Source: Mycolicibacterium monacense
Lineage (GTDB): Bacteria > Actinomycetota > Actinomycetes > Mycobacteriales > Mycobacteriaceae
Assembly (NCBI RefSeq): GCF_010731575.1
Contig: NZ_AP022617.1
Location: forward strand, 5,518,001 to 5,582,000
Length of the DNA: 64,000 bases
Reading direction: 5' to 3'
Made by a program: the position numbers and the translations under genes
Shown: piece after piece, positions 1 to 64,000 of the stretch
Numbering within the stretch: the stretch's first letter is position 1
Layout of the letters: every line of letters begins with the position of its first letter
The notes under the pieces: model-generated
What the model was told of the DNA's origin: nothing
The model's input: only the letters and a program-made list of their open reading frames with translations
Databases searched by the model: none

Positions 1-957
1 CTGTCCAGCCTGCACGTCGGCGTCCCGGCCGCCGGTCGGCGCGGCGACCAGCGTCAGCAGTGTGGCCTCCGGGCGGCAGCAGAACCGCACCGGCGCGAAC
101 GGCGACGTGCCGATGCCGGCCGACACGTGCAGGGCCATATCGGCACCCCACCGCGACGCGCCCTTGGCGCGCGACCGGTCGAGCTCGCAGTTGGTCACGA
201 GGGCGCCGTAGAACGGCAGGCACAACTGTCCGCCGTGGGTGTGGCCCGCCATCACCAACTGATAGCCGTCGGCGGCGAACCGGTCGAGCACCCGCGGTTC
301 CGGTGAGTGGGTGAGACCCAGCGACAGGTTGGCCGTCGGGGTGGCCGCCCCGGCGATCGCGTCGTAGCGGTCGCGCTTGAGGTGCGGATCGTCGACACCG
401 GCCAGCGCGATGCGCAGCCCCGCGACGTCGAGTTCGCGGCGCGTGTGGGTCATGTCCAGCCAGCCACGCTCGGTGAACGCCGCGCGCAGGTCCTGCCACG
501 GCAGCGGGTGCCCGTGCACGCGGTGGCCGGGGTTGGTGACGTAGTTCAGCGGGTTCTTCAACCGCGGCGCGAAGTAGTCGTTACTGCCGAAGACGAACAC
601 GCCGGGCACCGACAGCAGCTCCGAGAGCGCCTGCACGACGGCGGGTACCGCCCGGGGATGCGCCAGGTTGTCGCCGGTGTTCACCACGAGATCGGGTTCC
701 AGACGTGCCAGGTCCCGCAGCCAGGCCTGCTTACGTCGCTGGCTGGGCCGCATGTGGAGATCGCTGAGGTGCAGCACGCGCAGCGGGGTCGACCCGGGCG
801 TGAGCACCGGCATCGTCACCTCACGCAGCGTGAACGCGTTGCGCTCGATGAGCGACGCGTACCCGATTCCCGCGGCCAGGGAGCCGGCGGTCACCGCAGC
901 GGTGTTCTTCAGGAGCTTGACCGCCGAAGCGGACGGTCGTGGCGAAGCAGCAGCCAT
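1..957 (-). CDS. Metallophosphoesterase, C-terminus cut by window edge
   Basis: Calcineurin-like phosphoesterase related to M. tuberculosis Rv3683. Reading down from an ATG at 957, the frame stays open for 319 codons to the window edge, so only the last few residues should be missing. Metal-binding motifs appear in order: a D-x-H in SDLHM (about residue 68), GDN (about 95), a GSNDYF in place of the usual GNHE, and GHTHGG (about residue 240). A hydrophobic alanine/glycine-rich stretch near residues 15-35 suggests a membrane anchor or signal. It lies 47 bases downstream of ponA2 on the same strand and may be cotranscribed with it. The physiological substrate is unknown; a phosphodiester or lipid-linked phosphate is only a guess. 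Confidence 0.93.
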   Translation of the reverse strand, partial: MAAASPRPSASAVKLLKNTAAVTAGSLAAGIGYASLIERNAFTLREVTMPVLTPGSTPLRVLHLSDLHMRPSQRRKQAWLRDLARLEPDLVVNTGDNLAHPRAVPAVVQALSELLSVPGVFVFGSNDYFAPRLKNPLNYVTNPGHRVHGHPLPWQDLRAAFTERGWLDMTHTRRELDVAGLRIALAGVDDPHLKRDRYDAIAGAATPTANLSLGLTHSPEPRVLDRFAADGYQLVMAGHTHGGQLCLPFYGALVTNCELDRSRAKGASRWGADMALHVSAGIGTSPFAPVRFCCRPEATLLTLVAAPTGGRDADVQAGQ

Positions 958-1004
958 GGCAGCAGCCTACTGCCAGATGGCCGCGCCCACCGCCTCCCAC
1001 CCGA

Positions 1005-3455
1005 TCACGGTGGCGGCGGTGGCGGCGGAGGTCCGAGCACCGGCACGGTGATCGGCGGTAGACCGGGGATCTCGACGACCGTCTGCCCGATCGGCGGCGG
1101 CGGTCCTCCAGGCAGGCCGGGGATGTTCGGCACGCTGTACGTCGGGGGCGGCGGCGCGGGGGCGATGCCGTTGCTGACCTGGATCGTGACGATCGATCCC
1201 GGAATGGTCTGTCCGCTCGGGTTGGTGCCGACGACCGTGCCGGCCCGCGAACTGCTGTTCACCGAGCTGGTCCCGTCGGCCACCTGGAACCCGGCGTCCT
1301 TGATGCGCTGGCGGGCCGCGTCCACGGTCAGGCCCGACACACTCGGCACCTGCGAACCGGGGCCGCCGTCGACGTAGCGCGGATCGGTCGGCGGCAGCGC
1401 CACCGGACCGAAGTTGGTGGCGATCGGTTTCATCGCCGTGAACCAGGTGCGTGCCGGTTCGTTACCGCCGAACAGGTTGCCCGAACCGCACTGGCGCAGC
1501 GGGAACGAGCACAGCTCACCCGGCGTGGGCGAATCGTCGTAGATGTAGTTCGCGGCGGCCAACTGGTTGGTGAAGCCGAGGAACGCCGAGGACCGGTTGG
1601 ACTCCGTCGTCCCGGTCTTACCGGACATCGGCAGATCCCAGCCGACCGAACCGGCCGCCCCGGCGGCGGTGCCCGCGCCGGTGTCGTCCTTGCTCAGCGC
1701 GTTGGCCAGCGTGTTCGCCAACCCCTCCGGGACCGCCTGTTCGCACGTCTCGGTGGTCACCGACACCTCTTCGCCCTTGCGGTCGAGGACCTGGGCGATC
1801 GGGTTCGGCGGGCACCAGACGCCACCGGAGGCCAGCGTCGCCGCGACGTTCGACAGTTCGAGCCCGTTGACCTCGATCGGGCCGAGCGTGAACGAGCCGA
1901 TGTTCTGCCGTTTGACGAAGTCGGCCAGGCTCTCGTTGCTCTCCGGGTCGTAGTCGCGGGCGGTGCCAGGCAGCGCGTAGGAGCGCAGGCCCAGCCGAAC
2001 GGACATGTCCACGGCGCGCGGCACACCCACCTGTGAGATGAGCTTCGCGAACGCGGTGTTCGGGGAGGTGGCCAGCGCATCGGTGACGTTCATCGACCCG
2101 CGGTAGCCGCCGGCGTTGCTCACACACCAGGTCGCCGCCGGGCAGCCCGGGCGGTCGCTGCTGCCCAGCCCCTTGGCCTGGAACGACCCCGGCACCTGCA
2201 GCTGGGTGTTGATCCCCATGCCCATCTCCATGGCGGCCGCGGTGGTGAAGATCTTGAACACCGACCCGGCGCCGTTGCCCGCAAGCGTGAACGGCTGCGG
2301 CTGCATGGTCTCGTAGGCGTCGAGGTTCAGGCCGTAGGTGCGGTTCGACGCCATCGCCAGCACCGGATGGGATTCCTTACCGGGCCGGATCACGCTCATC
2401 ACGCTCGCGACGCCCGGCGTCGTCGGATCGGCGAAATTGTCGACCGCGGACTTCACCGGGCCCTGGACATCGGGATCCAGCGTCGTCTTGATCAGGTAGC
2501 CGCCCTTGGCGACCTGTTCCTTGCTGATGCCGGCGCGGGCCAGGTACTCCAGCGCGTAGTCGCAGAAGAAGGCCCGGTCACCGGCGGCGATGCAACCCCG
2601 CGGCAACTCATTGGGGACCGGGAGCACGCCGAGCGGCTCGTTCTTGGCCGCGCGCAGTGCCTCCGCCTCGTTCGGCAGGTTCTCGATCATCGTGTCGAGG
2701 ACCAGGTTGCGGCGCGCCAGCGCACCATCGGGGTTCGTGTAGGGGTTCAGCGTGCTCGTCGACTGCACCAGCCCGGCCAGCAACGCGGACTGCTGCCAGT
2801 TCAGTTCCGAGGCGTTGACGCCGAAGTACGTCTGCGCGGCGTCCTGGATGCCGAACGCGCCGTTACCGAACGACACCAGGTTGAGGTAACGGGTCAGGAT
2901 CTCGGGTTTGGTGAACGTCTTGTCCAGCGTTAGCGCCATCCGGATCTCACGCAGCTTGCGGGCCGGGGTGGTCTCGATCGCCGCGCGCTTCTCCGAGTCG
3001 GTCTGCGCCACCACCAGCAACTGATAGTTCTTGACGTACTGCTGCTCCAGCGTCGACCCGCCGCGGGTGTCGGTGTCACCGCGCAGGTAGCCGGCCAACC
3101 CGGTGAGCGTGCCCTGCCAGTCCACGCCGTTGTGTTCGGCGAACCGCTTGTCCTCGATGGACACGATCGCCAACTTCATCGTGTTGGCGATCTGCTCGCT
3201 GGGCACCTCGAAACGTCGCTGGGAGTACAGCCACGCGATCGTGTTGCCCTTGGCGTCGACCATCGTCGACACCTGCGGGATCTCACCCTCGACGAGAGCG
3301 GCCGAACCGTTGGCGACGACGTCGGATGCGCGGTTGGACATCAGACCGATGCCGCCGACCACGGGGAACATGAGTGCGGCGGCCAGCACGCTGGCCAGCA
3401 AGCAGCACCAGGCGAGCTTGACGACCGTGACGGCTGTTGGCGGACGCTCCGGCAT
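1005..3455 (-). CDS. ponA2: Bifunctional penicillin-binding protein PonA2 (class A PBP with PASTA domain)
   Basis: Peptidoglycan glycosyltransferase/transpeptidase of 816 residues, close in length to the M. tuberculosis PonA2. An N-terminal membrane helix (about residues 12-35) is followed by a GT51 domain with the catalytic Glu in IEDKRF (Glu101) and the GGSTLEQQ motif (132-139). The transpeptidase domain has the serine nucleophile in SVFK (398-401), SPN (464-466) and KTGTT (613-617). One PASTA domain spans about 703-762. A Pro/Gly-rich tail ends in eight consecutive prolines. It acts outside the membrane in wall synthesis. It is divergent from whiB4 across 295 bases in which I see no convincing promoter, and it is followed by the metallophosphoesterase. 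Confidence 0.97.
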   Translation of the reverse strand: MPERPPTAVTVVKLAWCCLLASVLAAALMFPVVGGIGLMSNRASDVVANGSAALVEGEIPQVSTMVDAKGNTIAWLYSQRRFEVPSEQIANTMKLAIVSIEDKRFAEHNGVDWQGTLTGLAGYLRGDTDTRGGSTLEQQYVKNYQLLVVAQTDSEKRAAIETTPARKLREIRMALTLDKTFTKPEILTRYLNLVSFGNGAFGIQDAAQTYFGVNASELNWQQSALLAGLVQSTSTLNPYTNPDGALARRNLVLDTMIENLPNEAEALRAAKNEPLGVLPVPNELPRGCIAAGDRAFFCDYALEYLARAGISKEQVAKGGYLIKTTLDPDVQGPVKSAVDNFADPTTPGVASVMSVIRPGKESHPVLAMASNRTYGLNLDAYETMQPQPFTLAGNGAGSVFKIFTTAAAMEMGMGINTQLQVPGSFQAKGLGSSDRPGCPAATWCVSNAGGYRGSMNVTDALATSPNTAFAKLISQVGVPRAVDMSVRLGLRSYALPGTARDYDPESNESLADFVKRQNIGSFTLGPIEVNGLELSNVAATLASGGVWCPPNPIAQVLDRKGEEVSVTTETCEQAVPEGLANTLANALSKDDTGAGTAAGAAGSVGWDLPMSGKTGTTESNRSSAFLGFTNQLAAANYIYDDSPTPGELCSFPLRQCGSGNLFGGNEPARTWFTAMKPIATNFGPVALPPTDPRYVDGGPGSQVPSVSGLTVDAARQRIKDAGFQVADGTSSVNSSSRAGTVVGTNPSGQTIPGSIVTIQVSNGIAPAPPPPTYSVPNIPGLPGGPPPPIGQTVVEIPGLPPITVPVLGPPPPPPPP

Positions 3456-3750
3456 GTGTACAGAGTAACGACGACGCCCAGCGGCATCGCCGCAGCAGCT
3501 GGATTGCGGGGCTTTGCGGTCACCCGTGCGCCGCGCCGGGATTCTTCAATATCTAAGAAGTTGATCAGACGGCACGGCCGTCCCAAAAAAGTCGGCTGGA
3601 AACTGTTGCGTAAATGTGCCCTGACCACCTAGCTTGGACACACAGTGCGATCCAGGACACACTAACTGGCGCAGTGTGGCGTAGATCGCATCAGCGTTCT
3701 ACTCCGGAGGATCACCGTCGGGTGCGACGGCTGGAACGAAGGGATCGCTG

Positions 3751-4107
3751 GTGTCTAGTATTCGGCCCGCGGTGCGCAAGACCACGACAACCGTCCCCTC
3801 CTCGCCTCCCGTACAAGGTGCTGAGGCCGAAGCGCGGATCGCCTGGGTTTCCCAGGCCCGCTGCCGGCAGGCCGACCCGGACGAGCTCTTCGTCCGCGGC
3901 GCCGCGCAGCGCAAGGCCGCGGTGATCTGTCGTCACTGCCCGGTCATCCTCGAATGCGGTGCGGACGCCCTCGACAACCGCGTCGAGTTCGGCGTGTGGG
4001 GTGGTATGACCGAACGTCAGCGTCGGGCGTTGCTCAAGCAGCATCCCGAGGTCGTTTCCTGGGCCGAGTTCTTCTCCGCACAGCGCAAGCACCGCAGCGC
4101 GGTCTGA
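3751..4107 (+). CDS. whiB4: WhiB4 iron-sulfur redox regulator
   Basis: WhiB-family [4Fe-4S] protein of 118 residues, the same length as I recall for M. tuberculosis WhiB4. The four cluster cysteines are C38, C60, C63 and C69 (C-x2-C-x5-C for the last three). They are followed by the GVWGG turn at about 81-85 and a basic helix (TERQRRALLK) used for DNA or sigma-factor contact. The start is GTG at 3751, preceded by GAAGGG with a 7-base spacer. The position opposite ponA2 and beside the tandem ArsA-like ATPases matches the tuberculosis locus and supports WhiB4 over other WhiB paralogues. Known members act as oxygen- and NO-sensitive transcription regulators. Confidence 0.95.
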   Translation: MSSIRPAVRKTTTTVPSSPPVQGAEAEARIAWVSQARCRQADPDELFVRGAAQRKAAVICRHCPVILECGADALDNRVEFGVWGGMTERQRRALLKQHPEVVSWAEFFSAQRKHRSAV

Positions 4108-4130
4108 CTCTACTTCTCCCGAATGCCGCC

Positions 4131-5261
4131 TCAGGCGGCGCTGGCCGTCCCGGTGATCTGATCGGCGATCGCCCGCAGCGCGTCGAGGTCTGAGACGTCG
4201 AACGGCAGCGAAGGAACACCGACGATCGCGACATGCGGGTTGGCGCCGGTGAATCGCGACAGCAGCCGCACCTCGCGCTTGGCGGTCTGCGTGCGGTCCG
4301 CGTGAATTCGCAGTGCCGCCACCGTCAACGACTCAGGATCCTTCTCCGCCAGCGCGTCGGCCACCTCGCTGGCCTTCTCCGCGTGCAGTGAGCACAGCGT
4401 CGGATGCGTGCGGTTGAGGATCAGCCCCGCCAGCGGCATCCGCTCCGAGGACAGCCGGTCGACGAAGAACGAGGCCTCCCGCAACGCATCGGGTTCGGCC
4501 GCCGACACCACCACGAACTGGGTCCCGCGTCGTTTGAGCAGATCGTAGGTCCGGTCGGCCTTCTCGCGGAAGCCGCCGAACGTCGCGTCCAGTGACTGAA
4601 CGAAACCTGCTGCGTCCGAGAGCATTTGAGACCCGAGAATGGTGGACATGGCCTTCATGGCCAGTCCGACCGCGCCGGTGACCAGTTTCCCGATACCCCG
4701 GCCGGGGGCCAGGAGCATGCGCCACAACCGGCTGTCCATGAAACTGCCGAGGCGTTTGGGGGCGTCGAGAAAGTCCAGGGCGTTGCGCGACGGTGGAGTG
4801 TCCACCACGATCAGATCCCACTTGTCCTGCGCGAGAAGCTGTCCCAGCTTCTCCATCGCCATGTACTCCTGCGTGCCGGCCAGCGACGTCGCCACCGTTT
4901 GGTAGAACTGGTTGTCCAGGATCGCGTCCGCCCGGTCGGGACCCGAGTACTGGATCACCATCTCGTCGAACGTGCGACGCATGTCGAGCATCATCGCGTG
5001 CAGTTCACCGGTCACCTCGGGCGCCAACGGCACACGCTGCGGGGTGTTCCCCAGATCCTTGATGCCGAGCGCCTGCGCGAGCCGCTTGGCCGGGTCGATG
5101 GTCAGCACCACCACGGTGCGGCCGTACTCGGCGGCCCGCAACGCCATCGCCGCAGCGGTGGTGGTCTTGCCGACGCCGCCGGCGCCGCAGCAGACCACCA
5201 CCCGGTTGGAGGTGTCGGTGAGGATCGCGGCCATGTCGAGGGCGGGCGGTGTCGTACTCAT
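4131..5261 (-). CDS. ArsA/GET3-family ATPase, second of a tandem pair
   Basis: Anion-transporter-type (ArsA/GET3) ATPase of 376 residues, orthologous to Rv3680. It has a P-loop GAGGVGKT (26-33), a switch-like TIDPAKR (about 57-63) and DTPPS (about 150) in the position of the family DTAPT motif. The frame is open further upstream, but ATG at 5261 is chosen because it has GAGGAGA about 9 bases ahead and begins at the conserved N-terminus. It lies 28 bases after the paralogous ATPase, so the two are probably cotranscribed and may form a heterodimer. No membrane segments are seen. The original assignment as an arsenite pump subunit is not supported by any neighbouring ArsB gene; the cargo is unknown. 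Confidence 0.93.
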
Positions 5262-5264
5262 CGG

Positions 5265-5296
5265 GCTTGTCTCCTCTTCGCGCAAGCGCTCATCGG
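5265..5296. repeat. Short dispersed repeat, type 2, copy 1 (intergenic, carries an RBS)
   Basis: The segment reads GCTTG, CTCCTC, then GCAAGCGCTC and ATCGG. The same blocks recur near tRNA-Thr at 34474-34499 with a shorter middle. On the minus strand it supplies the GAGGAGA ribosome binding site of the ATPase gene starting at 5261. Two copies in one window suggest a genome-wide intergenic element, but only these two are visible here. Confidence 0.45.
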
Positions 5297-6309
5297 ACTC
5301 CTTGGTGGGCAAGCACTTCAGCGAGTTCATAAAGGCTGCCGAGGTCGACACCTTCGGGCAGGGCGGGCAGTTCGAGCCGTGGCATCTCGATGCGGGTGAG
5401 TTCCTCGGCGGTCTCCGAACGCGCCTTGATGCGGGTGGCGTGCTGGATCGTCTCGGTCAGCAGACCGGCGAAATCGTTGTCGGACAACTCGATTCCCACA
5501 GACGCGAGATCGGCGCGGATGGCGTCGCCGTCGACGTCGCCCTCGGCGGCCTTGGCCAGATCGTCGGGCGACAGGTAGGCCGGTATGTTGCGGTTGACGA
5601 TGACGCTGCCGATCGGCAGCCCGATCTCCTTGAGCTCGTCGATGGCCTCCAGCGTCTCCTGCATGGGCAGCGCCTCGAGCAGGGTGACGAGGTGGATGGC
5701 GGTGATGTCGGAGTGCAGCACCTTCACCACGCTCTCGGCCTGCGAGTGCACCGGTCCACCCTTGGCGAGATCCGACACCGCCTTGGTGACGTCCAGGAAC
5801 CGCGCGATCCGGCCGGTGGGCGGGGAGTCCACGACCACCGCGTCGTACACCGGCTGCTTGCCCTTCTCCGCGCGGGTGACGATCTCGCGGATCTTGCCGG
5901 TGAGCAGCACGTCACGCAGACCCGGCGCGATCGTGGTGGCGAACTCGACCGCGCCGATCCGGCGCATCGCCCGCCCGGCCAGGCCGAGGTTGTAGAACAT
6001 GTCGAGGTATTCGAGGAACGCCGCTTCGGTGTCGATGGCCAGCGCGTTGACCTGCCCGCCACCGTCCGCGGTCGCGATCTTGACCTCTTTGTAGGGCAGC
6101 GGCGGCACGTCGAAGAGCTGAGCGATGCCCTGACGGCCCTCGACCTCGACGAGCAACACCTTGCGGCCGCCCGCGGCGAGTGCCAGGGCGAGCGCCGCGG
6201 CGATCGTCGACTTGCCGGTACCGCCCTTGCCGGTGACGAAGTGCAGTTTCACCTTGGTCAGCCGTGACGGCCAGCCGACGGCTCTACCGCCGTTGGTAGT
6301 TGTTGCCAC
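5290..6309 (-). CDS. ArsA/GET3-family ATPase, first of a tandem pair
   Basis: P-loop ATPase of 339 residues, matching Rv3679 in length and motifs. GKGGTGKST lies at 27-35, and VDSPPTGR (about 172) corresponds to the family DTAPTG motif. The start is GTG at 6309; no better ATG is in frame. It is the upstream member of the pair with the ATPase at 4131-5261. The two share the family fold but differ in P-loop form, one with a signature lysine (GKGG) and one without (GAGG), so an asymmetric complex is plausible. It is divergent from the small DUF4177 gene at 6358. Function in mycobacteria is unsettled, with roles in stress or nitric-oxide resistance proposed for the family. Confidence 0.93.
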
Positions 6310-6357
6310 CTCTGCATGCTAGCTGTGGGTCCACCGCCGCCCGATAAGCTCAGCGCC

Positions 6358-6519
6358 ATGAGCCAACCGACGCAGTGGGAATACGCGACCGTGCCGTTGC
6401 TGACGCACGCCACCAAACAGATCCTCGATCAGTGGGGCGCCGACGGCTGGGAGCTGGTCGCGGTGCTGCCCGGTCCGACCGGTGAGCAGCACGTCGCCTA
6501 TCTGAAGCGGCCCAAGTGA
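6358..6519 (+). CDS. Small DUF4177-like protein
   Basis: Protein of 53 residues beginning MSQPTQWEYATVPLL, almost identical to what I recall of Rv3678A. The WEY...WELV pattern is typical of DUF4177 proteins. ATG at 6358 is preferred over an upstream in-frame codon at 6316 because it matches the conserved N-terminus. The stop overlaps the GTG start of the RidA gene by four bases, so the two are translationally coupled. No function is established. The constant linkage with RidA is the only clue. Confidence 0.85.
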   Translation: MSQPTQWEYATVPLLTHATKQILDQWGADGWELVAVLPGPTGEQHVAYLKRPK

Positions 6520-7004
6520 GCACCTGGGGCGAGCGCAGCGACGGGGGAAGATCATGGTCCGAGCGCCTGGCGGAGCTGGGCATCGAGCTTCCGGAGGTCG
6601 TGGCGCCGCTCGCGGCCTACGTGCCGGCCGTGCGAACCGGGAACCTGGTCTACACCGCCGGGCAGCTGCCGATCGTCTCCGGTGAACTGACCCGCACCGG
6701 CAAGGTCGGCGCCGACGTCGACCCGGACGACGCCAAGGATCTCGCGCGGCTGTGCGGCCTCAACGCACTCGCCGCGGTCGACGCGCTCGTCGGCATCGAC
6801 GCGGTCACCCGGGTGGTCAAGGTGGTCGGGTTCGTCGCCTCGGCGCCCGGCTTCGGCGGTCAACCCGGTGTCGTCAACGGCGCATCGGAGTTGTTCGGCG
6901 AGGTGTTCGGCGACGCCGGCGCGCACGCCCGATCCGCGGTCGGGGTGTCGGAGTTGCCGCGCAACGCCCCGGTCGAGGTCGAGATCGTCGTCGAGGTCGG
7001 TTAG
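6516..7004 (+). CDS. RidA-family (YjgF/YER057c) protein
   Basis: RidA/Rid-family protein of 162 residues, orthologous to Rv3678c. Members deaminate reactive enamine/imine intermediates or act as related hydrolases. The core motifs VYTAGQLP (about 45-52) and the C-terminal [10 protein letters not shown] strand are present. The GTG start overlaps the previous stop. The N-terminus has about 11 residues more than the tuberculosis protein as I recall it. That extension (GERSDGGRS) is encoded by a short repeat that also occurs inside the zincin gene near 56.1 kb. A canonical substrate-binding arginine in the usual C-terminal position is not obvious, so enzymatic activity is uncertain. Confidence 0.88.
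6531..6565 (+). repeat. Short dispersed repeat, type 1, copy 1 (inside the RidA gene)
   Basis: 35 bases from GAGCGCAGCGAC to ATGGTCCGAGCG. Compared with 56086-56116 it has a four-base insertion (GATC) and otherwise matches at 28 of 31 positions. It is translated as part of the N-terminal extension of the RidA-like protein. Confidence 0.6.
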
Positions 7005-7008
7005 GGCG

Positions 7009-7788
7009 GTGAGCGCACCCGAGCATCCGGCATACGGGCTACTGCGCCCGGTGACCGAGACCGCCTCGGTGCTGTTGTGCAACAACCCGGGGCTGATGAC
7101 GCTCGACGGCACGAACACCTGGGTGCTGCGCGCACCGGGCAGTGACGAACTGGTGATCGTCGACCCCGGGCCCGACGACGACGAACACATCGCGAAGGTC
7201 GCCGAACTCGGCCGGATCGCGCTGGTGCTGATCAGCCACAAACACGAGGACCACACCGGCGGGATCGACAAGATCGTCGACCGTACGGGTGCGGTCGTCC
7301 GGTCGGTCGGCAGCGGATTCCTGCGCGGTCTCGGAGGTCCGCTCACCGACGGTGAGGTCATCGACGCGGCGGGGCTGCGCATCACCGTGATGGCCACGCC
7401 CGGCCACACCGCCGACTCGCTGTCGTTCGTCCTCGACGACGCGGTGCTGACCGCCGACACCGTGCTCGGGCGCGGCACCACCGTCATCGACACCGAGGAC
7501 GGCAGCCTGCGCGACTACCTCGAATCCCTACACCGGCTGCAGGGCCTGGGCCGGCGGACGGTGCTGCCCGGGCACGGCCCCGACCTGCCCGACCTCGAGG
7601 CCGTCACGGCCATGTATCTCACCCACCGTGAGGAGCGGCTCGACCAGGTGCGGGCGGCGTTGCGTGAACTCGGTGACGACGCGACGGCGCGCCAGGTCGT
7701 CGAACACGTCTACACCGATGTCGACGAGAAGCTGTGGGACGCCGCGGAGAAGTCGGTCGAAGCCCAGCTGGACTACCTGCGCACGTGA
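7009..7788 (+). CDS. Metallo-beta-lactamase-fold hydrolase
   Basis: MBL-fold protein of 259 residues, orthologous to Rv3677c. The metal motif SHKHEDH (H-x-H-x-D-H) is near residue 77, with later ligands in the GHTADS region (about 128) and GHG (about 187). It resembles LACTB2-like hydrolases, with a C-terminal winged-helix-like segment (residues 205-255). The start is taken as GTG at 7009, four bases after the RidA stop, although the frame is open upstream inside RidA. LACTB2-type members are RNA endonucleases, while others are glyoxalase II-like, so the substrate is open. It is last in the DUF4177-RidA-MBL operon and converges on crp, ending in a strong hairpin. Confidence 0.9.
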   Translation: MSAPEHPAYGLLRPVTETASVLLCNNPGLMTLDGTNTWVLRAPGSDELVIVDPGPDDDEHIAKVAELGRIALVLISHKHEDHTGGIDKIVDRTGAVVRSVGSGFLRGLGGPLTDGEVIDAAGLRITVMATPGHTADSLSFVLDDAVLTADTVLGRGTTVIDTEDGSLRDYLESLHRLQGLGRRTVLPGHGPDLPDLEAVTAMYLTHREERLDQVRAALRELGDDATARQVVEHVYTDVDEKLWDAAEKSVEAQLDYLRT

Positions 7789-7837
7789 TTTCGGCGTGTT
7801 CAGTCGCGTCAGGCGCGACCGGCCACGCCGAAATCAC
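7785..7837. terminator. Bidirectional hairpin terminator between MBL gene and crp
   Basis: A perfect 14-base inverted repeat: GTGATTTCGGCGTG (7785-7798) and CACGCCGAAATCAC (7824-7837). Inside it is a second hairpin, GTCGCG (7803-7808) with CGCGAC (7814-7819). The stop codon of the MBL gene lies in the stem, and the crp stop follows 5 bases after it. There is no long T-run, as is common in mycobacteria. Confidence 0.8.
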
Positions 7838-7842
7838 CGGGA

Positions 7843-8517
7843 CTAGCGAGCGCGGCGGGCCAGCCGTTCGGAGTCGCTGATCAGCACGCTCTTGCCCTCG
7901 AGGCGGATCCAGCCGCGGTGGGCGAAGTCGGCGAGCGCCTTGTTCACGGTCTCGCGGGAGGCGCCGACGAGCTGGGCGATCTCCTCCTGCGTCAGGTCGT
8001 GGGTGACGCGCAGCGCACCGCCCTCCTGGGTGCCGAACCGCTGCGCGAGCTGGAGCAGCTGCTTGGCCACGCGGCCGGGCACGTCGGTGAAGATCAGGTC
8101 GGCGAGGTTGTTGTTGGTGCGACGCAGCCGGCGGGCCAGAACACGCAGCAGCTGCTCGGCGATCTCGGGGCGGTCGGCGATCCACGCACGCAGCGCCTCG
8201 CGGTCCATCGACACGGCGCGCACCTCGGTGATCGTGGTGGCGCTCGACGTGCGCGGTCCGGGGTCGAAGATCGAGAGCTCACCGAACATGTCGCTCGGGC
8301 CCATGATCGTCAGGAGGTTCTCGCGGCCGTCGGGGGAGCGACGGCCGATCTTCACCTTGCCGTTGATGATGATGTAGAGCCGGTCACCGGGCTCGCCCTC
8401 GGCGAACACGGTGTGCCCGCGCGGGAAGTCCACGGGCTGCAATTGCTTGGTGAGCGCGGAAACGGCGCTGGGTTCGACTCCCTGGAAGATTCCGGCCCTG
8501 GCCAGGATCTCGTCCAC
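7843..8517 (-). CDS. crp: Cyclic-AMP receptor transcription factor Crp
   Basis: CRP/FNR-family regulator of 224 residues, orthologous to Rv3676. The cyclic-nucleotide domain (about 10-125) has the phosphate-binding cassette [17 protein letters not shown] (about 78-94). The C-terminal winged helix contains the recognition region [13 protein letters not shown] (about 185-197). The start is GTG at 8517. It binds cAMP and controls a broad regulon; the adenylyl cyclase at 31.5 kb could supply the signal. It is transcribed away from the small membrane protein gene upstream, and an inverted repeat lies in its promoter region. Confidence 0.97.
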
Positions 8518-8560
8518 GTTGCCCCTCTTAAGCTGTTGGGTTGGATGACATACGAAGCCG

Positions 8561-8593
8561 ACCTCTACTGGTTAGCGTGCCCAGTGTAGAGGT
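8561..8593. promoter_or_regulatory. Inverted repeat upstream of crp
   Basis: ACCTCTAC (8561-8568) and GTAGAGGT (8586-8593) form an 8-base inverted repeat, extended by TGG/CCA with a two-base bulge. It sits 44-76 bases upstream of the crp start. It does not match the TGTGA-N6-TCACA Crp consensus, so it could be another operator or a leader hairpin. Confidence 0.4.
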
Positions 8594-8617
8594 ATTCCGT
8601 TTCGCAACGTGCCAACG

Positions 8618-8902
8618 CTACACACGATTGGCATGGCGGGTCGGCTGAAACTGCGGATTCGGCCGGTGCGGGATGTACACCCGCGCCGGAACCTCCGCTC
8701 CCGTCGTCCGGGTCGGAAGCGTCTCGACCGGTTCCAGACGGGTCTGCTGACGGTGCTCGCGCTCGGCCTCCGCCCGCAGGAGGAAGTCGTCGACGTCCGA
8801 CGCCGACACGGTGTTGCGGGCGAGACCGGATTCCAGGCGTTCGAGTCCGAAGGTCGCCACCATGAGCAACCAGGGGATGAAACCCACGAACAACCAGGAC
8901 AC
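8618..8902 (-). CDS. Small single-pass membrane protein (Rv3675-like)
   Basis: 94-residue protein starting at GTG 8902, the first possible start after an in-frame stop upstream. Residues 1-19 are hydrophobic (WLFVGFIPWLLMVATFG), forming one membrane anchor. The rest is a polar, charged cytoplasmic tail. Its position upstream of crp on the same strand and divergent from nth matches Rv3675 of M. tuberculosis, although it is shorter than I recall that protein being. The start has no clear ribosome binding site. The function is unknown. Confidence 0.7.
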   Translation of the reverse strand: MSWLFVGFIPWLLMVATFGLERLESGLARNTVSASDVDDFLLRAEAEREHRQQTRLEPVETLPTRTTGAEVPARVYIPHRPNPQFQPTRHANRV

Positions 8903-9009
8903 AACGCAGAAGTAAACCGGGCCAAGGTCTCAGCGTGATCACGAATCGCCACCGGTATCGAGCACCTTGATCACGGTCGCCGTCAGGGCTCTCGCCTAGT
9001 CTGGTTGCC

Positions 9010-9789
9010 GTGACCGCAGGTACGGCCGACCCGAAGCCGGCGCGGCGTGCTGCCGCCAAGAAGTGGGACAACGAGACGCAGCTGGGCCTGGTGCGGCGCG
9101 CGCGACGGATGAATCGTGCTCTGGCCCAAGCGTTTCCACACGTGTACTGCGAGCTCGACTTCACCGATCCGCTCGAACTCGCGGTGGCCACGATCCTGTC
9201 CGCCCAGAGCACCGACAAGCGGGTCAACCTGACCACCCCCGCGCTGTTCAAGAAGTACCGCACCGCACTCGACTATGCCCAGGCCGACCGCACCGAACTC
9301 GAGGAGCTGATCCGGCCCACCGGTTTCTACCGGAACAAGGCCAATTCGCTGATCCGGCTCGGCCAGGAACTCGTCGAACGCTTCGACGGTCAGGTGCCCG
9401 CCGACATCGACGACCTGGTGACGCTGCCGGGGGTGGGCCGCAAAACGGCCAACGTCATCCTCGGCAACGCCTTCGACGTCCCGGGAATCACCGTGGACAC
9501 CCACTTCGGCCGGTTGGTGCGCCGGTGGCGGTGGACCGCCGAAGAGGATCCGGTGAAGGTCGAGCATGCGATCGGCAAACTGATCGAGCGCAGCGAATGG
9601 ACCCTGCTGAGTCATCGCGTGATCTTTCACGGCCGCCGCGTCTGCCACGCCCGCAAGCCGGCCTGCGGGGTGTGCGTACTGGCCAAGGACTGCCCGTCGT
9701 TCGGCATCGGCCCGACCGACCGCGAAGCCGCCGCGGCGCTGGTCAAGGGTCCGGAGACCGAGCACCTACTCGCCCTCGCGGGCCTGTAG
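9010..9789 (+). CDS. nth: Endonuclease III (DNA glycosylase/AP lyase)
   Basis: Base-excision repair enzyme of 259 residues removing oxidised pyrimidines and cleaving abasic sites. The helix-hairpin-helix LPGVGRKTA carries catalytic Lys145. The catalytic Asp is D163 in VDTH. The [4Fe-4S] loop is C212-x6-C219-x2-C222-x5-C228. The start is GTG at 9010. A roughly 20-residue basic, alanine-rich N-terminal extension precedes the fold. It heads a plus-strand run with the thioredoxin-like, Nudix and MarP genes, as at Rv3674c-Rv3671c. Confidence 0.96.
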
Positions 9790-9807
9790 CCCGACCCTTC
9801 TCCCACC

Positions 9808-10455
9808 ATGAGCACCTCGACCCGCTGGACCGTCGCCGTGCTGGCCGTGGTGCTCGCGCTGGTGGTGGCGCTGTCGATGCAGCTCGCCGAGGATCCGGCG
9901 CCCACCCGCCGCGACGGGCCGGCACCCGCCCGCGACCACCGCGACGCGGACACTCCCGAGGCGCTGGCCGGCCCCCGCGCCGAGGCGGATCTGCCGCCGT
10001 GTCCACCGCCGGGCGTCGGTGCCGGGCCGGAGTCGCTGCGCGGTATCACCCTGGAGTGCGCCGGCGACGGGCAGATGGTCGACGTCGCGCGGTCGCTGGC
10101 GGGCCGCACCGTGGTGCTCAACCTGTGGGCCTACTGGTGTGGTCCGTGCGCGGACGAACTGCCCGCCATGGCCGAGTATCAGCGCCGGGTCGGCGACGCG
10201 GTGACGGTGGTGACCGTCCACCAGGACGAGAACGAGACAGCGGGCCTGCTGCGGCTGGCCGAGCTGGGGGTTCGGCTGCCGACACTGCAGGACGGACGCC
10301 GTCTGATCGCCGCGGCGGTCAAGGCGCCCAACGTGATGCCTGCGACGGTTGTGCTGCGTGCGGACGGTAGCGTGGCCGGAATTGTGCCGCGGTCCTTCGC
10401 CACCGCCGACGAGATCGAGGAAGCGGTGGACCAGACGATGGGAGAGTCGGGGTGA
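9808..10455 (+). CDS. Membrane-anchored thioredoxin-like (TlpA/CcmG-type) protein
   Basis: 215 residues, orthologous to Rv3673c. An uncleaved signal anchor (about 7-26) is followed by a Pro/Ala-rich linker and a thioredoxin fold. The active site WCGPC has C111 and C114. The cis-proline is in VMPAT (about 187). It should face the periplasmic side and reduce or exchange disulfides in exported proteins. Two further cysteines, C65 and C84, lie in the segment just before the domain. The stop overlaps the Nudix start by four bases, and marP follows. The overlap with marP-linked genes makes an oxidative or acid-stress role in the envelope plausible. Confidence 0.92.
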   Translation: MSTSTRWTVAVLAVVLALVVALSMQLAEDPAPTRRDGPAPARDHRDADTPEALAGPRAEADLPPCPPPGVGAGPESLRGITLECAGDGQMVDVARSLAGRTVVLNLWAYWCGPCADELPAMAEYQRRVGDAVTVVTVHQDENETAGLLRLAELGVRLPTLQDGRRLIAAAVKAPNVMPATVVLRADGSVAGIVPRSFATADEIEEAVDQTMGESG

Positions 10456-11231
10456 GCGCGACGCGCGACGGGCACCGCTTGATTCCCGACGCCGCGCCCG
10501 CCTGGCTCAAACCGCTGGTCCACAACACCGACAGCGTGCCCCGCGCCTACCGCCGCCGGGTGCCGCCGGACGTGCTGGCCGCGATCACCGCGGCGAACGC
10601 CACTGCGACGGTCACCCGGGCGAAACGTGACGCCGCGGTGTTGGTGCTGTTCTCCGGTCCGGAGAAAGCCGGCGAGGGGCTACCCCACGATGCCGACCTG
10701 CTCGTGACGGTGCGGGCGTCGACCCTGCGCCACCACGCCGGTCAGGCGGCCTTCCCCGGCGGCGCGACGGACCCCGACGACGAGGGTCCCGTGCACACCG
10801 CGCTGCGCGAGGCCACCGAGGAGACCGGCCTCGACACCAGTCGCCTGCAACCGCTGGCGACGCTGCAGCGGATGTTCATCCCGCCGTCGGGTTTCCACGT
10901 CGTGCCCGTACTGGCCTATTCGCCCGACCCGGGCCCGGTGGCCGTCGTCGACGAATCCGAGACCGCGATCGTGGCGCGGGTGCCCGTGCGCGCCTTCGTC
11001 AACCCGGAGAACCGGTTGATGGTCTACCGCGAGGCCAATTCGCGCAGGTGGGCCGGCCCCGCATTCCTGCTCAACGAGATGCTGGTGTGGGGTTTCACCG
11101 GTCAGGTCATCTCCGCGATCCTCGACGTCGCCGGGTGGGCCGTGCCCTGGAACACCGACGACGTTCGGGAACTCGACGAGGCAATGGCGCTCGTCGGGGA
11201 CGACGACCGTTACGGTGAGTCCCAACAATGA
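10452..11231 (+). CDS. Nudix CoA pyrophosphatase-like hydrolase
   Basis: 259 residues, orthologous to Rv3672c. The CoA-specific signature preceding the Nudix box is visible: LRHHAGQAAFPGG (about 94-106). The Nudix helix follows with ALREATEETGL (about 117-127), which holds the metal-binding glutamates. The family hydrolyses CoA or acyl-CoA to 4'-phosphopantetheine and ADP. The GTG start overlaps the thioredoxin-like gene, and its own stop overlaps marP by four bases, so nth to marP behaves as one translationally linked cluster. Confidence 0.9.
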   Translation: MSATRDGHRLIPDAAPAWLKPLVHNTDSVPRAYRRRVPPDVLAAITAANATATVTRAKRDAAVLVLFSGPEKAGEGLPHDADLLVTVRASTLRHHAGQAAFPGGATDPDDEGPVHTALREATEETGLDTSRLQPLATLQRMFIPPSGFHVVPVLAYSPDPGPVAVVDESETAIVARVPVRAFVNPENRLMVYREANSRRWAGPAFLLNEMLVWGFTGQVISAILDVAGWAVPWNTDDVRELDEAMALVGDDDRYGESQQ

Positions 11232-12415
11232 CACCGTCTCAGTGGCTCGACTTCCTCGTCCTCGCCGTTGCCTTCGTCGCCGCCGTCTCGGGCTGGCGCT
11301 CGGGCGCGTTGGGGTCCCTCATGTCGTTCATCGGCGTGGTGCTCGGCGCGGTCGCCGGCGTGCTGCTCGCCCCGCACGTGGTCACCCACATCAGCGGTCC
11401 CCGCACCAAACTGTTCGCGGCGCTGTTCCTGATCCTCGCGCTGGTGGTGATCGGCGAGATCGCCGGCGTGGTCCTGGGCCGGGCCGTGCGCGGTGCGATC
11501 CGCAACCGCACGCTGCGCCTGTTCGACTCCGTGATCGGGGTGGGCCTGCAGATCGGGGCGGTGCTGCTCGCGTCCTGGCTGCTGGCGACCCCGCTGACGT
11601 CCTCGGACCAGCCGAGCCTGGCCGCGGCCGTCAAGGGCTCACGGGTGCTGGCCGAGGTGGACGACGTCGCACCGCCGTGGCTGAAGTCGGTGCCCACACG
11701 GCTCTCCGGTCTGCTCGACACCTCGGGCCTACCCGAAGTCCTCGAACCGTTCGGACGCACCCCGATCGCGACGGTCGACGCCCCGGACGCGGCGCTGGCC
11801 ACCGATGCCGTGGTCGGCGCGACACGTGGCAGCGTGGTGAAGATCCGCGGTGTCGCACCCGGCTGCCAGAAGGTGCTCGAGGGCACCGGTTTCGTGGTGT
11901 CGCCGAACCGGGTGATGTCCAATGCCCACGTCGTCGCCGGGTCGGAGAGCGTCACCGTGGAGGTCGACGGTCAGACCTACGACGCTTTCGTGGTGTCCTA
12001 CGACCCGAACGCCGACATCTCGATCCTCGACGTCCCGGACCTGCCCGCGGCGCCGCTGCCGTTCGTCGACGAGTTGGCGCCCCCGGGGACCGACGCCATC
12101 GTGATGGGCTATCCGGGCGGCGGCGACTTCACCGCCACCCCGGCGCGGATCCGCGAGACCATCGAGCTCAACGGGCCCGACATCTATCGCAAGACCACGG
12201 TGACCCGCGAGGTCTACACCATCAGAGGGACTGTGCGTCAGGGCAATTCGGGTGGTCCGATGATAAACCGCGGCGGCAAGGTGCTGGGTGTGGTGTTCGG
12301 CGCCGCGGTCGACGACGCCGACACCGGGTTCGTGCTGACCTCCGACGAGGTGGGGGCTCAGCTGGCCAGGGTGGGTAACACCGCACGGGTGCCCACCGGC
12401 GTCTGCGTGAGCTGA
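11228..12415 (+). CDS. marP: MarP membrane serine protease
   Basis: 395 residues, close to the M. tuberculosis acid-resistance protease (Rv3671c). The N-terminal CvpA-like part has four predicted membrane helices (about 6-20, 28-50, 62-85, 100-122). A periplasmic chymotrypsin-like domain follows, with triad His234 (SNAHVV), Asp263 (NADISIL) and Ser341 (GNSGG). Cys213 and Cys393 match the disulfide pair reported to stabilise the active enzyme under oxidising conditions. In M. tuberculosis it maintains intrabacterial pH in acid and cleaves the hydrolase RipA. It is convergent with ephE, one base apart. Confidence 0.96.
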   Translation: MTPSQWLDFLVLAVAFVAAVSGWRSGALGSLMSFIGVVLGAVAGVLLAPHVVTHISGPRTKLFAALFLILALVVIGEIAGVVLGRAVRGAIRNRTLRLFDSVIGVGLQIGAVLLASWLLATPLTSSDQPSLAAAVKGSRVLAEVDDVAPPWLKSVPTRLSGLLDTSGLPEVLEPFGRTPIATVDAPDAALATDAVVGATRGSVVKIRGVAPGCQKVLEGTGFVVSPNRVMSNAHVVAGSESVTVEVDGQTYDAFVVSYDPNADISILDVPDLPAAPLPFVDELAPPGTDAIVMGYPGGGDFTATPARIRETIELNGPDIYRKTTVTREVYTIRGTVRQGNSGGPMINRGGKVLGVVFGAAVDDADTGFVLTSDEVGAQLARVGNTARVPTGVCVS

Positions 12416-12416
12416 T

Positions 12417-13376
12417 CTAGCCGCCGTACACGTGGCCGAGGAATCGGCCGAGGTGCTCGTTGGCCTCCTCGGGGGCTTCCTCGTGACCGTAATGGCCTGC
12501 GTCGCTGAGCGATACGTAACTTCCGTGCGGCGTGAAATGCTGGGTGCGGTACACCGGGTCGGCGAGGACGTACGGATCGGAGTCGCCACGCAGGTGCAGC
12601 ATCGGGATCACCAGTGGCCGCTTCATCAAACGCATGAAGCGACGACCCTCGCCGCGCAGCTGGCTGCGCACCGCCCAGCGTTGGTACTCCAGCGCGGAGT
12701 GCGCGGCCGACGGAATCTGGATCGCCTTGCGCAGGTGTCCGATCGTCTCCGAGAAATCCTCCGTCGCTTGCCAATTGACGCCGGAGCGGGCGCGCACGAG
12801 ATTCTCGACCGCCGCGCCGTCGTGGCGGGTGAGCGCCCGTTCCGGCCACATCGGCGTCTGATACCGCAGCAGCGACGGCAGCAGCGCCCGACCCTGATCG
12901 CGCCGCCTCGTCGCCGATGTCCGCAGTGCCGCGGGATGCGGTGAACTGACCACGGCGATCGCGCGGACCACGCGGGGGTGCAGCACCGATGTCGCCCAGC
13001 ACACCAGCCCACCGTCGGCGTGACCGACCAGCGTCGCGGTCTGGTGGCCCAGGGCGCGCACCAGACCCGCCGTGTCACCGGCCAGCGTCCAGCCGTCGTA
13101 GCCGCGGGGTGGTTTGTCGCTGCCGCCGTATCCGCGGAGGTCGACCGCCACGACACGGGCACCGCTGAGCCCCCTGAGCTGATGACGCCACGACCACCAG
13201 AACGAGGCGAATCCGTGCAGCAGGATCACCAGGGGCCGCTCGGTCACCGGAACGGTGGCCGCATCCGGGGTTTCCGCCTCGACGACGTGGAAGCGGATAC
13301 CGTTGGCGTGGACCTCGAGATGGCGCCAGGGACCGTCGATCCGGACGACCGACGGGTCAGGCGGGGGCATTACCAA
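12417..13376 (-). CDS. ephE: Alpha/beta hydrolase, epoxide-hydrolase family (EphE-like)
   Basis: 319 residues, orthologous to Rv3670. The oxyanion motif HGF (54-56) and the nucleophile elbow GHADGG (Asp121) fit an epoxide hydrolase rather than a serine esterase. The catalytic His is in DAGHYG near the C-terminus. A cap domain with conserved aromatics spans about 150-240. The start overlaps the stop of the upstream membrane-protein gene by 7 bases, indicating a two-gene operon. It likely opens lipid epoxides; the natural substrate is unknown. Confidence 0.9.
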   Translation of the reverse strand: MVMPPPDPSVVRIDGPWRHLEVHANGIRFHVVEAETPDAATVPVTERPLVILLHGFASFWWSWRHQLRGLSGARVVAVDLRGYGGSDKPPRGYDGWTLAGDTAGLVRALGHQTATLVGHADGGLVCWATSVLHPRVVRAIAVVSSPHPAALRTSATRRRDQGRALLPSLLRYQTPMWPERALTRHDGAAVENLVRARSGVNWQATEDFSETIGHLRKAIQIPSAAHSALEYQRWAVRSQLRGEGRRFMRLMKRPLVIPMLHLRGDSDPYVLADPVYRTQHFTPHGSYVSLSDAGHYGHEEAPEEANEHLGRFLGHVYGG

Positions 13377-13888
13377 CCGGATGGGTCGCCGGTCTTCTGG
13401 CCGTCTGTGATCGCGACCGCCTTCGGCGCCTTGTCATGGCCCGGGGTCAGCGCTTCACGCGTCTCCTTCACCGACTCGATCGTCTTCTGCGGGCCCCGGA
13501 TACGGCGCACCTTCAGATAACCGAGCAGCGCCAGCAGCGCGGTCACCAGGACCATGACGCCGAAGACGATCAGGAAGGACGCCCACCGCCACAACCAGGT
13601 GTCGAGCAGTTCGGCGGCGAAGAAGAAGAAGAAGAACGTCGAGTAGAACAACACGACCAGTGCGGCGATGAAGAAGATGCTCCCGGTCAGACCCTTCTTG
13701 ACGTCCCGGGTGATCTCGGCCTTGGCCAGTTCGACCTCGGCGCGCACGAGCGTCGACACCTGTGAGGTGGCGTCTTTGACCAGATCGCCGATCGAGGGAT
13801 CGGGCTTGGGCGCATGGGGGTCCACCAGCGGTATCGATGTGACGGTGGTGGGCACGCCGTTCTTGCGATCGCCTCGGCTCACGGACAA
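13370..13888 (-). CDS. Actinobacterial holin-like (phage_holin_3_6 / DUF1469) membrane protein
   Basis: 172 residues, orthologous to Rv3669. A cytoplasmic amphipathic segment rich in Lys/Glu (about 33-65) is followed by two membrane helices (about 68-95, with six consecutive phenylalanines, and 101-125) and a basic tail. This layout is typical of the Actinobacterial phage-holin superfamily; no lysis role is implied. It is cotranscribed with ephE and divergent from the secreted protease gene. The function is unknown. Confidence 0.85.
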   Translation of the reverse strand: MSVSRGDRKNGVPTTVTSIPLVDPHAPKPDPSIGDLVKDATSQVSTLVRAEVELAKAEITRDVKKGLTGSIFFIAALVVLFYSTFFFFFFAAELLDTWLWRWASFLIVFGVMVLVTALLALLGYLKVRRIRGPQKTIESVKETREALTPGHDKAPKAVAITDGQKTGDPSGW

Positions 13889-14011
13889 GTCCTCCCGCTG
13901 TGATGTCAGTCGCGCTTCATGTTGCCATGTGGGGATCGGCTAAACGATTCCGACCGACGATAGACTGAATTGATCATGAAGCGGGTCGGGCACATCGATG
14001 GGGGAGACACA

Positions 14012-14722
14012 TTGCGTACCGGACACCGCCGACTGGCGCTGATCGTCGCGGGGGCGGCCGTCTGCTTCGCCCAGATGCTCGGCGCCGCTCCCACCGCAGG
14101 CGCCGCCGGACCCGTCGTCCTCGGTGGCGGCTCGGGCATCGTCGTCAACGGTGAGTCCTTCTGCACGCTGACCACCATCGGCAACGACAACCGCGGCAAC
14201 CTGATCGGTTTCACCTCCGCCCACTGCGGTGGGCCCGGGGCGACGGTGTCGGCCGAGGGGGCGCCGGACGCGGGCATCCTCGGGACCATGGTCGCGGGCA
14301 ACGAGGCGCTCGACTACGCGGTGATCCAGTTCGATCCGCAGAAGGTCGCGCCGACCAACAATGTCAACGGCTTCCAGATCAACGGCCTCGGACCCGACCC
14401 CGCGTTCGGCCAGGTCGCCTGCAAACTGGGCCGCACCACCGGCTACTCGTGCGGTGTGACGTGGGGTCCGGGTGAGGACCCCGGCACGATCGTCAACCAG
14501 GTGTGCGGGCAGCCCGGCGACTCCGGTGCGCCGGTCACGGTCGACAACCGCCTCGTCGGCATGATCCACGGCGCCTACACCGAGGGTCTGCCGACGTGCG
14601 TGGTGAAGTACATCCCGCTGCACACCCCGGCCGTCACGATGTCGTTCAACACCCAACTGGCCGACATCGTCGCCAAGGGCCGGCCGGGCTCGGGTTTCGT
14701 CCCGGTCGGCGCCGTGGCCTGA
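14012..14722 (+). CDS. Secreted chymotrypsin-like serine protease (Rv3668c-like)
   Basis: About 236 residues with a cleavable signal peptide (hydrophobic core LALIVAGAAVCFAQML). The S1-type triad is His in TSAHCG, Asp in LDYAVI and Ser in PGDSGAP. TTG at 14012 is preferred because GGGGGAG lies 5 bases ahead and the protein then aligns with the tuberculosis N-terminus. An ATG at 13976 sits 9 bases after a TAGACT -10-like box and could give a nearly leaderless alternative start. Cysteines in the mature part (FCTL, VACK, YSCG, QVCG, TCVV) suggest disulfides. It converges on acs. Confidence 0.88.
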   Translation: MRTGHRRLALIVAGAAVCFAQMLGAAPTAGAAGPVVLGGGSGIVVNGESFCTLTTIGNDNRGNLIGFTSAHCGGPGATVSAEGAPDAGILGTMVAGNEALDYAVIQFDPQKVAPTNNVNGFQINGLGPDPAFGQVACKLGRTTGYSCGVTWGPGEDPGTIVNQVCGQPGDSGAPVTVDNRLVGMIHGAYTEGLPTCVVKYIPLHTPAVTMSFNTQLADIVAKGRPGSGFVPVGAVA

Positions 14723-14729
14723 ACCCGGC

Positions 14730-16694
14730 CTAAACCTCGGCCTTGCTGGCGCGGATCGCCTCGAACACGCCGGGGTCGACGAGCGTCGAGGTGTCGCCGA
14801 GTTCGCGGCCTTCGGCGACGTCGCGCAGCAGTCGTCGCATGATCTTGCCGCTGCGGGTCTTGGGGAGCTCGGGCACCACGTGGATCTCGCGCGGGCGGGC
14901 GATCGGGGAGATCTCCTTGGCCACTTCGGCGCGCAACTCCTCGACCATGTGCTCGTGTGGTTTGTCGGCCGCGGAGGACTCGAGGATGACGAACGCGCAG
15001 ATCGCCTGACCGGTGTGGTCGTCGGTGGCGCCCACGACGGCGGCCTCGGCGACGTGCGCGTGACCCACGAGCGCCGACTCCACCTCCGCGGTGGAGATCC
15101 GGTGCCCGGATATGTTCATCACATCGTCGATGCGGCCCAGCACCCAGATGTTGCCGTCGGCGTCGTAACGCGCGCCGTCACCGGCGAAGTACCAACCCTG
15201 CTCGGCGAATCGGGACCAGTAGGTCTCCTTGAAGCGCTGCGGATCGCCCCAGATGCCGCGCAGCATCGCCGGCCAGGGCTGGTCGAGCACCAGGTACCCG
15301 TTGGCCTGCTCACCGTGGTCGCTGCCGGGCGGGAGTTGGTTACCGTCGTCGTCGACGATCTTGGCCGAGATGCCCGGCAACGGGGTCATCGCCGAACCGG
15401 GTTTCGCGGCCGTGACACCCGGCAGCGGCGAGATCATGATCGCGCCGGTCTCGGTCTGCCACCACGTGTCGACGACCGGGATATTGTTGTCGCCGAACAC
15501 ATTCCGGTACCAACGCCACGCCTCGGGGTTGATCGGCTCACCGACCGAACCGAGTAGCCGCAGACTCGACAGATCGTGGGCGTCGGGGACCGCGCGGCCG
15601 AGTTTCATGAACGTGCGGACCAGCGTCGGCGCGGTGTAGTAGATGGTGACGCCGTACTTCTCGATGACCTCGAAATGACGGTGCTCGCTCGGTGAGGTCG
15701 GGGTGCCCTCGTAAACCACCTGGGTGACGCCGTTCGACAGCGGGCCGTAGGTGATGTAGGTGTGGCCGGTGACCCAGCCGATGTCCGCGGTGCACCAGTA
15801 CACGTCGGTGTCGGGTTTGACGTCGAACACGTTGTGGTGGGTGTACGACGACTGCACGAGGTAGCCGCCGGTCGTGTGCACGATTCCCTTGGGCTTCCCC
15901 GTCGTGCCCGAGGTGTAGAGCAGGAACAGCGGATGCTCGGAGTCGAAGGCCTCGGGGGTGTGCTCGGTGGACGCACCGTCGACCGTCTCGTGCCACCACA
16001 GGTCGCGTCCGTCGGTCCACTTGACGTCGATCCCGGTGCGGCGCACCACCAGAACGTGCTCGATCGAGGGTTGACCGTCGACGGCCTCGTCGACCGCGTC
16101 CTTCAACGAGGCGGCCTTACCGCGGCGGTACTGCCCGTCGGTGGTGATGACGAGTTTGGCTTCGGCGTCCTCGATGCGGGCCTTGAGCGCCGACGCCGAG
16201 AACCCGGCGAACACCACCGAGTGCAGGACGCCGAGGCGCGCACACGCCAGCATCGCCACGATCGCCTCGGGCACCATCGGCATGTAGATCGCGGCCCGGT
16301 CGCCGGCGGTCAGACCGAGGTCGGTCAGCGCGTTGGCCGCCCTGCACACTTCGTCTTTGAGTTCGGCGTAGGTCAGTGAGCGGGAGTCGCCGACCGGTTC
16401 GCCCTCCCAGTGGATCGCCACGCGGTCACCGTTGCCGGCCTCGACGTGGCGGTCGACGCAGTTGTAGGCCACGTTGATCTTGCCGCCGACGAACCACTTC
16501 GCGAACGGGGCGTCCGACCAGTCCAGCACCTCGGTGAACGGGGTGTCCCACGACAATCGCTCGGCCTGTTTGGCCCAGAAGGCGAGCCGGTCCTCCTCGG
16601 CTTCTCGATACATCTCCGCTTTGGCGTTCGCCTGCTCGGCGAATTCGGCGGGCGGCGGGTAGCTGGACGGGACTTCGGTGTGCACGTCGGACAT
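14730..16694 (-). CDS. acs: Acetyl-CoA synthetase
   Basis: AMP-forming acetate:CoA ligase of 654 residues. The ATP-binding loop YTSGTTGKPKG (about 260-270), WWQTETG (about 410) and the hinge region GRIDDVMNISGHR (about 515-527) are present. The PKTRSGK motif has its lysine at residue 617, the position known to be acetylated by the cAMP-dependent mycobacterial acetyltransferase and reactivated by sirtuin. ATG at 16694 gives the family N-terminus; the longer upstream frame is rejected. It makes acetyl-CoA from acetate. It is divergent from the gene at 16821. Confidence 0.97.
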   Translation of the reverse strand: MSDVHTEVPSSYPPPAEFAEQANAKAEMYREAEEDRLAFWAKQAERLSWDTPFTEVLDWSDAPFAKWFVGGKINVAYNCVDRHVEAGNGDRVAIHWEGEPVGDSRSLTYAELKDEVCRAANALTDLGLTAGDRAAIYMPMVPEAIVAMLACARLGVLHSVVFAGFSASALKARIEDAEAKLVITTDGQYRRGKAASLKDAVDEAVDGQPSIEHVLVVRRTGIDVKWTDGRDLWWHETVDGASTEHTPEAFDSEHPLFLLYTSGTTGKPKGIVHTTGGYLVQSSYTHHNVFDVKPDTDVYWCTADIGWVTGHTYITYGPLSNGVTQVVYEGTPTSPSEHRHFEVIEKYGVTIYYTAPTLVRTFMKLGRAVPDAHDLSSLRLLGSVGEPINPEAWRWYRNVFGDNNIPVVDTWWQTETGAIMISPLPGVTAAKPGSAMTPLPGISAKIVDDDGNQLPPGSDHGEQANGYLVLDQPWPAMLRGIWGDPQRFKETYWSRFAEQGWYFAGDGARYDADGNIWVLGRIDDVMNISGHRISTAEVESALVGHAHVAEAAVVGATDDHTGQAICAFVILESSAADKPHEHMVEELRAEVAKEISPIARPREIHVVPELPKTRSGKIMRRLLRDVAEGRELGDTSTLVDPGVFEAIRASKAEV

Positions 16695-16820
16695 GGGTGT
16701 GAGCGTAGTCACCCGACGTGAACTGCACACCGAGACATCACATCGCCGCCTGTAGACGGCCGATGTCATGCGGCGAGCGTCGGGAATCCGAGGCCCAGCG
16801 GTCGACTACCGTGGGCTGCC

Positions 16821-17561
16821 ATGACCGATCCGCTGGCCCCCCTCGTCGAGCTGCCCGGAGTGGCCGAGGCCAGTGAGGAGGCCCGCAACGCACTGGGGCG
16901 GGCACATCGGCACAAGACCAACCTGCGCGGCTGGCCCGCCACGGCCGCCGAGGCGGCTTTGCGGGCGGCGCGGGCGTCGTCGGTGCTCGACGGCGGATCC
17001 CTGCAACTGGCGGACACCGGTGAAGCCGATCCCGTCCTGGCCGGTGCGTTGCGGGTGTCGCAGGCCCTCGAGGGTGGTGCGACCGCGCTGGTCGACGTGT
17101 GGCAGCGCGCTCCGCTGCAGGCGCTCGCCCGGCTGCATTCGTTGGCGGCCGCCGACCTCACCGACGACGAACACCTCGGTCGGCCCCGTGCGGACGCCGG
17201 CGTCGGCAAGCGGCTGGAACTGCTGGTCGAGATCCTCACCGGCGGCTCGCGGGCACCGGCCCCGGTCCTCGCCGCCATCGCGCACGGCGAACTGCTGACG
17301 CTGGCGCCGTTCGGGACGGCCGACGGTGTGGTGGCCAGGGGGGTGTCGCGGTTGGTGACGATCACCAGCGGGCTGGACCCGCACGGCCTCGGCGTTCCGG
17401 AGGTGTACTGGATGCGCCAGTCCGGGGACTATCAGGCCGCCGCCCGCGGCTTCGCGTCCGGGACAGCAGACGGTCTCACGGCGTGGTTGCTGCTGAGTTG
17501 CCGGGCGCTGCACGAGGGGGCCCGCGAGGCCCTGCAGATCGCCTCGACATCCGCGAACTGA
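16821..17561 (+). CDS. Conserved protein with Fic-N-like N-terminus (Rv3662c-like)
   Basis: 246-residue soluble protein conserved at this position in mycobacteria. The segment ALRAARASSVLDGGSL (about 46-61) resembles the N-terminal helix of Fic-domain proteins (E/A-x-ASS-x-I-E-G). No complete Fic catalytic motif (HPFxxGNGR) follows, so AMPylation should not be assumed. An Ala/Leu-rich helical body follows, with no membrane segment. Its 3' end faces an Ms1-type small RNA on the other strand. The function is unknown. Confidence 0.8.
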   Translation: MTDPLAPLVELPGVAEASEEARNALGRAHRHKTNLRGWPATAAEAALRAARASSVLDGGSLQLADTGEADPVLAGALRVSQALEGGATALVDVWQRAPLQALARLHSLAAADLTDDEHLGRPRADAGVGKRLELLVEILTGGSRAPAPVLAAIAHGELLTLAPFGTADGVVARGVSRLVTITSGLDPHGLGVPEVYWMRQSGDYQAAARGFASGTADGLTAWLLLSCRALHEGAREALQIASTSAN

Positions 17562-17579
17562 TCGCTTCCAGCAACGCGA

Positions 17580-17882
17580 AGCGGGCGACGATCCGATCCG
17601 AGTTCGGCTCGCCGCCCGCTAGCACGGACCCCGGTTACCAAGCGTGCTGTGGGGGTTGCGTGGGTTGGCCTCGGCGTCAGTGCGATGCGCTTCGACGGAC
17701 TACTCCACCCAAAGAGTCGTCGTGATCGTCCGCTCTTCGCAATTACGCAGGCCCGCAACACTTTTGCCTATTCCGCGGCATGTGCTCCGCGTGGGTGCCA
17801 GGGTTCCGTGCTGGGTTGCCTGATTCGGGAGGTGTCGCCTTCTCTTCCGGTGACATCTTGGCCTCACCAGGCTTCCGTGCTT
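17580..17882 (-). ncRNA. Ms1/MTS2823-type RNA polymerase-binding small RNA
   Basis: The 404-base gap holds no gene, yet reading on the minus strand shows a promoter, then roughly 300 bases, then a hairpin. The RNA would begin near 17880 with AGCACGGA, which is exactly complementary to TCCGTGCT at 17628-17621. The ends can therefore close a long 6S-like rod. A GC hairpin at 17619-17581 (GCGGGCGGCGA with TCGTCGCCCGC, one G-U pair) would end it. Both the length and the position between the Rv3661- and Rv3662c-like genes match MTS2823 of M. tuberculosis and Ms1 of M. smegmatis. Ms1 binds core RNA polymerase in stationary phase. Exact ends are inferred, and sequence identity to Ms1 was not checked. 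Confidence 0.82.
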
Positions 17883-17884
17883 CC

Positions 17885-17913
17885 TTTGTACTCCGTGATG
17901 CCCGTCACATCAA
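17885..17913 (-). promoter_or_regulatory. Promoter of the Ms1-type RNA
   Basis: On the minus strand, TTGATG (17913-17908) and TACAAA (17890-17885) are separated by exactly 17 bases, a good primary-sigma promoter. It lies just upstream of the inferred RNA start and no coding gene follows it. Confidence 0.75.
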
Positions 17914-17965
17914 GGCCAACGCGGGCCCGAATCCCGATCGTTACGGCGCACCGCTCAGCAACCCG

Positions 17966-18823
17966 TCAGAGTGCGAAGCGGCGGAGCAGGGAATATGTCA
18001 GCGCGCCGGCGGCGAGCGCGCTCATCCCGACCGCCGCGGTGGTGGCGACGGCGGCGCCCGACGGGGCGGGAATGCGGTCGCGCAGCGACACCGGCCTGGT
18101 GAAGGTCAACACCGGCCAGCCGCGGGCGGTGGCTTCCTTGCGCAGCGCGCGGTCGGGGTTGACCACGGTCGGATGGCCCACCGCCTCGAGCATCGGCAGA
18201 TCGGTGATCGAATCGGAGTACGCGTAACAGTGCTCGAGTGCGTATCCCTCCCGCGCGGCGAGCGCGCGGATGGCTTCGACCTTGCCCTCGCCGTAGCAGT
18301 AGAAGGCGATCTCCCCGGTGTAGCGCCCGTCCTCGACGACCATCCGGGTCGCCATCGCGTGGGTGGCGCCCAGTCCGCGGGCGATCGGCGCGACGATCTC
18401 CTCGCCGGATGCGGACACGACCACCACGTCGCGGCCGCAGAGTTTGTGGTCGGCGATCAGGTCGGCCGCCTCGGCGAAGACCAGGGGGTCGACGATGTCG
18501 TGCAGCGTCTCGTTGACGATGGACTTGATCTGCTCGACATCCCACCCGGTGCACATGTTGGTCACGTAGGACCGCATGCGGTCCATCTGGTCGTGGTCGG
18601 CGCCCGACATCAGGAAGAAGAACTGTGCGTAGGTGGACTTGAGCACGGCTCGCCGATTCAGGAGGCCCTGATCGAAGAAAGGTTTGCTGAAAGCCAACGT
18701 GCTCGACTTCGCAATGACCGTCTTGTCAAGATCGAAAAACGCAGCCGTGCGCACGGGGTGATCGGCCGGCGATGCCGCTGGCTGCTCGCTGGGCGACGCG
18801 GCGTCCTGCTCAGATGCGCTCAC
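17966..18823 (-). CDS. HAD-family phosphatase (SerB-like) with C-terminal membrane helix
   Basis: 285 residues, orthologous to Rv3661. HAD motifs: DLDKT (Asp31, Asp33), SASGEE (about 142-147), a lysine in GEGK (about 182) and YSDSITDLP (about 205-213). A hydrophobic C-terminal segment (about 255-275) followed by LLRRF suggests a tail anchor. GTG at 18823 is chosen because it matches the family N-terminus; the frame is open to 18874. Members of this IB subfamily dephosphorylate phosphoserine or lipid head groups, and the substrate here is unknown. It sits between two small RNAs, Ms1-type downstream and 6C upstream. Confidence 0.88.
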   Translation of the reverse strand: MSASEQDAASPSEQPAASPADHPVRTAAFFDLDKTVIAKSSTLAFSKPFFDQGLLNRRAVLKSTYAQFFFLMSGADHDQMDRMRSYVTNMCTGWDVEQIKSIVNETLHDIVDPLVFAEAADLIADHKLCGRDVVVVSASGEEIVAPIARGLGATHAMATRMVVEDGRYTGEIAFYCYGEGKVEAIRALAAREGYALEHCYAYSDSITDLPMLEAVGHPTVVNPDRALRKEATARGWPVLTFTRPVSLRDRIPAPSGAAVATTAAVGMSALAAGALTYSLLRRFAL

Positions 18824-18946
18824 CTGGCCAGCATAAACACGAACGTCGTGACATCCGGGGTGCCGGGTGTACAAATTGGCAGATCAAGACACGTGTCCGA
18901 ATGCGCAATATTCAAACGAATCAGCAATTTCTCAGGCATGCGGGAC

Positions 18947-18977
18947 TTGCATTCCGTGGCCGTACCGTGTGTATAGT
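18947..18977 (+). promoter_or_regulatory. Promoter of the 6C small RNA
   Basis: TTGCAT (18947-18952) and TATAGT (18972-18977), spaced 19 bases, with TGTG directly ahead of the -10 box that could compensate for the long spacer. Transcription should start about 7 bases after the -10. Confidence 0.6.
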
Positions 18978-18983
18978 GGGCGT

Positions 18984-19081
18984 TACCCGGGTTATGCCGG
19001 GTGTGCATCAGCCCGACCCCCCGGGGCTGATACACGACGACCTCCGCCTCCTCCCCCCCCTGGCGGGGGTCGTCCCTTTTT
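18984..19081 (+). ncRNA. 6C small RNA (B11/ncRv13660c-type)
   Basis: Two hairpins with cytosine-rich loops define the actinobacterial 6C family, and both are present. Hairpin 1: ATCAGCCC (19007-19014) pairs with GGGCTGAT (19024-19031) around a loop GACCCCCCG. Hairpin 2: GACGACCTCCGCC (19036-19048) pairs with GGCGGGGGTCGTC (19062-19074), with one T-G pair, around a loop carrying eight Cs. It is followed by CCTTTTT, so it doubles as the terminator. The roughly 98-base length and the position between the Rv3661-like gene and ssd match B11 of M. tuberculosis, which regulates mRNAs by C-rich loop pairing. The rest of the 428-base gap shows nothing else convincing. Confidence 0.93.
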
Positions 19082-19251
19082 CGGGGTGTTGCATTCGCAA
19101 TCCGGATAACGCGGCTGATGCCGAAACGTTGCCGAACCGACACACGGAGTGCGGCCGTCCGGTTGTCCACAGTTGCTGGTTTGTCCACAAGTGGTAACGG
19201 AACGGGCCTCGGCGGGCGCTGAGTCGCCGGTCCGCGCGGCACAGTTGTCCC

Positions 19252-20313
19252 ATGACCACCCCAGGCGTACTCGCTCTGCTGAGCGGTCCGACCCTGCGCG
19301 ACGACGTCGACCGCGTCGCGGCGGCGGCCGCGGTCGTCGTCGTCCACGCCGCCGAACCGTCGAGCCGCAAGGCGTGGACCGCCGCGGCGGCCATCCTCCT
19401 CGACGACCAGGCGGCCCGCCGGTGCGCCGCGCAGGCACTGCCCAGACGTGACCGCGTCGTCCTCGTCGGGCGGGCACCGCTCGGCGAGGAGCAATGGCAC
19501 GCCGCGATCGCCGTGGGCGCGCAGCGGGTGATGGCGCTGCCGGAGCAGGAGAGCGACCTGGTCGTCCTGCTCGCCGACGCCGCCGAATCGGTGCGCGACG
19601 ACGTCCGACGAGGCCCTGTCGCCGCCGTCGTGGCAGGTCGGGGCGGGGCAGGGGCCTCGGTGCTCGCCGCGGCGCTCGCCCTGTCGGTCACCGATGCGCT
19701 GCTCGTCGACGTGGATCCCTGGAGTGGTGGGCTGGACCTGCTGCTCGGGGTCGAGACCACGGCCGGACTGCGTTGGCCGGATCTGGCGCTGCGGGCCGGC
19801 CGGGTCGGGTATCCGGCGCTGCGCGACGCGCTGCCTCGGCGCGGCGGCGTCACACTGCTGGCGAACGGACGCGGCGGAGGCGAGATCGACCCGACGGCGC
19901 TGGCCGCGGTGGTGGAGGCAGGCAGCCGCGGCGGCACGACGGTGGTCTGCGACGTGCCGCGCCGCTCGACCGCCGCGGCCGAGAACGCGCTCGACGCCGC
20001 CGATTTGGTGATCATGGTCGTCACCGCCGAGGTCCGGGCATGCGCGGCGGCCGGCGCGATGGTGCCGTGGCTGTCGGCGATCAACCCCAACGTCGGCCTG
20101 GTGGTTCGCGGGCCCGCGCCGGGCGGTTTGCGCGCGGCCGAGGTCGCGGCTTCGGTCGGACTGCCACTGCTGGCGGCGATGCGACCGCAGCCCGGGGTGG
20201 CCGAGGCGCTCGAACGCGGTGGTCTGCGGGTCGCCCGGCGCGCACCGCTGGCGGCCGCGGCGCGCCGCGTGCTGGAAGTGCTGCAGCGTCATCCCGCGGA
20301 GGCGGTGGCGTGA
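19252..20313 (+). CDS. ssd: Ssd, septum-site/CpaE-TadZ-like protein
   Basis: 353 residues of the actinobacterial CpaE-homologue family, orthologous to Rv3660c. An N-terminal receiver-like region (about 1-110) precedes a MinD/ParA-like fold. The deviant P-loop GRGGAGAS (about 130-137) lacks both lysines of MinD proteins, so ATP hydrolysis is doubtful. VDVDP (about 150) and CDVP (about 243) mark the expected strands. TadZ/CpaE proteins position the Tad secretion machine at the pole, and the tuberculosis protein affects septation. The stop overlaps the GTG of tadA by four bases. Confidence 0.92.
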   Translation: MTTPGVLALLSGPTLRDDVDRVAAAAAVVVVHAAEPSSRKAWTAAAAILLDDQAARRCAAQALPRRDRVVLVGRAPLGEEQWHAAIAVGAQRVMALPEQESDLVVLLADAAESVRDDVRRGPVAAVVAGRGGAGASVLAAALALSVTDALLVDVDPWSGGLDLLLGVETTAGLRWPDLALRAGRVGYPALRDALPRRGGVTLLANGRGGGEIDPTALAAVVEAGSRGGTTVVCDVPRRSTAAAENALDAADLVIMVVTAEVRACAAAGAMVPWLSAINPNVGLVVRGPAPGGLRAAEVAASVGLPLLAAMRPQPGVAEALERGGLRVARRAPLAAAARRVLEVLQRHPAEAVA

Positions 20314-21476
20314 CCTCATCGCTGATCGATCGGGTGCGGGAGCGGCTCGCCGCCGAGTCGTCCCCGCTGCACCCGGCGGTCGTCGCGGCCGCCATCCGGG
20401 CGGAGTCGGGTGGCGTCCTCGGTGACACCGAGGTGCTGACCAATCTGCGGGCGCTGCAGACCGAACTGACCGGTGCGGGTCCGCTCGAACCGCTGCTGTG
20501 CGCCGACGGCACCACCGACGTGCTGGTCACCGCGCCCGACGCGGTGTGGATCGACGACGGAAAGGGCCTGCGCCGCACCACGGTCCGGTTCGCCGACGAA
20601 GGTGCTGTGCGCCGGCTCGCGCAGCGGCTGGCGCTGGCCGCGGGGCGTCGCCTGGACGAGGCCCAGCCGTGGGTCGACGGTCAACTGCACGGGCTCGGCG
20701 CGGGCGGGTTCACCGTGCGCCTGCACGCCGTGCTCCCACCGGTCGCGGCTGCGGGCACGTGTCTGTCCCTTCGGGTGTTGCGTCCGGCCACACAGGATCT
20801 GGCCGCGCTGGTCGCCGCGGGCACGATCGCCGACGAGGCGTCGGCGCTGCTGCGCGACGTGATCGACGCCCGGCTGGCGTTCCTGGTCAGCGGCGGAACC
20901 GGAGCGGGGAAGACGACGCTGCTCGCCGCCGCGCTCGGCGCGGTCGCCGGCCAAGAACGGATCGTCTGCGTCGAGGACGCCGCCGAACTGGCGCCGCAGC
21001 ATCCCCATGTGGTGAAACTGGTCGCCCGCGGCGCGAACGTCGAGGGAGTCGGCGAGGTGACCGTGCGCGATCTCGTACGGCAGGCGCTGCGGATGCGGCC
21101 CGACCGGATCGTCGTCGGGGAGGTCCGCGGCGCGGAGGTCGTCGACCTGCTCGCCGCGCTCAACACCGGCCACGACGGCGGTGCGGGGACCGTACACGCC
21201 AACAGCCCCGCCGAGGTGCCTGCACGGATGGAGGCCCTCGGCGCGGTCGGCGGGCTCAGCCGAGCGGCGTTGCACAGCCAGTTGACCGCCGCGGTGCAGG
21301 TGCTCCTGCACGTGGCGCGCGACCGCACCGGCGCGCGCCGGCTCACGCAGATCGCGCTGCTGCAACCGCACGACGACGGACGCGTGCGCGTGGTTCCGGC
21401 GTGGCAGATCGATCGTGGGTTCGACGCCGGTGCCGCGGATTTGCGCCGCCTGGTGTCGTCGAGGAGGGCGCGATGA
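20310..21476 (+). CDS. tadA: TadA/CpaF-type secretion ATPase
   Basis: 388-residue type II/IV secretion ATPase (heli_sec_ATPase group), orthologous to Rv3659c. The P-loop GGTGAGKT lies at 195-202. An Asp box EDAAEL (about 221-226), the Walker B region RPDRIVVGEVRG (about 264-275) and a His box TGHDGGAGTVHAN (about 285-297) follow. The long open frame upstream is rejected; the GTG at 20310 overlaps the ssd stop. It should power assembly or export of the Flp-like pilin encoded downstream, together with the TadB and TadC membrane platform. Confidence 0.94.
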   Translation: MTSSLIDRVRERLAAESSPLHPAVVAAAIRAESGGVLGDTEVLTNLRALQTELTGAGPLEPLLCADGTTDVLVTAPDAVWIDDGKGLRRTTVRFADEGAVRRLAQRLALAAGRRLDEAQPWVDGQLHGLGAGGFTVRLHAVLPPVAAAGTCLSLRVLRPATQDLAALVAAGTIADEASALLRDVIDARLAFLVSGGTGAGKTTLLAAALGAVAGQERIVCVEDAAELAPQHPHVVKLVARGANVEGVGEVTVRDLVRQALRMRPDRIVVGEVRGAEVVDLLAALNTGHDGGAGTVHANSPAEVPARMEALGAVGGLSRAALHSQLTAAVQVLLHVARDRTGARRLTQIALLQPHDDGRVRVVPAWQIDRGFDAGAADLRRLVSSRRAR

Positions 21477-22261
21477 GCGTCGCCGCCGTCGCGCTCGCGT
21501 TGGCGCTGCTGCTCAACCCCGTCGACGTGAGTCGGCGCTTGCACCCCCCTGCGCCGCGGCCGGCGCGCCGCGGACTGGTCCACGCGCTGACCGTGCCGGC
21601 CGCCCTGTCGGCGATCGTGCTGTGGTCGGTGACATCCGTCGGCGTGGTAATGGCCGCGGCGGTGGCCGGCGCCACCGCGGCAGTACGGATCCGCAACCGG
21701 CGCAGAAGGATACGGCGTAACCGCGAGTCGGAGTCGTTGCAGTCTGCGCTCGAGGTCCTGGTGGGCGAACTCCGCGTGGGCGCACACCCGGTGGCCGCGT
21801 TCGAAACCGCCGCCGGCGAGATCGACGGGCAGGTGGCGGATTCCCTGCGGGCCGTCGCGGCGCGCGCCCGGCTCGGCGCCGATGTCGCGGCGGGTCTGCA
21901 CGACACCGCGAGGAAGTCTTCGCTCGCCTCGCAGTGGGACCGCATCGCGGTGTGCTGGCAGCTGGCCCAGACCCACGGCCTGTCCATCGCCGCGCTGATG
22001 CAGACCGCGCAGCGCGACATCGCCGAACGACAACGCTTTTCGTCGCGGGTGAGCGCCGGGATGGCCGGGGCGCGGGCGACCGCCGCGGTGCTGGCGGGGC
22101 TGCCCGTCCTCGGCATCGGCCTCGGTCAGATGATCGGGGCCGACCCGGGGCGCCTCCTGCTGGGCGGCGGGGCAGGCGGCTGGCTGCTGCTGATCGGTGT
22201 GACGCTGTCCTGCGCCGGCCTGCTGTGGTCGGACCGCATCACCGCGGGTGTGACGACGTGA
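21473..22261 (+). CDS. TadB-like inner-membrane platform protein
   Basis: 262 residues, orthologous to Rv3658c. Two N-terminal hydrophobic segments (about 3-15 and 36-65) precede a basic stretch (RIRNRRRRIRRNR). A T2SF/GspF-like helical domain (about 75-200) and two C-terminal membrane helices (about 205-225, 230-255) follow. ATG at 21473 overlaps the tadA stop (ATGA). It partners with TadC in the secretion platform. Confidence 0.88.
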   Translation: MSVAAVALALALLLNPVDVSRRLHPPAPRPARRGLVHALTVPAALSAIVLWSVTSVGVVMAAAVAGATAAVRIRNRRRRIRRNRESESLQSALEVLVGELRVGAHPVAAFETAAGEIDGQVADSLRAVAARARLGADVAAGLHDTARKSSLASQWDRIAVCWQLAQTHGLSIAALMQTAQRDIAERQRFSSRVSAGMAGARATAAVLAGLPVLGIGLGQMIGADPGRLLLGGGAGGWLLLIGVTLSCAGLLWSDRITAGVTT

Positions 22262-22836
22262 GCGCGGCGGCGGCCCTGCTGGCCCTGGCGCTGCTGCTGA
22301 CCGGCCGCGACGGCGGTGTGCGGATGGGCCGGTTGCGCACGGCCGGGCGGCGGACCGCCCGGCCAACCGAGCGGGGCGGAGCGGACCCACTCGCAGCGGC
22401 GTCGACCTTCGACGTGCTGACGGCCTGCCTGACCTCGGGAATGGCGGTGTCGTCGGCCGCGTCCGCGGCGGCGGCCTCAGCACCGACCGGCCTGGCCGCA
22501 ATCCTCGCGAGGGCCGCCGACATGCTGGCGCTCGGCGCGGACGCGGCGACCGCCTGGTCGGACCCCGGGACCCCGCTCGACGACCATGCCCGCGCCCTGA
22601 TGCGACTGGCCCGGCGGTCCGCGGAGTCCGGTACGGCGCTCGCGCAGGGCGTCGCCGACCTGGCGGCCGAATCGCGAAGCGACGCAGCCGATGCGGCGCG
22701 GGCCACCGCAGAGCGGGCAGGTGTCCTGATCGCCGCGCCGCTCGGAGTGTGTTACCTGCCGGCCTTCCTGTGCCTGGGCATCGTGCCCGTGGTGGTCGGC
22801 CTGGCCGGGGACGTCCTGCAGTCGGGGTTGTGGTGA
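22258..22836 (+). CDS. TadC-like inner-membrane platform protein
   Basis: 192 residues, orthologous to Rv3657c. It has a first hydrophobic segment at 2-15 and a helical T2SF-like core (about 48-155) rich in Ala/Ser. One or two C-terminal membrane segments (about 160-188) include LPAFLCLGIVPVVVGL. GTG at 22258 overlaps the tadB stop. It is shorter than classical TadC proteins, as usual in actinobacteria. Confidence 0.86.
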   Translation: MSAAAALLALALLLTGRDGGVRMGRLRTAGRRTARPTERGGADPLAAASTFDVLTACLTSGMAVSSAASAAAASAPTGLAAILARAADMLALGADAATAWSDPGTPLDDHARALMRLARRSAESGTALAQGVADLAAESRSDAADAARATAERAGVLIAAPLGVCYLPAFLCLGIVPVVVGLAGDVLQSGLW

Positions 22837-22884
22837 TGACCGGGATCCGCGGACGGCCCGCGGACGGGAACAAGGGAGGGCACG

Positions 22885-23091
22885 ATGTCACTCAAGGCGA
22901 CACTCGAGGAGTTGCAGGCGCGGTTGACCGTGCTGGCGGTCGACGACGCCGGCATGTCCACCGTCGAGTACGCCATCGGAACCGTAGCCGCGGCGGCGTT
23001 CGGCGCCATCCTCTACACGGTGGTCACCGGCGACTCGATCATGAGCGCACTGACCAACATCATCAGCCGCGCGCTCAACACCAATGTCTGA
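22885..23091 (+). CDS. Flp-type prepilin (Rv3656c-like)
   Basis: 68-residue pilin-like protein. A short charged leader ends in DDAG, followed by MSTVEY and a hydrophobic helix. That is the G|xxxxEY cleavage signature of Flp prepilins, predicted to be cut after Gly23 to leave 45 residues. A Shine-Dalgarno AGGGAGG lies about 5 bases ahead of the ATG. No prepilin peptidase gene is in the window, so processing must come from elsewhere. It is the likely structural cargo of the TadA/B/C machine. Confidence 0.88.
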   Translation: MSLKATLEELQARLTVLAVDDAGMSTVEYAIGTVAAAAFGAILYTVVTGDSIMSALTNIISRALNTNV

Positions 23092-23420
23092 CTGATGATC
23101 TCGGTGGCGCCACGGTCGAGGCGGCGTTCGCGATCGCGGCGGTGGTGGTGGTGCTCGGCGTGTGTGTCGCCGGCCTGTCGGCCGTCGGGGCGCAGGTGCG
23201 GTGCGTCGACGCCGCGCGTGAGGCGGCACGCCTGGCGGCGCGCGGTGACGACCGGTCGGCGACCGAGGTGGCCGGCAGGATCGCCCCGAAGGGGGCGGCG
23301 GTGGACCTGCGGTGGGACGGTGACCTGGTCTATGCCCGCGTCAGCAGCAGGCCTCCGATCCTGTTCGGTGTCAACATCTCCGCGCAGGCGGTGGCCGTGG
23401 CCGAACCCGGCGTCCGATGA
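23088..23420 (+). CDS. TadE-like minor pilin (Rv3655c-like), probable CTG start
   Basis: About 110 residues. The N-terminus DDLGGATVEAAFAIAAVVVVLGV has a G|xxxxE pilin-like site directly before one membrane helix. The exported part has a cysteine (VRCVDAAREAAR). No ATG, GTG or TTG is available in frame near the start without losing the pilin signature. CTG at 23088 overlaps the pilin stop as CTGA, imitating the ATGA/GTGA overlaps of the rest of the operon, and is proposed as the start. Initiation is therefore inferred. Confidence 0.78.
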   Translation: MTDDLGGATVEAAFAIAAVVVVLGVCVAGLSAVGAQVRCVDAAREAARLAARGDDRSATEVAGRIAPKGAAVDLRWDGDLVYARVSSRPPILFGVNISAQAVAVAEPGVR

Positions 23421-23760
23421 CCGCGGCGCGGCGAGCCTCACCGCGGTCGCCGCCGTGGCGGTGCTGATCGCCGTCACGGGTGGTCTGACACAGGTGGGCT
23501 CGGCGGTGGCCGCGCGTCACCGGGCGCAGGCCGCCGCGGATCTCGCCGCGCTGGCCGCCGCCGCACGGATCGCCTCGGGAGCCCGATCAGCCTGTGCGCA
23601 GGCGGCTCTCGTCGCCCGGGCGATGGACACGACGGTGACCGACTGCGCCGCCGACGGTCTGGAGGTGGTGGTCCACGTCGAAGCCCGGGTGGGGTCGGGT
23701 ACCTGGAGATTCGGGCCCGCGCACGCGGCCGCGCGTGGGGGACCGGTGCTACTCCGGTGA
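23368..23760 (+). CDS. TadE-like protein of the helicase/secretion neighbourhood (Rv3654c-like), start uncertain
   Basis: Protein of up to 130 residues. The conserved part starts DDRGAASLTAVAAVAVLIAVTGG and continues with one membrane helix and an Ala-rich helical region (ARHRAQAAADLAALAAAA). It lacks the +5 glutamate of true pilins. The only standard start that keeps the helix is GTG at 23368, overlapping the previous gene by 53 bases. An ATG at 23417 in the usual ATGA overlap is in the wrong frame, as if a small indel removed the normal start. The 3' end overlaps the convergent PAS-like gene by 12 bases. Confidence 0.7.
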   Translation: MSTSPRRRWPWPNPASDDRGAASLTAVAAVAVLIAVTGGLTQVGSAVAARHRAQAAADLAALAAAARIASGARSACAQAALVARAMDTTVTDCAADGLEVVVHVEARVGSGTWRFGPAHAAARGGPVLLR

Positions 23761-24783
23761 CCCGGGCGGTGCGGTGGTCGGCGCCAACCGCGCCTCGCGC
23801 AACTCCTCGTCGGTGGGCAGCCGCACCGAGGCCAGGCCGGCGAACGTCTCCGGTTCGAGTTCGATGCGATTGATCGTCACGTGCACCGGCGCCCAGTCGC
23901 CGTCGGCGGTCCGCAACCGCATCACCGCGGTGGTGGCCTGGTCGGCGAGTTCGGTGATCATCCGCGCCAGATGCGCATCGTCGTCTGGGTGCACCTCGTT
24001 GGCGCGCCAGTCGTAGAACGGTGCCGGCGGATCGAGCCACTTGAGCAGCTTCCAGTTGTCCAGATCGACCAGCGCCCGGTGCAGACCCGTCTGAGACAAC
24101 CCGTCGAGTATCCGCTGGGCCAGGTGGTCGGGTGGCGGATGCTCGGGACCCTCGCGCTCCGCGCGCCAGTTCATCGCCCGGCACACCAACCTCTCCGCAC
24201 CGTTGTCCTGCGCCTCGAGCAGGGCGCGCGCGCTGAAGCCGACCGCGATCGGCGCGCCCTGATGGTCGGTGACGTCCCAGGTGCTGCAGAAGGTCTGGCC
24301 GGGTTCGGGCCGGACCGCCATCGACAGCACCTTGGTCTCGCTCGGATTGAGGTCGCGCATCGGCAGATCCTCGGCCAACGCCCGGCCGTGGGTGTCCTCG
24401 GCGTCCGGGTCGCGACCGCTGTTGGCCAGCGACTGCGTGGTGGCCGTCGCGATACCGGTCGTCAGATCCCACTTCAGCGGACCGGGTAGCGGACGTTCGG
24501 GTGGTTCCAGATTCGGTGGGCCGATCCAGACGTGCACCCCGTGGATGCGTCCGTCGGACATCTGCACCACCTCGGTGCGGATCACGCGGTCGTTCTTCGG
24601 CGTGATGCTCGACAGCCCCTGACCGGCTCGGACGGTCTCGGCGATGGCGGTCTGCACGGCCATCAGATGGGGATTGCGCCGCAGGAAGGCGCTGATCGGA
24701 ACCATCTTCTCGGCGCGCCGGCCCTGTGCGACGACGACGGGCTCACTCCCCAGTGTCTCCACCAGCAGCCAGTCGTGGCTCAT
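23749..24783 (-). CDS. Tandem PAS-like protein (Rv3651-like)
   Basis: 345 residues beginning MSHDWLLVETLG, exactly the family N-terminus; the frame open to 24831 is rejected. As I recall it, the tuberculosis orthologue contains PAS-type domains without a fused output domain, suggesting a sensing or scaffolding role. Here the N-terminal half has HGVHVWIGPPN and WDLTTGIAT. The C-terminal half has WLDPPAPFYDWRANEVHPDDDAHLARM, typical of a PAS fold. No membrane segments are seen. It is convergent with, and overlaps, the last tad gene. Confidence 0.85.
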   Translation of the reverse strand: MSHDWLLVETLGSEPVVVAQGRRAEKMVPISAFLRRNPHLMAVQTAIAETVRAGQGLSSITPKNDRVIRTEVVQMSDGRIHGVHVWIGPPNLEPPERPLPGPLKWDLTTGIATATTQSLANSGRDPDAEDTHGRALAEDLPMRDLNPSETKVLSMAVRPEPGQTFCSTWDVTDHQGAPIAVGFSARALLEAQDNGAERLVCRAMNWRAEREGPEHPPPDHLAQRILDGLSQTGLHRALVDLDNWKLLKWLDPPAPFYDWRANEVHPDDDAHLARMITELADQATTAVMRLRTADGDWAPVHVTINRIELEPETFAGLASVRLPTDEELREARLAPTTAPPGSPE

Positions 24784-24902
24784 GTCCGCGATTTTACGTC
24801 GCGCGCCCCCGCCACCGGATCCGTCGCGCATCCGCTGCGATCAGCGTGCGACGGCCCGGAGGACCGTTCGCATTTGGTGGCGGTCTCTGCCATAACAAGG
24901 TA

Positions 24903-24935
24903 TTTTGCTTCCACGCCCGGTTCCGGGCGGCAAAA
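24903..24935. terminator. Hairpin downstream of the DECH helicase gene
   Basis: TTTTGC (24903-24908) and GCAAAA (24930-24935) flank CGCCCGG (24914-24920) and CCGGGCG (24923-24929). These form a stem with a 5-base bulge and a very tight turn. It lies in the 211-base gap after the minus-strand helicase gene and ahead of the PAS-like gene. It may terminate the helicase transcript. Confidence 0.4.
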
Positions 24936-24994
24936 CGGATTGCGTACGAGGAGTCGACCGTCGAGGGGTCGGTCGGTTCCTCCTGTCAACGCTG

Positions 24995-27322
24995 TCAACG
25001 GCGACGATCGTCCAGCGCCTGCAGCACCAGACGCAGCACCCGCACCGCGCCCACCTTGTCGAGGGGATCGTTGCCGTTCCCGCATTTGGGTGACTGCACA
25101 CAGGACGGGCAACCGCCCGGGCACTCGCACGCCTCGATGGCGTCGGCGGTGGCCTTCCACCAGGTGCGGATCTGACCGTATCCGCGGGCCGCGAACCCCG
25201 CCCCGCCCGGATAGCCGTCGTAGACGAAGATCGTCGGCAGGCCGTCCTCCGGGCCCACCGCGGTCGACACCCCGCCGATGTCGCCGCGGTCGCAACTGGC
25301 CACCAGGGGCAGCAGTCCGATCGCCGCGTGCTCGGCGGCGTGCAGCGAACCGGGAAACCGCAACGGGTCGATCCCGTTGTCCAGCAACGCCTCCGGGGTG
25401 ATCGTGCACATCGCGGCCATGGTGTCCAGTGTCCGGGTGGGCATGTCGAGTTCGACGAAGTCGATGACCTCGCCGTCGAGCCGGCGGCGCAGATAGCCGA
25501 CCACGGTGTTGGACACCGACACCGGGACCAGGCCGACGGTCACCGCGCCGTAGGACTCCCGCTCCCCGGCGCCGGTCACCGCGATATCGGTGACCTCCCT
25601 GGCGAAGGTGGTGTAGCCGGGGTCTTCGGCGTGAACGAACGCCACGCCGTCCTCGAAGGACAGCGAGTCCACGACGTAGCTCTCCCCCTGGTGCAGGTAC
25701 ACCGCGCCCGGGTGGACCGATGCCGCCGCCTGGCCGGCGTTCGCGCTGCCGAGCATGCGACCGGTGTCGGCCTCGAGGATCGCGATCTGCCCGCCGGTGG
25801 AGCCGCGGATGTCCACGGCGGGATGGGGATCGAGGCCGGGTACGGGGAAGTACCCGTGCGCCCGGCGGCGCAACAGACCGTCGTCGACGAGTGACTCCGC
25901 GACCGTCTCGGCGTCCCACATCCGCACCTCGGAATGGGTGAGCGGCAACTCGGTGGCCGCGCACAGCAATTGCGGCGCAAGCACATACGGGTTCGCCGGA
26001 TCGATCACCACGCGCTCGATCGGCCGGTCCAGCAGGGCCTCCGGATGGTGCACGAGATAGGTGTCGAGGGGGTCGTCGCGGGCGACGAGCACGATCAGCG
26101 CCCCCTGGCCGCGCCGGCCCGAACGCCCCGCCTGCTGCCAGAACGACGTGACCGTACCCGGGAAACCGGCCAGCACCACCGCATCCAGTCCCGCGATGTC
26201 GACGCCGAGTTCCAGTGCGTTGGTGGTGGCCAGACCCCGAAGCCGCCCGTCGGCGAGGGCGCGTTCGAGTTCCCGGCGGTCCTCGGCGAGGTACCCCGCG
26301 CGGTAGGACGCCACCTGCTCGACCAGTTCAGGGGCGACCTCCTCGAGGCGGGCCCGCGCACCGAGCGCAGTGAGTTCGGCCCCGTGGCGGGACCGGACGA
26401 ACGTCAGCGTCCTCGCCCCCTCGGCGATCAGATCGGCCATCACCCGCGCGGCCTCCGCACCCGCGGATCGTCGTACCGGAGCGTCGTTCTCGCCGACCAG
26501 ATCGGTGAGCAGCGCCGGCTCCCACAAAGCCACCGTGCGCGCGCCCTGCGGGGAGCCGTCCTCGGTGACCTCGGTGACCGTCTGGCCGATCAGCTCGGCG
26601 GCGGTGGCGGAGGGTGCGACGGTGGTCGCGCTGGCGAAGACGACCGTGGGGCCGCCCGGATCGGCGGAGTAGCGGGCGCACAGCCGCAGCAGCCGGCGCA
26701 GCACCAGCGCCACGTTGGAGCCGAATATGCCTCGGTAGTAGTGGCATTCGTCGACCACGATGAACTTGAGGTGACGCAGGAACACCGCCCAGCGGGCGTG
26801 GTTGCGCAGCAGCGACAGGTGGATCATGTCCGGGTTGGAGAAGATCCAGCGTGACCGCTCCCTGGCGAACCGTCGGACGTCGACGGGGCTGTCACCGTCG
26901 TACGACGACGGCGCCACGTCGTGCAGGGCGGGGACGGCGTCGGTGAGGGCCTGGGCGGTACGCAGCTGATCGTGGCCCAACGCCTTCGTCGGGGACAGAT
27001 ACAGTGCGCGCGTACGGGGCTCGGACGCCATCGCCGACAGGATCGGCAGTTGGTAGGCCAGTGACTTACCCGACGCCGTCCCGGTGGACAGCACCACGTG
27101 CCTGCCGTCGTGGGCGAGGTCGGCCGCCGCGCGTTGATGCGACCACGGCGTGCGCACGCCCCGATCAACGAACGCCCGCACCACATCTGGGTGGGCCCAC
27201 TGCGGCCACGATTCCGGTTGCCCCGGCCGCGGCGGGAGGTCGGCGACGTGACGCAGCGGATGCTCGTCGGCCACCACCCCCGCCACCGCACAAGACAGCA
27301 GCTCCCGGCCGAAATCTGACAC
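24995..27322 (-). CDS. DECH-box superfamily 2 DNA helicase (SftH/MrfA/Hrq1-like)
   Basis: 775 residues, orthologous to Rv3649. SF2 motifs: STGTASGKS (Walker A, about 79-87), DECH (about 190-193), SATT (about 228) and QQAGRSGRRGQ (motif VI, about 410-420). The C-terminal DUF1998 domain carries a four-cysteine module, CECPGGCPSC...KCGNGNDPLDK (about 725-760), proposed to bind metal. Family members are 3'-to-5' DNA translocases linked to repair of mitomycin-type damage. The conserved linkage to the tad genes is known across actinobacteria but unexplained. GTG at 27322 has GAAGGGCGG upstream. Confidence 0.93.
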   Translation of the reverse strand: MSDFGRELLSCAVAGVVADEHPLRHVADLPPRPGQPESWPQWAHPDVVRAFVDRGVRTPWSHQRAAADLAHDGRHVVLSTGTASGKSLAYQLPILSAMASEPRTRALYLSPTKALGHDQLRTAQALTDAVPALHDVAPSSYDGDSPVDVRRFARERSRWIFSNPDMIHLSLLRNHARWAVFLRHLKFIVVDECHYYRGIFGSNVALVLRRLLRLCARYSADPGGPTVVFASATTVAPSATAAELIGQTVTEVTEDGSPQGARTVALWEPALLTDLVGENDAPVRRSAGAEAARVMADLIAEGARTLTFVRSRHGAELTALGARARLEEVAPELVEQVASYRAGYLAEDRRELERALADGRLRGLATTNALELGVDIAGLDAVVLAGFPGTVTSFWQQAGRSGRRGQGALIVLVARDDPLDTYLVHHPEALLDRPIERVVIDPANPYVLAPQLLCAATELPLTHSEVRMWDAETVAESLVDDGLLRRRAHGYFPVPGLDPHPAVDIRGSTGGQIAILEADTGRMLGSANAGQAAASVHPGAVYLHQGESYVVDSLSFEDGVAFVHAEDPGYTTFAREVTDIAVTGAGERESYGAVTVGLVPVSVSNTVVGYLRRRLDGEVIDFVELDMPTRTLDTMAAMCTITPEALLDNGIDPLRFPGSLHAAEHAAIGLLPLVASCDRGDIGGVSTAVGPEDGLPTIFVYDGYPGGAGFAARGYGQIRTWWKATADAIEACECPGGCPSCVQSPKCGNGNDPLDKVGAVRVLRLVLQALDDRRR

Positions 27323-27437
27323 TGCCCGCCCTTCCGAAACATGCCCGTAACGGTGCGCCGCGCCGTCGGTGTCGGTGCACAGGTGAATTGTTCCCCAAGG
27401 AACGGCGCTGAGACTGTCGCACCAGCCCCGAACGTGG

Positions 27438-27630
27438 TTGACTTAGCGCGGTCGCAGCTTCTGTGTTCGTGTACTCGCACTCGCAGGATCGACGTTGCGA
27501 TCGCGGTTCCTGCGAGGGTTGTAGGTCGGGTCGAGTTCCGACGACTCCACGAAGGATGGCGGTCGGAACGGGCCCGGTGTACCGAAACGGTGGACCGCAC
27601 CCGGAGAAGAAGAAAAGGAAACAACAGGAA
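27438..27630 (+). promoter_or_regulatory. cspA promoter and long 5' leader
   Basis: The 308-base gap between the helicase and cspA contains a TTGACT -35 box at 27438-27443. The matching -10 about 17 bases later (CTGTGT) is weak. If correct, the transcript has a leader of about 160 bases, as is typical for cold-shock genes whose leader refolds with temperature. AAGGAA at 27615-27620 is the ribosome binding site. No riboswitch motif is recognised. Confidence 0.4.
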
Positions 27631-27834
27631 ATGCCACAGGGAACTGTGAAGTGGTTCAACGCGGAGAAGGGGTTCGGTTTCATCGCCCCCGAGGACGGCT
27701 CCGCAGACGTGTTTGTCCACTACACGGAGATTCAGGGCAGCGGCTTCCGCACCCTGGAGGAGAACCAGAAGGTCGAGTTCGAGGTCGGCCAGAGCCCCAA
27801 GGGGCCGCAAGCTACGGGTGTGCGCACCATCTAG
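27631..27834 (+). CDS. cspA: Cold-shock protein CspA
   Basis: 67-residue single cold-shock domain, orthologous to Rv3648c. The RNA-binding motifs RNP1 (KGFGFI, about 13-18) and RNP2 (VFVHY, about 27-31) are intact. It binds single-stranded RNA/DNA as a chaperone and transcription antiterminator. The gene is monocistronic: it has its own leader and a strong terminator 17 bases after the stop. Confidence 0.97.
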
Positions 27835-27850
27835 TACAGCGAGCCTGAAG

Positions 27851-27896
27851 AAACACCCCCGCAGATCCGCGCAAACGGACCCGCGGGGGTGTTTTC
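27851..27896 (+). terminator. Intrinsic terminator of cspA
   Basis: AAACACCCCCGC (27851-27862) pairs with GCGGGGGTGTTTT (27883-27895), with an inner TCCG/CGGA pairing, followed by TTTTCGTT. This is a strong 12-base-pair stem. Confidence 0.88.
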
Positions 27897-27969
27897 GTTC
27901 TCGGTACCGGCGGTCGCGCCTGCCGCGGGGCACTCCACGACGGGCGCTCCGCTGGCTTACTGTCGTTTC

Positions 27970-28563
27970 GTGAGCCAGCTGTCCTTCTTCTCGGCGGAGG
28001 CGGTACCACCCGCGGTCGCCGACCTCACCGGGTTGCTCGCTGCGCCCGGTCAGGTGGTGCTGGTCGGCAGCGGCCGTGAGCAGGGTGCGCGGCTGTCGGT
28101 CGTCGTGGAGGACCTGTGGCGCGCGGAGGCGCTCGCCGAGATGATCACCGACGCGGGTCTGGGTGCGGAGATCTCACGCACCGACGAGAACACCCCGCTG
28201 GTGCGCACGGCCGTGGAGCCGCGGCTCGTCGCGATCGCCGCTGAATGGACCCGTGGCGCGGTCAAGACGGTGCCCCCGCAGTGGCTGCCCGGGCCCCGCG
28301 AATTGCGGGCGTGGACGTTGGCGTCAGGCACCAGGGAACCCAACGGCTACCTGCTCGGGTTGGATCCGCACGCCCCGGACACCCACTCGCCGCTGGCGTC
28401 GGCGATGATGCGCATCGGAATCGCCCCGACCCTGATCGGCACCAGAGGTTCCCGTCCGGCGTTGCGGATCAGTGGTCGACGACGGCTGACACGCCTGGTA
28501 GAGACGGTGGGGGAACCCCCGCAAGACGTCGCGGCGTTGTCCCATTGGCCCAGCACTCCGTGA
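27970..28563 (+). CDS. Conserved protein (Rv3647c-like)
   Basis: 197 residues starting VSQLSFFSAEAVPPAV at GTG 27970, the conserved N-terminus; the longer frame from 27889 overlaps the cspA terminator and is rejected. It is a soluble alpha/beta protein with a W-rich segment (WLPGPRELRAWTLASG) and a C-terminal basic GRRRLTRLVE helix. It is always next to topA in mycobacteria. No catalytic motif is recognised and the function is unknown. Confidence 0.82.
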   Translation: MSQLSFFSAEAVPPAVADLTGLLAAPGQVVLVGSGREQGARLSVVVEDLWRAEALAEMITDAGLGAEISRTDENTPLVRTAVEPRLVAIAAEWTRGAVKTVPPQWLPGPRELRAWTLASGTREPNGYLLGLDPHAPDTHSPLASAMMRIGIAPTLIGTRGSRPALRISGRRRLTRLVETVGEPPQDVAALSHWPSTP

Positions 28564-28682
28564 CCGGTGACGAAGGGGTCAGTTTGCGTCGGTCAGCGTA
28601 GGGTGCGAAATTGTCAGGTGCTGACAGGCGCCGACAAGCATCCGGTGCCGGATGGCGAATGAAGAATTGGAGCAGGATCCAG

Positions 28683-31532
<2,850 letters not shown>

Positions 31533-31535
31533 TTC

Positions 31536-33122
31536 TCAGCGCGACAGATCGCTGATCTCGCGCGGCGACATCAGGTTCACCGGGCGGGCCAACTGGGTCG
31601 GCGCGATGCGGCCGCGCAGTTCGACGGTCTCACCGACGTCCCAGCACAGCGCCTCGGCGTCGAGCGCGCCGCTCACCGCGATCGCCGACGCCAGGACGTG
31701 GCCGGGTTCGAGTTTGGCGAGTTCGGTCAGCCGCGCGGCCTCGTTGACCGGGTCGCCGATCACGGTGTACTCGAAACGGGCCTGGGCGCCGATGTGGCCG
31801 GCGATCGCGCGCCCCGCCGACACCCCGATGCCGAATTCGGTCTGGCCGAGGACCTTGATGAGCTCGTCGTGCAGTTCACGAGAGGCCGCCAACGCCGCAC
31901 CGCACGCGTCCGGATGCTCGATCGGCGCGCCGAAGATGGCCAGTGCCGCGTCGCCCTGGAATTTGTTGACGAACCCGCCGTGGCGGTTGACGGTGTCGAC
32001 GACCACCCGGAAGAAGTCGTTGAGCAGGTTGACCACGTCGGCCGCCGGGATCGTCGAGGCGAGCTGAGTGGAACCGACCAGATCGACGAACAGGACGGCC
32101 ACGTCGCGCTCCTGGCCGCCGAGTTCGGTGCCGCGTTCCAGTGCCCGGCGCGCGACGTCCTCGCCGACGTAACGGCCGAACAGGTCGCGCAACCGCTGCC
32201 GTTCGGACAGGTCGCGGACCATGTCGTTGAATCCGGCCTGCAGCAGGCCCAGCTCGCTGGCGTCGTAGATCTGCATGTGGGCGTTGTAGTTGCCGCGCTG
32301 CACCTCACCGAGCGCCCAGCGCAACTGGCGCAGCGGATCGGCGATCGACATGGCCACCAGGACGGTGCCGGCCAGCCCGATCACCAGTGCGGCGATGGCC
32401 AGCAGCAGAATCGGCATGGTGAGCCGGTCCGCGGGCGCCTCGAGGATGTCGAACTGGCTGGCCACCAGCGCGAGCACGATGGCCAGCACCGGCACACCCG
32501 TGGACAACACCCAGGTGAGAACCTGGCGCAGAACGACGCCGGGGGCGCGGAAATTCTCCGGGACGCCGCCGCGCAGGGCGGCCACGGCGACCGGGCGCAG
32601 CACCCGCTCGGACTGCAGGTAGCCGATGATCGCGGTGGCCGTCGCGCCCAGCGCGGTGGCGACGGCGACGACCGGCGCGGACTTACTGGCCACCGGCCAA
32701 CTCGCGACGATGAACACGATCGAGCCCAGGCACCAGTTCGCGACGCTGATGACGGTCCGATAGAAGGGCATGCGCAGGGCACGCGCCCGGGCCAGGTCGG
32801 TGGTGCTGGTGTCACCGTCCGCCAGCAGCGTGTCCCGCCGCTGCCACCGGATGACGGGGATGAGCAGCCGCAGGCTCAGATACGCGCCGACGGTGAACGA
32901 GACGAACAGGTAGCCCAGGAAGATCGCGAGGTTGAACGCGGGCAGGTCCTGGAGTTGGACGCGGTCCTCGGGCGGCAGGCCGAACCGCAGGAAGCCGAGG
33001 ACGAACAATGCGCCGATGATGTCGGCCTGCAACATGCCCAGCGTGAAGACCGGCCACGGCGTGCGCGCGACCCACCGGACGAATGCGCTGATTCGCCCGA
33101 TCGGTATCGCCTCCGAAGCCAC
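31536..33122 (-). CDS. Membrane class III adenylyl cyclase with HAMP (Rv3645-like)
   Basis: 528 residues. Six predicted membrane helices (about 25-50, 63-88, 118-140, 148-168, 205-222, 235-258) are followed by a HAMP domain (about 260-312) and a C-terminal cyclase domain (about 335-510). Metal aspartates are in FVDLVGST and KFQGD. The transition-state Asn/Arg are in IGDPVNEAAR. The Lys (KFQGD) and Asp (VIGD) that select adenine are present, so ATP is the expected substrate. It could supply cAMP to Crp. The start is GTG at 33122. Confidence 0.93.
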   Translation of the reverse strand: MASEAIPIGRISAFVRWVARTPWPVFTLGMLQADIIGALFVLGFLRFGLPPEDRVQLQDLPAFNLAIFLGYLFVSFTVGAYLSLRLLIPVIRWQRRDTLLADGDTSTTDLARARALRMPFYRTVISVANWCLGSIVFIVASWPVASKSAPVVAVATALGATATAIIGYLQSERVLRPVAVAALRGGVPENFRAPGVVLRQVLTWVLSTGVPVLAIVLALVASQFDILEAPADRLTMPILLLAIAALVIGLAGTVLVAMSIADPLRQLRWALGEVQRGNYNAHMQIYDASELGLLQAGFNDMVRDLSERQRLRDLFGRYVGEDVARRALERGTELGGQERDVAVLFVDLVGSTQLASTIPAADVVNLLNDFFRVVVDTVNRHGGFVNKFQGDAALAIFGAPIEHPDACGAALAASRELHDELIKVLGQTEFGIGVSAGRAIAGHIGAQARFEYTVIGDPVNEAARLTELAKLEPGHVLASAIAVSGALDAEALCWDVGETVELRGRIAPTQLARPVNLMSPREISDLSR

Positions 33123-33203
33123 CCGTTTACCGTATCGGGCGAAGGTGACCTTGAGCGCCGCTGTCAGCCAGTTGTGTCGGTCTGACCACTACTGTTGGCG
33201 GTG

Positions 33204-34412
33204 ATGGCCGGAGTTTTTTCCCGTTTGGTGGGTCAACACGCTGTTGAGGCGGAGTTGGTGGGTGCCGCACAGGCGGCCCGTGGTGATGCCGCTCACAGTG
33301 CCTCGGCGACGGGGACCATGACACATGCGTGGCTGATCACGGGTCCGCCCGGGTCCGGGAGGTCGATCGCGGCGCTGTGTTTCGCCGCAGCGCTGCAGTG
33401 CACCTCCGAGGGGGTCCCCGGCTGTGGGGATTGCCGGGCGTGCACCACGACGATGGCCGGTACGCATGCCGATGTTCGCCGGATCATCCCCGAGGGGCTG
33501 TCGATCGGTGTCGACGAGATGCGTTCCATCGTGCAGATCGCCTCGCGGCGGCCGGGGACCGGCCGGTGGCAGATCGTGGTCGTCGAGGACGCCGACCGAC
33601 TCACCGAGGGTGCGGCGAACGCGCTGCTGAAGGTGGTCGAGGAGCCGCCGCCGTCGACGGTGTTCCTGTTGTGTGCGCCGTCGGTGGACCCTGAGGACAT
33701 CGCGATCACGCTGCGGTCGCGCTGTCGGCACGTCGCGCTGGTGACGCCGTCGGTGGATGCGATCACCCAGGTGCTCATCGAGGGTGACGGCATGTCGGAG
33801 GAGGAGGCCCGCTGGGCGGCGTCGGTGAGCGGCGGGCACGTCGGCCGGGCGCGCCGGCTGGTGGTCGACGAGCAGGCGCGTGACCGGCGCAAGCGGGCGC
33901 TGAGTCTGGCGCGCGACGCGGCCACCCCGTCGCGGGCCTACGCCGCGGCCGAGGAGTTGGTGGCCTCGGCGGAGGCCGAGGCCAAGGCGTTGACCGTGGA
34001 CCGCAACGAGACCGAGGCCGAGGAACTCCGCACGGCACTGGGAGCTGGCGGTACCGGGAAGGGCACCGCGGGCACCATGCGCGGCGCGACCGGGGCGATC
34101 AGGGATCTGGAGAAGCGGCAGAAGTCGCGCCAGACGCGTGCGTCGCGCGATGCGCTCGACCGGGCGCTGATCGATCTGGCCACCTACTTCCGGGATGCGC
34201 TGCTGGTGTCATCGGGGGCGGGGCATGTGCAGGCCAACCATCCGGACATGGCGGAGAAGGTCGCCGCGCTGGCGGCGCATGCGCCCCCGGAGAAGCTGCT
34301 GCGCTGCATCGAGGCGGTGCTGGAGTGCCGCGAGGCGCTGGCGGTCAACGTCAAGCCGAAGTTCGCGGTCGATGCGATGGTGGCCACCGTCGGACAGGCG
34401 TTGCGGGACTGA
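33204..34412 (+). CDS. holB: DNA polymerase III delta prime subunit (HolB/DnaX-like)
   Basis: 402-residue clamp-loader subunit, orthologous to Rv3644c. The AAA+ P-loop reads GPPGSGRS (47-54), with Arg53 where ATPases have Lys, consistent with the inactive stator role of delta prime. The zinc module is C66, C74, C77 and C80. The sensor region LLKVVEEPP (about 138-146) and SRC are present, with SRC in place of the delta-prime SRxC/arginine-finger area. ATG at 33204 is preferred over in-frame TTG 33195 and GTG 33201. An insertion of charged and Gly-rich sequence (about 265-310) precedes the C-terminal collar. Confidence 0.92.
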   Translation: MAGVFSRLVGQHAVEAELVGAAQAARGDAAHSASATGTMTHAWLITGPPGSGRSIAALCFAAALQCTSEGVPGCGDCRACTTTMAGTHADVRRIIPEGLSIGVDEMRSIVQIASRRPGTGRWQIVVVEDADRLTEGAANALLKVVEEPPPSTVFLLCAPSVDPEDIAITLRSRCRHVALVTPSVDAITQVLIEGDGMSEEEARWAASVSGGHVGRARRLVVDEQARDRRKRALSLARDAATPSRAYAAAEELVASAEAEAKALTVDRNETEAEELRTALGAGGTGKGTAGTMRGATGAIRDLEKRQKSRQTRASRDALDRALIDLATYFRDALLVSSGAGHVQANHPDMAEKVAALAAHAPPEKLLRCIEAVLECREALAVNVKPKFAVDAMVATVGQALRD

Positions 34413-34424
34413 CTGCGGGCGTTT

Positions 34425-34453
34425 TTGGCGACCGGTGGGCGCTGCCGTAGACT
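34425..34453 (+). promoter_or_regulatory. Promoter of tRNA-Thr
   Basis: TTGGCG (34425-34430), a 17-base spacer, then TAGACT (34448-34453). Transcription should start near 34460, giving a leader of about 45 bases that includes the GCTTGC/GCAAGC hairpin before the mature tRNA. Confidence 0.75.
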
Positions 34454-34473
34454 CGTGCCGCCCGGTCTCGGGA

Positions 34474-34499
34474 GCTTGCTCCTCGCAAGCGCTCGTCGG
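34474..34499. repeat. Short dispersed repeat, type 2, copy 2 (tRNA-Thr leader)
   Basis: GCTTG, CTCCTC, GCAAGCGCTCGTCGG, matching 5265-5296 apart from a shorter centre. Here GCTTGC and GCAAGC form a small hairpin just ahead of the tRNA, possibly a processing or structural element. Confidence 0.45.
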
Positions 34500-34506
34500 C
34501 CGGCAC

Positions 34507-34579
34507 GCCGCCTTAGCTCAGTCGGTAGAGCGATTCACTCGTAATGAATAGGTCAGGAGTTCGATTCTCCTAGGCGGCT
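34507..34579 (+). tRNA. tRNA-Thr (anticodon CGT)
   Basis: A 73-base cloverleaf. The acceptor GCCGCCT (34507-34513) pairs with AGGCGGC (34572-34578), with discriminator T at 34579. The D-loop is GCTCAGTCGGTAGAGC. The anticodon stem ATTCA/TGAAT surrounds loop CTCGTAA with anticodon CGT at 34540-34542. The T-arm has TTCGATTC. CCA is not encoded. It reads ACG codons. Confidence 0.97.
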
Positions 34580-34596
34580 CTCTTTTTACGCCGAGC

Positions 34597-34644
34597 GCAC
34601 GGTTGTTGACGCGCCTACTCGGTGTTTGCGTACGACAACCGTGC
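34597..34644. terminator. Inverted repeat between tRNA-Thr and the decarboxylase-like gene
   Basis: GCACGGTTGT (34597-34606) and ACAACCGTGC (34635-34644) form a 10-base perfect stem with a 28-base loop, lying between convergent transcripts. A run CTCTTTTT directly after the tRNA (34580-34587) may end the tRNA transcript on its own. Confidence 0.5.
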
Positions 34645-34653
34645 AGTCAGTGC

Positions 34654-35025
34654 TCAAGCCCCTTCCAACACCTCGCGGGCCGCGGTCAATGCCGAGTTGG
34701 CGTTGGGGAACCCGGCGTAGCCGCTGGCGTGATAGATGACCTCGGCGATCTCGTCTTCGGTGAGGCCGTTGTTGAGGCCGATCTTCACGTGGGCCTTGAA
34801 CTCGTCGGTGGCGCGCAGGGCGATGAGGATGCCCATGGTGACGAGGCTGCGGTCGCGGCGGCTGAGACCCTCTCGCGTCCAGAGGCGGCCGAAGATGCTG
34901 TCGACACCGATCTCGATGAGCTCGGCGCCGAAGCGGCCGTCCTCGGTGAAGTCGGTGCCCTCGGGGATTTGGCCGCCGAGGAGTTCACGGAGGACCTGGA
35001 GACCCTGTTCGCGCGTGTCAGTCAT
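34654..35025 (-). CDS. Carboxymuconolactone decarboxylase-family protein
   Basis: 123 residues of the CMD/AhpD-like all-helical fold, closest to PcaC (gamma-carboxymuconolactone decarboxylase). LVTMGILIALRATDEFKAHVKIGLNNGLTEDEIAEVIYH (about 61-99) carries the family Glu and His. No CxxC is present, so it is not a peroxidase-type AhpD. No protocatechuate genes lie nearby, so the substrate is uncertain. It is the first gene after the break in conserved synteny at tRNA-Thr. Confidence 0.88.
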   Translation of the reverse strand: MTDTREQGLQVLRELLGGQIPEGTDFTEDGRFGAELIEIGVDSIFGRLWTREGLSRRDRSLVTMGILIALRATDEFKAHVKIGLNNGLTEDEIAEVIYHASGYAGFPNANSALTAAREVLEGA

Positions 35026-35044
35026 GGGCTACAGGGTGACACGG

Positions 35045-35731
35045 CTATTTCGGAGCCGCGGAAGTCGGCCGGGGCGGCTCCTGAACGAAGGGCTCGGGCT
35101 TGAAGGGATCGCACACCGCGGCGACCTGGTCGGGAGTCAGATCGGTGAGAACGCCGGAATCCATGAGCAGCCAGCGCGGTCCTGATGGTGTCGAGCCGTC
35201 GGCCGCCGGCTGTGCGGTCCACTTCACTCGCGGACGCCACAGTGACTCTTCGACAGGGGTCGGCTTGACGAGGGTGCCGTCTTCCTTCATGGCGTAGAGA
35301 CCTGGAGTGTCATAGAGACAGATCGAGACCTCGACATCTTCGCCAGGCAGTACCCGAGCCGCCACCGCGCGGTGCAATGCCGCGCCTGTCTGCCCGGCGT
35401 AAGTGTCCGGGATTCGAATCCGCGGTCCATCTGCCTGCGATGCGATTCTGCTGCGGTATCTCTGGTAGAGCGCTTCCTCGTCGGGATCGTTGCTCAGCCG
35501 CTCATCGACTGACATCTGGAGGGCGAATCTGGCAGCGTCGTCGAGGGGGGGCTCGAGCGGCACAGCCACGTCGGTCCGAATCTCAAACGGCGGGTAGGGA
35601 AATGGAGGCGGTGTCGACGTGGACGTTTCGGTCGATCCGCCGTTGCCTGTCTGGCAAGCTCCCATGGGCAGCGTCAGCAGGCCGGCTGAGATGAGAACCG
35701 CTACTCGAGTCAAGATCGTGCGCTCGGTCAT
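35045..35731 (-). CDS. Putative lipoprotein paired with the EspA/EspE-like gene
   Basis: 228 residues. A basic N-terminus, a hydrophobic core (VAVLISAGLLTLP) and the lipobox-like MGAC indicate lipidation at Cys26. A Ser/Thr/Pro linker precedes a soluble domain with YAGQTGAALHRAVAARVLPGEDVEVSICLYD and two further cysteines. It begins 8 bases after the stop of the large EspA/EspE-like gene, so they are surely cotranscribed. Base composition is visibly less GC-rich than the neighbours. I do not recognise the domain. A surface partner, chaperone or immunity role for the upstream product is possible but unproven. Confidence 0.75.
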   Translation of the reverse strand: MTERTILTRVAVLISAGLLTLPMGACQTGNGGSTETSTSTPPPFPYPPFEIRTDVAVPLEPPLDDAARFALQMSVDERLSNDPDEEALYQRYRSRIASQADGPRIRIPDTYAGQTGAALHRAVAARVLPGEDVEVSICLYDTPGLYAMKEDGTLVKPTPVEESLWRPRVKWTAQPAADGSTPSGPRWLLMDSGVLTDLTPDQVAAVCDPFKPEPFVQEPPRPTSAAPK

Positions 35732-35739
35732 GCTGAATC

Positions 35740-38097
35740 CTATTCGACGACAATCGAGTAGCTCTGCCCGTAATCCATGACGTACTGAGTCAAACCGCGA
35801 CCGATCATGTACTCCTGCAACTCATTCCACTGGGGAGTCCCAACGGCCAGACTCGCCACGTCAACCGGTTGCCCGTCGGGACTCAAGCTAGGGGGCAGTT
35901 GTCCGGCTCTGAACGCCGCCTCGACCACCGCTTGCTGCGCTTGCCGGGTGGACGCGGCTTCCAAGTTGGCCGCCTCAGGGACCTTTATCTCTTGGTATTC
36001 CGGTTTGTCGATCCACTCCTTGATCGCGTCTTCGACCGCTTGACCGGGATCGGCGCCGGTGACATCTAGTGCGATGCCGGCGTGCGGAATCTTGCCGGAG
36101 ATCTGGTCGGTGGCTACCCCGGCGAGTTCGGCCCCGAGAAGCTTCGCTCGGTACACCGCATCGTTGGCGTCGACATCGGTTTTCACGACGTCGTTCTTGT
36201 GATCGACCGCCCCGAACATCGCGTCGTCGATACGGCCGGAGAGCGCGCCTGCGGCACTGTTGGCAAGGTGGTCGCTCAAGTTGCCCGGGTGGCCGCGCAA
36301 CGCTGCCTCGAGTTCGTCGATGCGATCTCTCTCGGCCGCGTTCGCAAGGGTTACCCGGCCGTCCTCAGAGTAACTACCCAGTTCGAGCAGCCGGTTGCCG
36401 TCTGCGGCAGCGAAGATGGGATTGCCGAGTGAGTCGAGCTTGGTTTCTGCGAAGCCCTGCTGACTGCCCGGAGCCGACAGGGAGTCGGTGTTCTTCGCGA
36501 GAAGCTGGCTCATCTCCGTGGAGATGGCGTCGTTGCGGGCGAACGAATCGCGCATGGTCTGGTACACCGGATCGGTGTCGCTCGGGGCCAGCAGGTCCGG
36601 AATCTCGGTCATTGCCAACCGAGCTCGGTCGCCGAGTGGGTCGCCGATCGGACGCTGCGAATCCTCGGTCATCCAGTCGAGAAGAGTCGCCGCCCCGTTG
36701 CCCTCGCCGCCGCTCTGCGACCAGTCATGCCCCATGAGGGTCCGGACCGTCTCGTCGCGGTTGTAACCGTCCGGCAGGTCGTCGCCCTGCCCGGTGAAGA
36801 TCTGCGCCGAGGCGTCGTTGTTGCGTCCGGCAACTTCTGACAACGTGTTCGCCGCCCGCTCATAGGCTTCCGGTGGCGTATCGGTCATCCCGTAGCCGCC
36901 CACCGAGTACTCGACCATATCCGCTGACTTCATGTACATCTCGGTACCGAGCCTCGATCCGGGCTGAAACCCCGGATTGGCCTCGCCCATCAATTCGCTG
37001 AACTGAACGACGTCGGCGACGTGCTGGTTCTTGGCCTCGGTCGGCCCCAATGTCTCCCATCCGGGATACGTCGGATCCCCGCGGCGCACCTCGAGCATCT
37101 CGCGCAGGTCGGGTGGCAACTGGTCGTAGCCGCCACGGGAGGCGATCGAACCGTCCGGGTCGCGCTCGACGATGTTCTCGTTGCTCGCGACCGTGAGCCC
37201 GTTGGCGAGTCGGTCGCGCTGTGCTCCAGCGTCGGTGTCGCCGGCCGCTTCCTCGGATTCAAGGTGGCGGTCCAGGGTGAGCAATCCGTCCTTGCCCGCG
37301 GCCCGATAGAAGTCGCGGTAGTAGTCCTGGGTCTCCTTCGGGATGGTGTCGACTTCCCGGCCCTCCGCGAGTGCGGTCTTCTGTTCGTCCGTCAGCGAGG
37401 TCGGGGGGAGATTGGCTGCGACACGATCAAGGACCGCGGGGTCGCGTTGTGCAGGTGGAAGGTTCGCCTGTTCCGCGAGCGCCTCGCCGTCCTTGGTGCC
37501 CTCGTCCGTGTCGCCCTCGTCCTTCTTCTCGTCCTCCTTGACGCCCAGCGCCTCGGCGTCGTCCTTCTTCTCGTCCTTCTCGCCGCTGCCGAACTTCTGT
37601 TCGTTTCTGATCGCGTCGAACTCCGGCCCGAGCTTCGCGAGGTTCTGCGCGACCGTGTTCGACTCGGCGTTCGTCTTCTGCACGACCTCGGAAAGCTGCC
37701 CGAGCCCACGGTTGGCGATCTGCATGAGGAACATGTCGCGCTGCTTGCCGGGCGGCACGCTGTTGGCGGCGTCGGTGACCCACTGCCGCACCTGATCGAG
37801 GTTCCGCCTGCCGGTCGCCACCACCTGCGCCGACTGGTCGACCTGTTGGGCGATCCTGCGGTCCAACTCCGCCAACCGCGTGAACACGGTCTGATGGTCG
37901 GTGTTGGCCTTGTCGTAGTTCGTCGCCGCGGCCCCCGACCACTTCGAACCCGGCGCCGCCGCCGTCACCCCGGACCCGAGGTCGGTCAGCTGCGGGCTCT
38001 TGTCGAAGTCGGCGCCCGGCTGCGGTGTGCCCTGGCCGAACGTTTGCCGCGCGTTGTCCCAGGTCGTGTAGAAACCGTCGAGGGCGCTCACCGGCAT
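35740..38097 (-). CDS. EspA/EspE-family-like putative type VII secretion substrate (large)
   Basis: 785 residues from ATG 38097; the frame open to 38190 is rejected because it would overlap the next gene. The N-terminal ~150 residues form a helical-hairpin module with AAAPGSKWSGAAATNYDKANTDH, where WSG fits the W-x-G turn of EspA/EspE-type ESX substrates. A second helix follows (VVATGRRNLDQVRQWVTDAANSVPPG). Next is a highly charged Glu/Asp/Lys linker (about 190-230), then a long alpha-helical region to the C-terminus with no membrane segments. I see no known enzyme motif. It is organised with a lipoprotein in one operon, and no ESX machinery is in the window. Composition is less GC-rich than flanking genes. 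Confidence 0.72.
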   Translation of the reverse strand: MPVSALDGFYTTWDNARQTFGQGTPQPGADFDKSPQLTDLGSGVTAAAPGSKWSGAAATNYDKANTDHQTVFTRLAELDRRIAQQVDQSAQVVATGRRNLDQVRQWVTDAANSVPPGKQRDMFLMQIANRGLGQLSEVVQKTNAESNTVAQNLAKLGPEFDAIRNEQKFGSGEKDEKKDDAEALGVKEDEKKDEGDTDEGTKDGEALAEQANLPPAQRDPAVLDRVAANLPPTSLTDEQKTALAEGREVDTIPKETQDYYRDFYRAAGKDGLLTLDRHLESEEAAGDTDAGAQRDRLANGLTVASNENIVERDPDGSIASRGGYDQLPPDLREMLEVRRGDPTYPGWETLGPTEAKNQHVADVVQFSELMGEANPGFQPGSRLGTEMYMKSADMVEYSVGGYGMTDTPPEAYERAANTLSEVAGRNNDASAQIFTGQGDDLPDGYNRDETVRTLMGHDWSQSGGEGNGAATLLDWMTEDSQRPIGDPLGDRARLAMTEIPDLLAPSDTDPVYQTMRDSFARNDAISTEMSQLLAKNTDSLSAPGSQQGFAETKLDSLGNPIFAAADGNRLLELGSYSEDGRVTLANAAERDRIDELEAALRGHPGNLSDHLANSAAGALSGRIDDAMFGAVDHKNDVVKTDVDANDAVYRAKLLGAELAGVATDQISGKIPHAGIALDVTGADPGQAVEDAIKEWIDKPEYQEIKVPEAANLEAASTRQAQQAVVEAAFRAGQLPPSLSPDGQPVDVASLAVGTPQWNELQEYMIGRGLTQYVMDYGQSYSIVVE

Positions 38098-38147
38098 CCC
38101 ACCCCGCCCCGCCGCAACGTCATTTGCCCAGTATCCCGTACCCCGGA

Positions 38148-39953
38148 CTACCTCGGCGCCACAAATCCGACCGGACCGGGCGATATGCACACCGACAGCG
38201 CCGCGGTGCTCGCGCTGACATTGATTGCGTCACCGGCGCCCGGCAACCGCACGAACACCCGATTCAGCCCCGGCCGCACCGGAACCTTCACCTCCGGACC
38301 CTCCGACAACGCCATCATCAACGACCCGTCGCTGTTCGCCAGGTAGTTGATCTCGGCCGTCCAGTCCGCGGGCAGCAGCGGCCCGTCCAGCGGCATCCGC
38401 ACCGGGAAATCCGGCTGCACCAGATACCCGCAGTTGGGCTCCGGCCCCGGCCGGATGGCCCGCACCCACGTCACCAACGCGTCGACCACCTGGCCCGACG
38501 GGTCCAGCATCCGCAGCTGTGTCGTACTCGGCGCGAACTCCGGTCGATCGTCGAACAACGCGAACATGTGGCTCGCCAGGTTCTCCGGCGCCGCCACCCG
38601 CTGCAGGATGAGCGGGTCGACCTCCTGGTCGAGCATCGGCTCGTCGACCCCGGCCAGCCCCGCCCGGGCATTGGCCACGTACGCCGGCACCGGGCTGTCC
38701 CGCCAGATCCGGTGGAACGTCACCGTCGAATACAGGCTGCTCACCACGAACGCGCCCACCAAAGCGACCACCACCGCGGTTCTGCGCCGCGACGCGTCCA
38801 GCCGCCGCGCGCCCGCCCGGTTCGGTGCGCAGAACCCGACCGCCATCAGCAGCGCCAGCACCACCACCAGATCCGGCAGGTACCGCAGCGTCTGCGCCAA
38901 CTCGAGTGCGGTGAACCGCGACGACCGCATCAGGTAGATCGGCACCTGGCAGGCCACCGCGTACCCGACCGCCACCGCCCACACCGGTCCGATCCGCTGC
39001 TTGCGGGCGAACGACACCGCGACGACGACCGCCCACGCCGCCCACCCCAGCACCATGACCGTCGCCGGTGGCGTCGCCCACGGCGACGCCGGCGCCCACC
39101 GCTGCCAATCCCACGGTCCGCCGACCAGACCCGGCACGATCGCGTGGGTGATGGACCGCGCCAGCAGATCCCACGTCATCGCCAGATCGAAGCTCCACCG
39201 CTTCTGGTCGACGACCAGCAGATACACCCCGACCCAGGCGGCCGTCACGGCCAGCGCCGGCACCCAGAGCCGAATCCCGCGCCGCCACACCGACACCACC
39301 GCGCCACGGTCCCCGGTGACATGCGCCAGGAGCGCGGCCACCGCGAACGCGACGAACGGGATCACCGCCGCCTTCTCGAAGAACAACAGCCCGCCGACGT
39401 ACACGGCCAAAGCCGTCACCGCGTAGCGCCGGCGCCCCGTGCGCACCAGCAGAATCGCGTCCGCACACACCCACGCCAACGCCGCCAGCATCGGCAGCGA
39501 GTTCAGCGCCGCCGCCCACCAGGCGAATCCGGGCACCGCCAGCGGTGTGAACAACGCGAACGTCAACGGCAGCAACAGAACCGGACGCCATCCCAGGATG
39601 ACGTGCAGTGTCCGCAGCAGCGCCAGCGACGCCAGGAGCTGCAGGACCACCAGGCTCAGCGCCGGCAGCACCCACGACCACGGCGCGACCCGGGTGATCG
39701 CCCCGGACAGCAGGAACGCCGCCGGCATCACGTGCCCGTCGTGATCGTCGAACAGGAACGACGGCGACAACAGCCCCTGGGTGCCGGCCCGGCCGATCAG
39801 GATCAGGTCGTCCCAGTAGAAGTAGCCGCCGAACGCCAGCACCGCCCGGACGACCAGGTGCACCGCGATCAGGCCGACGGCGGCGCGGGCAACACGGTTC
39901 AGGACTGTCCCGCTCCCGGATAGGCGGCACCGGCCGCCTGGCGCGCCGCCCAC
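38148..39953 (-). CDS. GT-C-like polytopic membrane protein, start uncertain
   Basis: About 585-601 residues with 10 or more membrane helices, then a soluble C-terminal domain of about 170 residues. FYWDDLILIGRAG follows the first helix; an acidic pair after TM1 is typical of GT-C glycosyltransferases that use polyprenyl-phosphate sugars. GTG at 39953 keeps the first helix but overlaps galE by 55 bases. CTG at 39902 would overlap the galE stop as CTGA. GTG at 39863 would cut the helix. It is the last gene of the five-gene Pls operon; I infer a role in glycosylating an exported product. Confidence 0.75.
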   Translation of the reverse strand: MGGAPGGRCRLSGSGTVLNRVARAAVGLIAVHLVVRAVLAFGGYFYWDDLILIGRAGTQGLLSPSFLFDDHDGHVMPAAFLLSGAITRVAPWSWVLPALSLVVLQLLASLALLRTLHVILGWRPVLLLPLTFALFTPLAVPGFAWWAAALNSLPMLAALAWVCADAILLVRTGRRRYAVTALAVYVGGLLFFEKAAVIPFVAFAVAALLAHVTGDRGAVVSVWRRGIRLWVPALAVTAAWVGVYLLVVDQKRWSFDLAMTWDLLARSITHAIVPGLVGGPWDWQRWAPASPWATPPATVMVLGWAAWAVVVAVSFARKQRIGPVWAVAVGYAVACQVPIYLMRSSRFTALELAQTLRYLPDLVVVLALLMAVGFCAPNRAGARRLDASRRRTAVVVALVGAFVVSSLYSTVTFHRIWRDSPVPAYVANARAGLAGVDEPMLDQEVDPLILQRVAAPENLASHMFALFDDRPEFAPSTTQLRMLDPSGQVVDALVTWVRAIRPGPEPNCGYLVQPDFPVRMPLDGPLLPADWTAEINYLANSDGSLMMALSEGPEVKVPVRPGLNRVFVRLPGAGDAINVSASTAALSVCISPGPVGFVAPR

Positions 39954-40888
39954 GCCGAGGCCACCATGTCCTCCAGCGAGTGGCGCATCTTCCAGTCCAG
40001 GTCCCGTGCGGCGAGGTCGCCGTTGGCCACGATCCGCGCCGGGTCTCCCGGCCGCCGCGGCATGATCTGCGGCTCGAAGTCGACGCCGGTGACCGTGCGG
40101 ATGGCGGTCATGATCTCGCGCACCGAGGTGCCCGCCCCGCTGCCGAGGTTGTACACCGGTTCCACCGGTTCGCCTCGGGTGAGCCGACGAGCCGCGGCGA
40201 CGTGCGCCAGCGCGACGTCGCCGACGTCGACGTAGTCGCGCACGCAGGTTCCGTCCGGGGTGGGGTAGTCGTCGCCGTTGATGCGGGGTGTGTCGCCGCG
40301 GTAGAGCATGTCGAACACCAGCGGGAACAGGTTGTGCGGGCTGGTGTCGAACAGCGCGGTCGAACCGGAGCCGACGACGTTGAAGTACCGCAGGCTGGTG
40401 TGGCGCAGACCCGACGCACGGCCCACGTCGCGCAGCAGCCACTCGCCGATCAGCTTGGTCTCGCCGTAGGGCGATTCCGGGGCGGTCGGCGTGGACTCGT
40501 CCACCTGATCGACATCCGGGGTGCCGAATGTGGCTGCGCTGGAGGAGAACACGATCTTGTCGACGCCGACGGTCTCCATCGCCTGCAGCAGCGTCACCAT
40601 CGCCGACACGTTCTGCTCATAGGTGTGCAGGGGCCGCTGGACCGACACCCCGGCGTACTTGAACCCGGCGATGTGGATGACGCCGGTGACCTCGTGTTCG
40701 CGCAGCGCCTGTTCGACGAGGGCGCCGTCGAGCAGGGTGCCGCGGACGAACGGCACGGACTCGGGTACGAACTGCTCGAGCCCGGTGGACAGGTCGTCGA
40801 TCACGACGACCGGCAGGTCGGCCTCGGTCAACGCCCGGACGACGTGCGAGCCGATGTAGCCGGCGCCGCCGGTCACGAGCCAGGTCAT
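39899..40888 (-). CDS. galE: UDP-glucose 4-epimerase (GalE-like)
   Basis: 329-residue extended short-chain dehydrogenase. The NAD motif TGGAGYIGS lies at 6-14, the catalytic Ser at 115-117 and YGETK (Tyr141, Lys145). The DNLSTG-like specificity loop reads DDLSTG (31-36). It interconverts UDP-glucose and UDP-galactose. A strong AAGGAGGG ribosome binding site precedes the ATG, which overlaps the stop of the flippase gene. It may supply UDP-galactose to the adjoining membrane transferase. Other NDP-sugar epimerase activities cannot be excluded. Confidence 0.9.
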   Translation of the reverse strand: MTWLVTGGAGYIGSHVVRALTEADLPVVVIDDLSTGLEQFVPESVPFVRGTLLDGALVEQALREHEVTGVIHIAGFKYAGVSVQRPLHTYEQNVSAMVTLLQAMETVGVDKIVFSSSAATFGTPDVDQVDESTPTAPESPYGETKLIGEWLLRDVGRASGLRHTSLRYFNVVGSGSTALFDTSPHNLFPLVFDMLYRGDTPRINGDDYPTPDGTCVRDYVDVGDVALAHVAAARRLTRGEPVEPVYNLGSGAGTSVREIMTAIRTVTGVDFEPQIMPRRPGDPARIVANGDLAARDLDWKMRHSLEDMVASAWAARQAAGAAYPGAGQS

Positions 40889-42165
40889 GGAGCCCTCCTT
40901 CGTCGAGAACGCAGGATATGCGTGCGGTCCGGTGCGCCCGCAAGTCCGGCGAGGTGCACGGCGATCCCGACCAGCGGACCGCACAGCAACGCAACCACGG
41001 TCCTGGTCTCCAGGTCCAGCGGCAGCAGCAGCAACAGCACCGCCGCCACCGTGGCGCTCACCCACCCGAGCGCGTACGTGCGGTGCATGGCGGCGGCGAC
41101 GGTCGCCGCGCCGGTCAAAGTCAGCAGCGCGATCGCCACCGCCGCCGTCGTCAACCACGCCAGCAGCGCGCCGTCGGCCTGGTACTGCTCGCCGAACCCG
41201 GCGCGCAGCAGCCACGGCCCGAGCAGTCCCGCGGCAATCACGCCGAGCGTGCCGAGTCCCAGCACCAGCGCCGACGGCGCCACCAGGGCGCGCGGGCGTG
41301 CGCTGCGCTGGTCGACGAAGTGGGCGATCAGGTTGCCCTGCATCGCCGTCAACGGCACCAGCAGCGGCGCCCGGGTCAGCGTCACGGCCAGGATCACCAC
41401 CCCGCCGGTGGCGCCGAGATCGTCCGACGTCGCCTTGAGCAGGACGGGGAACCCCATCACCAGGACGGCGCTGGCTCCCGCGGCGGCGATCGAGTGCGCG
41501 GCGCCGCGCAGGAACGTCGTCGTACTGCCCGGCGTGCGCAGGCGCGCGGCGGCCCGGGTGGCGGGGGAACAGACGAGCAGGAGCAGCCAGGCGATCGCCC
41601 CGCCGACGGTGGCCCACAGGAATCCGCCAAGACCCCAGCCGACGGCGAACGTCGCCACGGCCACCAGGACACGGATCACCGCGTCGGTCACCATGAGCGC
41701 CCCGTACTGCGTCCAGCGGTTGACGCCGGCCAGCATGCCGAGCAGCGTCGCGTGCACGCAGAACCCGGCCAGTCCGGCGCTGAGCAGCAGCACCGACAGC
41801 CACCGCGCCTCGACGAACACGCGGCCCGCCCACAGCGGCGCCGTCACCACGATGAGGACGGCGGCGACGACGCCCACCACCGCGCCGATCCGCACGGGGT
41901 GGGTGTGCGGACCGTCGCCCGCGTGCTCCACCCGGGCGTCGCGGACCTCCCGCGTCGCCTCCTGCAGCAGGCCGAACGCCGCCCCGCTGGCCAGACCGAA
42001 GGCCCCCCAGAACACCCCGAACACCGAAAAACCCTCGGGTTCCAGGTCGCGGGCCGCCAAATAGAGCACCGCGTAGCCGCACAGCGCGGTCACGGCCGTC
42101 GCGATGCCGACCCGCGCCACGCTGCTCCGCGTGACCGGGCCGGTCGACGGCGCCGCGTCGGTCAC
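40885..42165 (-). CDS. MOP-superfamily polysaccharide/lipid flippase-like protein
   Basis: 426 residues with about 12 predicted membrane helices. Arg/Gly-rich short loops and the repeated arrangement of the Wzx/MurJ (MOP) superfamily are visible. It resembles Rv3630 in size. GTG at 42165 overlaps the aminopeptidase stop by four bases, and its own stop overlaps the galE ATG. It probably flips a lipid-linked or peptide product made by the operon across the membrane. The direction and substrate are inferred only from context. Confidence 0.82.
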   Translation of the reverse strand: MTDAAPSTGPVTRSSVARVGIATAVTALCGYAVLYLAARDLEPEGFSVFGVFWGAFGLASGAAFGLLQEATREVRDARVEHAGDGPHTHPVRIGAVVGVVAAVLIVVTAPLWAGRVFVEARWLSVLLLSAGLAGFCVHATLLGMLAGVNRWTQYGALMVTDAVIRVLVAVATFAVGWGLGGFLWATVGGAIAWLLLLVCSPATRAAARLRTPGSTTTFLRGAAHSIAAAGASAVLVMGFPVLLKATSDDLGATGGVVILAVTLTRAPLLVPLTAMQGNLIAHFVDQRSARPRALVAPSALVLGLGTLGVIAAGLLGPWLLRAGFGEQYQADGALLAWLTTAAVAIALLTLTGAATVAAAMHRTYALGWVSATVAAVLLLLLPLDLETRTVVALLCGPLVGIAVHLAGLAGAPDRTHILRSRRRRAP

Positions 42166-43490
42166 AGCTTCGGCAGATCCTCGGCGTAGAGCCAGGCATC
42201 CCACAGCGGGCGCAGTGACTCGTCGGCGTAATTGGCTGCCAGACCGGTGAAGTCGTCGGTGAACGCCGTGCTGTGACGGTGTCGCGCCGTCCAGTCCCGC
42301 AGCAGGGCGAAGAACTTCTCGTCGCCGATGCGGGTGCGCAGCACATGCAGGGTCAGCGCGCCGCGTTTGTACACCCGGTCGTCGAACATGTCCTTCGGAC
42401 CGGGGTCGGCGAGCAGGAGGTCCTGGGGCAGATCGGTCAGCCGTTCGTGGTAATGGTGAGCCCATTCGTCGGCGCTGCGGCCGCCGGAGTTCTCCGACCA
42501 CAACCACTCCGCGTAACACGCGAAACCCTCGTGCAGCCAGATGTCGCGCCACCGGCGCACGGTGACCGAGTTGCCGAACCACTGGTGGGCCAACTCGTGT
42601 GCGATCAACCGCTCGGCCCTGCGCGTGCCGTCGCAATGGTTGGCGCCGAAGATCGAAATACCTTGTGCCTCAAGGGGTATCTCGAGGGCGTCGTCGGTCA
42701 CCACCACGGTGTAGCCGCTCGCCAGCGGGTACGGTCCGAACAGCTTCTCGAACAGTTTCATCATCTGTGGTTGGCGGCCGAAGCTGTGGTCGAAGTTGCG
42801 GCGCAGCCGGGCCGGCAGGGCGGCCTGGATGGGCACCGGCGACTTCGCCAGCTTGTGCACGTCGTACATGCCGATCTGCAACGTGATCAGGTACGTCGAA
42901 GTCGGTTCGGCCTGCTCGTAGGTCCACACGGTGTGACCCGCCCTGGCGCGGCGAGACACCAACTCGCCGTTGGCGATCGCGCGGTACGGGCTGTCGGTGC
43001 TGATCTGGATGCGGTAGCTGGCCTTCGCGCTGGGGTGGTCGTCGCACGGGAACCACGAGGATGCGCCGTTGGGCTGTCCCGCGACCAGTGCCCCGTTCGT
43101 CAGCTCCTCGAAACCGACGTCGCCCCAGAGGGTTTCGATCGGTTCGGGGGTGCCGCCGTACCGGACCTCCACGACCAGCGCCGCGCCGGCAGGCAACGCC
43201 GAGGACAACTCGACCCGCAGCTTGTCGTTCGCACAGGAGAACCGGGCGGGTCGGCGGCCGTTGACCGCCACCTTCGTCACCCGCAGGGTGTCGGCCAGAT
43301 CCAGGGTGAAGGTGCGCAGCGCAGCCAGCGTGACGGCCGTGATCGACGCCGAACCCGACAACCGGTTGATCGCGACCTTGTACTCCAGGTCGAGTTCGTA
43401 CCGCGACACCCGGTACCCGAAGTTGCCGGTCTCGGGCAGGTAGGGGTCGATGACGGCCGGGGTGTTCTTCCCCTTCTTCGACCGCGTCAC
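42162..43490 (-). CDS. M1-family zinc aminopeptidase
   Basis: 442 residues, about half the size of PepN-type M1 enzymes and limited to the N-terminal beta and catalytic domains. Zinc site HELAHQWFGNS...WLHEGFA is at about 298-323 (HExxH plus Glu 18 residues on). The exopeptidase signature normally GxMEN reads IPLEA: the Glu is kept, the Asn is Ala. No signal peptide is seen. GTG at 43490 overlaps the stop of the Pls-like synthetase, so translation is coupled. In poly-lysine producers, Pls is accompanied by a zinc aminopeptidase that degrades the polymer, so this enzyme may trim or detoxify the product. Confidence 0.9.
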   Translation of the reverse strand: MTRSKKGKNTPAVIDPYLPETGNFGYRVSRYELDLEYKVAINRLSGSASITAVTLAALRTFTLDLADTLRVTKVAVNGRRPARFSCANDKLRVELSSALPAGAALVVEVRYGGTPEPIETLWGDVGFEELTNGALVAGQPNGASSWFPCDDHPSAKASYRIQISTDSPYRAIANGELVSRRARAGHTVWTYEQAEPTSTYLITLQIGMYDVHKLAKSPVPIQAALPARLRRNFDHSFGRQPQMMKLFEKLFGPYPLASGYTVVVTDDALEIPLEAQGISIFGANHCDGTRRAERLIAHELAHQWFGNSVTVRRWRDIWLHEGFACYAEWLWSENSGGRSADEWAHHYHERLTDLPQDLLLADPGPKDMFDDRVYKRGALTLHVLRTRIGDEKFFALLRDWTARHRHSTAFTDDFTGLAANYADESLRPLWDAWLYAEDLPKL

Positions 43491-46400
43491 GCGGCCGAGT
43501 CCTCGGGGTCACGGGCGGCTTTCTTCTTCTTCGCCGACGCCTCGCCGCGCTTCTTGCGCAACGGATTCCACGGCGCGATCGGATTGCCCTGCCAGCGGGT
43601 CGAGGCCGGGACCTCGTCGCCGCGCATGACCAGCGAGCCCGGTCCCACCGTCGCGCCCGCGCCCACCCGGGCCGCGGGCAGCGCCACGCAGTGCGGTCCC
43701 AGCGTGGCCCCGTCCTCGAGGACGACGGTGTCCATCCGCATGATGCGGTCGTGGAACAGGTGGGTCTGCACCACGCACCCGCGGTTGACGGTGGCGCCCT
43801 CGCCGAGGGTGACCAGATCCGCCTCCGGCAGCCAGTAGGTCTCACACCAGACGCCGCGGCCGATCTTCGCGCCGAGGCCGCGCAGCCAGAGGTTCATCAC
43901 CGGTGTGCCACTGGCGGCACGGGCGAACCACGGCGCGGCCACCGTCTCGACGAACGTGTCGGACACCTCGTTACGCCATACGAACGACGACCACAGCGGG
44001 TGCTCGATGGCCTCGATCCGTCCGATCACCACCCGCTTCGCCAGCACGGCGACGGCGCCGGCGACCGCCCCGGCCACCATCAGGACCACTCCGCCCAGGA
44101 CTGCGGCCCACAGGTAGCCCAGGTGAAACACCAACGCCTGCAACGACAGCAGCACTCCGACCCCGATCGCGAACGTGACGATCACCGGAATCAGCCGGCA
44201 CGTCTCGACCGCACCGCGCATCGCCTTCAGTCGGGGGGTGGGGTGGAAGGTGCGCAGCGCGTCGGCGGCGGTGGGCCGGCGGCGCAACCGGACCGGCGGA
44301 CTGCCCAGCCAGGAGGATCCGGCCTTCGCCTTGCGCGGTGTCGCCGACAGCACCGCCACCAGACCGTCGTCGGGCACCTTGCGGCCCGGCTGGGTGATGC
44401 CCGAGTTGCCGAGGAAGGCGCGCCTGCCGACGGTGGCCTTCGCGACGTGGATCCAGCCGCCGCCCAGTTCGTAGGACGCGACCATGGTGTCGTCGGCGAG
44501 GAACGCACCGTCCTCCACGACGGTGAACTTCGGCGTGAACAGCGCTGTGGAGATCTCGGTGCCGCTGCCCACCTGCGCGCCCAGCACGCGCAGCCACCAC
44601 GGGGTCAGCAGGCTGGCGTAGAGCGGGAACAGATAGTTGCGGGCGGCGTCGAGGAGCCGCTCGGTGGCCCACACCTGCCAACCGATCCGGCTGCGCACCG
44701 GGTGGTAGCCCTCCCGCAGTCCGAGCGACAGCAGCCGCACGCCCGCCACTGTCAACGCCGCGTAAAGGAGCACCGCGACGACCGTGGCGACCGGCGTCCA
44801 CAGCAGCGCCGGAAGGATCGCGTCGGACACCGACGCGGTGTCGCGCACACCCCAGCCGATCACGGCCAGTCCGGCCGCGAGCGCGAGCAGCGGCAGCCCG
44901 CCGAGCAGCATCGATGTCAGCCCGTAGACGGCCACCCACAGCGGCGCGCGCGGCGGGCGGTGACCCGGCCACGGGTGGCGGGCCTTCCCGGACTTCGCCG
45001 CCGGTGAACCCGTCCAGTACTGGCCGTTCTTGACCTTGCCGGTGACGGCCGACCCGGCGGCCACGTCGGCGTTCTTGCCGACCGCCGCACCGGGCAGCAG
45101 GGTGCTGCGCGCGCCGATGGTGGCGTCGTTGCCGATGGTGATGTGCCCCACGTGGAACTGGTCGCCGTCGATCCAGTGCCCGGACAGGTCGACTTCGGGC
45201 TCCACCGAGGAGCGGTGCCCGATCTTGAGCATGCCCGTCACCGGCGGCGCCGAATGCAGGTCGACTTCCTTGCCGACCGAATTGCCAAGCGCGCGAGCGT
45301 AGTAGACCATCCACGGCGCACCCGCGAGGTTCTCGGCGCCGCTGGCCGCGGCGAGTCGTTCGGCCAGCCACACCCTCAGGTGGACGGCACCGCCGCGACG
45401 GTAGGTGCCCGGTTGCAGGTTGCCCAGCAGCATGCGCGCGAACAGCACCGCGATGCCCATCCGGCCCACGGGCGAGACGAACAGCACGAAACCGGCCAGC
45501 ACCACCCACCAGTTCGGCGGGACCGCCCACGACACCAACGGGAATTCGGCGGCGACGTTGTTCAGCAGCGCCAGCCACACGACCCACTGCAGTGCGGTCA
45601 GCGTGGCCAGCGGCAGCGTCAGCACCACCTGGGCGGCCTGCGTGAGCCGCGGTGTCGGTGCGACCTCGCGGGTCACCACCTGCGGCGGCGGGTCGAGTTC
45701 GTCGAGGTATCCGGCCAGCGACCCCAGGCGCGGGTGGTCATAGAGGTCGGCCACGGTCACCATCGGGTAGCGCTGCCGCAGCGCGACCACCAGCTGGGCC
45801 GCCGACAGGCTGCCGCCGCCGCAGGCGAAGAAGTCCGCCTCGGGGCCGTCGACCGGGGCGGCGAGCACGTCGTGCCACAGTCCGGCCAGCCAGCCCATCG
45901 TGCCGCTCATGGCGGGCGCCGCATCCTCGGCGCCGGCCACCGGCCAGGGCAGCGCGTCGCGGTCGACCTTCCCCGACGTGCGGGTGGGCAGTTCGTCGAC
46001 CAGGACCAGGCGCGGGACCAGTGCCGCGGGCAGCGCCTCGGCGAGTGCGGCGCGGGCCGCGGCCAGGTCGAACGACGGATCCGCGCTGGCCACGTAGCCC
46101 ACCAGCAGCGGTGTCCCGCTGGAGGTGCGGCGCGCCGCGGCCGCGCCGCCGCTCACCCCGGGCAGGTGCACCAGCGCCGCATCGACCTCGCCGAGTTCGA
46201 TGCGCCGACCGCCGACCTTCACCTGATCGTCGGCCCGTCCCATGAAGTAGAGACCCTCGGCCTCCAACCGCACCAGGTCGCCGCTGCGGTACGCGCGGTC
46301 CCAGCCGAGAGTCGGCATCGGGGCGTACTTCTCGGCGTCTTTCTCCGGGTCGAGGTAGCGGGCCAGCCCGACCCCGCCGATCACCAGTTCGCCGACCTCG

Positions 46401-47422
46401 CCGAAGGGCACCGGCGCACCGTCCTTGTCGACGACCGCCAGATCCCAGCCGGGCAGTGGCAGGCCGATGCTCACCGGCGACCTGCCGTCGAGCCGGGCTG
46501 CGCACGCCACCACCGTCGCCTCGGTCGGACCGTAGGTGTTCCAGACCTCCCGTCCCTCGACCGCGAGCCGTTCGGCCAGATCCGGGGGGCAGGCCTCCCC
46601 GCCGAAGATCAGCAGCCGGACCGCTTCGAGCGCCTCGGCAGGCCACAGCGCCGCGAGCGTCGGCACCGTCGAGACGACGGTGATGTCGCGGGACACCAGC
46701 CACGGCCCCAGATCCATACCGCTGCGCACGAGCGAGCGCGGTGCGGGCACCAGGCAGGCGCCGTGCCGCCACGCCAGCCACATCTCCTCACACGAGGCGT
46801 CGAACGCGACCGACAATCCGGCGAGCACCCGGTCACCGGGGCCCAGCGGATTGTCGGTGAGGAACATCTTGGCCTCGGCGTCGACGAAGGCGGCGGCGCT
46901 GCGGTGGGTGACGGCCACGCCCTTGGGGACGCCGGTGGAGCCGGAGGTGAAGATGATCCACGCGTCGTCGCGGCTGAGCGGCGCGACCGCGCGCCACCCG
47001 CGCGACGATCCGGGCCCGCGGACCAGGCCCCGCTCTGTGATGACGGCGACCACGTTCGCCTCGGTGAACACCAGTTGTGCGCGCTCGTCGGGATCGTCGG
47101 CGTCGACGGGGACGTAGGCGGCGCCGGTGGCCAGGGTGGACAGGATCGCGACGTACAGCGCGTAGGTGCCAGACGGCATCCGGATGCCGACGCGGTCACC
47201 CCGCCCGATTCCGCGGGCGGCCAGCCACTCGACGCTGTCCTCGATGTCGGCGATCAACTCGGCGTAGGTCAGCTGGACGGTGCCGTCGTCGATGGCGGGA
47301 GCGTCGGGATGGCGGGCGGCGGTCTCGTGGAGGATGTCGACGAGGGTGCGTGGCGCGGCGGCGAACGTGGACTGGAGGTACTGGTGGGGGAGGCCGGCGC
47401 CGGGAACCGCTGCTGTCACCAC
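43487..47422 (-). CDS. Pls/PosA-type single-module nonribosomal peptide synthetase with membrane LbH domains
   Basis: 1311 residues. The adenylation domain (about 25-510) has core motifs FTSGSTGVPKG, the amino-acid Asp in AFDASCEE, NTYGPTEA, YRSGDL, and RTSGKVDRD. The carrier domain has the phosphopantetheine Ser near 535 (CGGGSLSA). Three C-terminal soluble segments rich in hexapeptide left-handed-helix repeats (about 720-790, 950-1010, 1180-1275) alternate with membrane helices starting near 595. This matches the A-T-TM-C1-C2-C3 plan of epsilon-poly-lysine synthetase; there is no condensation or thioesterase domain. The product is predicted to be an isopeptide-linked amino-acid homopolymer or conjugate. 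It starts at GTG 47422 (or 47419) and heads the operon. Confidence 0.92.
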   Translation of the reverse strand: MVTAAVPGAGLPHQYLQSTFAAAPRTLVDILHETAARHPDAPAIDDGTVQLTYAELIADIEDSVEWLAARGIGRGDRVGIRMPSGTYALYVAILSTLATGAAYVPVDADDPDERAQLVFTEANVVAVITERGLVRGPGSSRGWRAVAPLSRDDAWIIFTSGSTGVPKGVAVTHRSAAAFVDAEAKMFLTDNPLGPGDRVLAGLSVAFDASCEEMWLAWRHGACLVPAPRSLVRSGMDLGPWLVSRDITVVSTVPTLAALWPAEALEAVRLLIFGGEACPPDLAERLAVEGREVWNTYGPTEATVVACAARLDGRSPVSIGLPLPGWDLAVVDKDGAPVPFGEVGELVIGGVGLARYLDPEKDAEKYAPMPTLGWDRAYRSGDLVRLEAEGLYFMGRADDQVKVGGRRIELGEVDAALVHLPGVSGGAAAARRTSSGTPLLVGYVASADPSFDLAAARAALAEALPAALVPRLVLVDELPTRTSGKVDRDALPWPVAGAEDAAPAMSGTMGWLAGLWHDVLAAPVDGPEADFFACGGGSLSAAQLVVALRQRYPMVTVADLYDHPRLGSLAGYLDELDPPPQVVTREVAPTPRLTQAAQVVLTLPLATLTALQWVVWLALLNNVAAEFPLVSWAVPPNWWVVLAGFVLFVSPVGRMGIAVLFARMLLGNLQPGTYRRGGAVHLRVWLAERLAAASGAENLAGAPWMVYYARALGNSVGKEVDLHSAPPVTGMLKIGHRSSVEPEVDLSGHWIDGDQFHVGHITIGNDATIGARSTLLPGAAVGKNADVAAGSAVTGKVKNGQYWTGSPAAKSGKARHPWPGHRPPRAPLWVAVYGLTSMLLGGLPLLALAAGLAVIGWGVRDTASVSDAILPALLWTPVATVVAVLLYAALTVAGVRLLSLGLREGYHPVRSRIGWQVWATERLLDAARNYLFPLYASLLTPWWLRVLGAQVGSGTEISTALFTPKFTVVEDGAFLADDTMVASYELGGGWIHVAKATVGRRAFLGNSGITQPGRKVPDDGLVAVLSATPRKAKAGSSWLGSPPVRLRRRPTAADALRTFHPTPRLKAMRGAVETCRLIPVIVTFAIGVGVLLSLQALVFHLGYLWAAVLGGVVLMVAGAVAGAVAVLAKRVVIGRIEAIEHPLWSSFVWRNEVSDTFVETVAAPWFARAASGTPVMNLWLRGLGAKIGRGVWCETYWLPEADLVTLGEGATVNRGCVVQTHLFHDRIMRMDTVVLEDGATLGPHCVALPAARVGAGATVGPGSLVMRGDEVPASTRWQGNPIAPWNPLRKKRGEASAKKKKAARDPEDSAA

Positions 47423-47530
47423 TTCAAACTACTAAGCAGCCCGCCGGACGGACCCCGCGGCGCGAGCGGTGGGGGGTGACAATTGCATCAAGGCGGGTAC
47501 CCACCGAGAATTCGCTTCAACGGACCCCGA

Positions 47531-47692
47531 TTGGCCCGGCCGGCACCGGCCGGGCACAATTCTCATCCGGAGGGGAGTATTCCTTCGCCGCGGTGTCGTC
47601 ATTACGTCGTCCGTCATCGGACGACCGGTGCTGCGGGCCGACGCGTCGGGCGTCGGCGGAAGAGACCTCCGGCGTGTTAGACGACCGGAGGT
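47531..47692 (+). promoter_or_regulatory. yybP-ykoY-type Mn2+ riboswitch controlling terC, with promoter
   Basis: The promoter is TTGGCC (47531-47536) and CACAAT (47555-47560). The leader has both hallmark conserved segments of yybP-ykoY RNAs: GGGGAGTA (47572-47579) and GTCGTCATTACG (47595-47606). P1 forms from CCGGAGG (47567-47573) and CCTCCGG (47666-47672). The 3' strand, ACCTCCGG (47665-47672), is also exactly complementary to CCGGAGGT (47685-47692), the terC ribosome binding site. Mn2+ binding should stabilise P1 and free the site, giving translational activation. TerC follows at once, the usual target. Confidence 0.9.
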
Positions 47693-47699
47693 ATATCGA

Positions 47700-48740
47700 G
47701 TGAACGTTTCCGCCCTGGAGTGGGGCATCACCATCGCGGTCACAGTGGCGGTGCTGCTGTTCGACGTGGTGGCCATCGCGCGGCGTCCCCACGAGCCGTC
47801 GATGAAGGAATGCTCGATCGCGCTGTCGGTCTACGTATCGCTGGCCATCGCGTTCGGGGTCTGGGTGTGGGTGTTCCACGGCGGCGACTACGGCCTGGAG
47901 TTCTTCGCCGGTTGGCTCACCGAGTACAGCCTGTCGGTCGACAACCTGTTCATCTTCATCATCATCATGGCCAGCTTCAACGTGCCGAGAAAGTATCAGC
48001 AGGAAGCGCTGATGGTCGGCATCATCCTGGCCCTGATCTTCCGCGGCATCTTCATCGCGCTCGGCGCGGTGGCGATCAACCAGTTCTCCTGGGTGTTCTA
48101 CATTTTCGGGCTGTTCCTGGTGTACACCGCCTGGAATCTCGCCAGGGACACCGACCATGAGGACGACGGCGACAACGCCGTGGTCAAGTTCGCCCGCAAC
48201 CACCTGACGCTCACCGACAAGTGGGACGGTCTGAAGCTGTGGATCAAACAGGACGGCAAGCGGCTGATGACGCCGATGTTCCTGGTGATCGTGGCGCTCG
48301 GCACCACCGACCTGATCTTCGCGCTGGACTCGATCCCGGCGATCTTCGGTCTGACGCAGGAGCCGTATCTGGTGTTCACCGCCAACGTCTTCGCGCTGAT
48401 GGGTCTGCGGCAGCTGTTCTTCCTGCTCGGCGGTCTGCTCAAACGGCTGGTGTACCTGTCGCAGGGCCTGGCGTTCATCCTGCTGTTCATCGGCGTGAAG
48501 CTGTTCCTGCACGCCCTGCACGAGAACGAGTTGCCGTTCATCAACGGCGGTGAGCACGTGAAGGTGCCGGAGATCCCGACGCTGCTCAGCCTGGCCGTCA
48601 TCGTCGTCACCCTGGTCATCACGACCGTCCTGAGCCTGATGAAGACGCGGCGCCAGAGCACCGACGAGATCACCGAGGTGGACCCGAAGGCCGAGGACAA
48701 GATCGAGGACGACGGCGAGAAGTCCTTCGACTCCCGCTGA
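47700..48740 (+). CDS. TerC-family membrane protein (manganese-related)
   Basis: 346 residues with about nine membrane helices and the family motifs SVDNLFIF (about 80-87) and DLIFALDSIPA (about 202-212), whose aspartates lie in the membrane and may bind cation. A charged loop (DTDHEDDGDN) and a charged C-terminal tail are present. GTG at 47700 has GGAGGT 7 bases ahead. TerC/Alx proteins export Mn2+ or metallate exported proteins, and the manganese riboswitch in the leader supports that over tellurite resistance. Confidence 0.93.
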   Translation: MNVSALEWGITIAVTVAVLLFDVVAIARRPHEPSMKECSIALSVYVSLAIAFGVWVWVFHGGDYGLEFFAGWLTEYSLSVDNLFIFIIIMASFNVPRKYQQEALMVGIILALIFRGIFIALGAVAINQFSWVFYIFGLFLVYTAWNLARDTDHEDDGDNAVVKFARNHLTLTDKWDGLKLWIKQDGKRLMTPMFLVIVALGTTDLIFALDSIPAIFGLTQEPYLVFTANVFALMGLRQLFFLLGGLLKRLVYLSQGLAFILLFIGVKLFLHALHENELPFINGGEHVKVPEIPTLLSLAVIVVTLVITTVLSLMKTRRQSTDEITEVDPKAEDKIEDDGEKSFDSR

Positions 48741-48776
48741 TCCCAACCGTCGCCACCGCACCGGCAGCGGCCTACC

Positions 48777-49187
48777 GTGGCGTCCGTGCGGCTATTCGTG
48801 GCGGATCGTGGTGAGTGGGACGAGTTGACCGACGGCGACCGGGATGCGGTGCGGGTGAGCGCCCCCGATCTGCAGCAGGCCCGCCGGGCGCGCGCCCGGA
48901 TCCGGGCCGGCGCGGACGACGTCGCGGTGATCCTCGATGTGACGGTCGCTGTGGGCGCCGACTTCCGGTCGGCGCGCACGGCCTTCCGCCCGGACGCCGA
49001 CGGTGACGGCACCGTGCGGTATGCCGGCACCCTCGATGGGCTCGCCGGCCTGATCGCCGACATCGAGACGGCCGACGTCGCCGACGGCGTGACCCTGCTC
49101 GCCGCGGCGCCGCGGCAGGATCTGTGGGCGCTGGGCCGCGATGTGCTGGCCCGGCTGGCGTTGCGGGGTCAACCGCGGGCGTCGTAG
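48777..49187 (+). CDS. Hypothetical protein, possibly monooxygenase-associated
   Basis: 136-residue soluble protein. It is acidic at the N-terminus, with a beta-alpha pattern (VAVILDVTVAVGADF; VTLLAAAPRQDLWALGRDVLARLALR). GTG at 48777 is the first start; GTG at 48786 is equally possible. It is 43 bases ahead of the aldehyde dehydrogenase, same strand. The C-terminal half vaguely resembles bacterial luciferase-like enzymes' barrel ends, but I do not recognise the family. Confidence 0.65.
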   Translation: MASVRLFVADRGEWDELTDGDRDAVRVSAPDLQQARRARARIRAGADDVAVILDVTVAVGADFRSARTAFRPDADGDGTVRYAGTLDGLAGLIADIETADVADGVTLLAAAPRQDLWALGRDVLARLALRGQPRAS

Positions 49188-49230
49188 CGCAGCTTGGACA
49201 GCCGCAGAACCGGCGGCTTAGCGTGCACGT

Positions 49231-50820
49231 ATGACTCCGGCGTCCCAGACTCAACCGATCGGCCAGATGCTCATCGCCGGTGCGGCAGTGCGCGGTGTCG
49301 GGGCCGAGATCCACGGTTTCGACCCCACCGCGGGCATCGAACTCGGACCCGGATACCGCTACGGGGACGCCTCACACGTCGACGCGGCGTGCGCTGCCGC
49401 GGCCGCGGCGTTCGGGCCGTACCGCAGCACGCCCGCGGAAGCGCGGGCCCGACTCCTCGAGGCGATCGCCGACGGTCTCGTCGCGATCACCGACGACCTC
49501 GTCGCCCGCGCGCACGCCGAATCGGGACTCCCGCGAGCGCGGCTGACGGGTGAACTCGGCCGCACCGCCGGACAGCTGCGGCTCTTCGCCGCCGTGCTGC
49601 GTGAGGGCAGCTGGAACGGCGCGCGCATCGACACGGCCCAACCCGATCGCACCCCGCTGCCCCGTCCGGACCTCCGCCAGCGCGCCGTACCGCTGGGGCC
49701 GGTCGCCGTCTTCGGGGCGAGCAACTTCCCGCTGGCCTTCTCGGTCGCCGGCGGCGATACGGCATCCGCGCTGGCGGCGGGGTGCCCCGTCGTGGTCAAG
49801 GCGCACGACGCGCACCCGGGCACCTCCGAATTGGTCGGGCGGGTGATCACCGACGCGGTCGCCGCGTCCGGGCTGCCGCCCGGCACCTTCTCGCTGCTCA
49901 ATCTCACGCAGGACGGCGCCATCACCCTGGTCACCGATTCGCGTGTCAAGGCGGTCGGGTTCACCGGTTCACGGGCCGGTGGGCTGGCGCTCGTCGACGC
50001 CGCGGCGCGCCGGAGGGAACCGATCCCCGTCTACGCGGAGATGAGCGCGGTCAACCCGGTGTTCCTGCTCGGCGGCGCGCTCGTCCGTGGGGCCGACCTC
50101 GGGCGGGCGTTCGTCGAATCGCTCACGCTGGGGTCGGGTCAGTTCTGCACCAACCCTGGTCTGATTGTCGCGGTGGACGGACCCGGGCTCGACGCCTTCA
50201 TCGACGCCGCGTGCGAGGCGGTGGCCGGATCGGCCGCGACGGCGATGCTGACCCCGGGGATCGCAGAAAGCTACCGCGCCGGGGTCGAGGCGCTGACCGG
50301 GCAGGCGACGCTGATCGCCCGCGGTTCGGCCGACGGCGATGCCGCAGTGTCCTGCCGCGCCGCATTGTTCAGCACCGATGCGGTCAGCCTGCTCGGGTCG
50401 CCGACGCTGCAGGCGGAGGTCTTCGGAGCGTCGAGCCTGATCGTGCGCTGCGCCGACTTCGAGGAGCTGAGGACCGTCGCCGCCGGCATCGACGGACAGT
50501 TGACGGCCACCCTGCACGCGGACGAATCCGACCACGACCAGGCCGCTGCCCTACTGCCGATTCTCGAACTGAAAGCGGGCCGGATCGTGTTCAACGGTTG
50601 GCCGACCGGCGTCGAGGTGACCCATGCGATGGTGCACGGTGGGCCGTTCCCGGCCACCTCGGATTCGCGCACCACATCGGTCGGATCCCGGGCGATCGAA
50701 CGGTTTCTGCGCCAAGTCTGCTATCAGAACGCACCGGCGGCGCTGCTGCCCACGGCCCTGGCCGACGGCAACCCGGAGCGCCTGTGGCGACGGGTCGACG
50801 GGGAACTCACCAGAGACTGA
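49231..50820 (+). CDS. Aldehyde dehydrogenase, ketoglutarate-semialdehyde type
   Basis: 529 residues of the NADP-type ALDH subgroup that includes 2,5-dioxopentanoate (alpha-ketoglutarate semialdehyde) dehydrogenases, whose members are around 520-530 residues. Catalytic Cys306 is in GQFCTNPG and Glu270 in EMSAVNPVF. The nucleotide site has GASNFPLAFSVAGGDTASALAAGCPVV in place of the usual WNFP stretch. It would finish sugar-acid or hydroxyproline breakdown to 2-ketoglutarate. No such pathway genes are adjacent, so the substrate is open. Confidence 0.9.
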   Translation: MTPASQTQPIGQMLIAGAAVRGVGAEIHGFDPTAGIELGPGYRYGDASHVDAACAAAAAAFGPYRSTPAEARARLLEAIADGLVAITDDLVARAHAESGLPRARLTGELGRTAGQLRLFAAVLREGSWNGARIDTAQPDRTPLPRPDLRQRAVPLGPVAVFGASNFPLAFSVAGGDTASALAAGCPVVVKAHDAHPGTSELVGRVITDAVAASGLPPGTFSLLNLTQDGAITLVTDSRVKAVGFTGSRAGGLALVDAAARRREPIPVYAEMSAVNPVFLLGGALVRGADLGRAFVESLTLGSGQFCTNPGLIVAVDGPGLDAFIDAACEAVAGSAATAMLTPGIAESYRAGVEALTGQATLIARGSADGDAAVSCRAALFSTDAVSLLGSPTLQAEVFGASSLIVRCADFEELRTVAAGIDGQLTATLHADESDHDQAAALLPILELKAGRIVFNGWPTGVEVTHAMVHGGPFPATSDSRTTSVGSRAIERFLRQVCYQNAPAALLPTALADGNPERLWRRVDGELTRD

Positions 50821-50854
50821 CGACACTCCGCCGAACGACCTTCCTGACGTGCCT

Positions 50855-52051
50855 TCAGGCGTTCGGACTCAGGGACACCACGGTGATGTCCGGGGGTGCG
50901 CCGATTCGTACCGGCGGACCCCAGAAACCCGCGCCCCGGGTGACGTACAGCTGGGTGTCCGCGACGGTCGACAGTCCGGCGAGCGTCGGTTGCACGGCGC
51001 TGACCGCGTAGTGGAACGGCCACATCTGGCCGCCGTGGGTGTGGCCGGACAGCTGCAGGTCGACCCCGCGCGATGCGGCCTCGGACACCAGCACAGGCTG
51101 GTGCGCCAGCAGTATCGTCGGCCGGGTCGCGTCGACACCGGTCAGCGCACGGTCGAAGTCCGGTGCGTCGGAATGGTTTTCGCCCGCGAGGTCGTTGACG
51201 CCGGCCAGGTCGAACGCCGCGCCCGCCCGCCGGATCGCGGTGTGTTCGTTGCGCAGCGGTTGCACGCCGAGGCGTTCCAGCTCCCGCAGCCACGACAACG
51301 GATCCTCGACGAAATACTCGTGATTGCCCGTCACGAAGAACGTGCCGTCCGGGGCGCTGAGGTCGCGCAGCGGCTCGGCGGCCGCGCCGAGTTCGGCGAC
51401 GGTGCCGTCGACCAGGTCGCCGACGATCGCCACCAGGTCGGGTTCGGCCTCGTTGATCATCCGCACGATGCGTTCGGTGTGCGCGCGCCCGGCCAGCGGC
51501 CCCAGGTGGATGTCCGAGACGACCGCGATGCGGAATCCGGTGAACGCGGGGTCGAGCCGGCGCAGCCGGACCGGGACGGTGAGCACCTGAGGCGGTCCCA
51601 CCGCGGTGGCCGCCCTGAACCCGACCAGACCGATCGATGCCGCACCGGCCGCCGCCGCCCCGGCGCGGGCCAGGAACAGGCGCCGGTTCACCTCGGAGGT
51701 CGGTGCGGCCGTGTCGACCGCGGGCGGCGCGACGGCCTCGGTGCGCGTGCGGTCCCGCCGTCGGAGCCAGGCGCGGACGGCCGGCCGGACGGGTTCCAGC
51801 ACCAGCAGTGTCAGCAGCAGGTAGGCGGCCATGCCGAACCACAGGTAGCCCGGCCAGGCGAACCACCTCGACTCCCGCACACCGATCACCCTGGGCAGGA
51901 TCAGGGCCGCGAACAGCAGTGCCAGTAGCCCGAGCAGGACGGCGGTGAGGATCCGTCGGGTGCGCCCCGGGCCGGTGGTGTCTTTGACCAGCCGCTTCCA
52001 CAGGTACAGGTGGATGAGCGCGAGGATGGCGGCGAGGACGACGAAGAACAT
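50855..52051 (-). CDS. Membrane-anchored metallophosphoesterase (YkuE-like)
   Basis: 398 residues. Three N-terminal membrane helices (about 2-18, 35-53, 64-88) are followed by a twin-arginine-like segment (NRRLFLARAGAAAAGAASIGLVG, about 121-143) and a calcineurin-like phosphatase domain. The metal motifs are SDIHLG, GDLVDG, GNHEYF and GHTHGGQ, all intact, unlike the variant enzyme at the window start. It likely acts on the outer face of the membrane. It begins one base from the allantoicase stop, so it is in the same operon. Confidence 0.9.
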   Translation of the reverse strand: MFFVVLAAILALIHLYLWKRLVKDTTGPGRTRRILTAVLLGLLALLFAALILPRVIGVRESRWFAWPGYLWFGMAAYLLLTLLVLEPVRPAVRAWLRRRDRTRTEAVAPPAVDTAAPTSEVNRRLFLARAGAAAAGAASIGLVGFRAATAVGPPQVLTVPVRLRRLDPAFTGFRIAVVSDIHLGPLAGRAHTERIVRMINEAEPDLVAIVGDLVDGTVAELGAAAEPLRDLSAPDGTFFVTGNHEYFVEDPLSWLRELERLGVQPLRNEHTAIRRAGAAFDLAGVNDLAGENHSDAPDFDRALTGVDATRPTILLAHQPVLVSEAASRGVDLQLSGHTHGGQMWPFHYAVSAVQPTLAGLSTVADTQLYVTRGAGFWGPPVRIGAPPDITVVSLSPNA

Positions 52052-52052
52052 G

Positions 52053-53063
52053 TCAGCCGGTGAGGCTCCACCGCTCGGCGACGGCGCGCAGGCCGTCGTC
52101 GGTGAGCCGGCCGAACAGGCGCAGCCGCGCCATCCCGCCGTCGGGGAACACGTCGAGGCGCGCTTCGGTCACCGGCCGCTCGGACGCGATGAGGAAGCGG
52201 TGCCGGGTGTCGGGCTGCAACGCCACCTCGTCCAACAGGTCGAACCATTCGCCGTCACCGTCGCGTCCCCTCAGCTGCGCGGAACCGGGCGCGTTGCCGA
52301 TGAAATACGACGTGTCGAGTTCGGCGAAGCTCAACACCCCCCTGGCCGCCAATCGCACCTGCACCCAGTCGTTTCCGGCGTCGCGGCGCCGCGAGGTCTC
52401 CCAACCGTCGCCCATGGTGCGGGCCGTGCCCGGCAGCAGCAGATTGTTCGGCGAGCTGTAGAACATGTTGGAGCAGCCCGTGATTCGGCCACCGTTCTCC
52501 AAAGCGGCGAGGTCGAGCGGTAATTCGGCGAACTGGGGGTCGAGCAGGCCCTCACCGTGCACACGAAGCCGGGCCACACCGCCGTCGGGATACATCGACA
52601 ACCTCACGTGCGACCAGCGGCGCCCCGAGGCCACCTCGAACGGATTGCGGGTGTCGCCGTCGACCGGGCTGCGCTCGACGATCGTCGTCCAGTGCCGGCC
52701 GAGCAGTTCCTCGATCGACGGATGGCCGGGAACGTAGGCGGCCTCGACCGACACCTCGGGCGGATAGTTGCCGGTGAACCACGCGGTGTCCACGACCACG
52801 CCGCGTACGACGCCGGGTGCACCGAGCCGGATGATCGCCGAATCGCAGGATTCCCGGTCGGCGCCGCGGCTGCGGCGCGTCTCCCACCCGTCGTACACCT
52901 GCCCCTTGTGGCCGAACGTCGCAGGCCGGTGTTCGGCGGCCGCCGGGATGATCAGGTTCTCCTTCTCGGCGAACAGTTCGTCGTCGGCCCATACGACGGC
53001 GCCGCCGGCCGCGCGGGAGGCCAGATCGGGCAGTGCCAGGAAATGTGAATGCGCGGTGCTCAC
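52053..53063 (-). CDS. alc: Allantoicase
   Basis: 336 residues composed of two tandem allantoicase repeats, each with a DGWET...RR...DW/DS signature (about 57-90 and 219-250) and an RLSMYPDGG/RLDVFPDGG strand (about 152 and 308). It hydrolyses allantoate to ureidoglycolate and urea in purine breakdown. The start is GTG at 53063, 22 bases after the UraD-like gene. Allantoinase and uricase genes are not in the window. Confidence 0.94.
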   Translation of the reverse strand: MSTAHSHFLALPDLASRAAGGAVVWADDELFAEKENLIIPAAAEHRPATFGHKGQVYDGWETRRSRGADRESCDSAIIRLGAPGVVRGVVVDTAWFTGNYPPEVSVEAAYVPGHPSIEELLGRHWTTIVERSPVDGDTRNPFEVASGRRWSHVRLSMYPDGGVARLRVHGEGLLDPQFAELPLDLAALENGGRITGCSNMFYSSPNNLLLPGTARTMGDGWETSRRRDAGNDWVQVRLAARGVLSFAELDTSYFIGNAPGSAQLRGRDGDGEWFDLLDEVALQPDTRHRFLIASERPVTEARLDVFPDGGMARLRLFGRLTDDGLRAVAERWSLTG

Positions 53064-53085
53064 CCGCGCAGCGTAGGCGAGGAAC

Positions 53086-53607
53086 TCACCAGTTGTGGTA
53101 GCCGCCTTCGGGGCCGAGCATCCGTTCGAGCCGGATCCGGTTGATCCTGGCGAGTTCGTTGCGCACGACCTTGCGCTCGGTCTCGTAGTCGTTGAGCAGG
53201 CGGTCGGTCAGGGCCGCCAGCACATCCTGTGCGCAGTACCCGTTGACGTACATGACGAAGCCGAAGCCGAAGTGCTCCCGATAGCGGCGGGAGGCCGCGC
53301 TCAGCTGCTCCATCACCTCGGGCCGCTCGTCGAACACCGCGCACTGCTCGGCGGCCGACTTCGTGCTGCCGGCGCGGCGGCCGACGTCCGGGTAGGCCTG
53401 CAGGATCGAGTCGATGGAATCCTCGGACAGGCCGAAGAGCAGCTCATCGGCCTTGCGGAACAGTGCGTCGTGGTTCTCGTAGGGCCGGTCGCGGGCCAGA
53501 TCGGCGGCCAGCGACACGCTGCAGCAGCATTCGTACACCGCGTGGACGGCCCGGCGGATCGGCATGTCGTTGTAGGCCGCGAGGCCAATGCCCTGGTGCA
53601 TCAGCAT
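53086..53607 (-). CDS. OHCU decarboxylase-like protein (UraD family) with altered active-site motif
   Basis: 173 residues. The family pattern is clear: GLAAYN at the start, AYPDVGRR...S..EQ in the middle, and FGFGFVMYVNG...ALTDRLLNDYETE at the C-terminal half. In characterised enzymes the middle motif is HP[RD][LI]G with a catalytic His; here it is Tyr (about residue 72). Activity on the uric-acid-derived OHCU is therefore uncertain. Placement before allantoicase supports ureide metabolism. Either of two ATGs (53607, 53601) could start it. Confidence 0.78.
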   Translation of the reverse strand: MLMHQGIGLAAYNDMPIRRAVHAVYECCCSVSLAADLARDRPYENHDALFRKADELLFGLSEDSIDSILQAYPDVGRRAGSTKSAAEQCAVFDERPEVMEQLSAASRRYREHFGFGFVMYVNGYCAQDVLAALTDRLLNDYETERKVVRNELARINRIRLERMLGPEGGYHNW

Positions 53608-53680
53608 GGGCCCATGATCGGAGCGTCAAGCCACGACCGCGTTACGCCGTGTTACGGGCGCGATAATTTCGGTGGCCGGG

Positions 53681-54169
53681 CTAGTGGCCTTCGGCCTTGA
53701 ACCGTTCGAAGGACCGCTGCACCTCGGCCTCGGCCGCCTCGCGGCCGGTCCAGTCGGCGGCCTTGACGTACTTGTTCGGCTCCAGGTCCTTGTAGTGGAC
53801 GAAGAAGTGCTTGACCTCCTCGAGCACCTGCTCGGGGACGTCGGCGAGGTCCTGGATGTGGTCCCAGCGCTTGTCGCCGGCCGGTACGCAGAGCACCTTG
53901 TCGTCGCCGCCAGCCTCGTCGGTCATCTGGAACATCGCCACCGGACGGGCGTCGACGATGCAGCCGGGGAACACCGACTCGGGCAGCAGTACCAGCGCGT
54001 CGAGGGGGTCGCCGTCCTCGCCGAGCGAGTTCTCGATGAAGCCGTAGTCGGTCGGGTAGGCCATCGACGTGTAGAGGTAGCGGTCCAGTTTGAGCCGGCC
54101 GGTCTCGTGGTCGACCTCGTACTTGTTGCGTGACCCCTTGGGGATCTCGATGACGACCTCGAACTCCAC
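53681..54169 (-). CDS. ppa: Inorganic pyrophosphatase
   Basis: 162-residue family I soluble pyrophosphatase, the same length as the M. tuberculosis enzyme. The [11 protein letters not shown] motif (about 8-18), YGFIE and the metal aspartates in DGDPLDALV (about 52-60) are visible, as is KHFFVHYKD (about 128). GTG at 54169 matches the family start; the open frame upstream is rejected. It removes PPi from biosynthesis and is divergent from dacB. Confidence 0.96.
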
Positions 54170-54298
54170 CGCAGTCGGCTCCTTCGTCTGTGTACGCACC
54201 GGGGTCGTCGGGTGACGACGACGCGGGTCCACAGTAAACGAGCGATACGCTGCTGTTGGCGGGGTGGTTCGGTCACCTCATTCGACAGCAGGAGTGTT

Positions 54299-55687
54299 AT
54301 GCGGCCCACCCGGTGGCGGCGATCGACCCACGTGCTGGTCGGGCTGGCCGTGCTGGTGCTGGTCGCGGTCCTCGTCGCGGTCGCCGCGGTGTTCACCACC
54401 GGCCGCAATTCCGATGCCCAGGCCGCCAAACCCCTGCCCGCCCCCGCGACCGCGAACCCGGCCGTCGTGCCGGTCACCGAATCCGCGCCGATGCCGACCG
54501 ACGCCGGTCTGGCCGCCGCGCTCGCCCCCGCGCTGGCGGATCCGAACCTCGGCGAGCTGGCCGGGCGGGTCACCGACGCGATGACCGGCGACCCGCTGTG
54601 GGACCGGCACGCCGACGTGCCGATGCAGCCCGCCTCGACCAACAAGGTGCTCACCGCCGCCGCGGCGCTGCTGACGCTGGATCGCGAGGCCCGGCTGACC
54701 ACCACGGTGGTGGCCGGGGACCAGAAGCGGGATCCAGGGTTGGTGGTGCTCAAGGGCGGTGGCGATCCGACCCTGTCCGCGGCGCCCCGCGGCACCGACA
54801 GCTGGTACCGGGACGCCGCCCGCATCGGCGAACTCGCCGATCAGGTGCGGCGCAGCGGGATCGAACCGACCGCGGTGGCCGTGGACACCAGCGCCTACAC
54901 CGGTCCGGAGATGGCGTTCGGCTGGGACCCGCTGGACATCCCCGGCGGTGACATCGCGCCGATGGTGCCGGTCATGCTCGACGGCGGCCGCACCCAACCG
55001 GTCAGCGAGGAGTCGCGGCGCTCACCCACCCCGGCCGCCGACGCCGGGCGCGCGCTGGCCACCGCGCTGCGCATCGACCCCGCCGCGGTCACGGTGCTAC
55101 GCGGCCCGTACCGGGGCGGCAGGCAGATCGCGGCCGTGCAGTCACCGCCGCTGATGGAACGGCTGCGGGTGATGATGAACCTCTCCGACAACGTGATGGC
55201 CGAGGCCATCGGTCGGGAAGTGGCCGCCCAGCTCGGCCGCCCGCAGAGCTTCGACGACGCCGCCAAGGCGGTGCTCGCGCAGTTGCGCAAGGCCGGCATC
55301 GACACCACGGGCGCCCGGTTGTTCGACTCCAGCGGCCTGTCGGTCGACGACCGGCTGACCGCGCGCACCCTCGATGACGTGATCACCGCCGCCGCCGGCG
55401 ACGACCATCCCGAACTGCGCCCGCTGGTGGACCTGCTGCCGATCGCCGGGGGCAGCGGCACGCTGTCCAACCGCTACCTCGACACCGCCGCGGGGCGCGA
55501 GGCCGCCGGATGGCTGCGCGCCAAGACCGGATCGCTGACCGGAACCAACTCGCTGGCCGGCATCGTCACCGACGCCCGCGGCCGCGTGCTGACGTTCGCG
55601 CTGATGTCGAACAACGCCGGCCCGACCGGCCGCACGGCCCTCGACGCCCTGGCCGCCACGCTGCGCGCCTGCGGGTGCGGCTCATGA
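54299..55687 (+). CDS. dacB: D-alanyl-D-alanine carboxypeptidase (PBP4 family)
   Basis: 462 residues, orthologous to Rv3627c. A signal anchor (about 11-33) is followed by a class C penicillin-binding protein with STNK (Ser113, Lys116), SDN (296-298) and KTG (409-411). It trims or cleaves peptidoglycan stem peptides outside the membrane. ATG at 54299 has AGGAG 5 bases ahead. The stop overlaps the start of the zincin gene (ATGA), and tilS and hpt follow, so the operon runs through to hpt. Confidence 0.95.
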   Translation: MRPTRWRRSTHVLVGLAVLVLVAVLVAVAAVFTTGRNSDAQAAKPLPAPATANPAVVPVTESAPMPTDAGLAAALAPALADPNLGELAGRVTDAMTGDPLWDRHADVPMQPASTNKVLTAAAALLTLDREARLTTTVVAGDQKRDPGLVVLKGGGDPTLSAAPRGTDSWYRDAARIGELADQVRRSGIEPTAVAVDTSAYTGPEMAFGWDPLDIPGGDIAPMVPVMLDGGRTQPVSEESRRSPTPAADAGRALATALRIDPAAVTVLRGPYRGGRQIAAVQSPPLMERLRVMMNLSDNVMAEAIGREVAAQLGRPQSFDDAAKAVLAQLRKAGIDTTGARLFDSSGLSVDDRLTARTLDDVITAAAGDDHPELRPLVDLLPIAGGSGTLSNRYLDTAAGREAAGWLRAKTGSLTGTNSLAGIVTDARGRVLTFALMSNNAGPTGRTALDALAATLRACGCGS

Positions 55688-56763
55688 GCGCGTCGTCGGC
55701 CGACCTCACGGTCGGACGCACCGTGGACTGGCGCTTCGCGGCCACCGTCGGCGCCAAGCTCGTCCGGCCCGGTCCGCCCGCCACCGACTACACCCGCCGC
55801 CAGGCCGTCGAACAGCTCGCCACCGCGTCGCGGGAGGCCGAGCTGCCCGTACGCGAGGTCACGGGGCTCAACGAGGGCAACGCCGTCACCGAGGCGCGCA
55901 TCATCGACCGCCCCGGGTGGATCCAGGCCGCGGCACAGTCGATGCGGACGATGACCGGTGGCACCGACCGGCCGAGCAATTTCCTGACCGGCCGCGTCAC
56001 CGGCGCGCAAACCGGAGCGGTGCTGGCATTCGTGTCGTCGGGCATCCTCGGCCAGTACGACCCGTTCGCGACCGCCGGAGGGCAGGAGCGAAGCGACCCG
56101 GGAAATGGTCCGAGCGGTGAACTGCTGCTGGTGTGGCCGAACGTGATCGCGGTCGAACGCCAGCTGCGGGTGTCGCCCACCGACTTCCGGCTGTGGGTGT
56201 GCCTGCACGAGGTCACCCACCGCGTCCAGTTCCGCGCCAACCCGTGGCTGGCCGACCACATGTCGTCGGCGCTGGCGATGCTGACCAAGGACGCCGGCGA
56301 AGACGTCACCGAGGTGGCCGCGCGGCTGGCCGACTATGTGCGCAACCGGCGCGCGCACACCGACGCGCACTCGACCGGGGTGCTGGGGCTGATGCGCGCG
56401 ATGCAGGCCGAACCGCAGCGGCGCGCACTCGACCAGCTGCTGGTGCTGGGCACCCTGCTCGAGGGGCACGCCGACCACGTGATGGACGCGGTGGGCCCCG
56501 CCGTGGTGCCGTCGGTGGCCACCATCCGCGCCCGCTTCAACCAGCGGCGCGAGCGCAAACAGCCGCCCGTGCAGCGCATCCTGCGCGCACTGCTCGGCGT
56601 CGACGCCAAGATCAGCCAGTACACCCGCGGTAAGGCGTTCGTCGACCACGTCGTGGCCAAGGTCGGGATGGAGCGGTTCAACACCGTCTGGTCCGGACCC
56701 GAAACCCTGCCGCTGCCAACAGAAGTCGACGAGCCGCAGCGATGGATCGACCGCGTGCTGTAG
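55684..56763 (+). CDS. Zinc-dependent metalloprotease-like protein (zincin_2, Rv3626c-like)
   Basis: 359 residues of the actinobacterial family sometimes named coenzyme F420 biosynthesis-associated. Zincin motif HEVTH (about 177-181) and GHADH (about 261) provide likely metal ligands. No signal peptide. ATG at 55684 overlaps dacB. Residues around 131-145 ([14 protein letters not shown]) appear to be an insertion encoded by the same short repeat found in the RidA gene. It is upstream of and overlaps tilS by 22 bases. The protein substrate is unknown. Confidence 0.88.
56086..56116 (+). repeat. Short dispersed repeat, type 1, copy 2 (inside the zincin gene)
   Basis: 31 bases from GAGCGAAGCGAC to ATGGTCCGAGCG, matching 6531-6565 at 28 of 31 positions once a 4-base gap is allowed. 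It is in frame and adds the residues [12 protein letters not shown]. Confidence 0.6.
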
Positions 56764-57704
56764 CCGCGCTGCGCACCGAGGTGGCCCGGTTCGCACGCCG
56801 CCACCTGGCCGGCACGCAACGCTGGTGTGTGGCGCTGTCCGGCGGAGCCGATTCGCTGGCGCTGACCGCGGTGGCCGCCGACATCCTGCCCACCACCGCC
56901 CTGATCGTCGACCATGGGCTGCAACCGGATTCGGCTGCCGTCGCCGAGACCGCCCGTGCCGAAGCGCTGCGTCTCGGCTGCCCCGACGCGCACGTGCTGC
57001 GGGTCGACGTCGGCACCTCGGGCGGACCCGAGGCCGCCGCCCGCACGGCCCGCTACGGCGCGTTGCGCGCGGCCCACGGAGGCGCTCCGGTGCTGCTCGG
57101 CCACACCCTCGACGACCAGGCGGAGACGGTGCTGCTCGGGCTGGGGCGCGGCTCGGGTCCGCGGTCGATCGCCGGGATGCGGGTGTGCGATCCGCCCTGG
57201 TACCGCCCCCTGCTGGGGGTGCGCCGCGCGGCGACCGCCGCCGCATGCACCGAACTCGGGCTACATCCGTGGGTGGATCCGCACAACAGCGATCCGCGCT
57301 ACACCCGCAGCCGGCTGCGCACCGAGGTGCTGCCGCTGCTCGAAGACGTCCTCGCCGGGGGAGTGGCCGCAGCGCTGGCGCGCACCGCCGCCGCGCTGCA
57401 GGACGACAACGACACCCTCGACGCGCAGGCCGGTGCGGCGTTGGCCGAGGTCACCACCGGAGCGGGACTCGACACCGCACGGCTGGCGGAGCTGCCCGCC
57501 GCCATCCGGCGGCGGGTGATCCGCAGCTGGCTGCTCGCCGGTGGCGCCCGCGGGCTGACCGACACCCAGATCCAGCGGGTCGACGCCCTGGTGAGCGCCT
57601 GGCACGGGCAGGGCGGCGTGGCGGTCCCGTCCGCGTCGGTGCGTCAGCGGCTGATCGCGGGACGCCGCGACGGGCTGCTGACCCTGCATCACGAGCCGGT
57701 GTGA
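56742..57704 (+). CDS. tilS: tRNA(Ile)-lysidine synthase
   Basis: 320 residues. The N-terminal PP-loop ATP-pyrophosphatase has SGGADS at 33-38. The [20 protein letters not shown] helix (about 120-139) and the [13 protein letters not shown] motif (about 185-197) are TilS-specific. It converts the C34 of the tRNA-Ile CAU anticodon to lysidine and is essential. It overlaps the zincin gene by 22 bases and hpt follows, the widespread tilS-hpt-ftsH arrangement. Confidence 0.95.
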
Positions 57705-57751
57705 GAGCGGCCGCGTTGGTTCCGGTCCCGACGGCATGGCACGCTGTGGGC

Positions 57752-58336
57752 GTGCCTGCGCATACACCCGACCTGTACGAGGGCGACATCAAGTCGGTGC
57801 TGCTGTCGGAGGAACAGATCCAATCCCGGACGGCCGAATTGGCCGCCCAGATCGCGGACACCTACCGCGCGGCGATCGGGGATAGCGGGCAGGACCTGCT
57901 GCTGGTCACGGTGCTCAAGGGCGCCGTCATGTTCGTCACCGACCTGGCCCGTTCGATCCCGCTGCCCACCCAGCTCGAGTTCATGGCCGTCAGCTCCTAC
58001 GGCTCGTCCACGTCGTCGTCGGGGGTGGTGCGCATCCTCAAAGACCTCGACCGCGACATCAACGACCGCGACGTGCTGATCGTCGAGGACATCGTCGACT
58101 CGGGTCTGACGCTGTCGTGGCTGCTGCGCAACCTGGCCACCCGGCAGCCGCGGTCGCTGCGGGTGTGCACGCTGCTGCGCAAACCCGACGCCGTGCGCGC
58201 CGACGTCGACATCGAGTACGTCGGTTTCGACATCCCCAACGAGTTCGTCGTCGGCTACGGGCTGGACTACGCCGAGCGCTACCGCGACCTGCCCTACATC
58301 GGCACGCTGGAACCGAAGGTCTACACGCACGACTGA
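57752..58336 (+). CDS. hpt: Hypoxanthine(-guanine) phosphoribosyltransferase
   Basis: 194 residues. The PRPP-binding motif [13 protein letters not shown] (about 108-120), the VLKGAVMF loop (about 50-57) and the flexible loop with SSYGSST (about 79-85) are intact. It salvages hypoxanthine and guanine to IMP and GMP. GTG at 57752 gives the usual N-terminus; GTG at 57746 is an alternative. It converges on the SIMPL lipoprotein gene. Confidence 0.95.
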
Positions 58337-58351
58337 TCGGCGATCAGCCGC

Positions 58352-59077
58352 TCACGCGAGCTCCCAGATCACGGTCACGCTGAACCCGACGGTCTGCCGG
58401 CCCGGCTCCAGCGGCACCGCCATGGCGGCCTCCCCACGGGGCATCGGGGTGGGGGGCGTGGAACCGGGTGACTCGGAGATGGACACCACGTCGCCGAGGT
58501 CGAGACCGGACAGCTGGGCGTACTGCTCGGCGCGGTTCTTGGCGTCCTCGAAGGCGCGGGCCCGCGCGTCGCGGATCAGCTGCGAATCGTCTTCGATCGA
58601 ATAGTTGACCGAGTTGATCCGGGTGGCGTCGCCGCCGGTGCTGACGATCAGCGCCAGCGCCTGCGACGCCGCGCTCAGGTCGCGGATCTTGACGTCGATC
58701 GAGTTGCTGGCGCGGTAACCGATGATGTCGGTCCCGTCGGCGCCGAACTGCGGTTGCAGGCTGACCTGGGTGGTGCTGATGTCCTCGCGGGCGATGCCGG
58801 CGTCGACGAGTGCGTTGATCACGGCCTGCTGGCGTTCGCCGGACTGGTTCATCGCCCCCGTCACGTCCGCGGCGATCGCCTCCATCGCGACGCCCGCGGT
58901 CAGCGTGTCCGGGGCGCCCTGCACCTCACCGGATCCCACGACGGTGACCTGCCGGGTCTCGGCGGACCCGCTCGCGGCCGGGCCGGACGTGGCGTCACAC
59001 CCGGCCACCCCGGCCACCGTCACACCCGCCGCGACGAAGGTGAGCAACCGGGTCTTCGCGCGCGCAGAGATCGGCAT
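58352..59077 (-). CDS. lpqG: SIMPL-domain lipoprotein (LpqG-like)
   Basis: 241 residues with a lipobox VAGC (lipidated Cys at about 27) and a single SIMPL (DUF541) domain starting QVTVVGSGEVQGAPD. The family signature of alternating strands is clear, including DAKNRAEQYAQLSGLDLGDVVSISE. It is an outer-face lipoprotein, orthologous to Rv3623. ATG at 59077 is preferred over GTG 59086. The function is not established. Confidence 0.9.
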   Translation of the reverse strand: MPISARAKTRLLTFVAAGVTVAGVAGCDATSGPAASGSAETRQVTVVGSGEVQGAPDTLTAGVAMEAIAADVTGAMNQSGERQQAVINALVDAGIAREDISTTQVSLQPQFGADGTDIIGYRASNSIDVKIRDLSAASQALALIVSTGGDATRINSVNYSIEDDSQLIRDARARAFEDAKNRAEQYAQLSGLDLGDVVSISESPGSTPPTPMPRGEAAMAVPLEPGRQTVGFSVTVIWELA

Positions 59078-59093
59078 GCCAGGCACCCTACCG

Positions 59094-60110
59094 TCAGGGC
59101 GTGACCAAGATCTTGCATTGCTCGTCGGGGCGCGACAGCGTGGCGAAGGCGTCGCCCACCCCGTCGAGACCGACCTCCCCGGTGATCAGCGGTGCGACGT
59201 CGATCGCGCCTTCGGCGATGGCCCGCAACGTCTCCGCGAACTCGCCCCCGTCATAGGCGAACACGAACTGGATGCTGAGTTCCTTCGGGGCGCCGTAGAA
59301 CGGCATCACGGTGTCGGGTTCCATGCACACCCCGGCCACCACCACGCGGGTGTGGGCCGGTGCGCGGCGCATGACGTCGTTGAGGATGCCCGGGGCGCCG
59401 ACGGCCTCGAACACCACCGCGGGCGCGGCGACCTCGAACGGGGACCGCTGCGCCGGGTCGACGGTCTCGTGCGCGCCCATGGTCTGCGCAAGCCGGCGTC
59501 GGGTCTGCGAGAAGTCCGCTGCGACAACATGTTCGACGCCGCGCAACCGCAGCGCGGCGATGATCGCCATGCCGATCGGCCCGCATCCGATCACGAGCGC
59601 GGATTCGGCAGGGGTGATCGCGGACCTGTTCACCGCGTGCAGGCCCACCGCCATCGGTTCGGTCAGCGCGGCGTGCCGGGGATCGAGCCCGTTCGGCACG
59701 GGCAGCAGCAGCGGCGCCGACAGCAGCATGCGTTCGGCGTATCCGCCGATGACGCTGTTGGAGTACACGATCGGAACGACACCGGTCTGCGAGATCAGCG
59801 CCGGGATCGACGTCACGACGGTACCCGGTGGCGGAGCGTCGGTCTCCGGACCGGCTTCGAGCACCTCCGCGGCGATCTCGTGGCCCATGAACACGTCGGC
59901 GGACAGGTCGACGGTATCGCCCAGCTGGGGCATGCCCTCCATCTGCGCACCCGCGGCCAGCGCGTCGTCGCCGTGGGCGGCGAAGTGCAGATCGGATCCG
60001 CAGATGCCGCACGCCTTCACCGCGACCAGCACCTGCCCCGGCCCGGGTACCGGTTCGGGCACATCGTCACGCAACACCATCCGGCCGCCGCGCAGCACCG
60101 ACGCGCGCAC
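59094..60110 (-). CDS. Zinc-binding MDR alcohol dehydrogenase-like protein
   Basis: 338 residues. Catalytic zinc ligands are Cys in CGICGSD (about 34-40) and GHE (about 76-78). The Rossmann motif GCGPIG is at about 174-179. The four-cysteine structural zinc lobe of classical ADHs is missing; that region is replaced by an Ala/Gly-rich loop. The start overlaps the stop of the LLM oxidoreductase gene by one base, so it is the third gene of the ephA operon. It probably oxidises a lipid- or xenobiotic-derived alcohol. Confidence 0.9.
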   Translation of the reverse strand: MRASVLRGGRMVLRDDVPEPVPGPGQVLVAVKACGICGSDLHFAAHGDDALAAGAQMEGMPQLGDTVDLSADVFMGHEIAAEVLEAGPETDAPPPGTVVTSIPALISQTGVVPIVYSNSVIGGYAERMLLSAPLLLPVPNGLDPRHAALTEPMAVGLHAVNRSAITPAESALVIGCGPIGMAIIAALRLRGVEHVVAADFSQTRRRLAQTMGAHETVDPAQRSPFEVAAPAVVFEAVGAPGILNDVMRRAPAHTRVVVAGVCMEPDTVMPFYGAPKELSIQFVFAYDGGEFAETLRAIAEGAIDVAPLITGEVGLDGVGDAFATLSRPDEQCKILVTP

Positions 60111-61300
60111 TACCGCGGGTCCGTCTTCAACTCGTCAGTGTGTTCGGTGATCGCCTTGACGATCGCGTCGCCGGCCCGGCCGAGCAACTGGTCGCGCATA
60201 CCCTTGGCCCAGTCGTGCGAGGCGCGAGGGGCGGTGAGCTGACCCTTGAAGTGCGGCATCACCTTTCGCGCGAACAGATCGTAGGAGTGGTAGGTGGCCT
60301 CCGGGGACGCCCAGTCGTGGCCGAGCAACAGCAGTGTCCCGAACCCGCCGGACTTCTCGAGCAGGTCGTCGATGTAGGCGATGGCGTCGTCGGGCGTGCC
60401 GATACAGCAGTTCCCCTGTGCGGCGTACTCGGCCACGAACTCCCGCGGCGAGCGGTCCCCCTCGACGCTGTTGGACAGTGGGACGAAGCCGGCCGCACCG
60501 AAGTAGTTGGCGAAATCGGCCAGTCCGTACGTGCAGTCGTCGATCGCCTGCTCTCGCGTGTCGGCCAGGTGCATGATCGACAGCACCCGCCAGTTGTCCC
60601 GTTCGGGTTCGGGGCGGCCCGATTTCGCCGCCTGGTCGACGACGATCTGCCACGTCGACTCCAGTGCCGCGAATCCACCCGGCACCGACATCGACAGTGA
60701 CAGCAGCGACGTGCCGAGTGCACCGGCCAGTCGTGGTCCGGACGGGGAGATCATCGCGGCGGTGGAGATCTCGGGGTACGGCCACGTGTAGGGCCGGATG
60801 TGAAGTTGGGCGTCGCGCAGGGTGAACCAGTCGGTCTCGCGGGTGATGCGTTCCTCGGGTTCCGCGCGGAACAGCGCGAGGATCGCCTCGAGCGACTCCT
60901 GCATCATGCGGCGCTGCTCGACCGGGTCGATGCCCATCATGTAGGCGTCCGACGGCAGCGCGCCCGGGCCGGTGCCGAACATGACGCGGCCACGGGTGAG
61001 GTGGTCGAGCAGCACCCACCGGTCGGCCACCATGAGCGGATGGTGGTAGGGCAGCGACACCACGCCGGTGCCGAGGCGGATGTGTCTGGTCCGTTCGGCG
61101 GCCGTGGCGATGAAGACCTCCGGGCAGGCGATGAGTTCGTAACCGCCCGAATGGTGTTCGCCGAACCACGCCTCGTCGAAGCCGAGCCGGTCCAGCCGCA
61201 CCACCCGCTCGAGGTCGTATTCCAATGCGACGGTGGGGGATTGGCCCACCGGGTGGAACGGTGTGATGAAGACGCCGAAGTTCAGCGGTGTGCGGCTCAT
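60110..61300 (-). CDS. LLM-class flavin-dependent monooxygenase (Rv3618-like)
   Basis: 396-residue bacterial-luciferase-like enzyme using FMN (or F420). FDEAWFGEHH (about 41-50), LGTGVVSLPYHHP (about 76-88) and GRVMFGTGPGALPSD (about 102-116) are diagnostic. ATG at 61300 overlaps the ephA stop as ATGA. Next to ephA in M. tuberculosis too. With the epoxide hydrolase and dehydrogenase it could form a short oxidation pathway. Confidence 0.92.
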   Translation of the reverse strand: MSRTPLNFGVFITPFHPVGQSPTVALEYDLERVVRLDRLGFDEAWFGEHHSGGYELIACPEVFIATAAERTRHIRLGTGVVSLPYHHPLMVADRWVLLDHLTRGRVMFGTGPGALPSDAYMMGIDPVEQRRMMQESLEAILALFRAEPEERITRETDWFTLRDAQLHIRPYTWPYPEISTAAMISPSGPRLAGALGTSLLSLSMSVPGGFAALESTWQIVVDQAAKSGRPEPERDNWRVLSIMHLADTREQAIDDCTYGLADFANYFGAAGFVPLSNSVEGDRSPREFVAEYAAQGNCCIGTPDDAIAYIDDLLEKSGGFGTLLLLGHDWASPEATYHSYDLFARKVMPHFKGQLTAPRASHDWAKGMRDQLLGRAGDAIVKAITEHTDELKTDPR

Positions 61301-62226
61301 GTCAGCTCCAATCCGGCCAGATGCTCCAGCAACAACGCGTTGACCTCGTCGGGCCGCTCCTGCTGGAGCCAGTGGCCTGCACCGTCGAGCAGCACCTCGC
61401 GGTACTCGCCGGTGACGAGGTCGGTCACCCGGTGGCGTGGGGTGAAGCTCAGTACCGGGTCCGCGCTGCCGGCGATGAACAGCGTCGGAACCGTGATGGT
61501 GGCGGCGGGTGTGGTGGCGGTCAGCTCCCAGTTCCGGTCGAAGTTGCGGTACCAGTTCAGCCCGCCGGTGAAGCCGGTGCGGGTGAACACGTCGGCGTAC
61601 TGGTCGAACTCCTCCTGGCTCATCCACTCCGGCAGCGGCGGCAGCGGATTGTCGGCCAGGTCGGGCGCCGGGGCGCTGAAGCCCTCGAGCGCCAGCATGC
61701 GCTGCAGGGACTGCCGGGGGTCGCGGCCGAGGTCGGCGTCGGCCACCCCGGGCTCCTGGAAGTAGAGGATGTAGAAGAAGTGGTCGCCGAAGGTCTTGCG
61801 CCAGATCTGCGTCGGCGGGTCCGAGGCACGAGGAACCGGCGGCACGCTCAGGTTGACCATCCCCGCCACCCGGTCGGGGTACAGCAGCGCGAAGTTGGTG
61901 ACGACCGGGGAGCCCCAGTCGTGTCCGACCACCACCGCGCGCTGTGCGCCGACGTCGTCGAGCAGACCGGCGAGGTCCCCGGTCAGCGCGACGATGTCGT
62001 AGTCGGTGACGGCCTCGGGTCGGCTGGACTCGCCGTAACCGCGCTGATCCGGGGCGATGACGTGGTAACCGGCCTCGGCCAGCACCGGGATCTGATGCCG
62101 CCACGAGTAGGCCAGTTCCGGGAAGCCGTGGGCGAGCACGACGACGGGCGCTCCGCGCTCACCGGCCTCCACGACGCGCAGGCGTACACCGTTGGTGCCG
62201 ACTAACCGTTCGGTCGGGGTGATCAC
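61297..62226 (-). CDS. ephA: Epoxide hydrolase EphA-like
   Basis: 309 residues, near the M. tuberculosis EphA length. HGFPE (33-37), nucleophile Asp103 in GHDWGS and the catalytic His in DGAGHWLQQERP (about 283-294) are present. Lid tyrosines lie in FFYILYFQEPG and NWYRNF. GTG at 62226 matches the family start; the open frame to 62322 is rejected. It leads the operon with the monooxygenase and dehydrogenase. It hydrates epoxides to diols. Confidence 0.93.
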   Translation of the reverse strand: MITPTERLVGTNGVRLRVVEAGERGAPVVVLAHGFPELAYSWRHQIPVLAEAGYHVIAPDQRGYGESSRPEAVTDYDIVALTGDLAGLLDDVGAQRAVVVGHDWGSPVVTNFALLYPDRVAGMVNLSVPPVPRASDPPTQIWRKTFGDHFFYILYFQEPGVADADLGRDPRQSLQRMLALEGFSAPAPDLADNPLPPLPEWMSQEEFDQYADVFTRTGFTGGLNWYRNFDRNWELTATTPAATITVPTLFIAGSADPVLSFTPRHRVTDLVTGEYREVLLDGAGHWLQQERPDEVNALLLEHLAGLELT

Positions 62227-62457
62227 GGTCTCACCCAAGCACACGGGTCCCCGCTGCGGAAGTCGTTTGGAGACGGCCGTGTCCAGTTTTGTGGCGGCCG
62301 GTTCGCCGGGCACGACGGCCACGCCGGTAGGCGGTACGGGAGGACGGCGCTCAACGTCGGGAACAACCGCACGTTGGTCTAGCGGTAGCCTGAACTAATC
62401 CCAGCTGCACGTATCGGAAGGACGTGGCCCGGCGCACCGTCGCGGGCCTAGGAGAAG

Positions 62458-64000
62458 ATGAACCGGAAAAATGTGATCCGCACGCTGATCGTGATCGCGG
62501 TCGTGTTGTTGCTGGGCTGGTCGTTCTTTTATTTCAGTGACGACACCCGTGGATTCAAGCCCGTCGACACCTCGGTGGCGATCTCGCAGATCAACAGCGA
62601 CAACGTCAAGAGCGCCCAGATCGACGATCGTGAACAGCAGCTGCGGCTCGAACTGAAGAGCGGCAACGGCGAGACCGAGGACAGCGACAAGATCCTCACG
62701 AAGTACCCGACCGGGTACGCGGTCACGCTGTTCGAATCGCTGCAGGACAAGAACGTCAAGATCAACACGGTCGTCAACCAGGGCAGCGTGCTGGGGTCAC
62801 TCCTCATCTACATGCTCCCGCTGCTGCTGCTGGTCGCGCTGTTCGTCTTCTTCTCCCGCATGCAGACCGGCGGCCGGATGGGCTTCGGCTTCGGCAAGTC
62901 CAAGGCCAAGCAACTCTCCAAGGACATGCCCAAGACCACCTTCGCCGACGTCGCGGGTGCGGACGAGGCGGTCGAAGAGCTCTACGAGATCAAGGACTTC
63001 CTGCAGAACCCGTCGCGCTACCAGGCGCTGGGCGCGAAGATCCCCAAGGGCGTGTTGCTCTACGGTCCGCCCGGAACCGGTAAGACGCTGCTCGCGCGTG
63101 CGGTCGCCGGTGAAGCGGGTGTCCCGTTCTTCACGATCTCCGGTTCGGACTTCGTCGAGATGTTCGTCGGCGTCGGGGCCTCTCGAGTGCGCGACATGTT
63201 CGAACAGGCCAAGCAGAACAGCCCCTCCATCATCTTCGTCGACGAGATCGACGCGGTCGGCCGCCAGCGCGGCGCCGGCATGGGCGGCGGCCACGACGAA
63301 CGCGAGCAGACGCTGAACCAGCTGCTCGTCGAGATGGACGGATTCGGCGACCGCCAGGGCGTCATCCTCATCGCGGCCACCAACCGGCCCGACATCCTCG
63401 ACCCGGCGCTGCTGCGCCCGGGCCGCTTCGACCGGCAGATCCCGGTCACCAGCCCCGACCTCGCCGGCCGCCGCGCCGTGCTCAAGGTGCACTCGCAGGG
63501 CAAGCCGATGGCCGGTGACGCCGACCTCGACGGGCTGGCCAAGCGCACCGTCGGCATGTCCGGCGCCGACCTGGCCAACGTCATCAACGAGGCCGCGCTG
63601 CTCACTGCCCGCGAGAACGGCACTGTCATCACGGGTCTCGCGCTCGAGGAGGCCGTCGACCGGGTGGTCGGCGGACCCCGCCGCAAGAGCCGCATCATCA
63701 GCGAGCACGAGAAGAAGATCACCGCCTACCACGAGGGTGGCCACACGCTGGCCGCCTGGGCGATGCCCGACATCGAGCCCATCTACAAGGTGACGATCCT
63801 GGCCCGCGGCCGCACCGGCGGCCACGCGGTCGCCGTCCCCGAGGACGACAAGGGTCTGATGACCCGCTCGGAGATGATCTCCCGGCTGGTGTTCGCCATG
63901 GGTGGCCGCGCCGCCGAGGAGCTCGTGTTCCGCGAACCGACCACCGGCGCGGTGTCCGACATCCAGCAGGCCACCAAGATCGCGCGGGCGATGGTCACCG
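62458..64000 (+). CDS. ftsH: FtsH membrane AAA+ metalloprotease, C-terminus cut by window edge
   Basis: 514 complete codons are visible. Membrane helix (about 7-24), small exported domain, second helix (about 110-129), then AAA+ with GPPGTGKT (203-210), Walker B IIFVDEID (about 259-266) and the second region of homology with an arginine finger. The protease zinc site HEGGH is at 425-429. A short-spaced AGGAG precedes ATG 62458. It degrades membrane and regulatory proteins. It is divergent from ephA across 231 bases in which I see no firm promoter. Confidence 0.97.

Follow-up and report, generated by a model that had tools for sequence, protein, structure and literature searches.

The window analysed here, a stretch of 64,000 nucleotides of the Mycolicibacterium monacense genome, holds a pls-like gene and, directly downstream of it, a gene for an M1 metallopeptidase (Table 1). 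The first-pass annotation of this DNA had described, with the strand unstated, a 1311-residue protein with an adenylation (A) domain, a carrier domain and membrane helices and without condensation or thioesterase domains, and Pfam, NCBIfam and hydropathy bore this out. Pfam recognised an AMP-binding domain (residues 32-355, 215.5 bits), the carrier domain (45.3 bits) and hexapeptide repeats (45.5 bits, two stretches), and neither a condensation nor a thioesterase domain was found among the four Pfam families that match the synthetase at E <= 0.01. The score of the terminal domain against the NCBIfam model TIGR02353 lies well over the curated cut-off of 423.1, which makes the protein a member of the Pls/PosA family. 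Synthetases of this class are already annotated automatically, by the NCBIfam model and as cluster type NAPAA. A simple Kyte-Doolittle scan gave hydrophobic stretches at about residues 599-620, 639-663, 828-860, 867-902, 1070-1109 and 1096-1134 (the last two overlap), which, on this simple hydropathy, agrees with an arrangement of the C segments between three helix pairs in the membrane. The M. monacense genome (a single 6.04-Mb contig) contains one match over the TIGR02353 cut-off and two more, weak, below it.

Table 1. Positions in the window of the two genes and of their domains and motifs
Feature	Position	Strand	Remarks
pls-like gene, 1311 aa, putative A-T-TM-C1-C2-C3 cationic homopolymer synthetase	43487..47422	minus	GTG start at 47422, TGA stop 43487-43489
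Adenylation domain, residues 7-497	45932..47404	minus	aligned to 7wew, E 4.6e-196
First pocket residues D208, A209, E212 of DAESIGTVVK	46787..46801	minus	other pocket residues 251, 272, 274, 296, 304, 305, 485
Carrier (thiolation) domain, residues 511-573	45704..45892	minus	carrier serine S538
Pls/PosA terminal (polymerisation) domain TIGR02353, residues 597-1282	43577..45634	minus	744.6 bits
C1 segment, residues 664-833	44924..45433	minus	profile comparison
C2 segment, residues 903-1069	44216..44716	minus	profile comparison
C3 segment, residues 1135-1292	43547..44020	minus	profile comparison
C3 motif Q1219-x-H1221-x3-D1225	43748..43768	minus	candidate polymerising site
M1 metallopeptidase, 442 aa, PldII-like by position	42162..43490	minus	PF01433 100.4 bits, PF17900 53.3 bits
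Zinc site of M1, H298-E299-x2-H302 ... E321 (HExxH-x18-E)	42528..42599	minus	80/80 rows
GTGA stop/start overlap, synthetase TGA stop with M1 GTG start	43487..43490	minus	

Beside the pair lies a divergent TerC/Alx-type metal-homeostasis gene (47469-48740, plus strand, 380.6 bits to TIGR03718), the true start of which is probably nearer 47700 because most relatives' matches begin well inside the ORF. As a partner of the pair it was rejected and treated as a neighbour, since only 24 of 80 loci (best 80 of at least 586 relatives) have a TerC match. On the other side, an 815-residue ORF (39899-42346, minus strand) has a GalE-type epimerase match that covers residues 487-809 only; its first half resembles an out-of-frame translation and the real GalE-type gene is therefore probably at about 39899-40890. 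An Rfam scan of 39800-50000 gave nothing at E <= 0.1, and neither a riboswitch nor any RNA element is therefore assumed.

Adenylation pocket and predicted monomer

The A domain shares 329 of 489 aligned residues (67.3%) with the solved epsilon-poly-L-lysine synthase 7wew, and its pocket, DAESIGTVVK, is the same as that of 7wew at ten positions of ten, so L-lysine is the predicted monomer. A comparison with the Pls and PosA codes had been proposed beforehand, and the code proved to be that of a known amino-acid-activating domain (7wew). It is unlike those of the ornithine enzyme PosA (DMEHNGTVSK) and of the poly-beta-lysine enzyme (DGESISVVNK), and alanine at pocket position 2 is described as the mark of lysine enzymes in PMC10522769. 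All 78 complete rows (the window and 77 loci of the best 80 of at least 586 relatives) keep DAESIGTVVK, and three truncated loci agree with it wherever letters are present. None of 81 rows, the best 80 of at least 586 relatives included, lacks the carrier serine, the loss of which in relatives had been named as possible counter-evidence. Being the best 80 of at least 586, the compared loci are near relatives; the closest one fetched among them is Mycobacterium sp. GA-2829 (L071) at 93%.

Coupling of the synthetase to an M1 metallopeptidase

The GTGA overlap between the synthetase stop and the start of an M1 aminopeptidase gene had been noticed already, and it recurs widely. A 4-base overlap is found in 56 of the 79 relatives that have downstream sequence (43 GTGA, 9 ATGA, 4 TTGA), a 1-base overlap in 14 and none in nine, and with such numbers the overlap is not due to chance. 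All 79 loci whose sequence continues far enough, out of the best 80 of at least 586 relatives, have an M1 homologue after the synthetase on the same strand, at a distance of 0.6-2.2 kb in five of them, three from Tsukamurella and two from Williamsia (together L039, L041, L042, L045 and L050). Viewed by eye, the gap holds an ORF resembling a GNAT acetyltransferase in the three Tsukamurella loci and a minus-strand ORF resembling a DoxX-type membrane protein in the two Williamsia loci.

The M1 protein consists of the N-terminal and catalytic domains only, and in the PDB it is matched best by 6a8z and 6iff, zinc metalloproteases of 474 residues. The zinc ligands are kept in 80 of 80 rows, which come from near relatives (best 80 of at least 586), and the M1 tyrosine in 79, with one gap. 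GAMEN, the usual substrate motif of M1 metallopeptidases, is absent; most rows have an IP[LIV]EAQ-type motif in its place, the glutamate is kept in 80/80, and the Pfam family match stands. No signal peptide is obvious from hydropathy. A protein-database search found 92% identity to an entry named Mycolicibacterium litorale, and the matches listed were only near relatives, generically named where named, with no PldII among them.

Within the order we compared 40 hand-picked stretches, in which M1 is found beside 18 of the 21 synthetases with a lysine code (DAESV in one case) and beside none of the 19 others, namely 13 with DFE codes and six with another protein or without a readable code in the picked ORF; these counts are not independent because several stretches share one genome and the lysine-code members are all related. 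The DFE-code members have the same domain order and the C3 H/D motif in common with the window protein, whereas they are only about 27-34% identical to it over their length and M1 is beside 0 of the 13 fetched. By analogy with phenylalanine at position 2 in PMC10522769, DFE codes would be of the diaminobutyrate/diaminopropionate type. PMC8117764 likewise gives other homopolymer synthetases a different gene context, and the same was seen here in a different set, that of 40 loci. Three lysine-code synthetases (L091, L093, L116) had no M1 in the fetched 8 kb; they perhaps have another degrading enzyme or none. For whole genomes, 47 were chosen from the 394 sampled in the genus, and the M1 protein (E <= 1e-60) was detected in 10 of 10 chosen with the synthetase, one of which has an in-frame TGA in its matched stretch, and in 0 of 37 chosen without it.

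Three homologous segments in the polymerisation unit

Three LbH-like segments had been proposed for the C-terminal part, and the proposal held up in two ways. By sequence, C1 and C3 match PDB entries of the LbH type, among them beta-helix acyltransferases and gamma-carbonic anhydrases, with none for C2 among the matches listed. In profile-profile comparison with hhalign, C1, C2 and C3 are mutually homologous with probabilities of 99.8%, 99.9% and 99.5% over 151-162 columns, compared with 0.5%, 2.3% and 0.5% in three reversed-column control runs; C1-C2-C3 is a triplication. A mutational study of C1-C3 has reportedly been published. The polymerisation domain of PosA has been modelled as three beta-helices packed with three-fold symmetry (PMC10522769), and the three-fold beta-helix idea is therefore already in print.

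What is added to that model by our alignments is an asymmetry between the segments. Across 35 rows that span lysine-code and DFE-code members, six unusual ones of the 40 picked loci (L089, L090, L098, L104, L106 and L118) being left out, H1221 and D1225 of C3 never change, and Q1219 is there in all but one. They are also invariant in all 49 rows of alignment A1, which comprises the window and 48 loci drawn from the 109 remaining after 11 with an in-frame stop in the match were set aside, and in which L098, L104, L106 and L118 are included with the same C3 residues. The aligned positions in C1 and C2 vary or differ (H, N or Y in C1 among those shown; Y in C2 of the window), and C3 is the only one of the three segments in which a histidine is kept there throughout the family. 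Beta-helix acyltransferases have a histidine base at the subunit interface, and the H1221/D1225 pair of C3 is a candidate polymerising site. Further invariant polar residues in A1 are E1152, R1181 and E1200 in C3 and D977 and N1006 in C2; as the two in C2 are invariant in the family, C3 need not act alone, and the reactive centre may lie between C2 and C3. Two of the picked loci, L104 and L106, have ORFs of 886 and 841 residues with a Pls-type terminal domain and without an adenylation domain in the ORF, and the C3 H/D is kept in both.

Distribution and probable function in mycobacteria

The TIGR02353 cut-off was exceeded in 294 of 394 genomes that had been sampled evenly from a larger number in the genus, and in 139 of 298 genomes of the order, while matches below the cut-off are meaningless, as 13 of 14 control genomes have them at E <= 0.001 and one control exceeds the cut-off. 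Some genomes of the genus hold synthetase fragments, at contig ends or interrupted. In G040 (C1:6127063-6130929), a one-contig genome, the match is split over adjacent pieces, as in other genomes of the genus, and this could reflect either decay of the gene or a mistake in the assembly. A quick-method tree of 54 rows (the window and 53 of 120 loci) placed the 16 mycobacterial rows in one group with support of 100, which, at the level of the gene tree, is in keeping with vertical inheritance. A mycobacterial-type pair at 79% identity also occurs in L030, a record titled Bifidobacterium breve MAG, the label of which is probably wrong. A 20-base diagnostic insertion-sequence primer for the tuberculosis complex matched once in 20 genomes of the genus (G094, with synthetase), and a single 20-base match identifies nothing. 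For the A-T part, the TM-C part and M1, dN/dS was 0.083, 0.108 and 0.083 against L071, 0.14, 0.18 and 0.18 against L002, and 0.16, 0.22 and 0.24 against L013. Both the synthetase and M1 are under strong purifying selection.

Epsilon-poly-L-lysine is a natural food preservative. Gene pairs of this kind have been published for Streptomyces albulus and for Corynebacterium variabile, the latter of the same order as this mycobacterium. In S. albulus, pldII overlaps pls by 4 bp in one operon (PMC4361855), the two are translationally coupled and repression of pldII lengthens the polymer (PMC9223678); inactivation of PldII had no effect on the polymer in another study (PMC8506220), so the reports differ on this point. 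The polymer chain is held non-covalently and PldII is outside the membrane (PMC9205021). The window resembles this operon in domain order, in pocket residues (7wew) and in the 4-base overlap with a downstream peptidase gene. It differs in that M1, which is likened to PldII by position and not by sequence, has no obvious signal peptide. The C. variabile operon of synthetase and peptidase has the same architecture in a distinct lineage, and mycobacteria were not named among the hits in the sets of cheese and skin isolate genomes (PMC8117764). Expressed in the heterologous host S. coelicolor, the C. variabile enzyme gave free polymer confirmed as epsilon-poly-L-lysine, and no polymer was detected in C. 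variabile itself or in C. glutamicum expressing its gene (PMC8117764); the presence of the gene does not, therefore, prove production. PosA, the delta-poly-L-ornithine synthetase of Acinetobacter baumannii, belongs to the same family and has the modelled three-fold polymerisation domain, but its gene forms a single-gene operon without a peptidase (PMC10522769).

It is likely, at a probability that we put at about 0.8, that the two genes are a pls-pldII-type operon in which epsilon-poly-L-lysine is made by the synthetase and hydrolysed by the coupled M1. What was observed here is the order of the domains, the identical pocket, carrier and zinc sites that are intact, the gene overlap, the co-occurrence and the purifying selection, and the chemistry, the product and the role of PldII come from the Streptomyces and Corynebacterium literature, by analogy with which the mycobacterial pair would act in the same way. 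The A domain would adenylate L-lysine and load it onto S538. The membrane-held C1-C2-C3, a putative triplicated beta-helix acyltransferase, would then transfer the lysyl residue to a side-chain amine, either that of a free lysine or one in the growing chain, which is held non-covalently, with epsilon-poly-L-lysine as the product. C1-C2-C3 might act together as a single pseudo-trimer whose reactive centre lies at C3 (H1221/D1225) and perhaps includes C2 residues, and the translationally coupled zinc peptidase would hydrolyse the polymer within the cell that makes it, be it as self-protection or as turnover. PldII would itself be an M1 enzyme, judging from gene position. Against the operon reading we count the three of 21 lysine-code loci without M1, the location of PldII outside the membrane as opposed to the lack of an obvious signal peptide, by hydropathy, in the M1 protein here, and a PldII docking model with metals at D44/T45/D173/K174 and not at an HExxH site (PMC9223678).

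It is also conceivable, though unlikely, that no polymer is made and that one or a few lysines are transferred to another acceptor, for example an envelope molecule. Sugars are commonly modified by beta-helix acyltransferases and native C. variabile had no detectable polymer, but the family match is whole-length with all three C segments, the coupling to a peptidase is conserved and a free polymer results when the C. variabile enzyme is expressed in another host (PMC8117764). The first-pass annotation had suggested either a cationic homopolymer or attachment to a surface molecule; the former agrees with the Pls-type synthetase, the predicted lysine monomer and the coupled metallopeptidase, and nothing here suggests that anything but lysine or its oligomers is the acceptor. 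We consider it improbable that the enzyme is a synthetase of the same kind with a different diamino acid as its substrate (ornithine, beta-lysine, diaminobutyrate or diaminopropionate). Such enzymes do exist in the family, pocket codes predict substrates imperfectly and the M218A variant of PosA gains lysine activity, hence specificity is broad-edged (PMC10522769), whereas the pocket here is that of the poly-lysine enzyme throughout and the 13 fetched DFE-code members lack M1. A decaying or silent remnant, as the 100 of 394 genomes without a match over the cut-off and the several with fragments only might suggest, is very unlikely in view of strong purifying selection on both genes, catalytic residues intact in all compared rows and 294 genomes over the cut-off.

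The first-pass annotation knew of no description of such a system in this mycobacterium. The pls-pldII operon as such has been published, for S. albulus and C. variabile; no study of pls-type genes or epsilon-poly-lysine in mycobacteria was found among the titles listed in the literature searched (subscription journals not covered). With this kind of system already known, its breadth in mycobacteria and its role there are what is of interest. Tentatively, and with doubt about the whole, one could go further and suppose both a genus-wide, vertically inherited lysine-polymer system, selected for a housekeeping or envelope task rather than as an occasional antibiotic, in which the coupled peptidase turns the polymer over on the spot, and a synthetase family that throughout uses one polymerising centre, formed about the C3 histidine of a beta-helix pseudo-trimer, this histidine being lost in the other two copies.

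Synthetase and M1 occur together so tightly that the pairing can serve as a genomic marker of the lysine-type members, and the C3 motif offers a handle on how isopeptide bonds may be formed without a condensation domain in the Pls/PosA family. Should the two genes function as proposed, roughly three quarters of the species sampled in the genus (294/394) could make a strongly cationic antimicrobial polymer, which would bear on the envelope charge of mycobacteria, on competition and on cationic antimicrobials.
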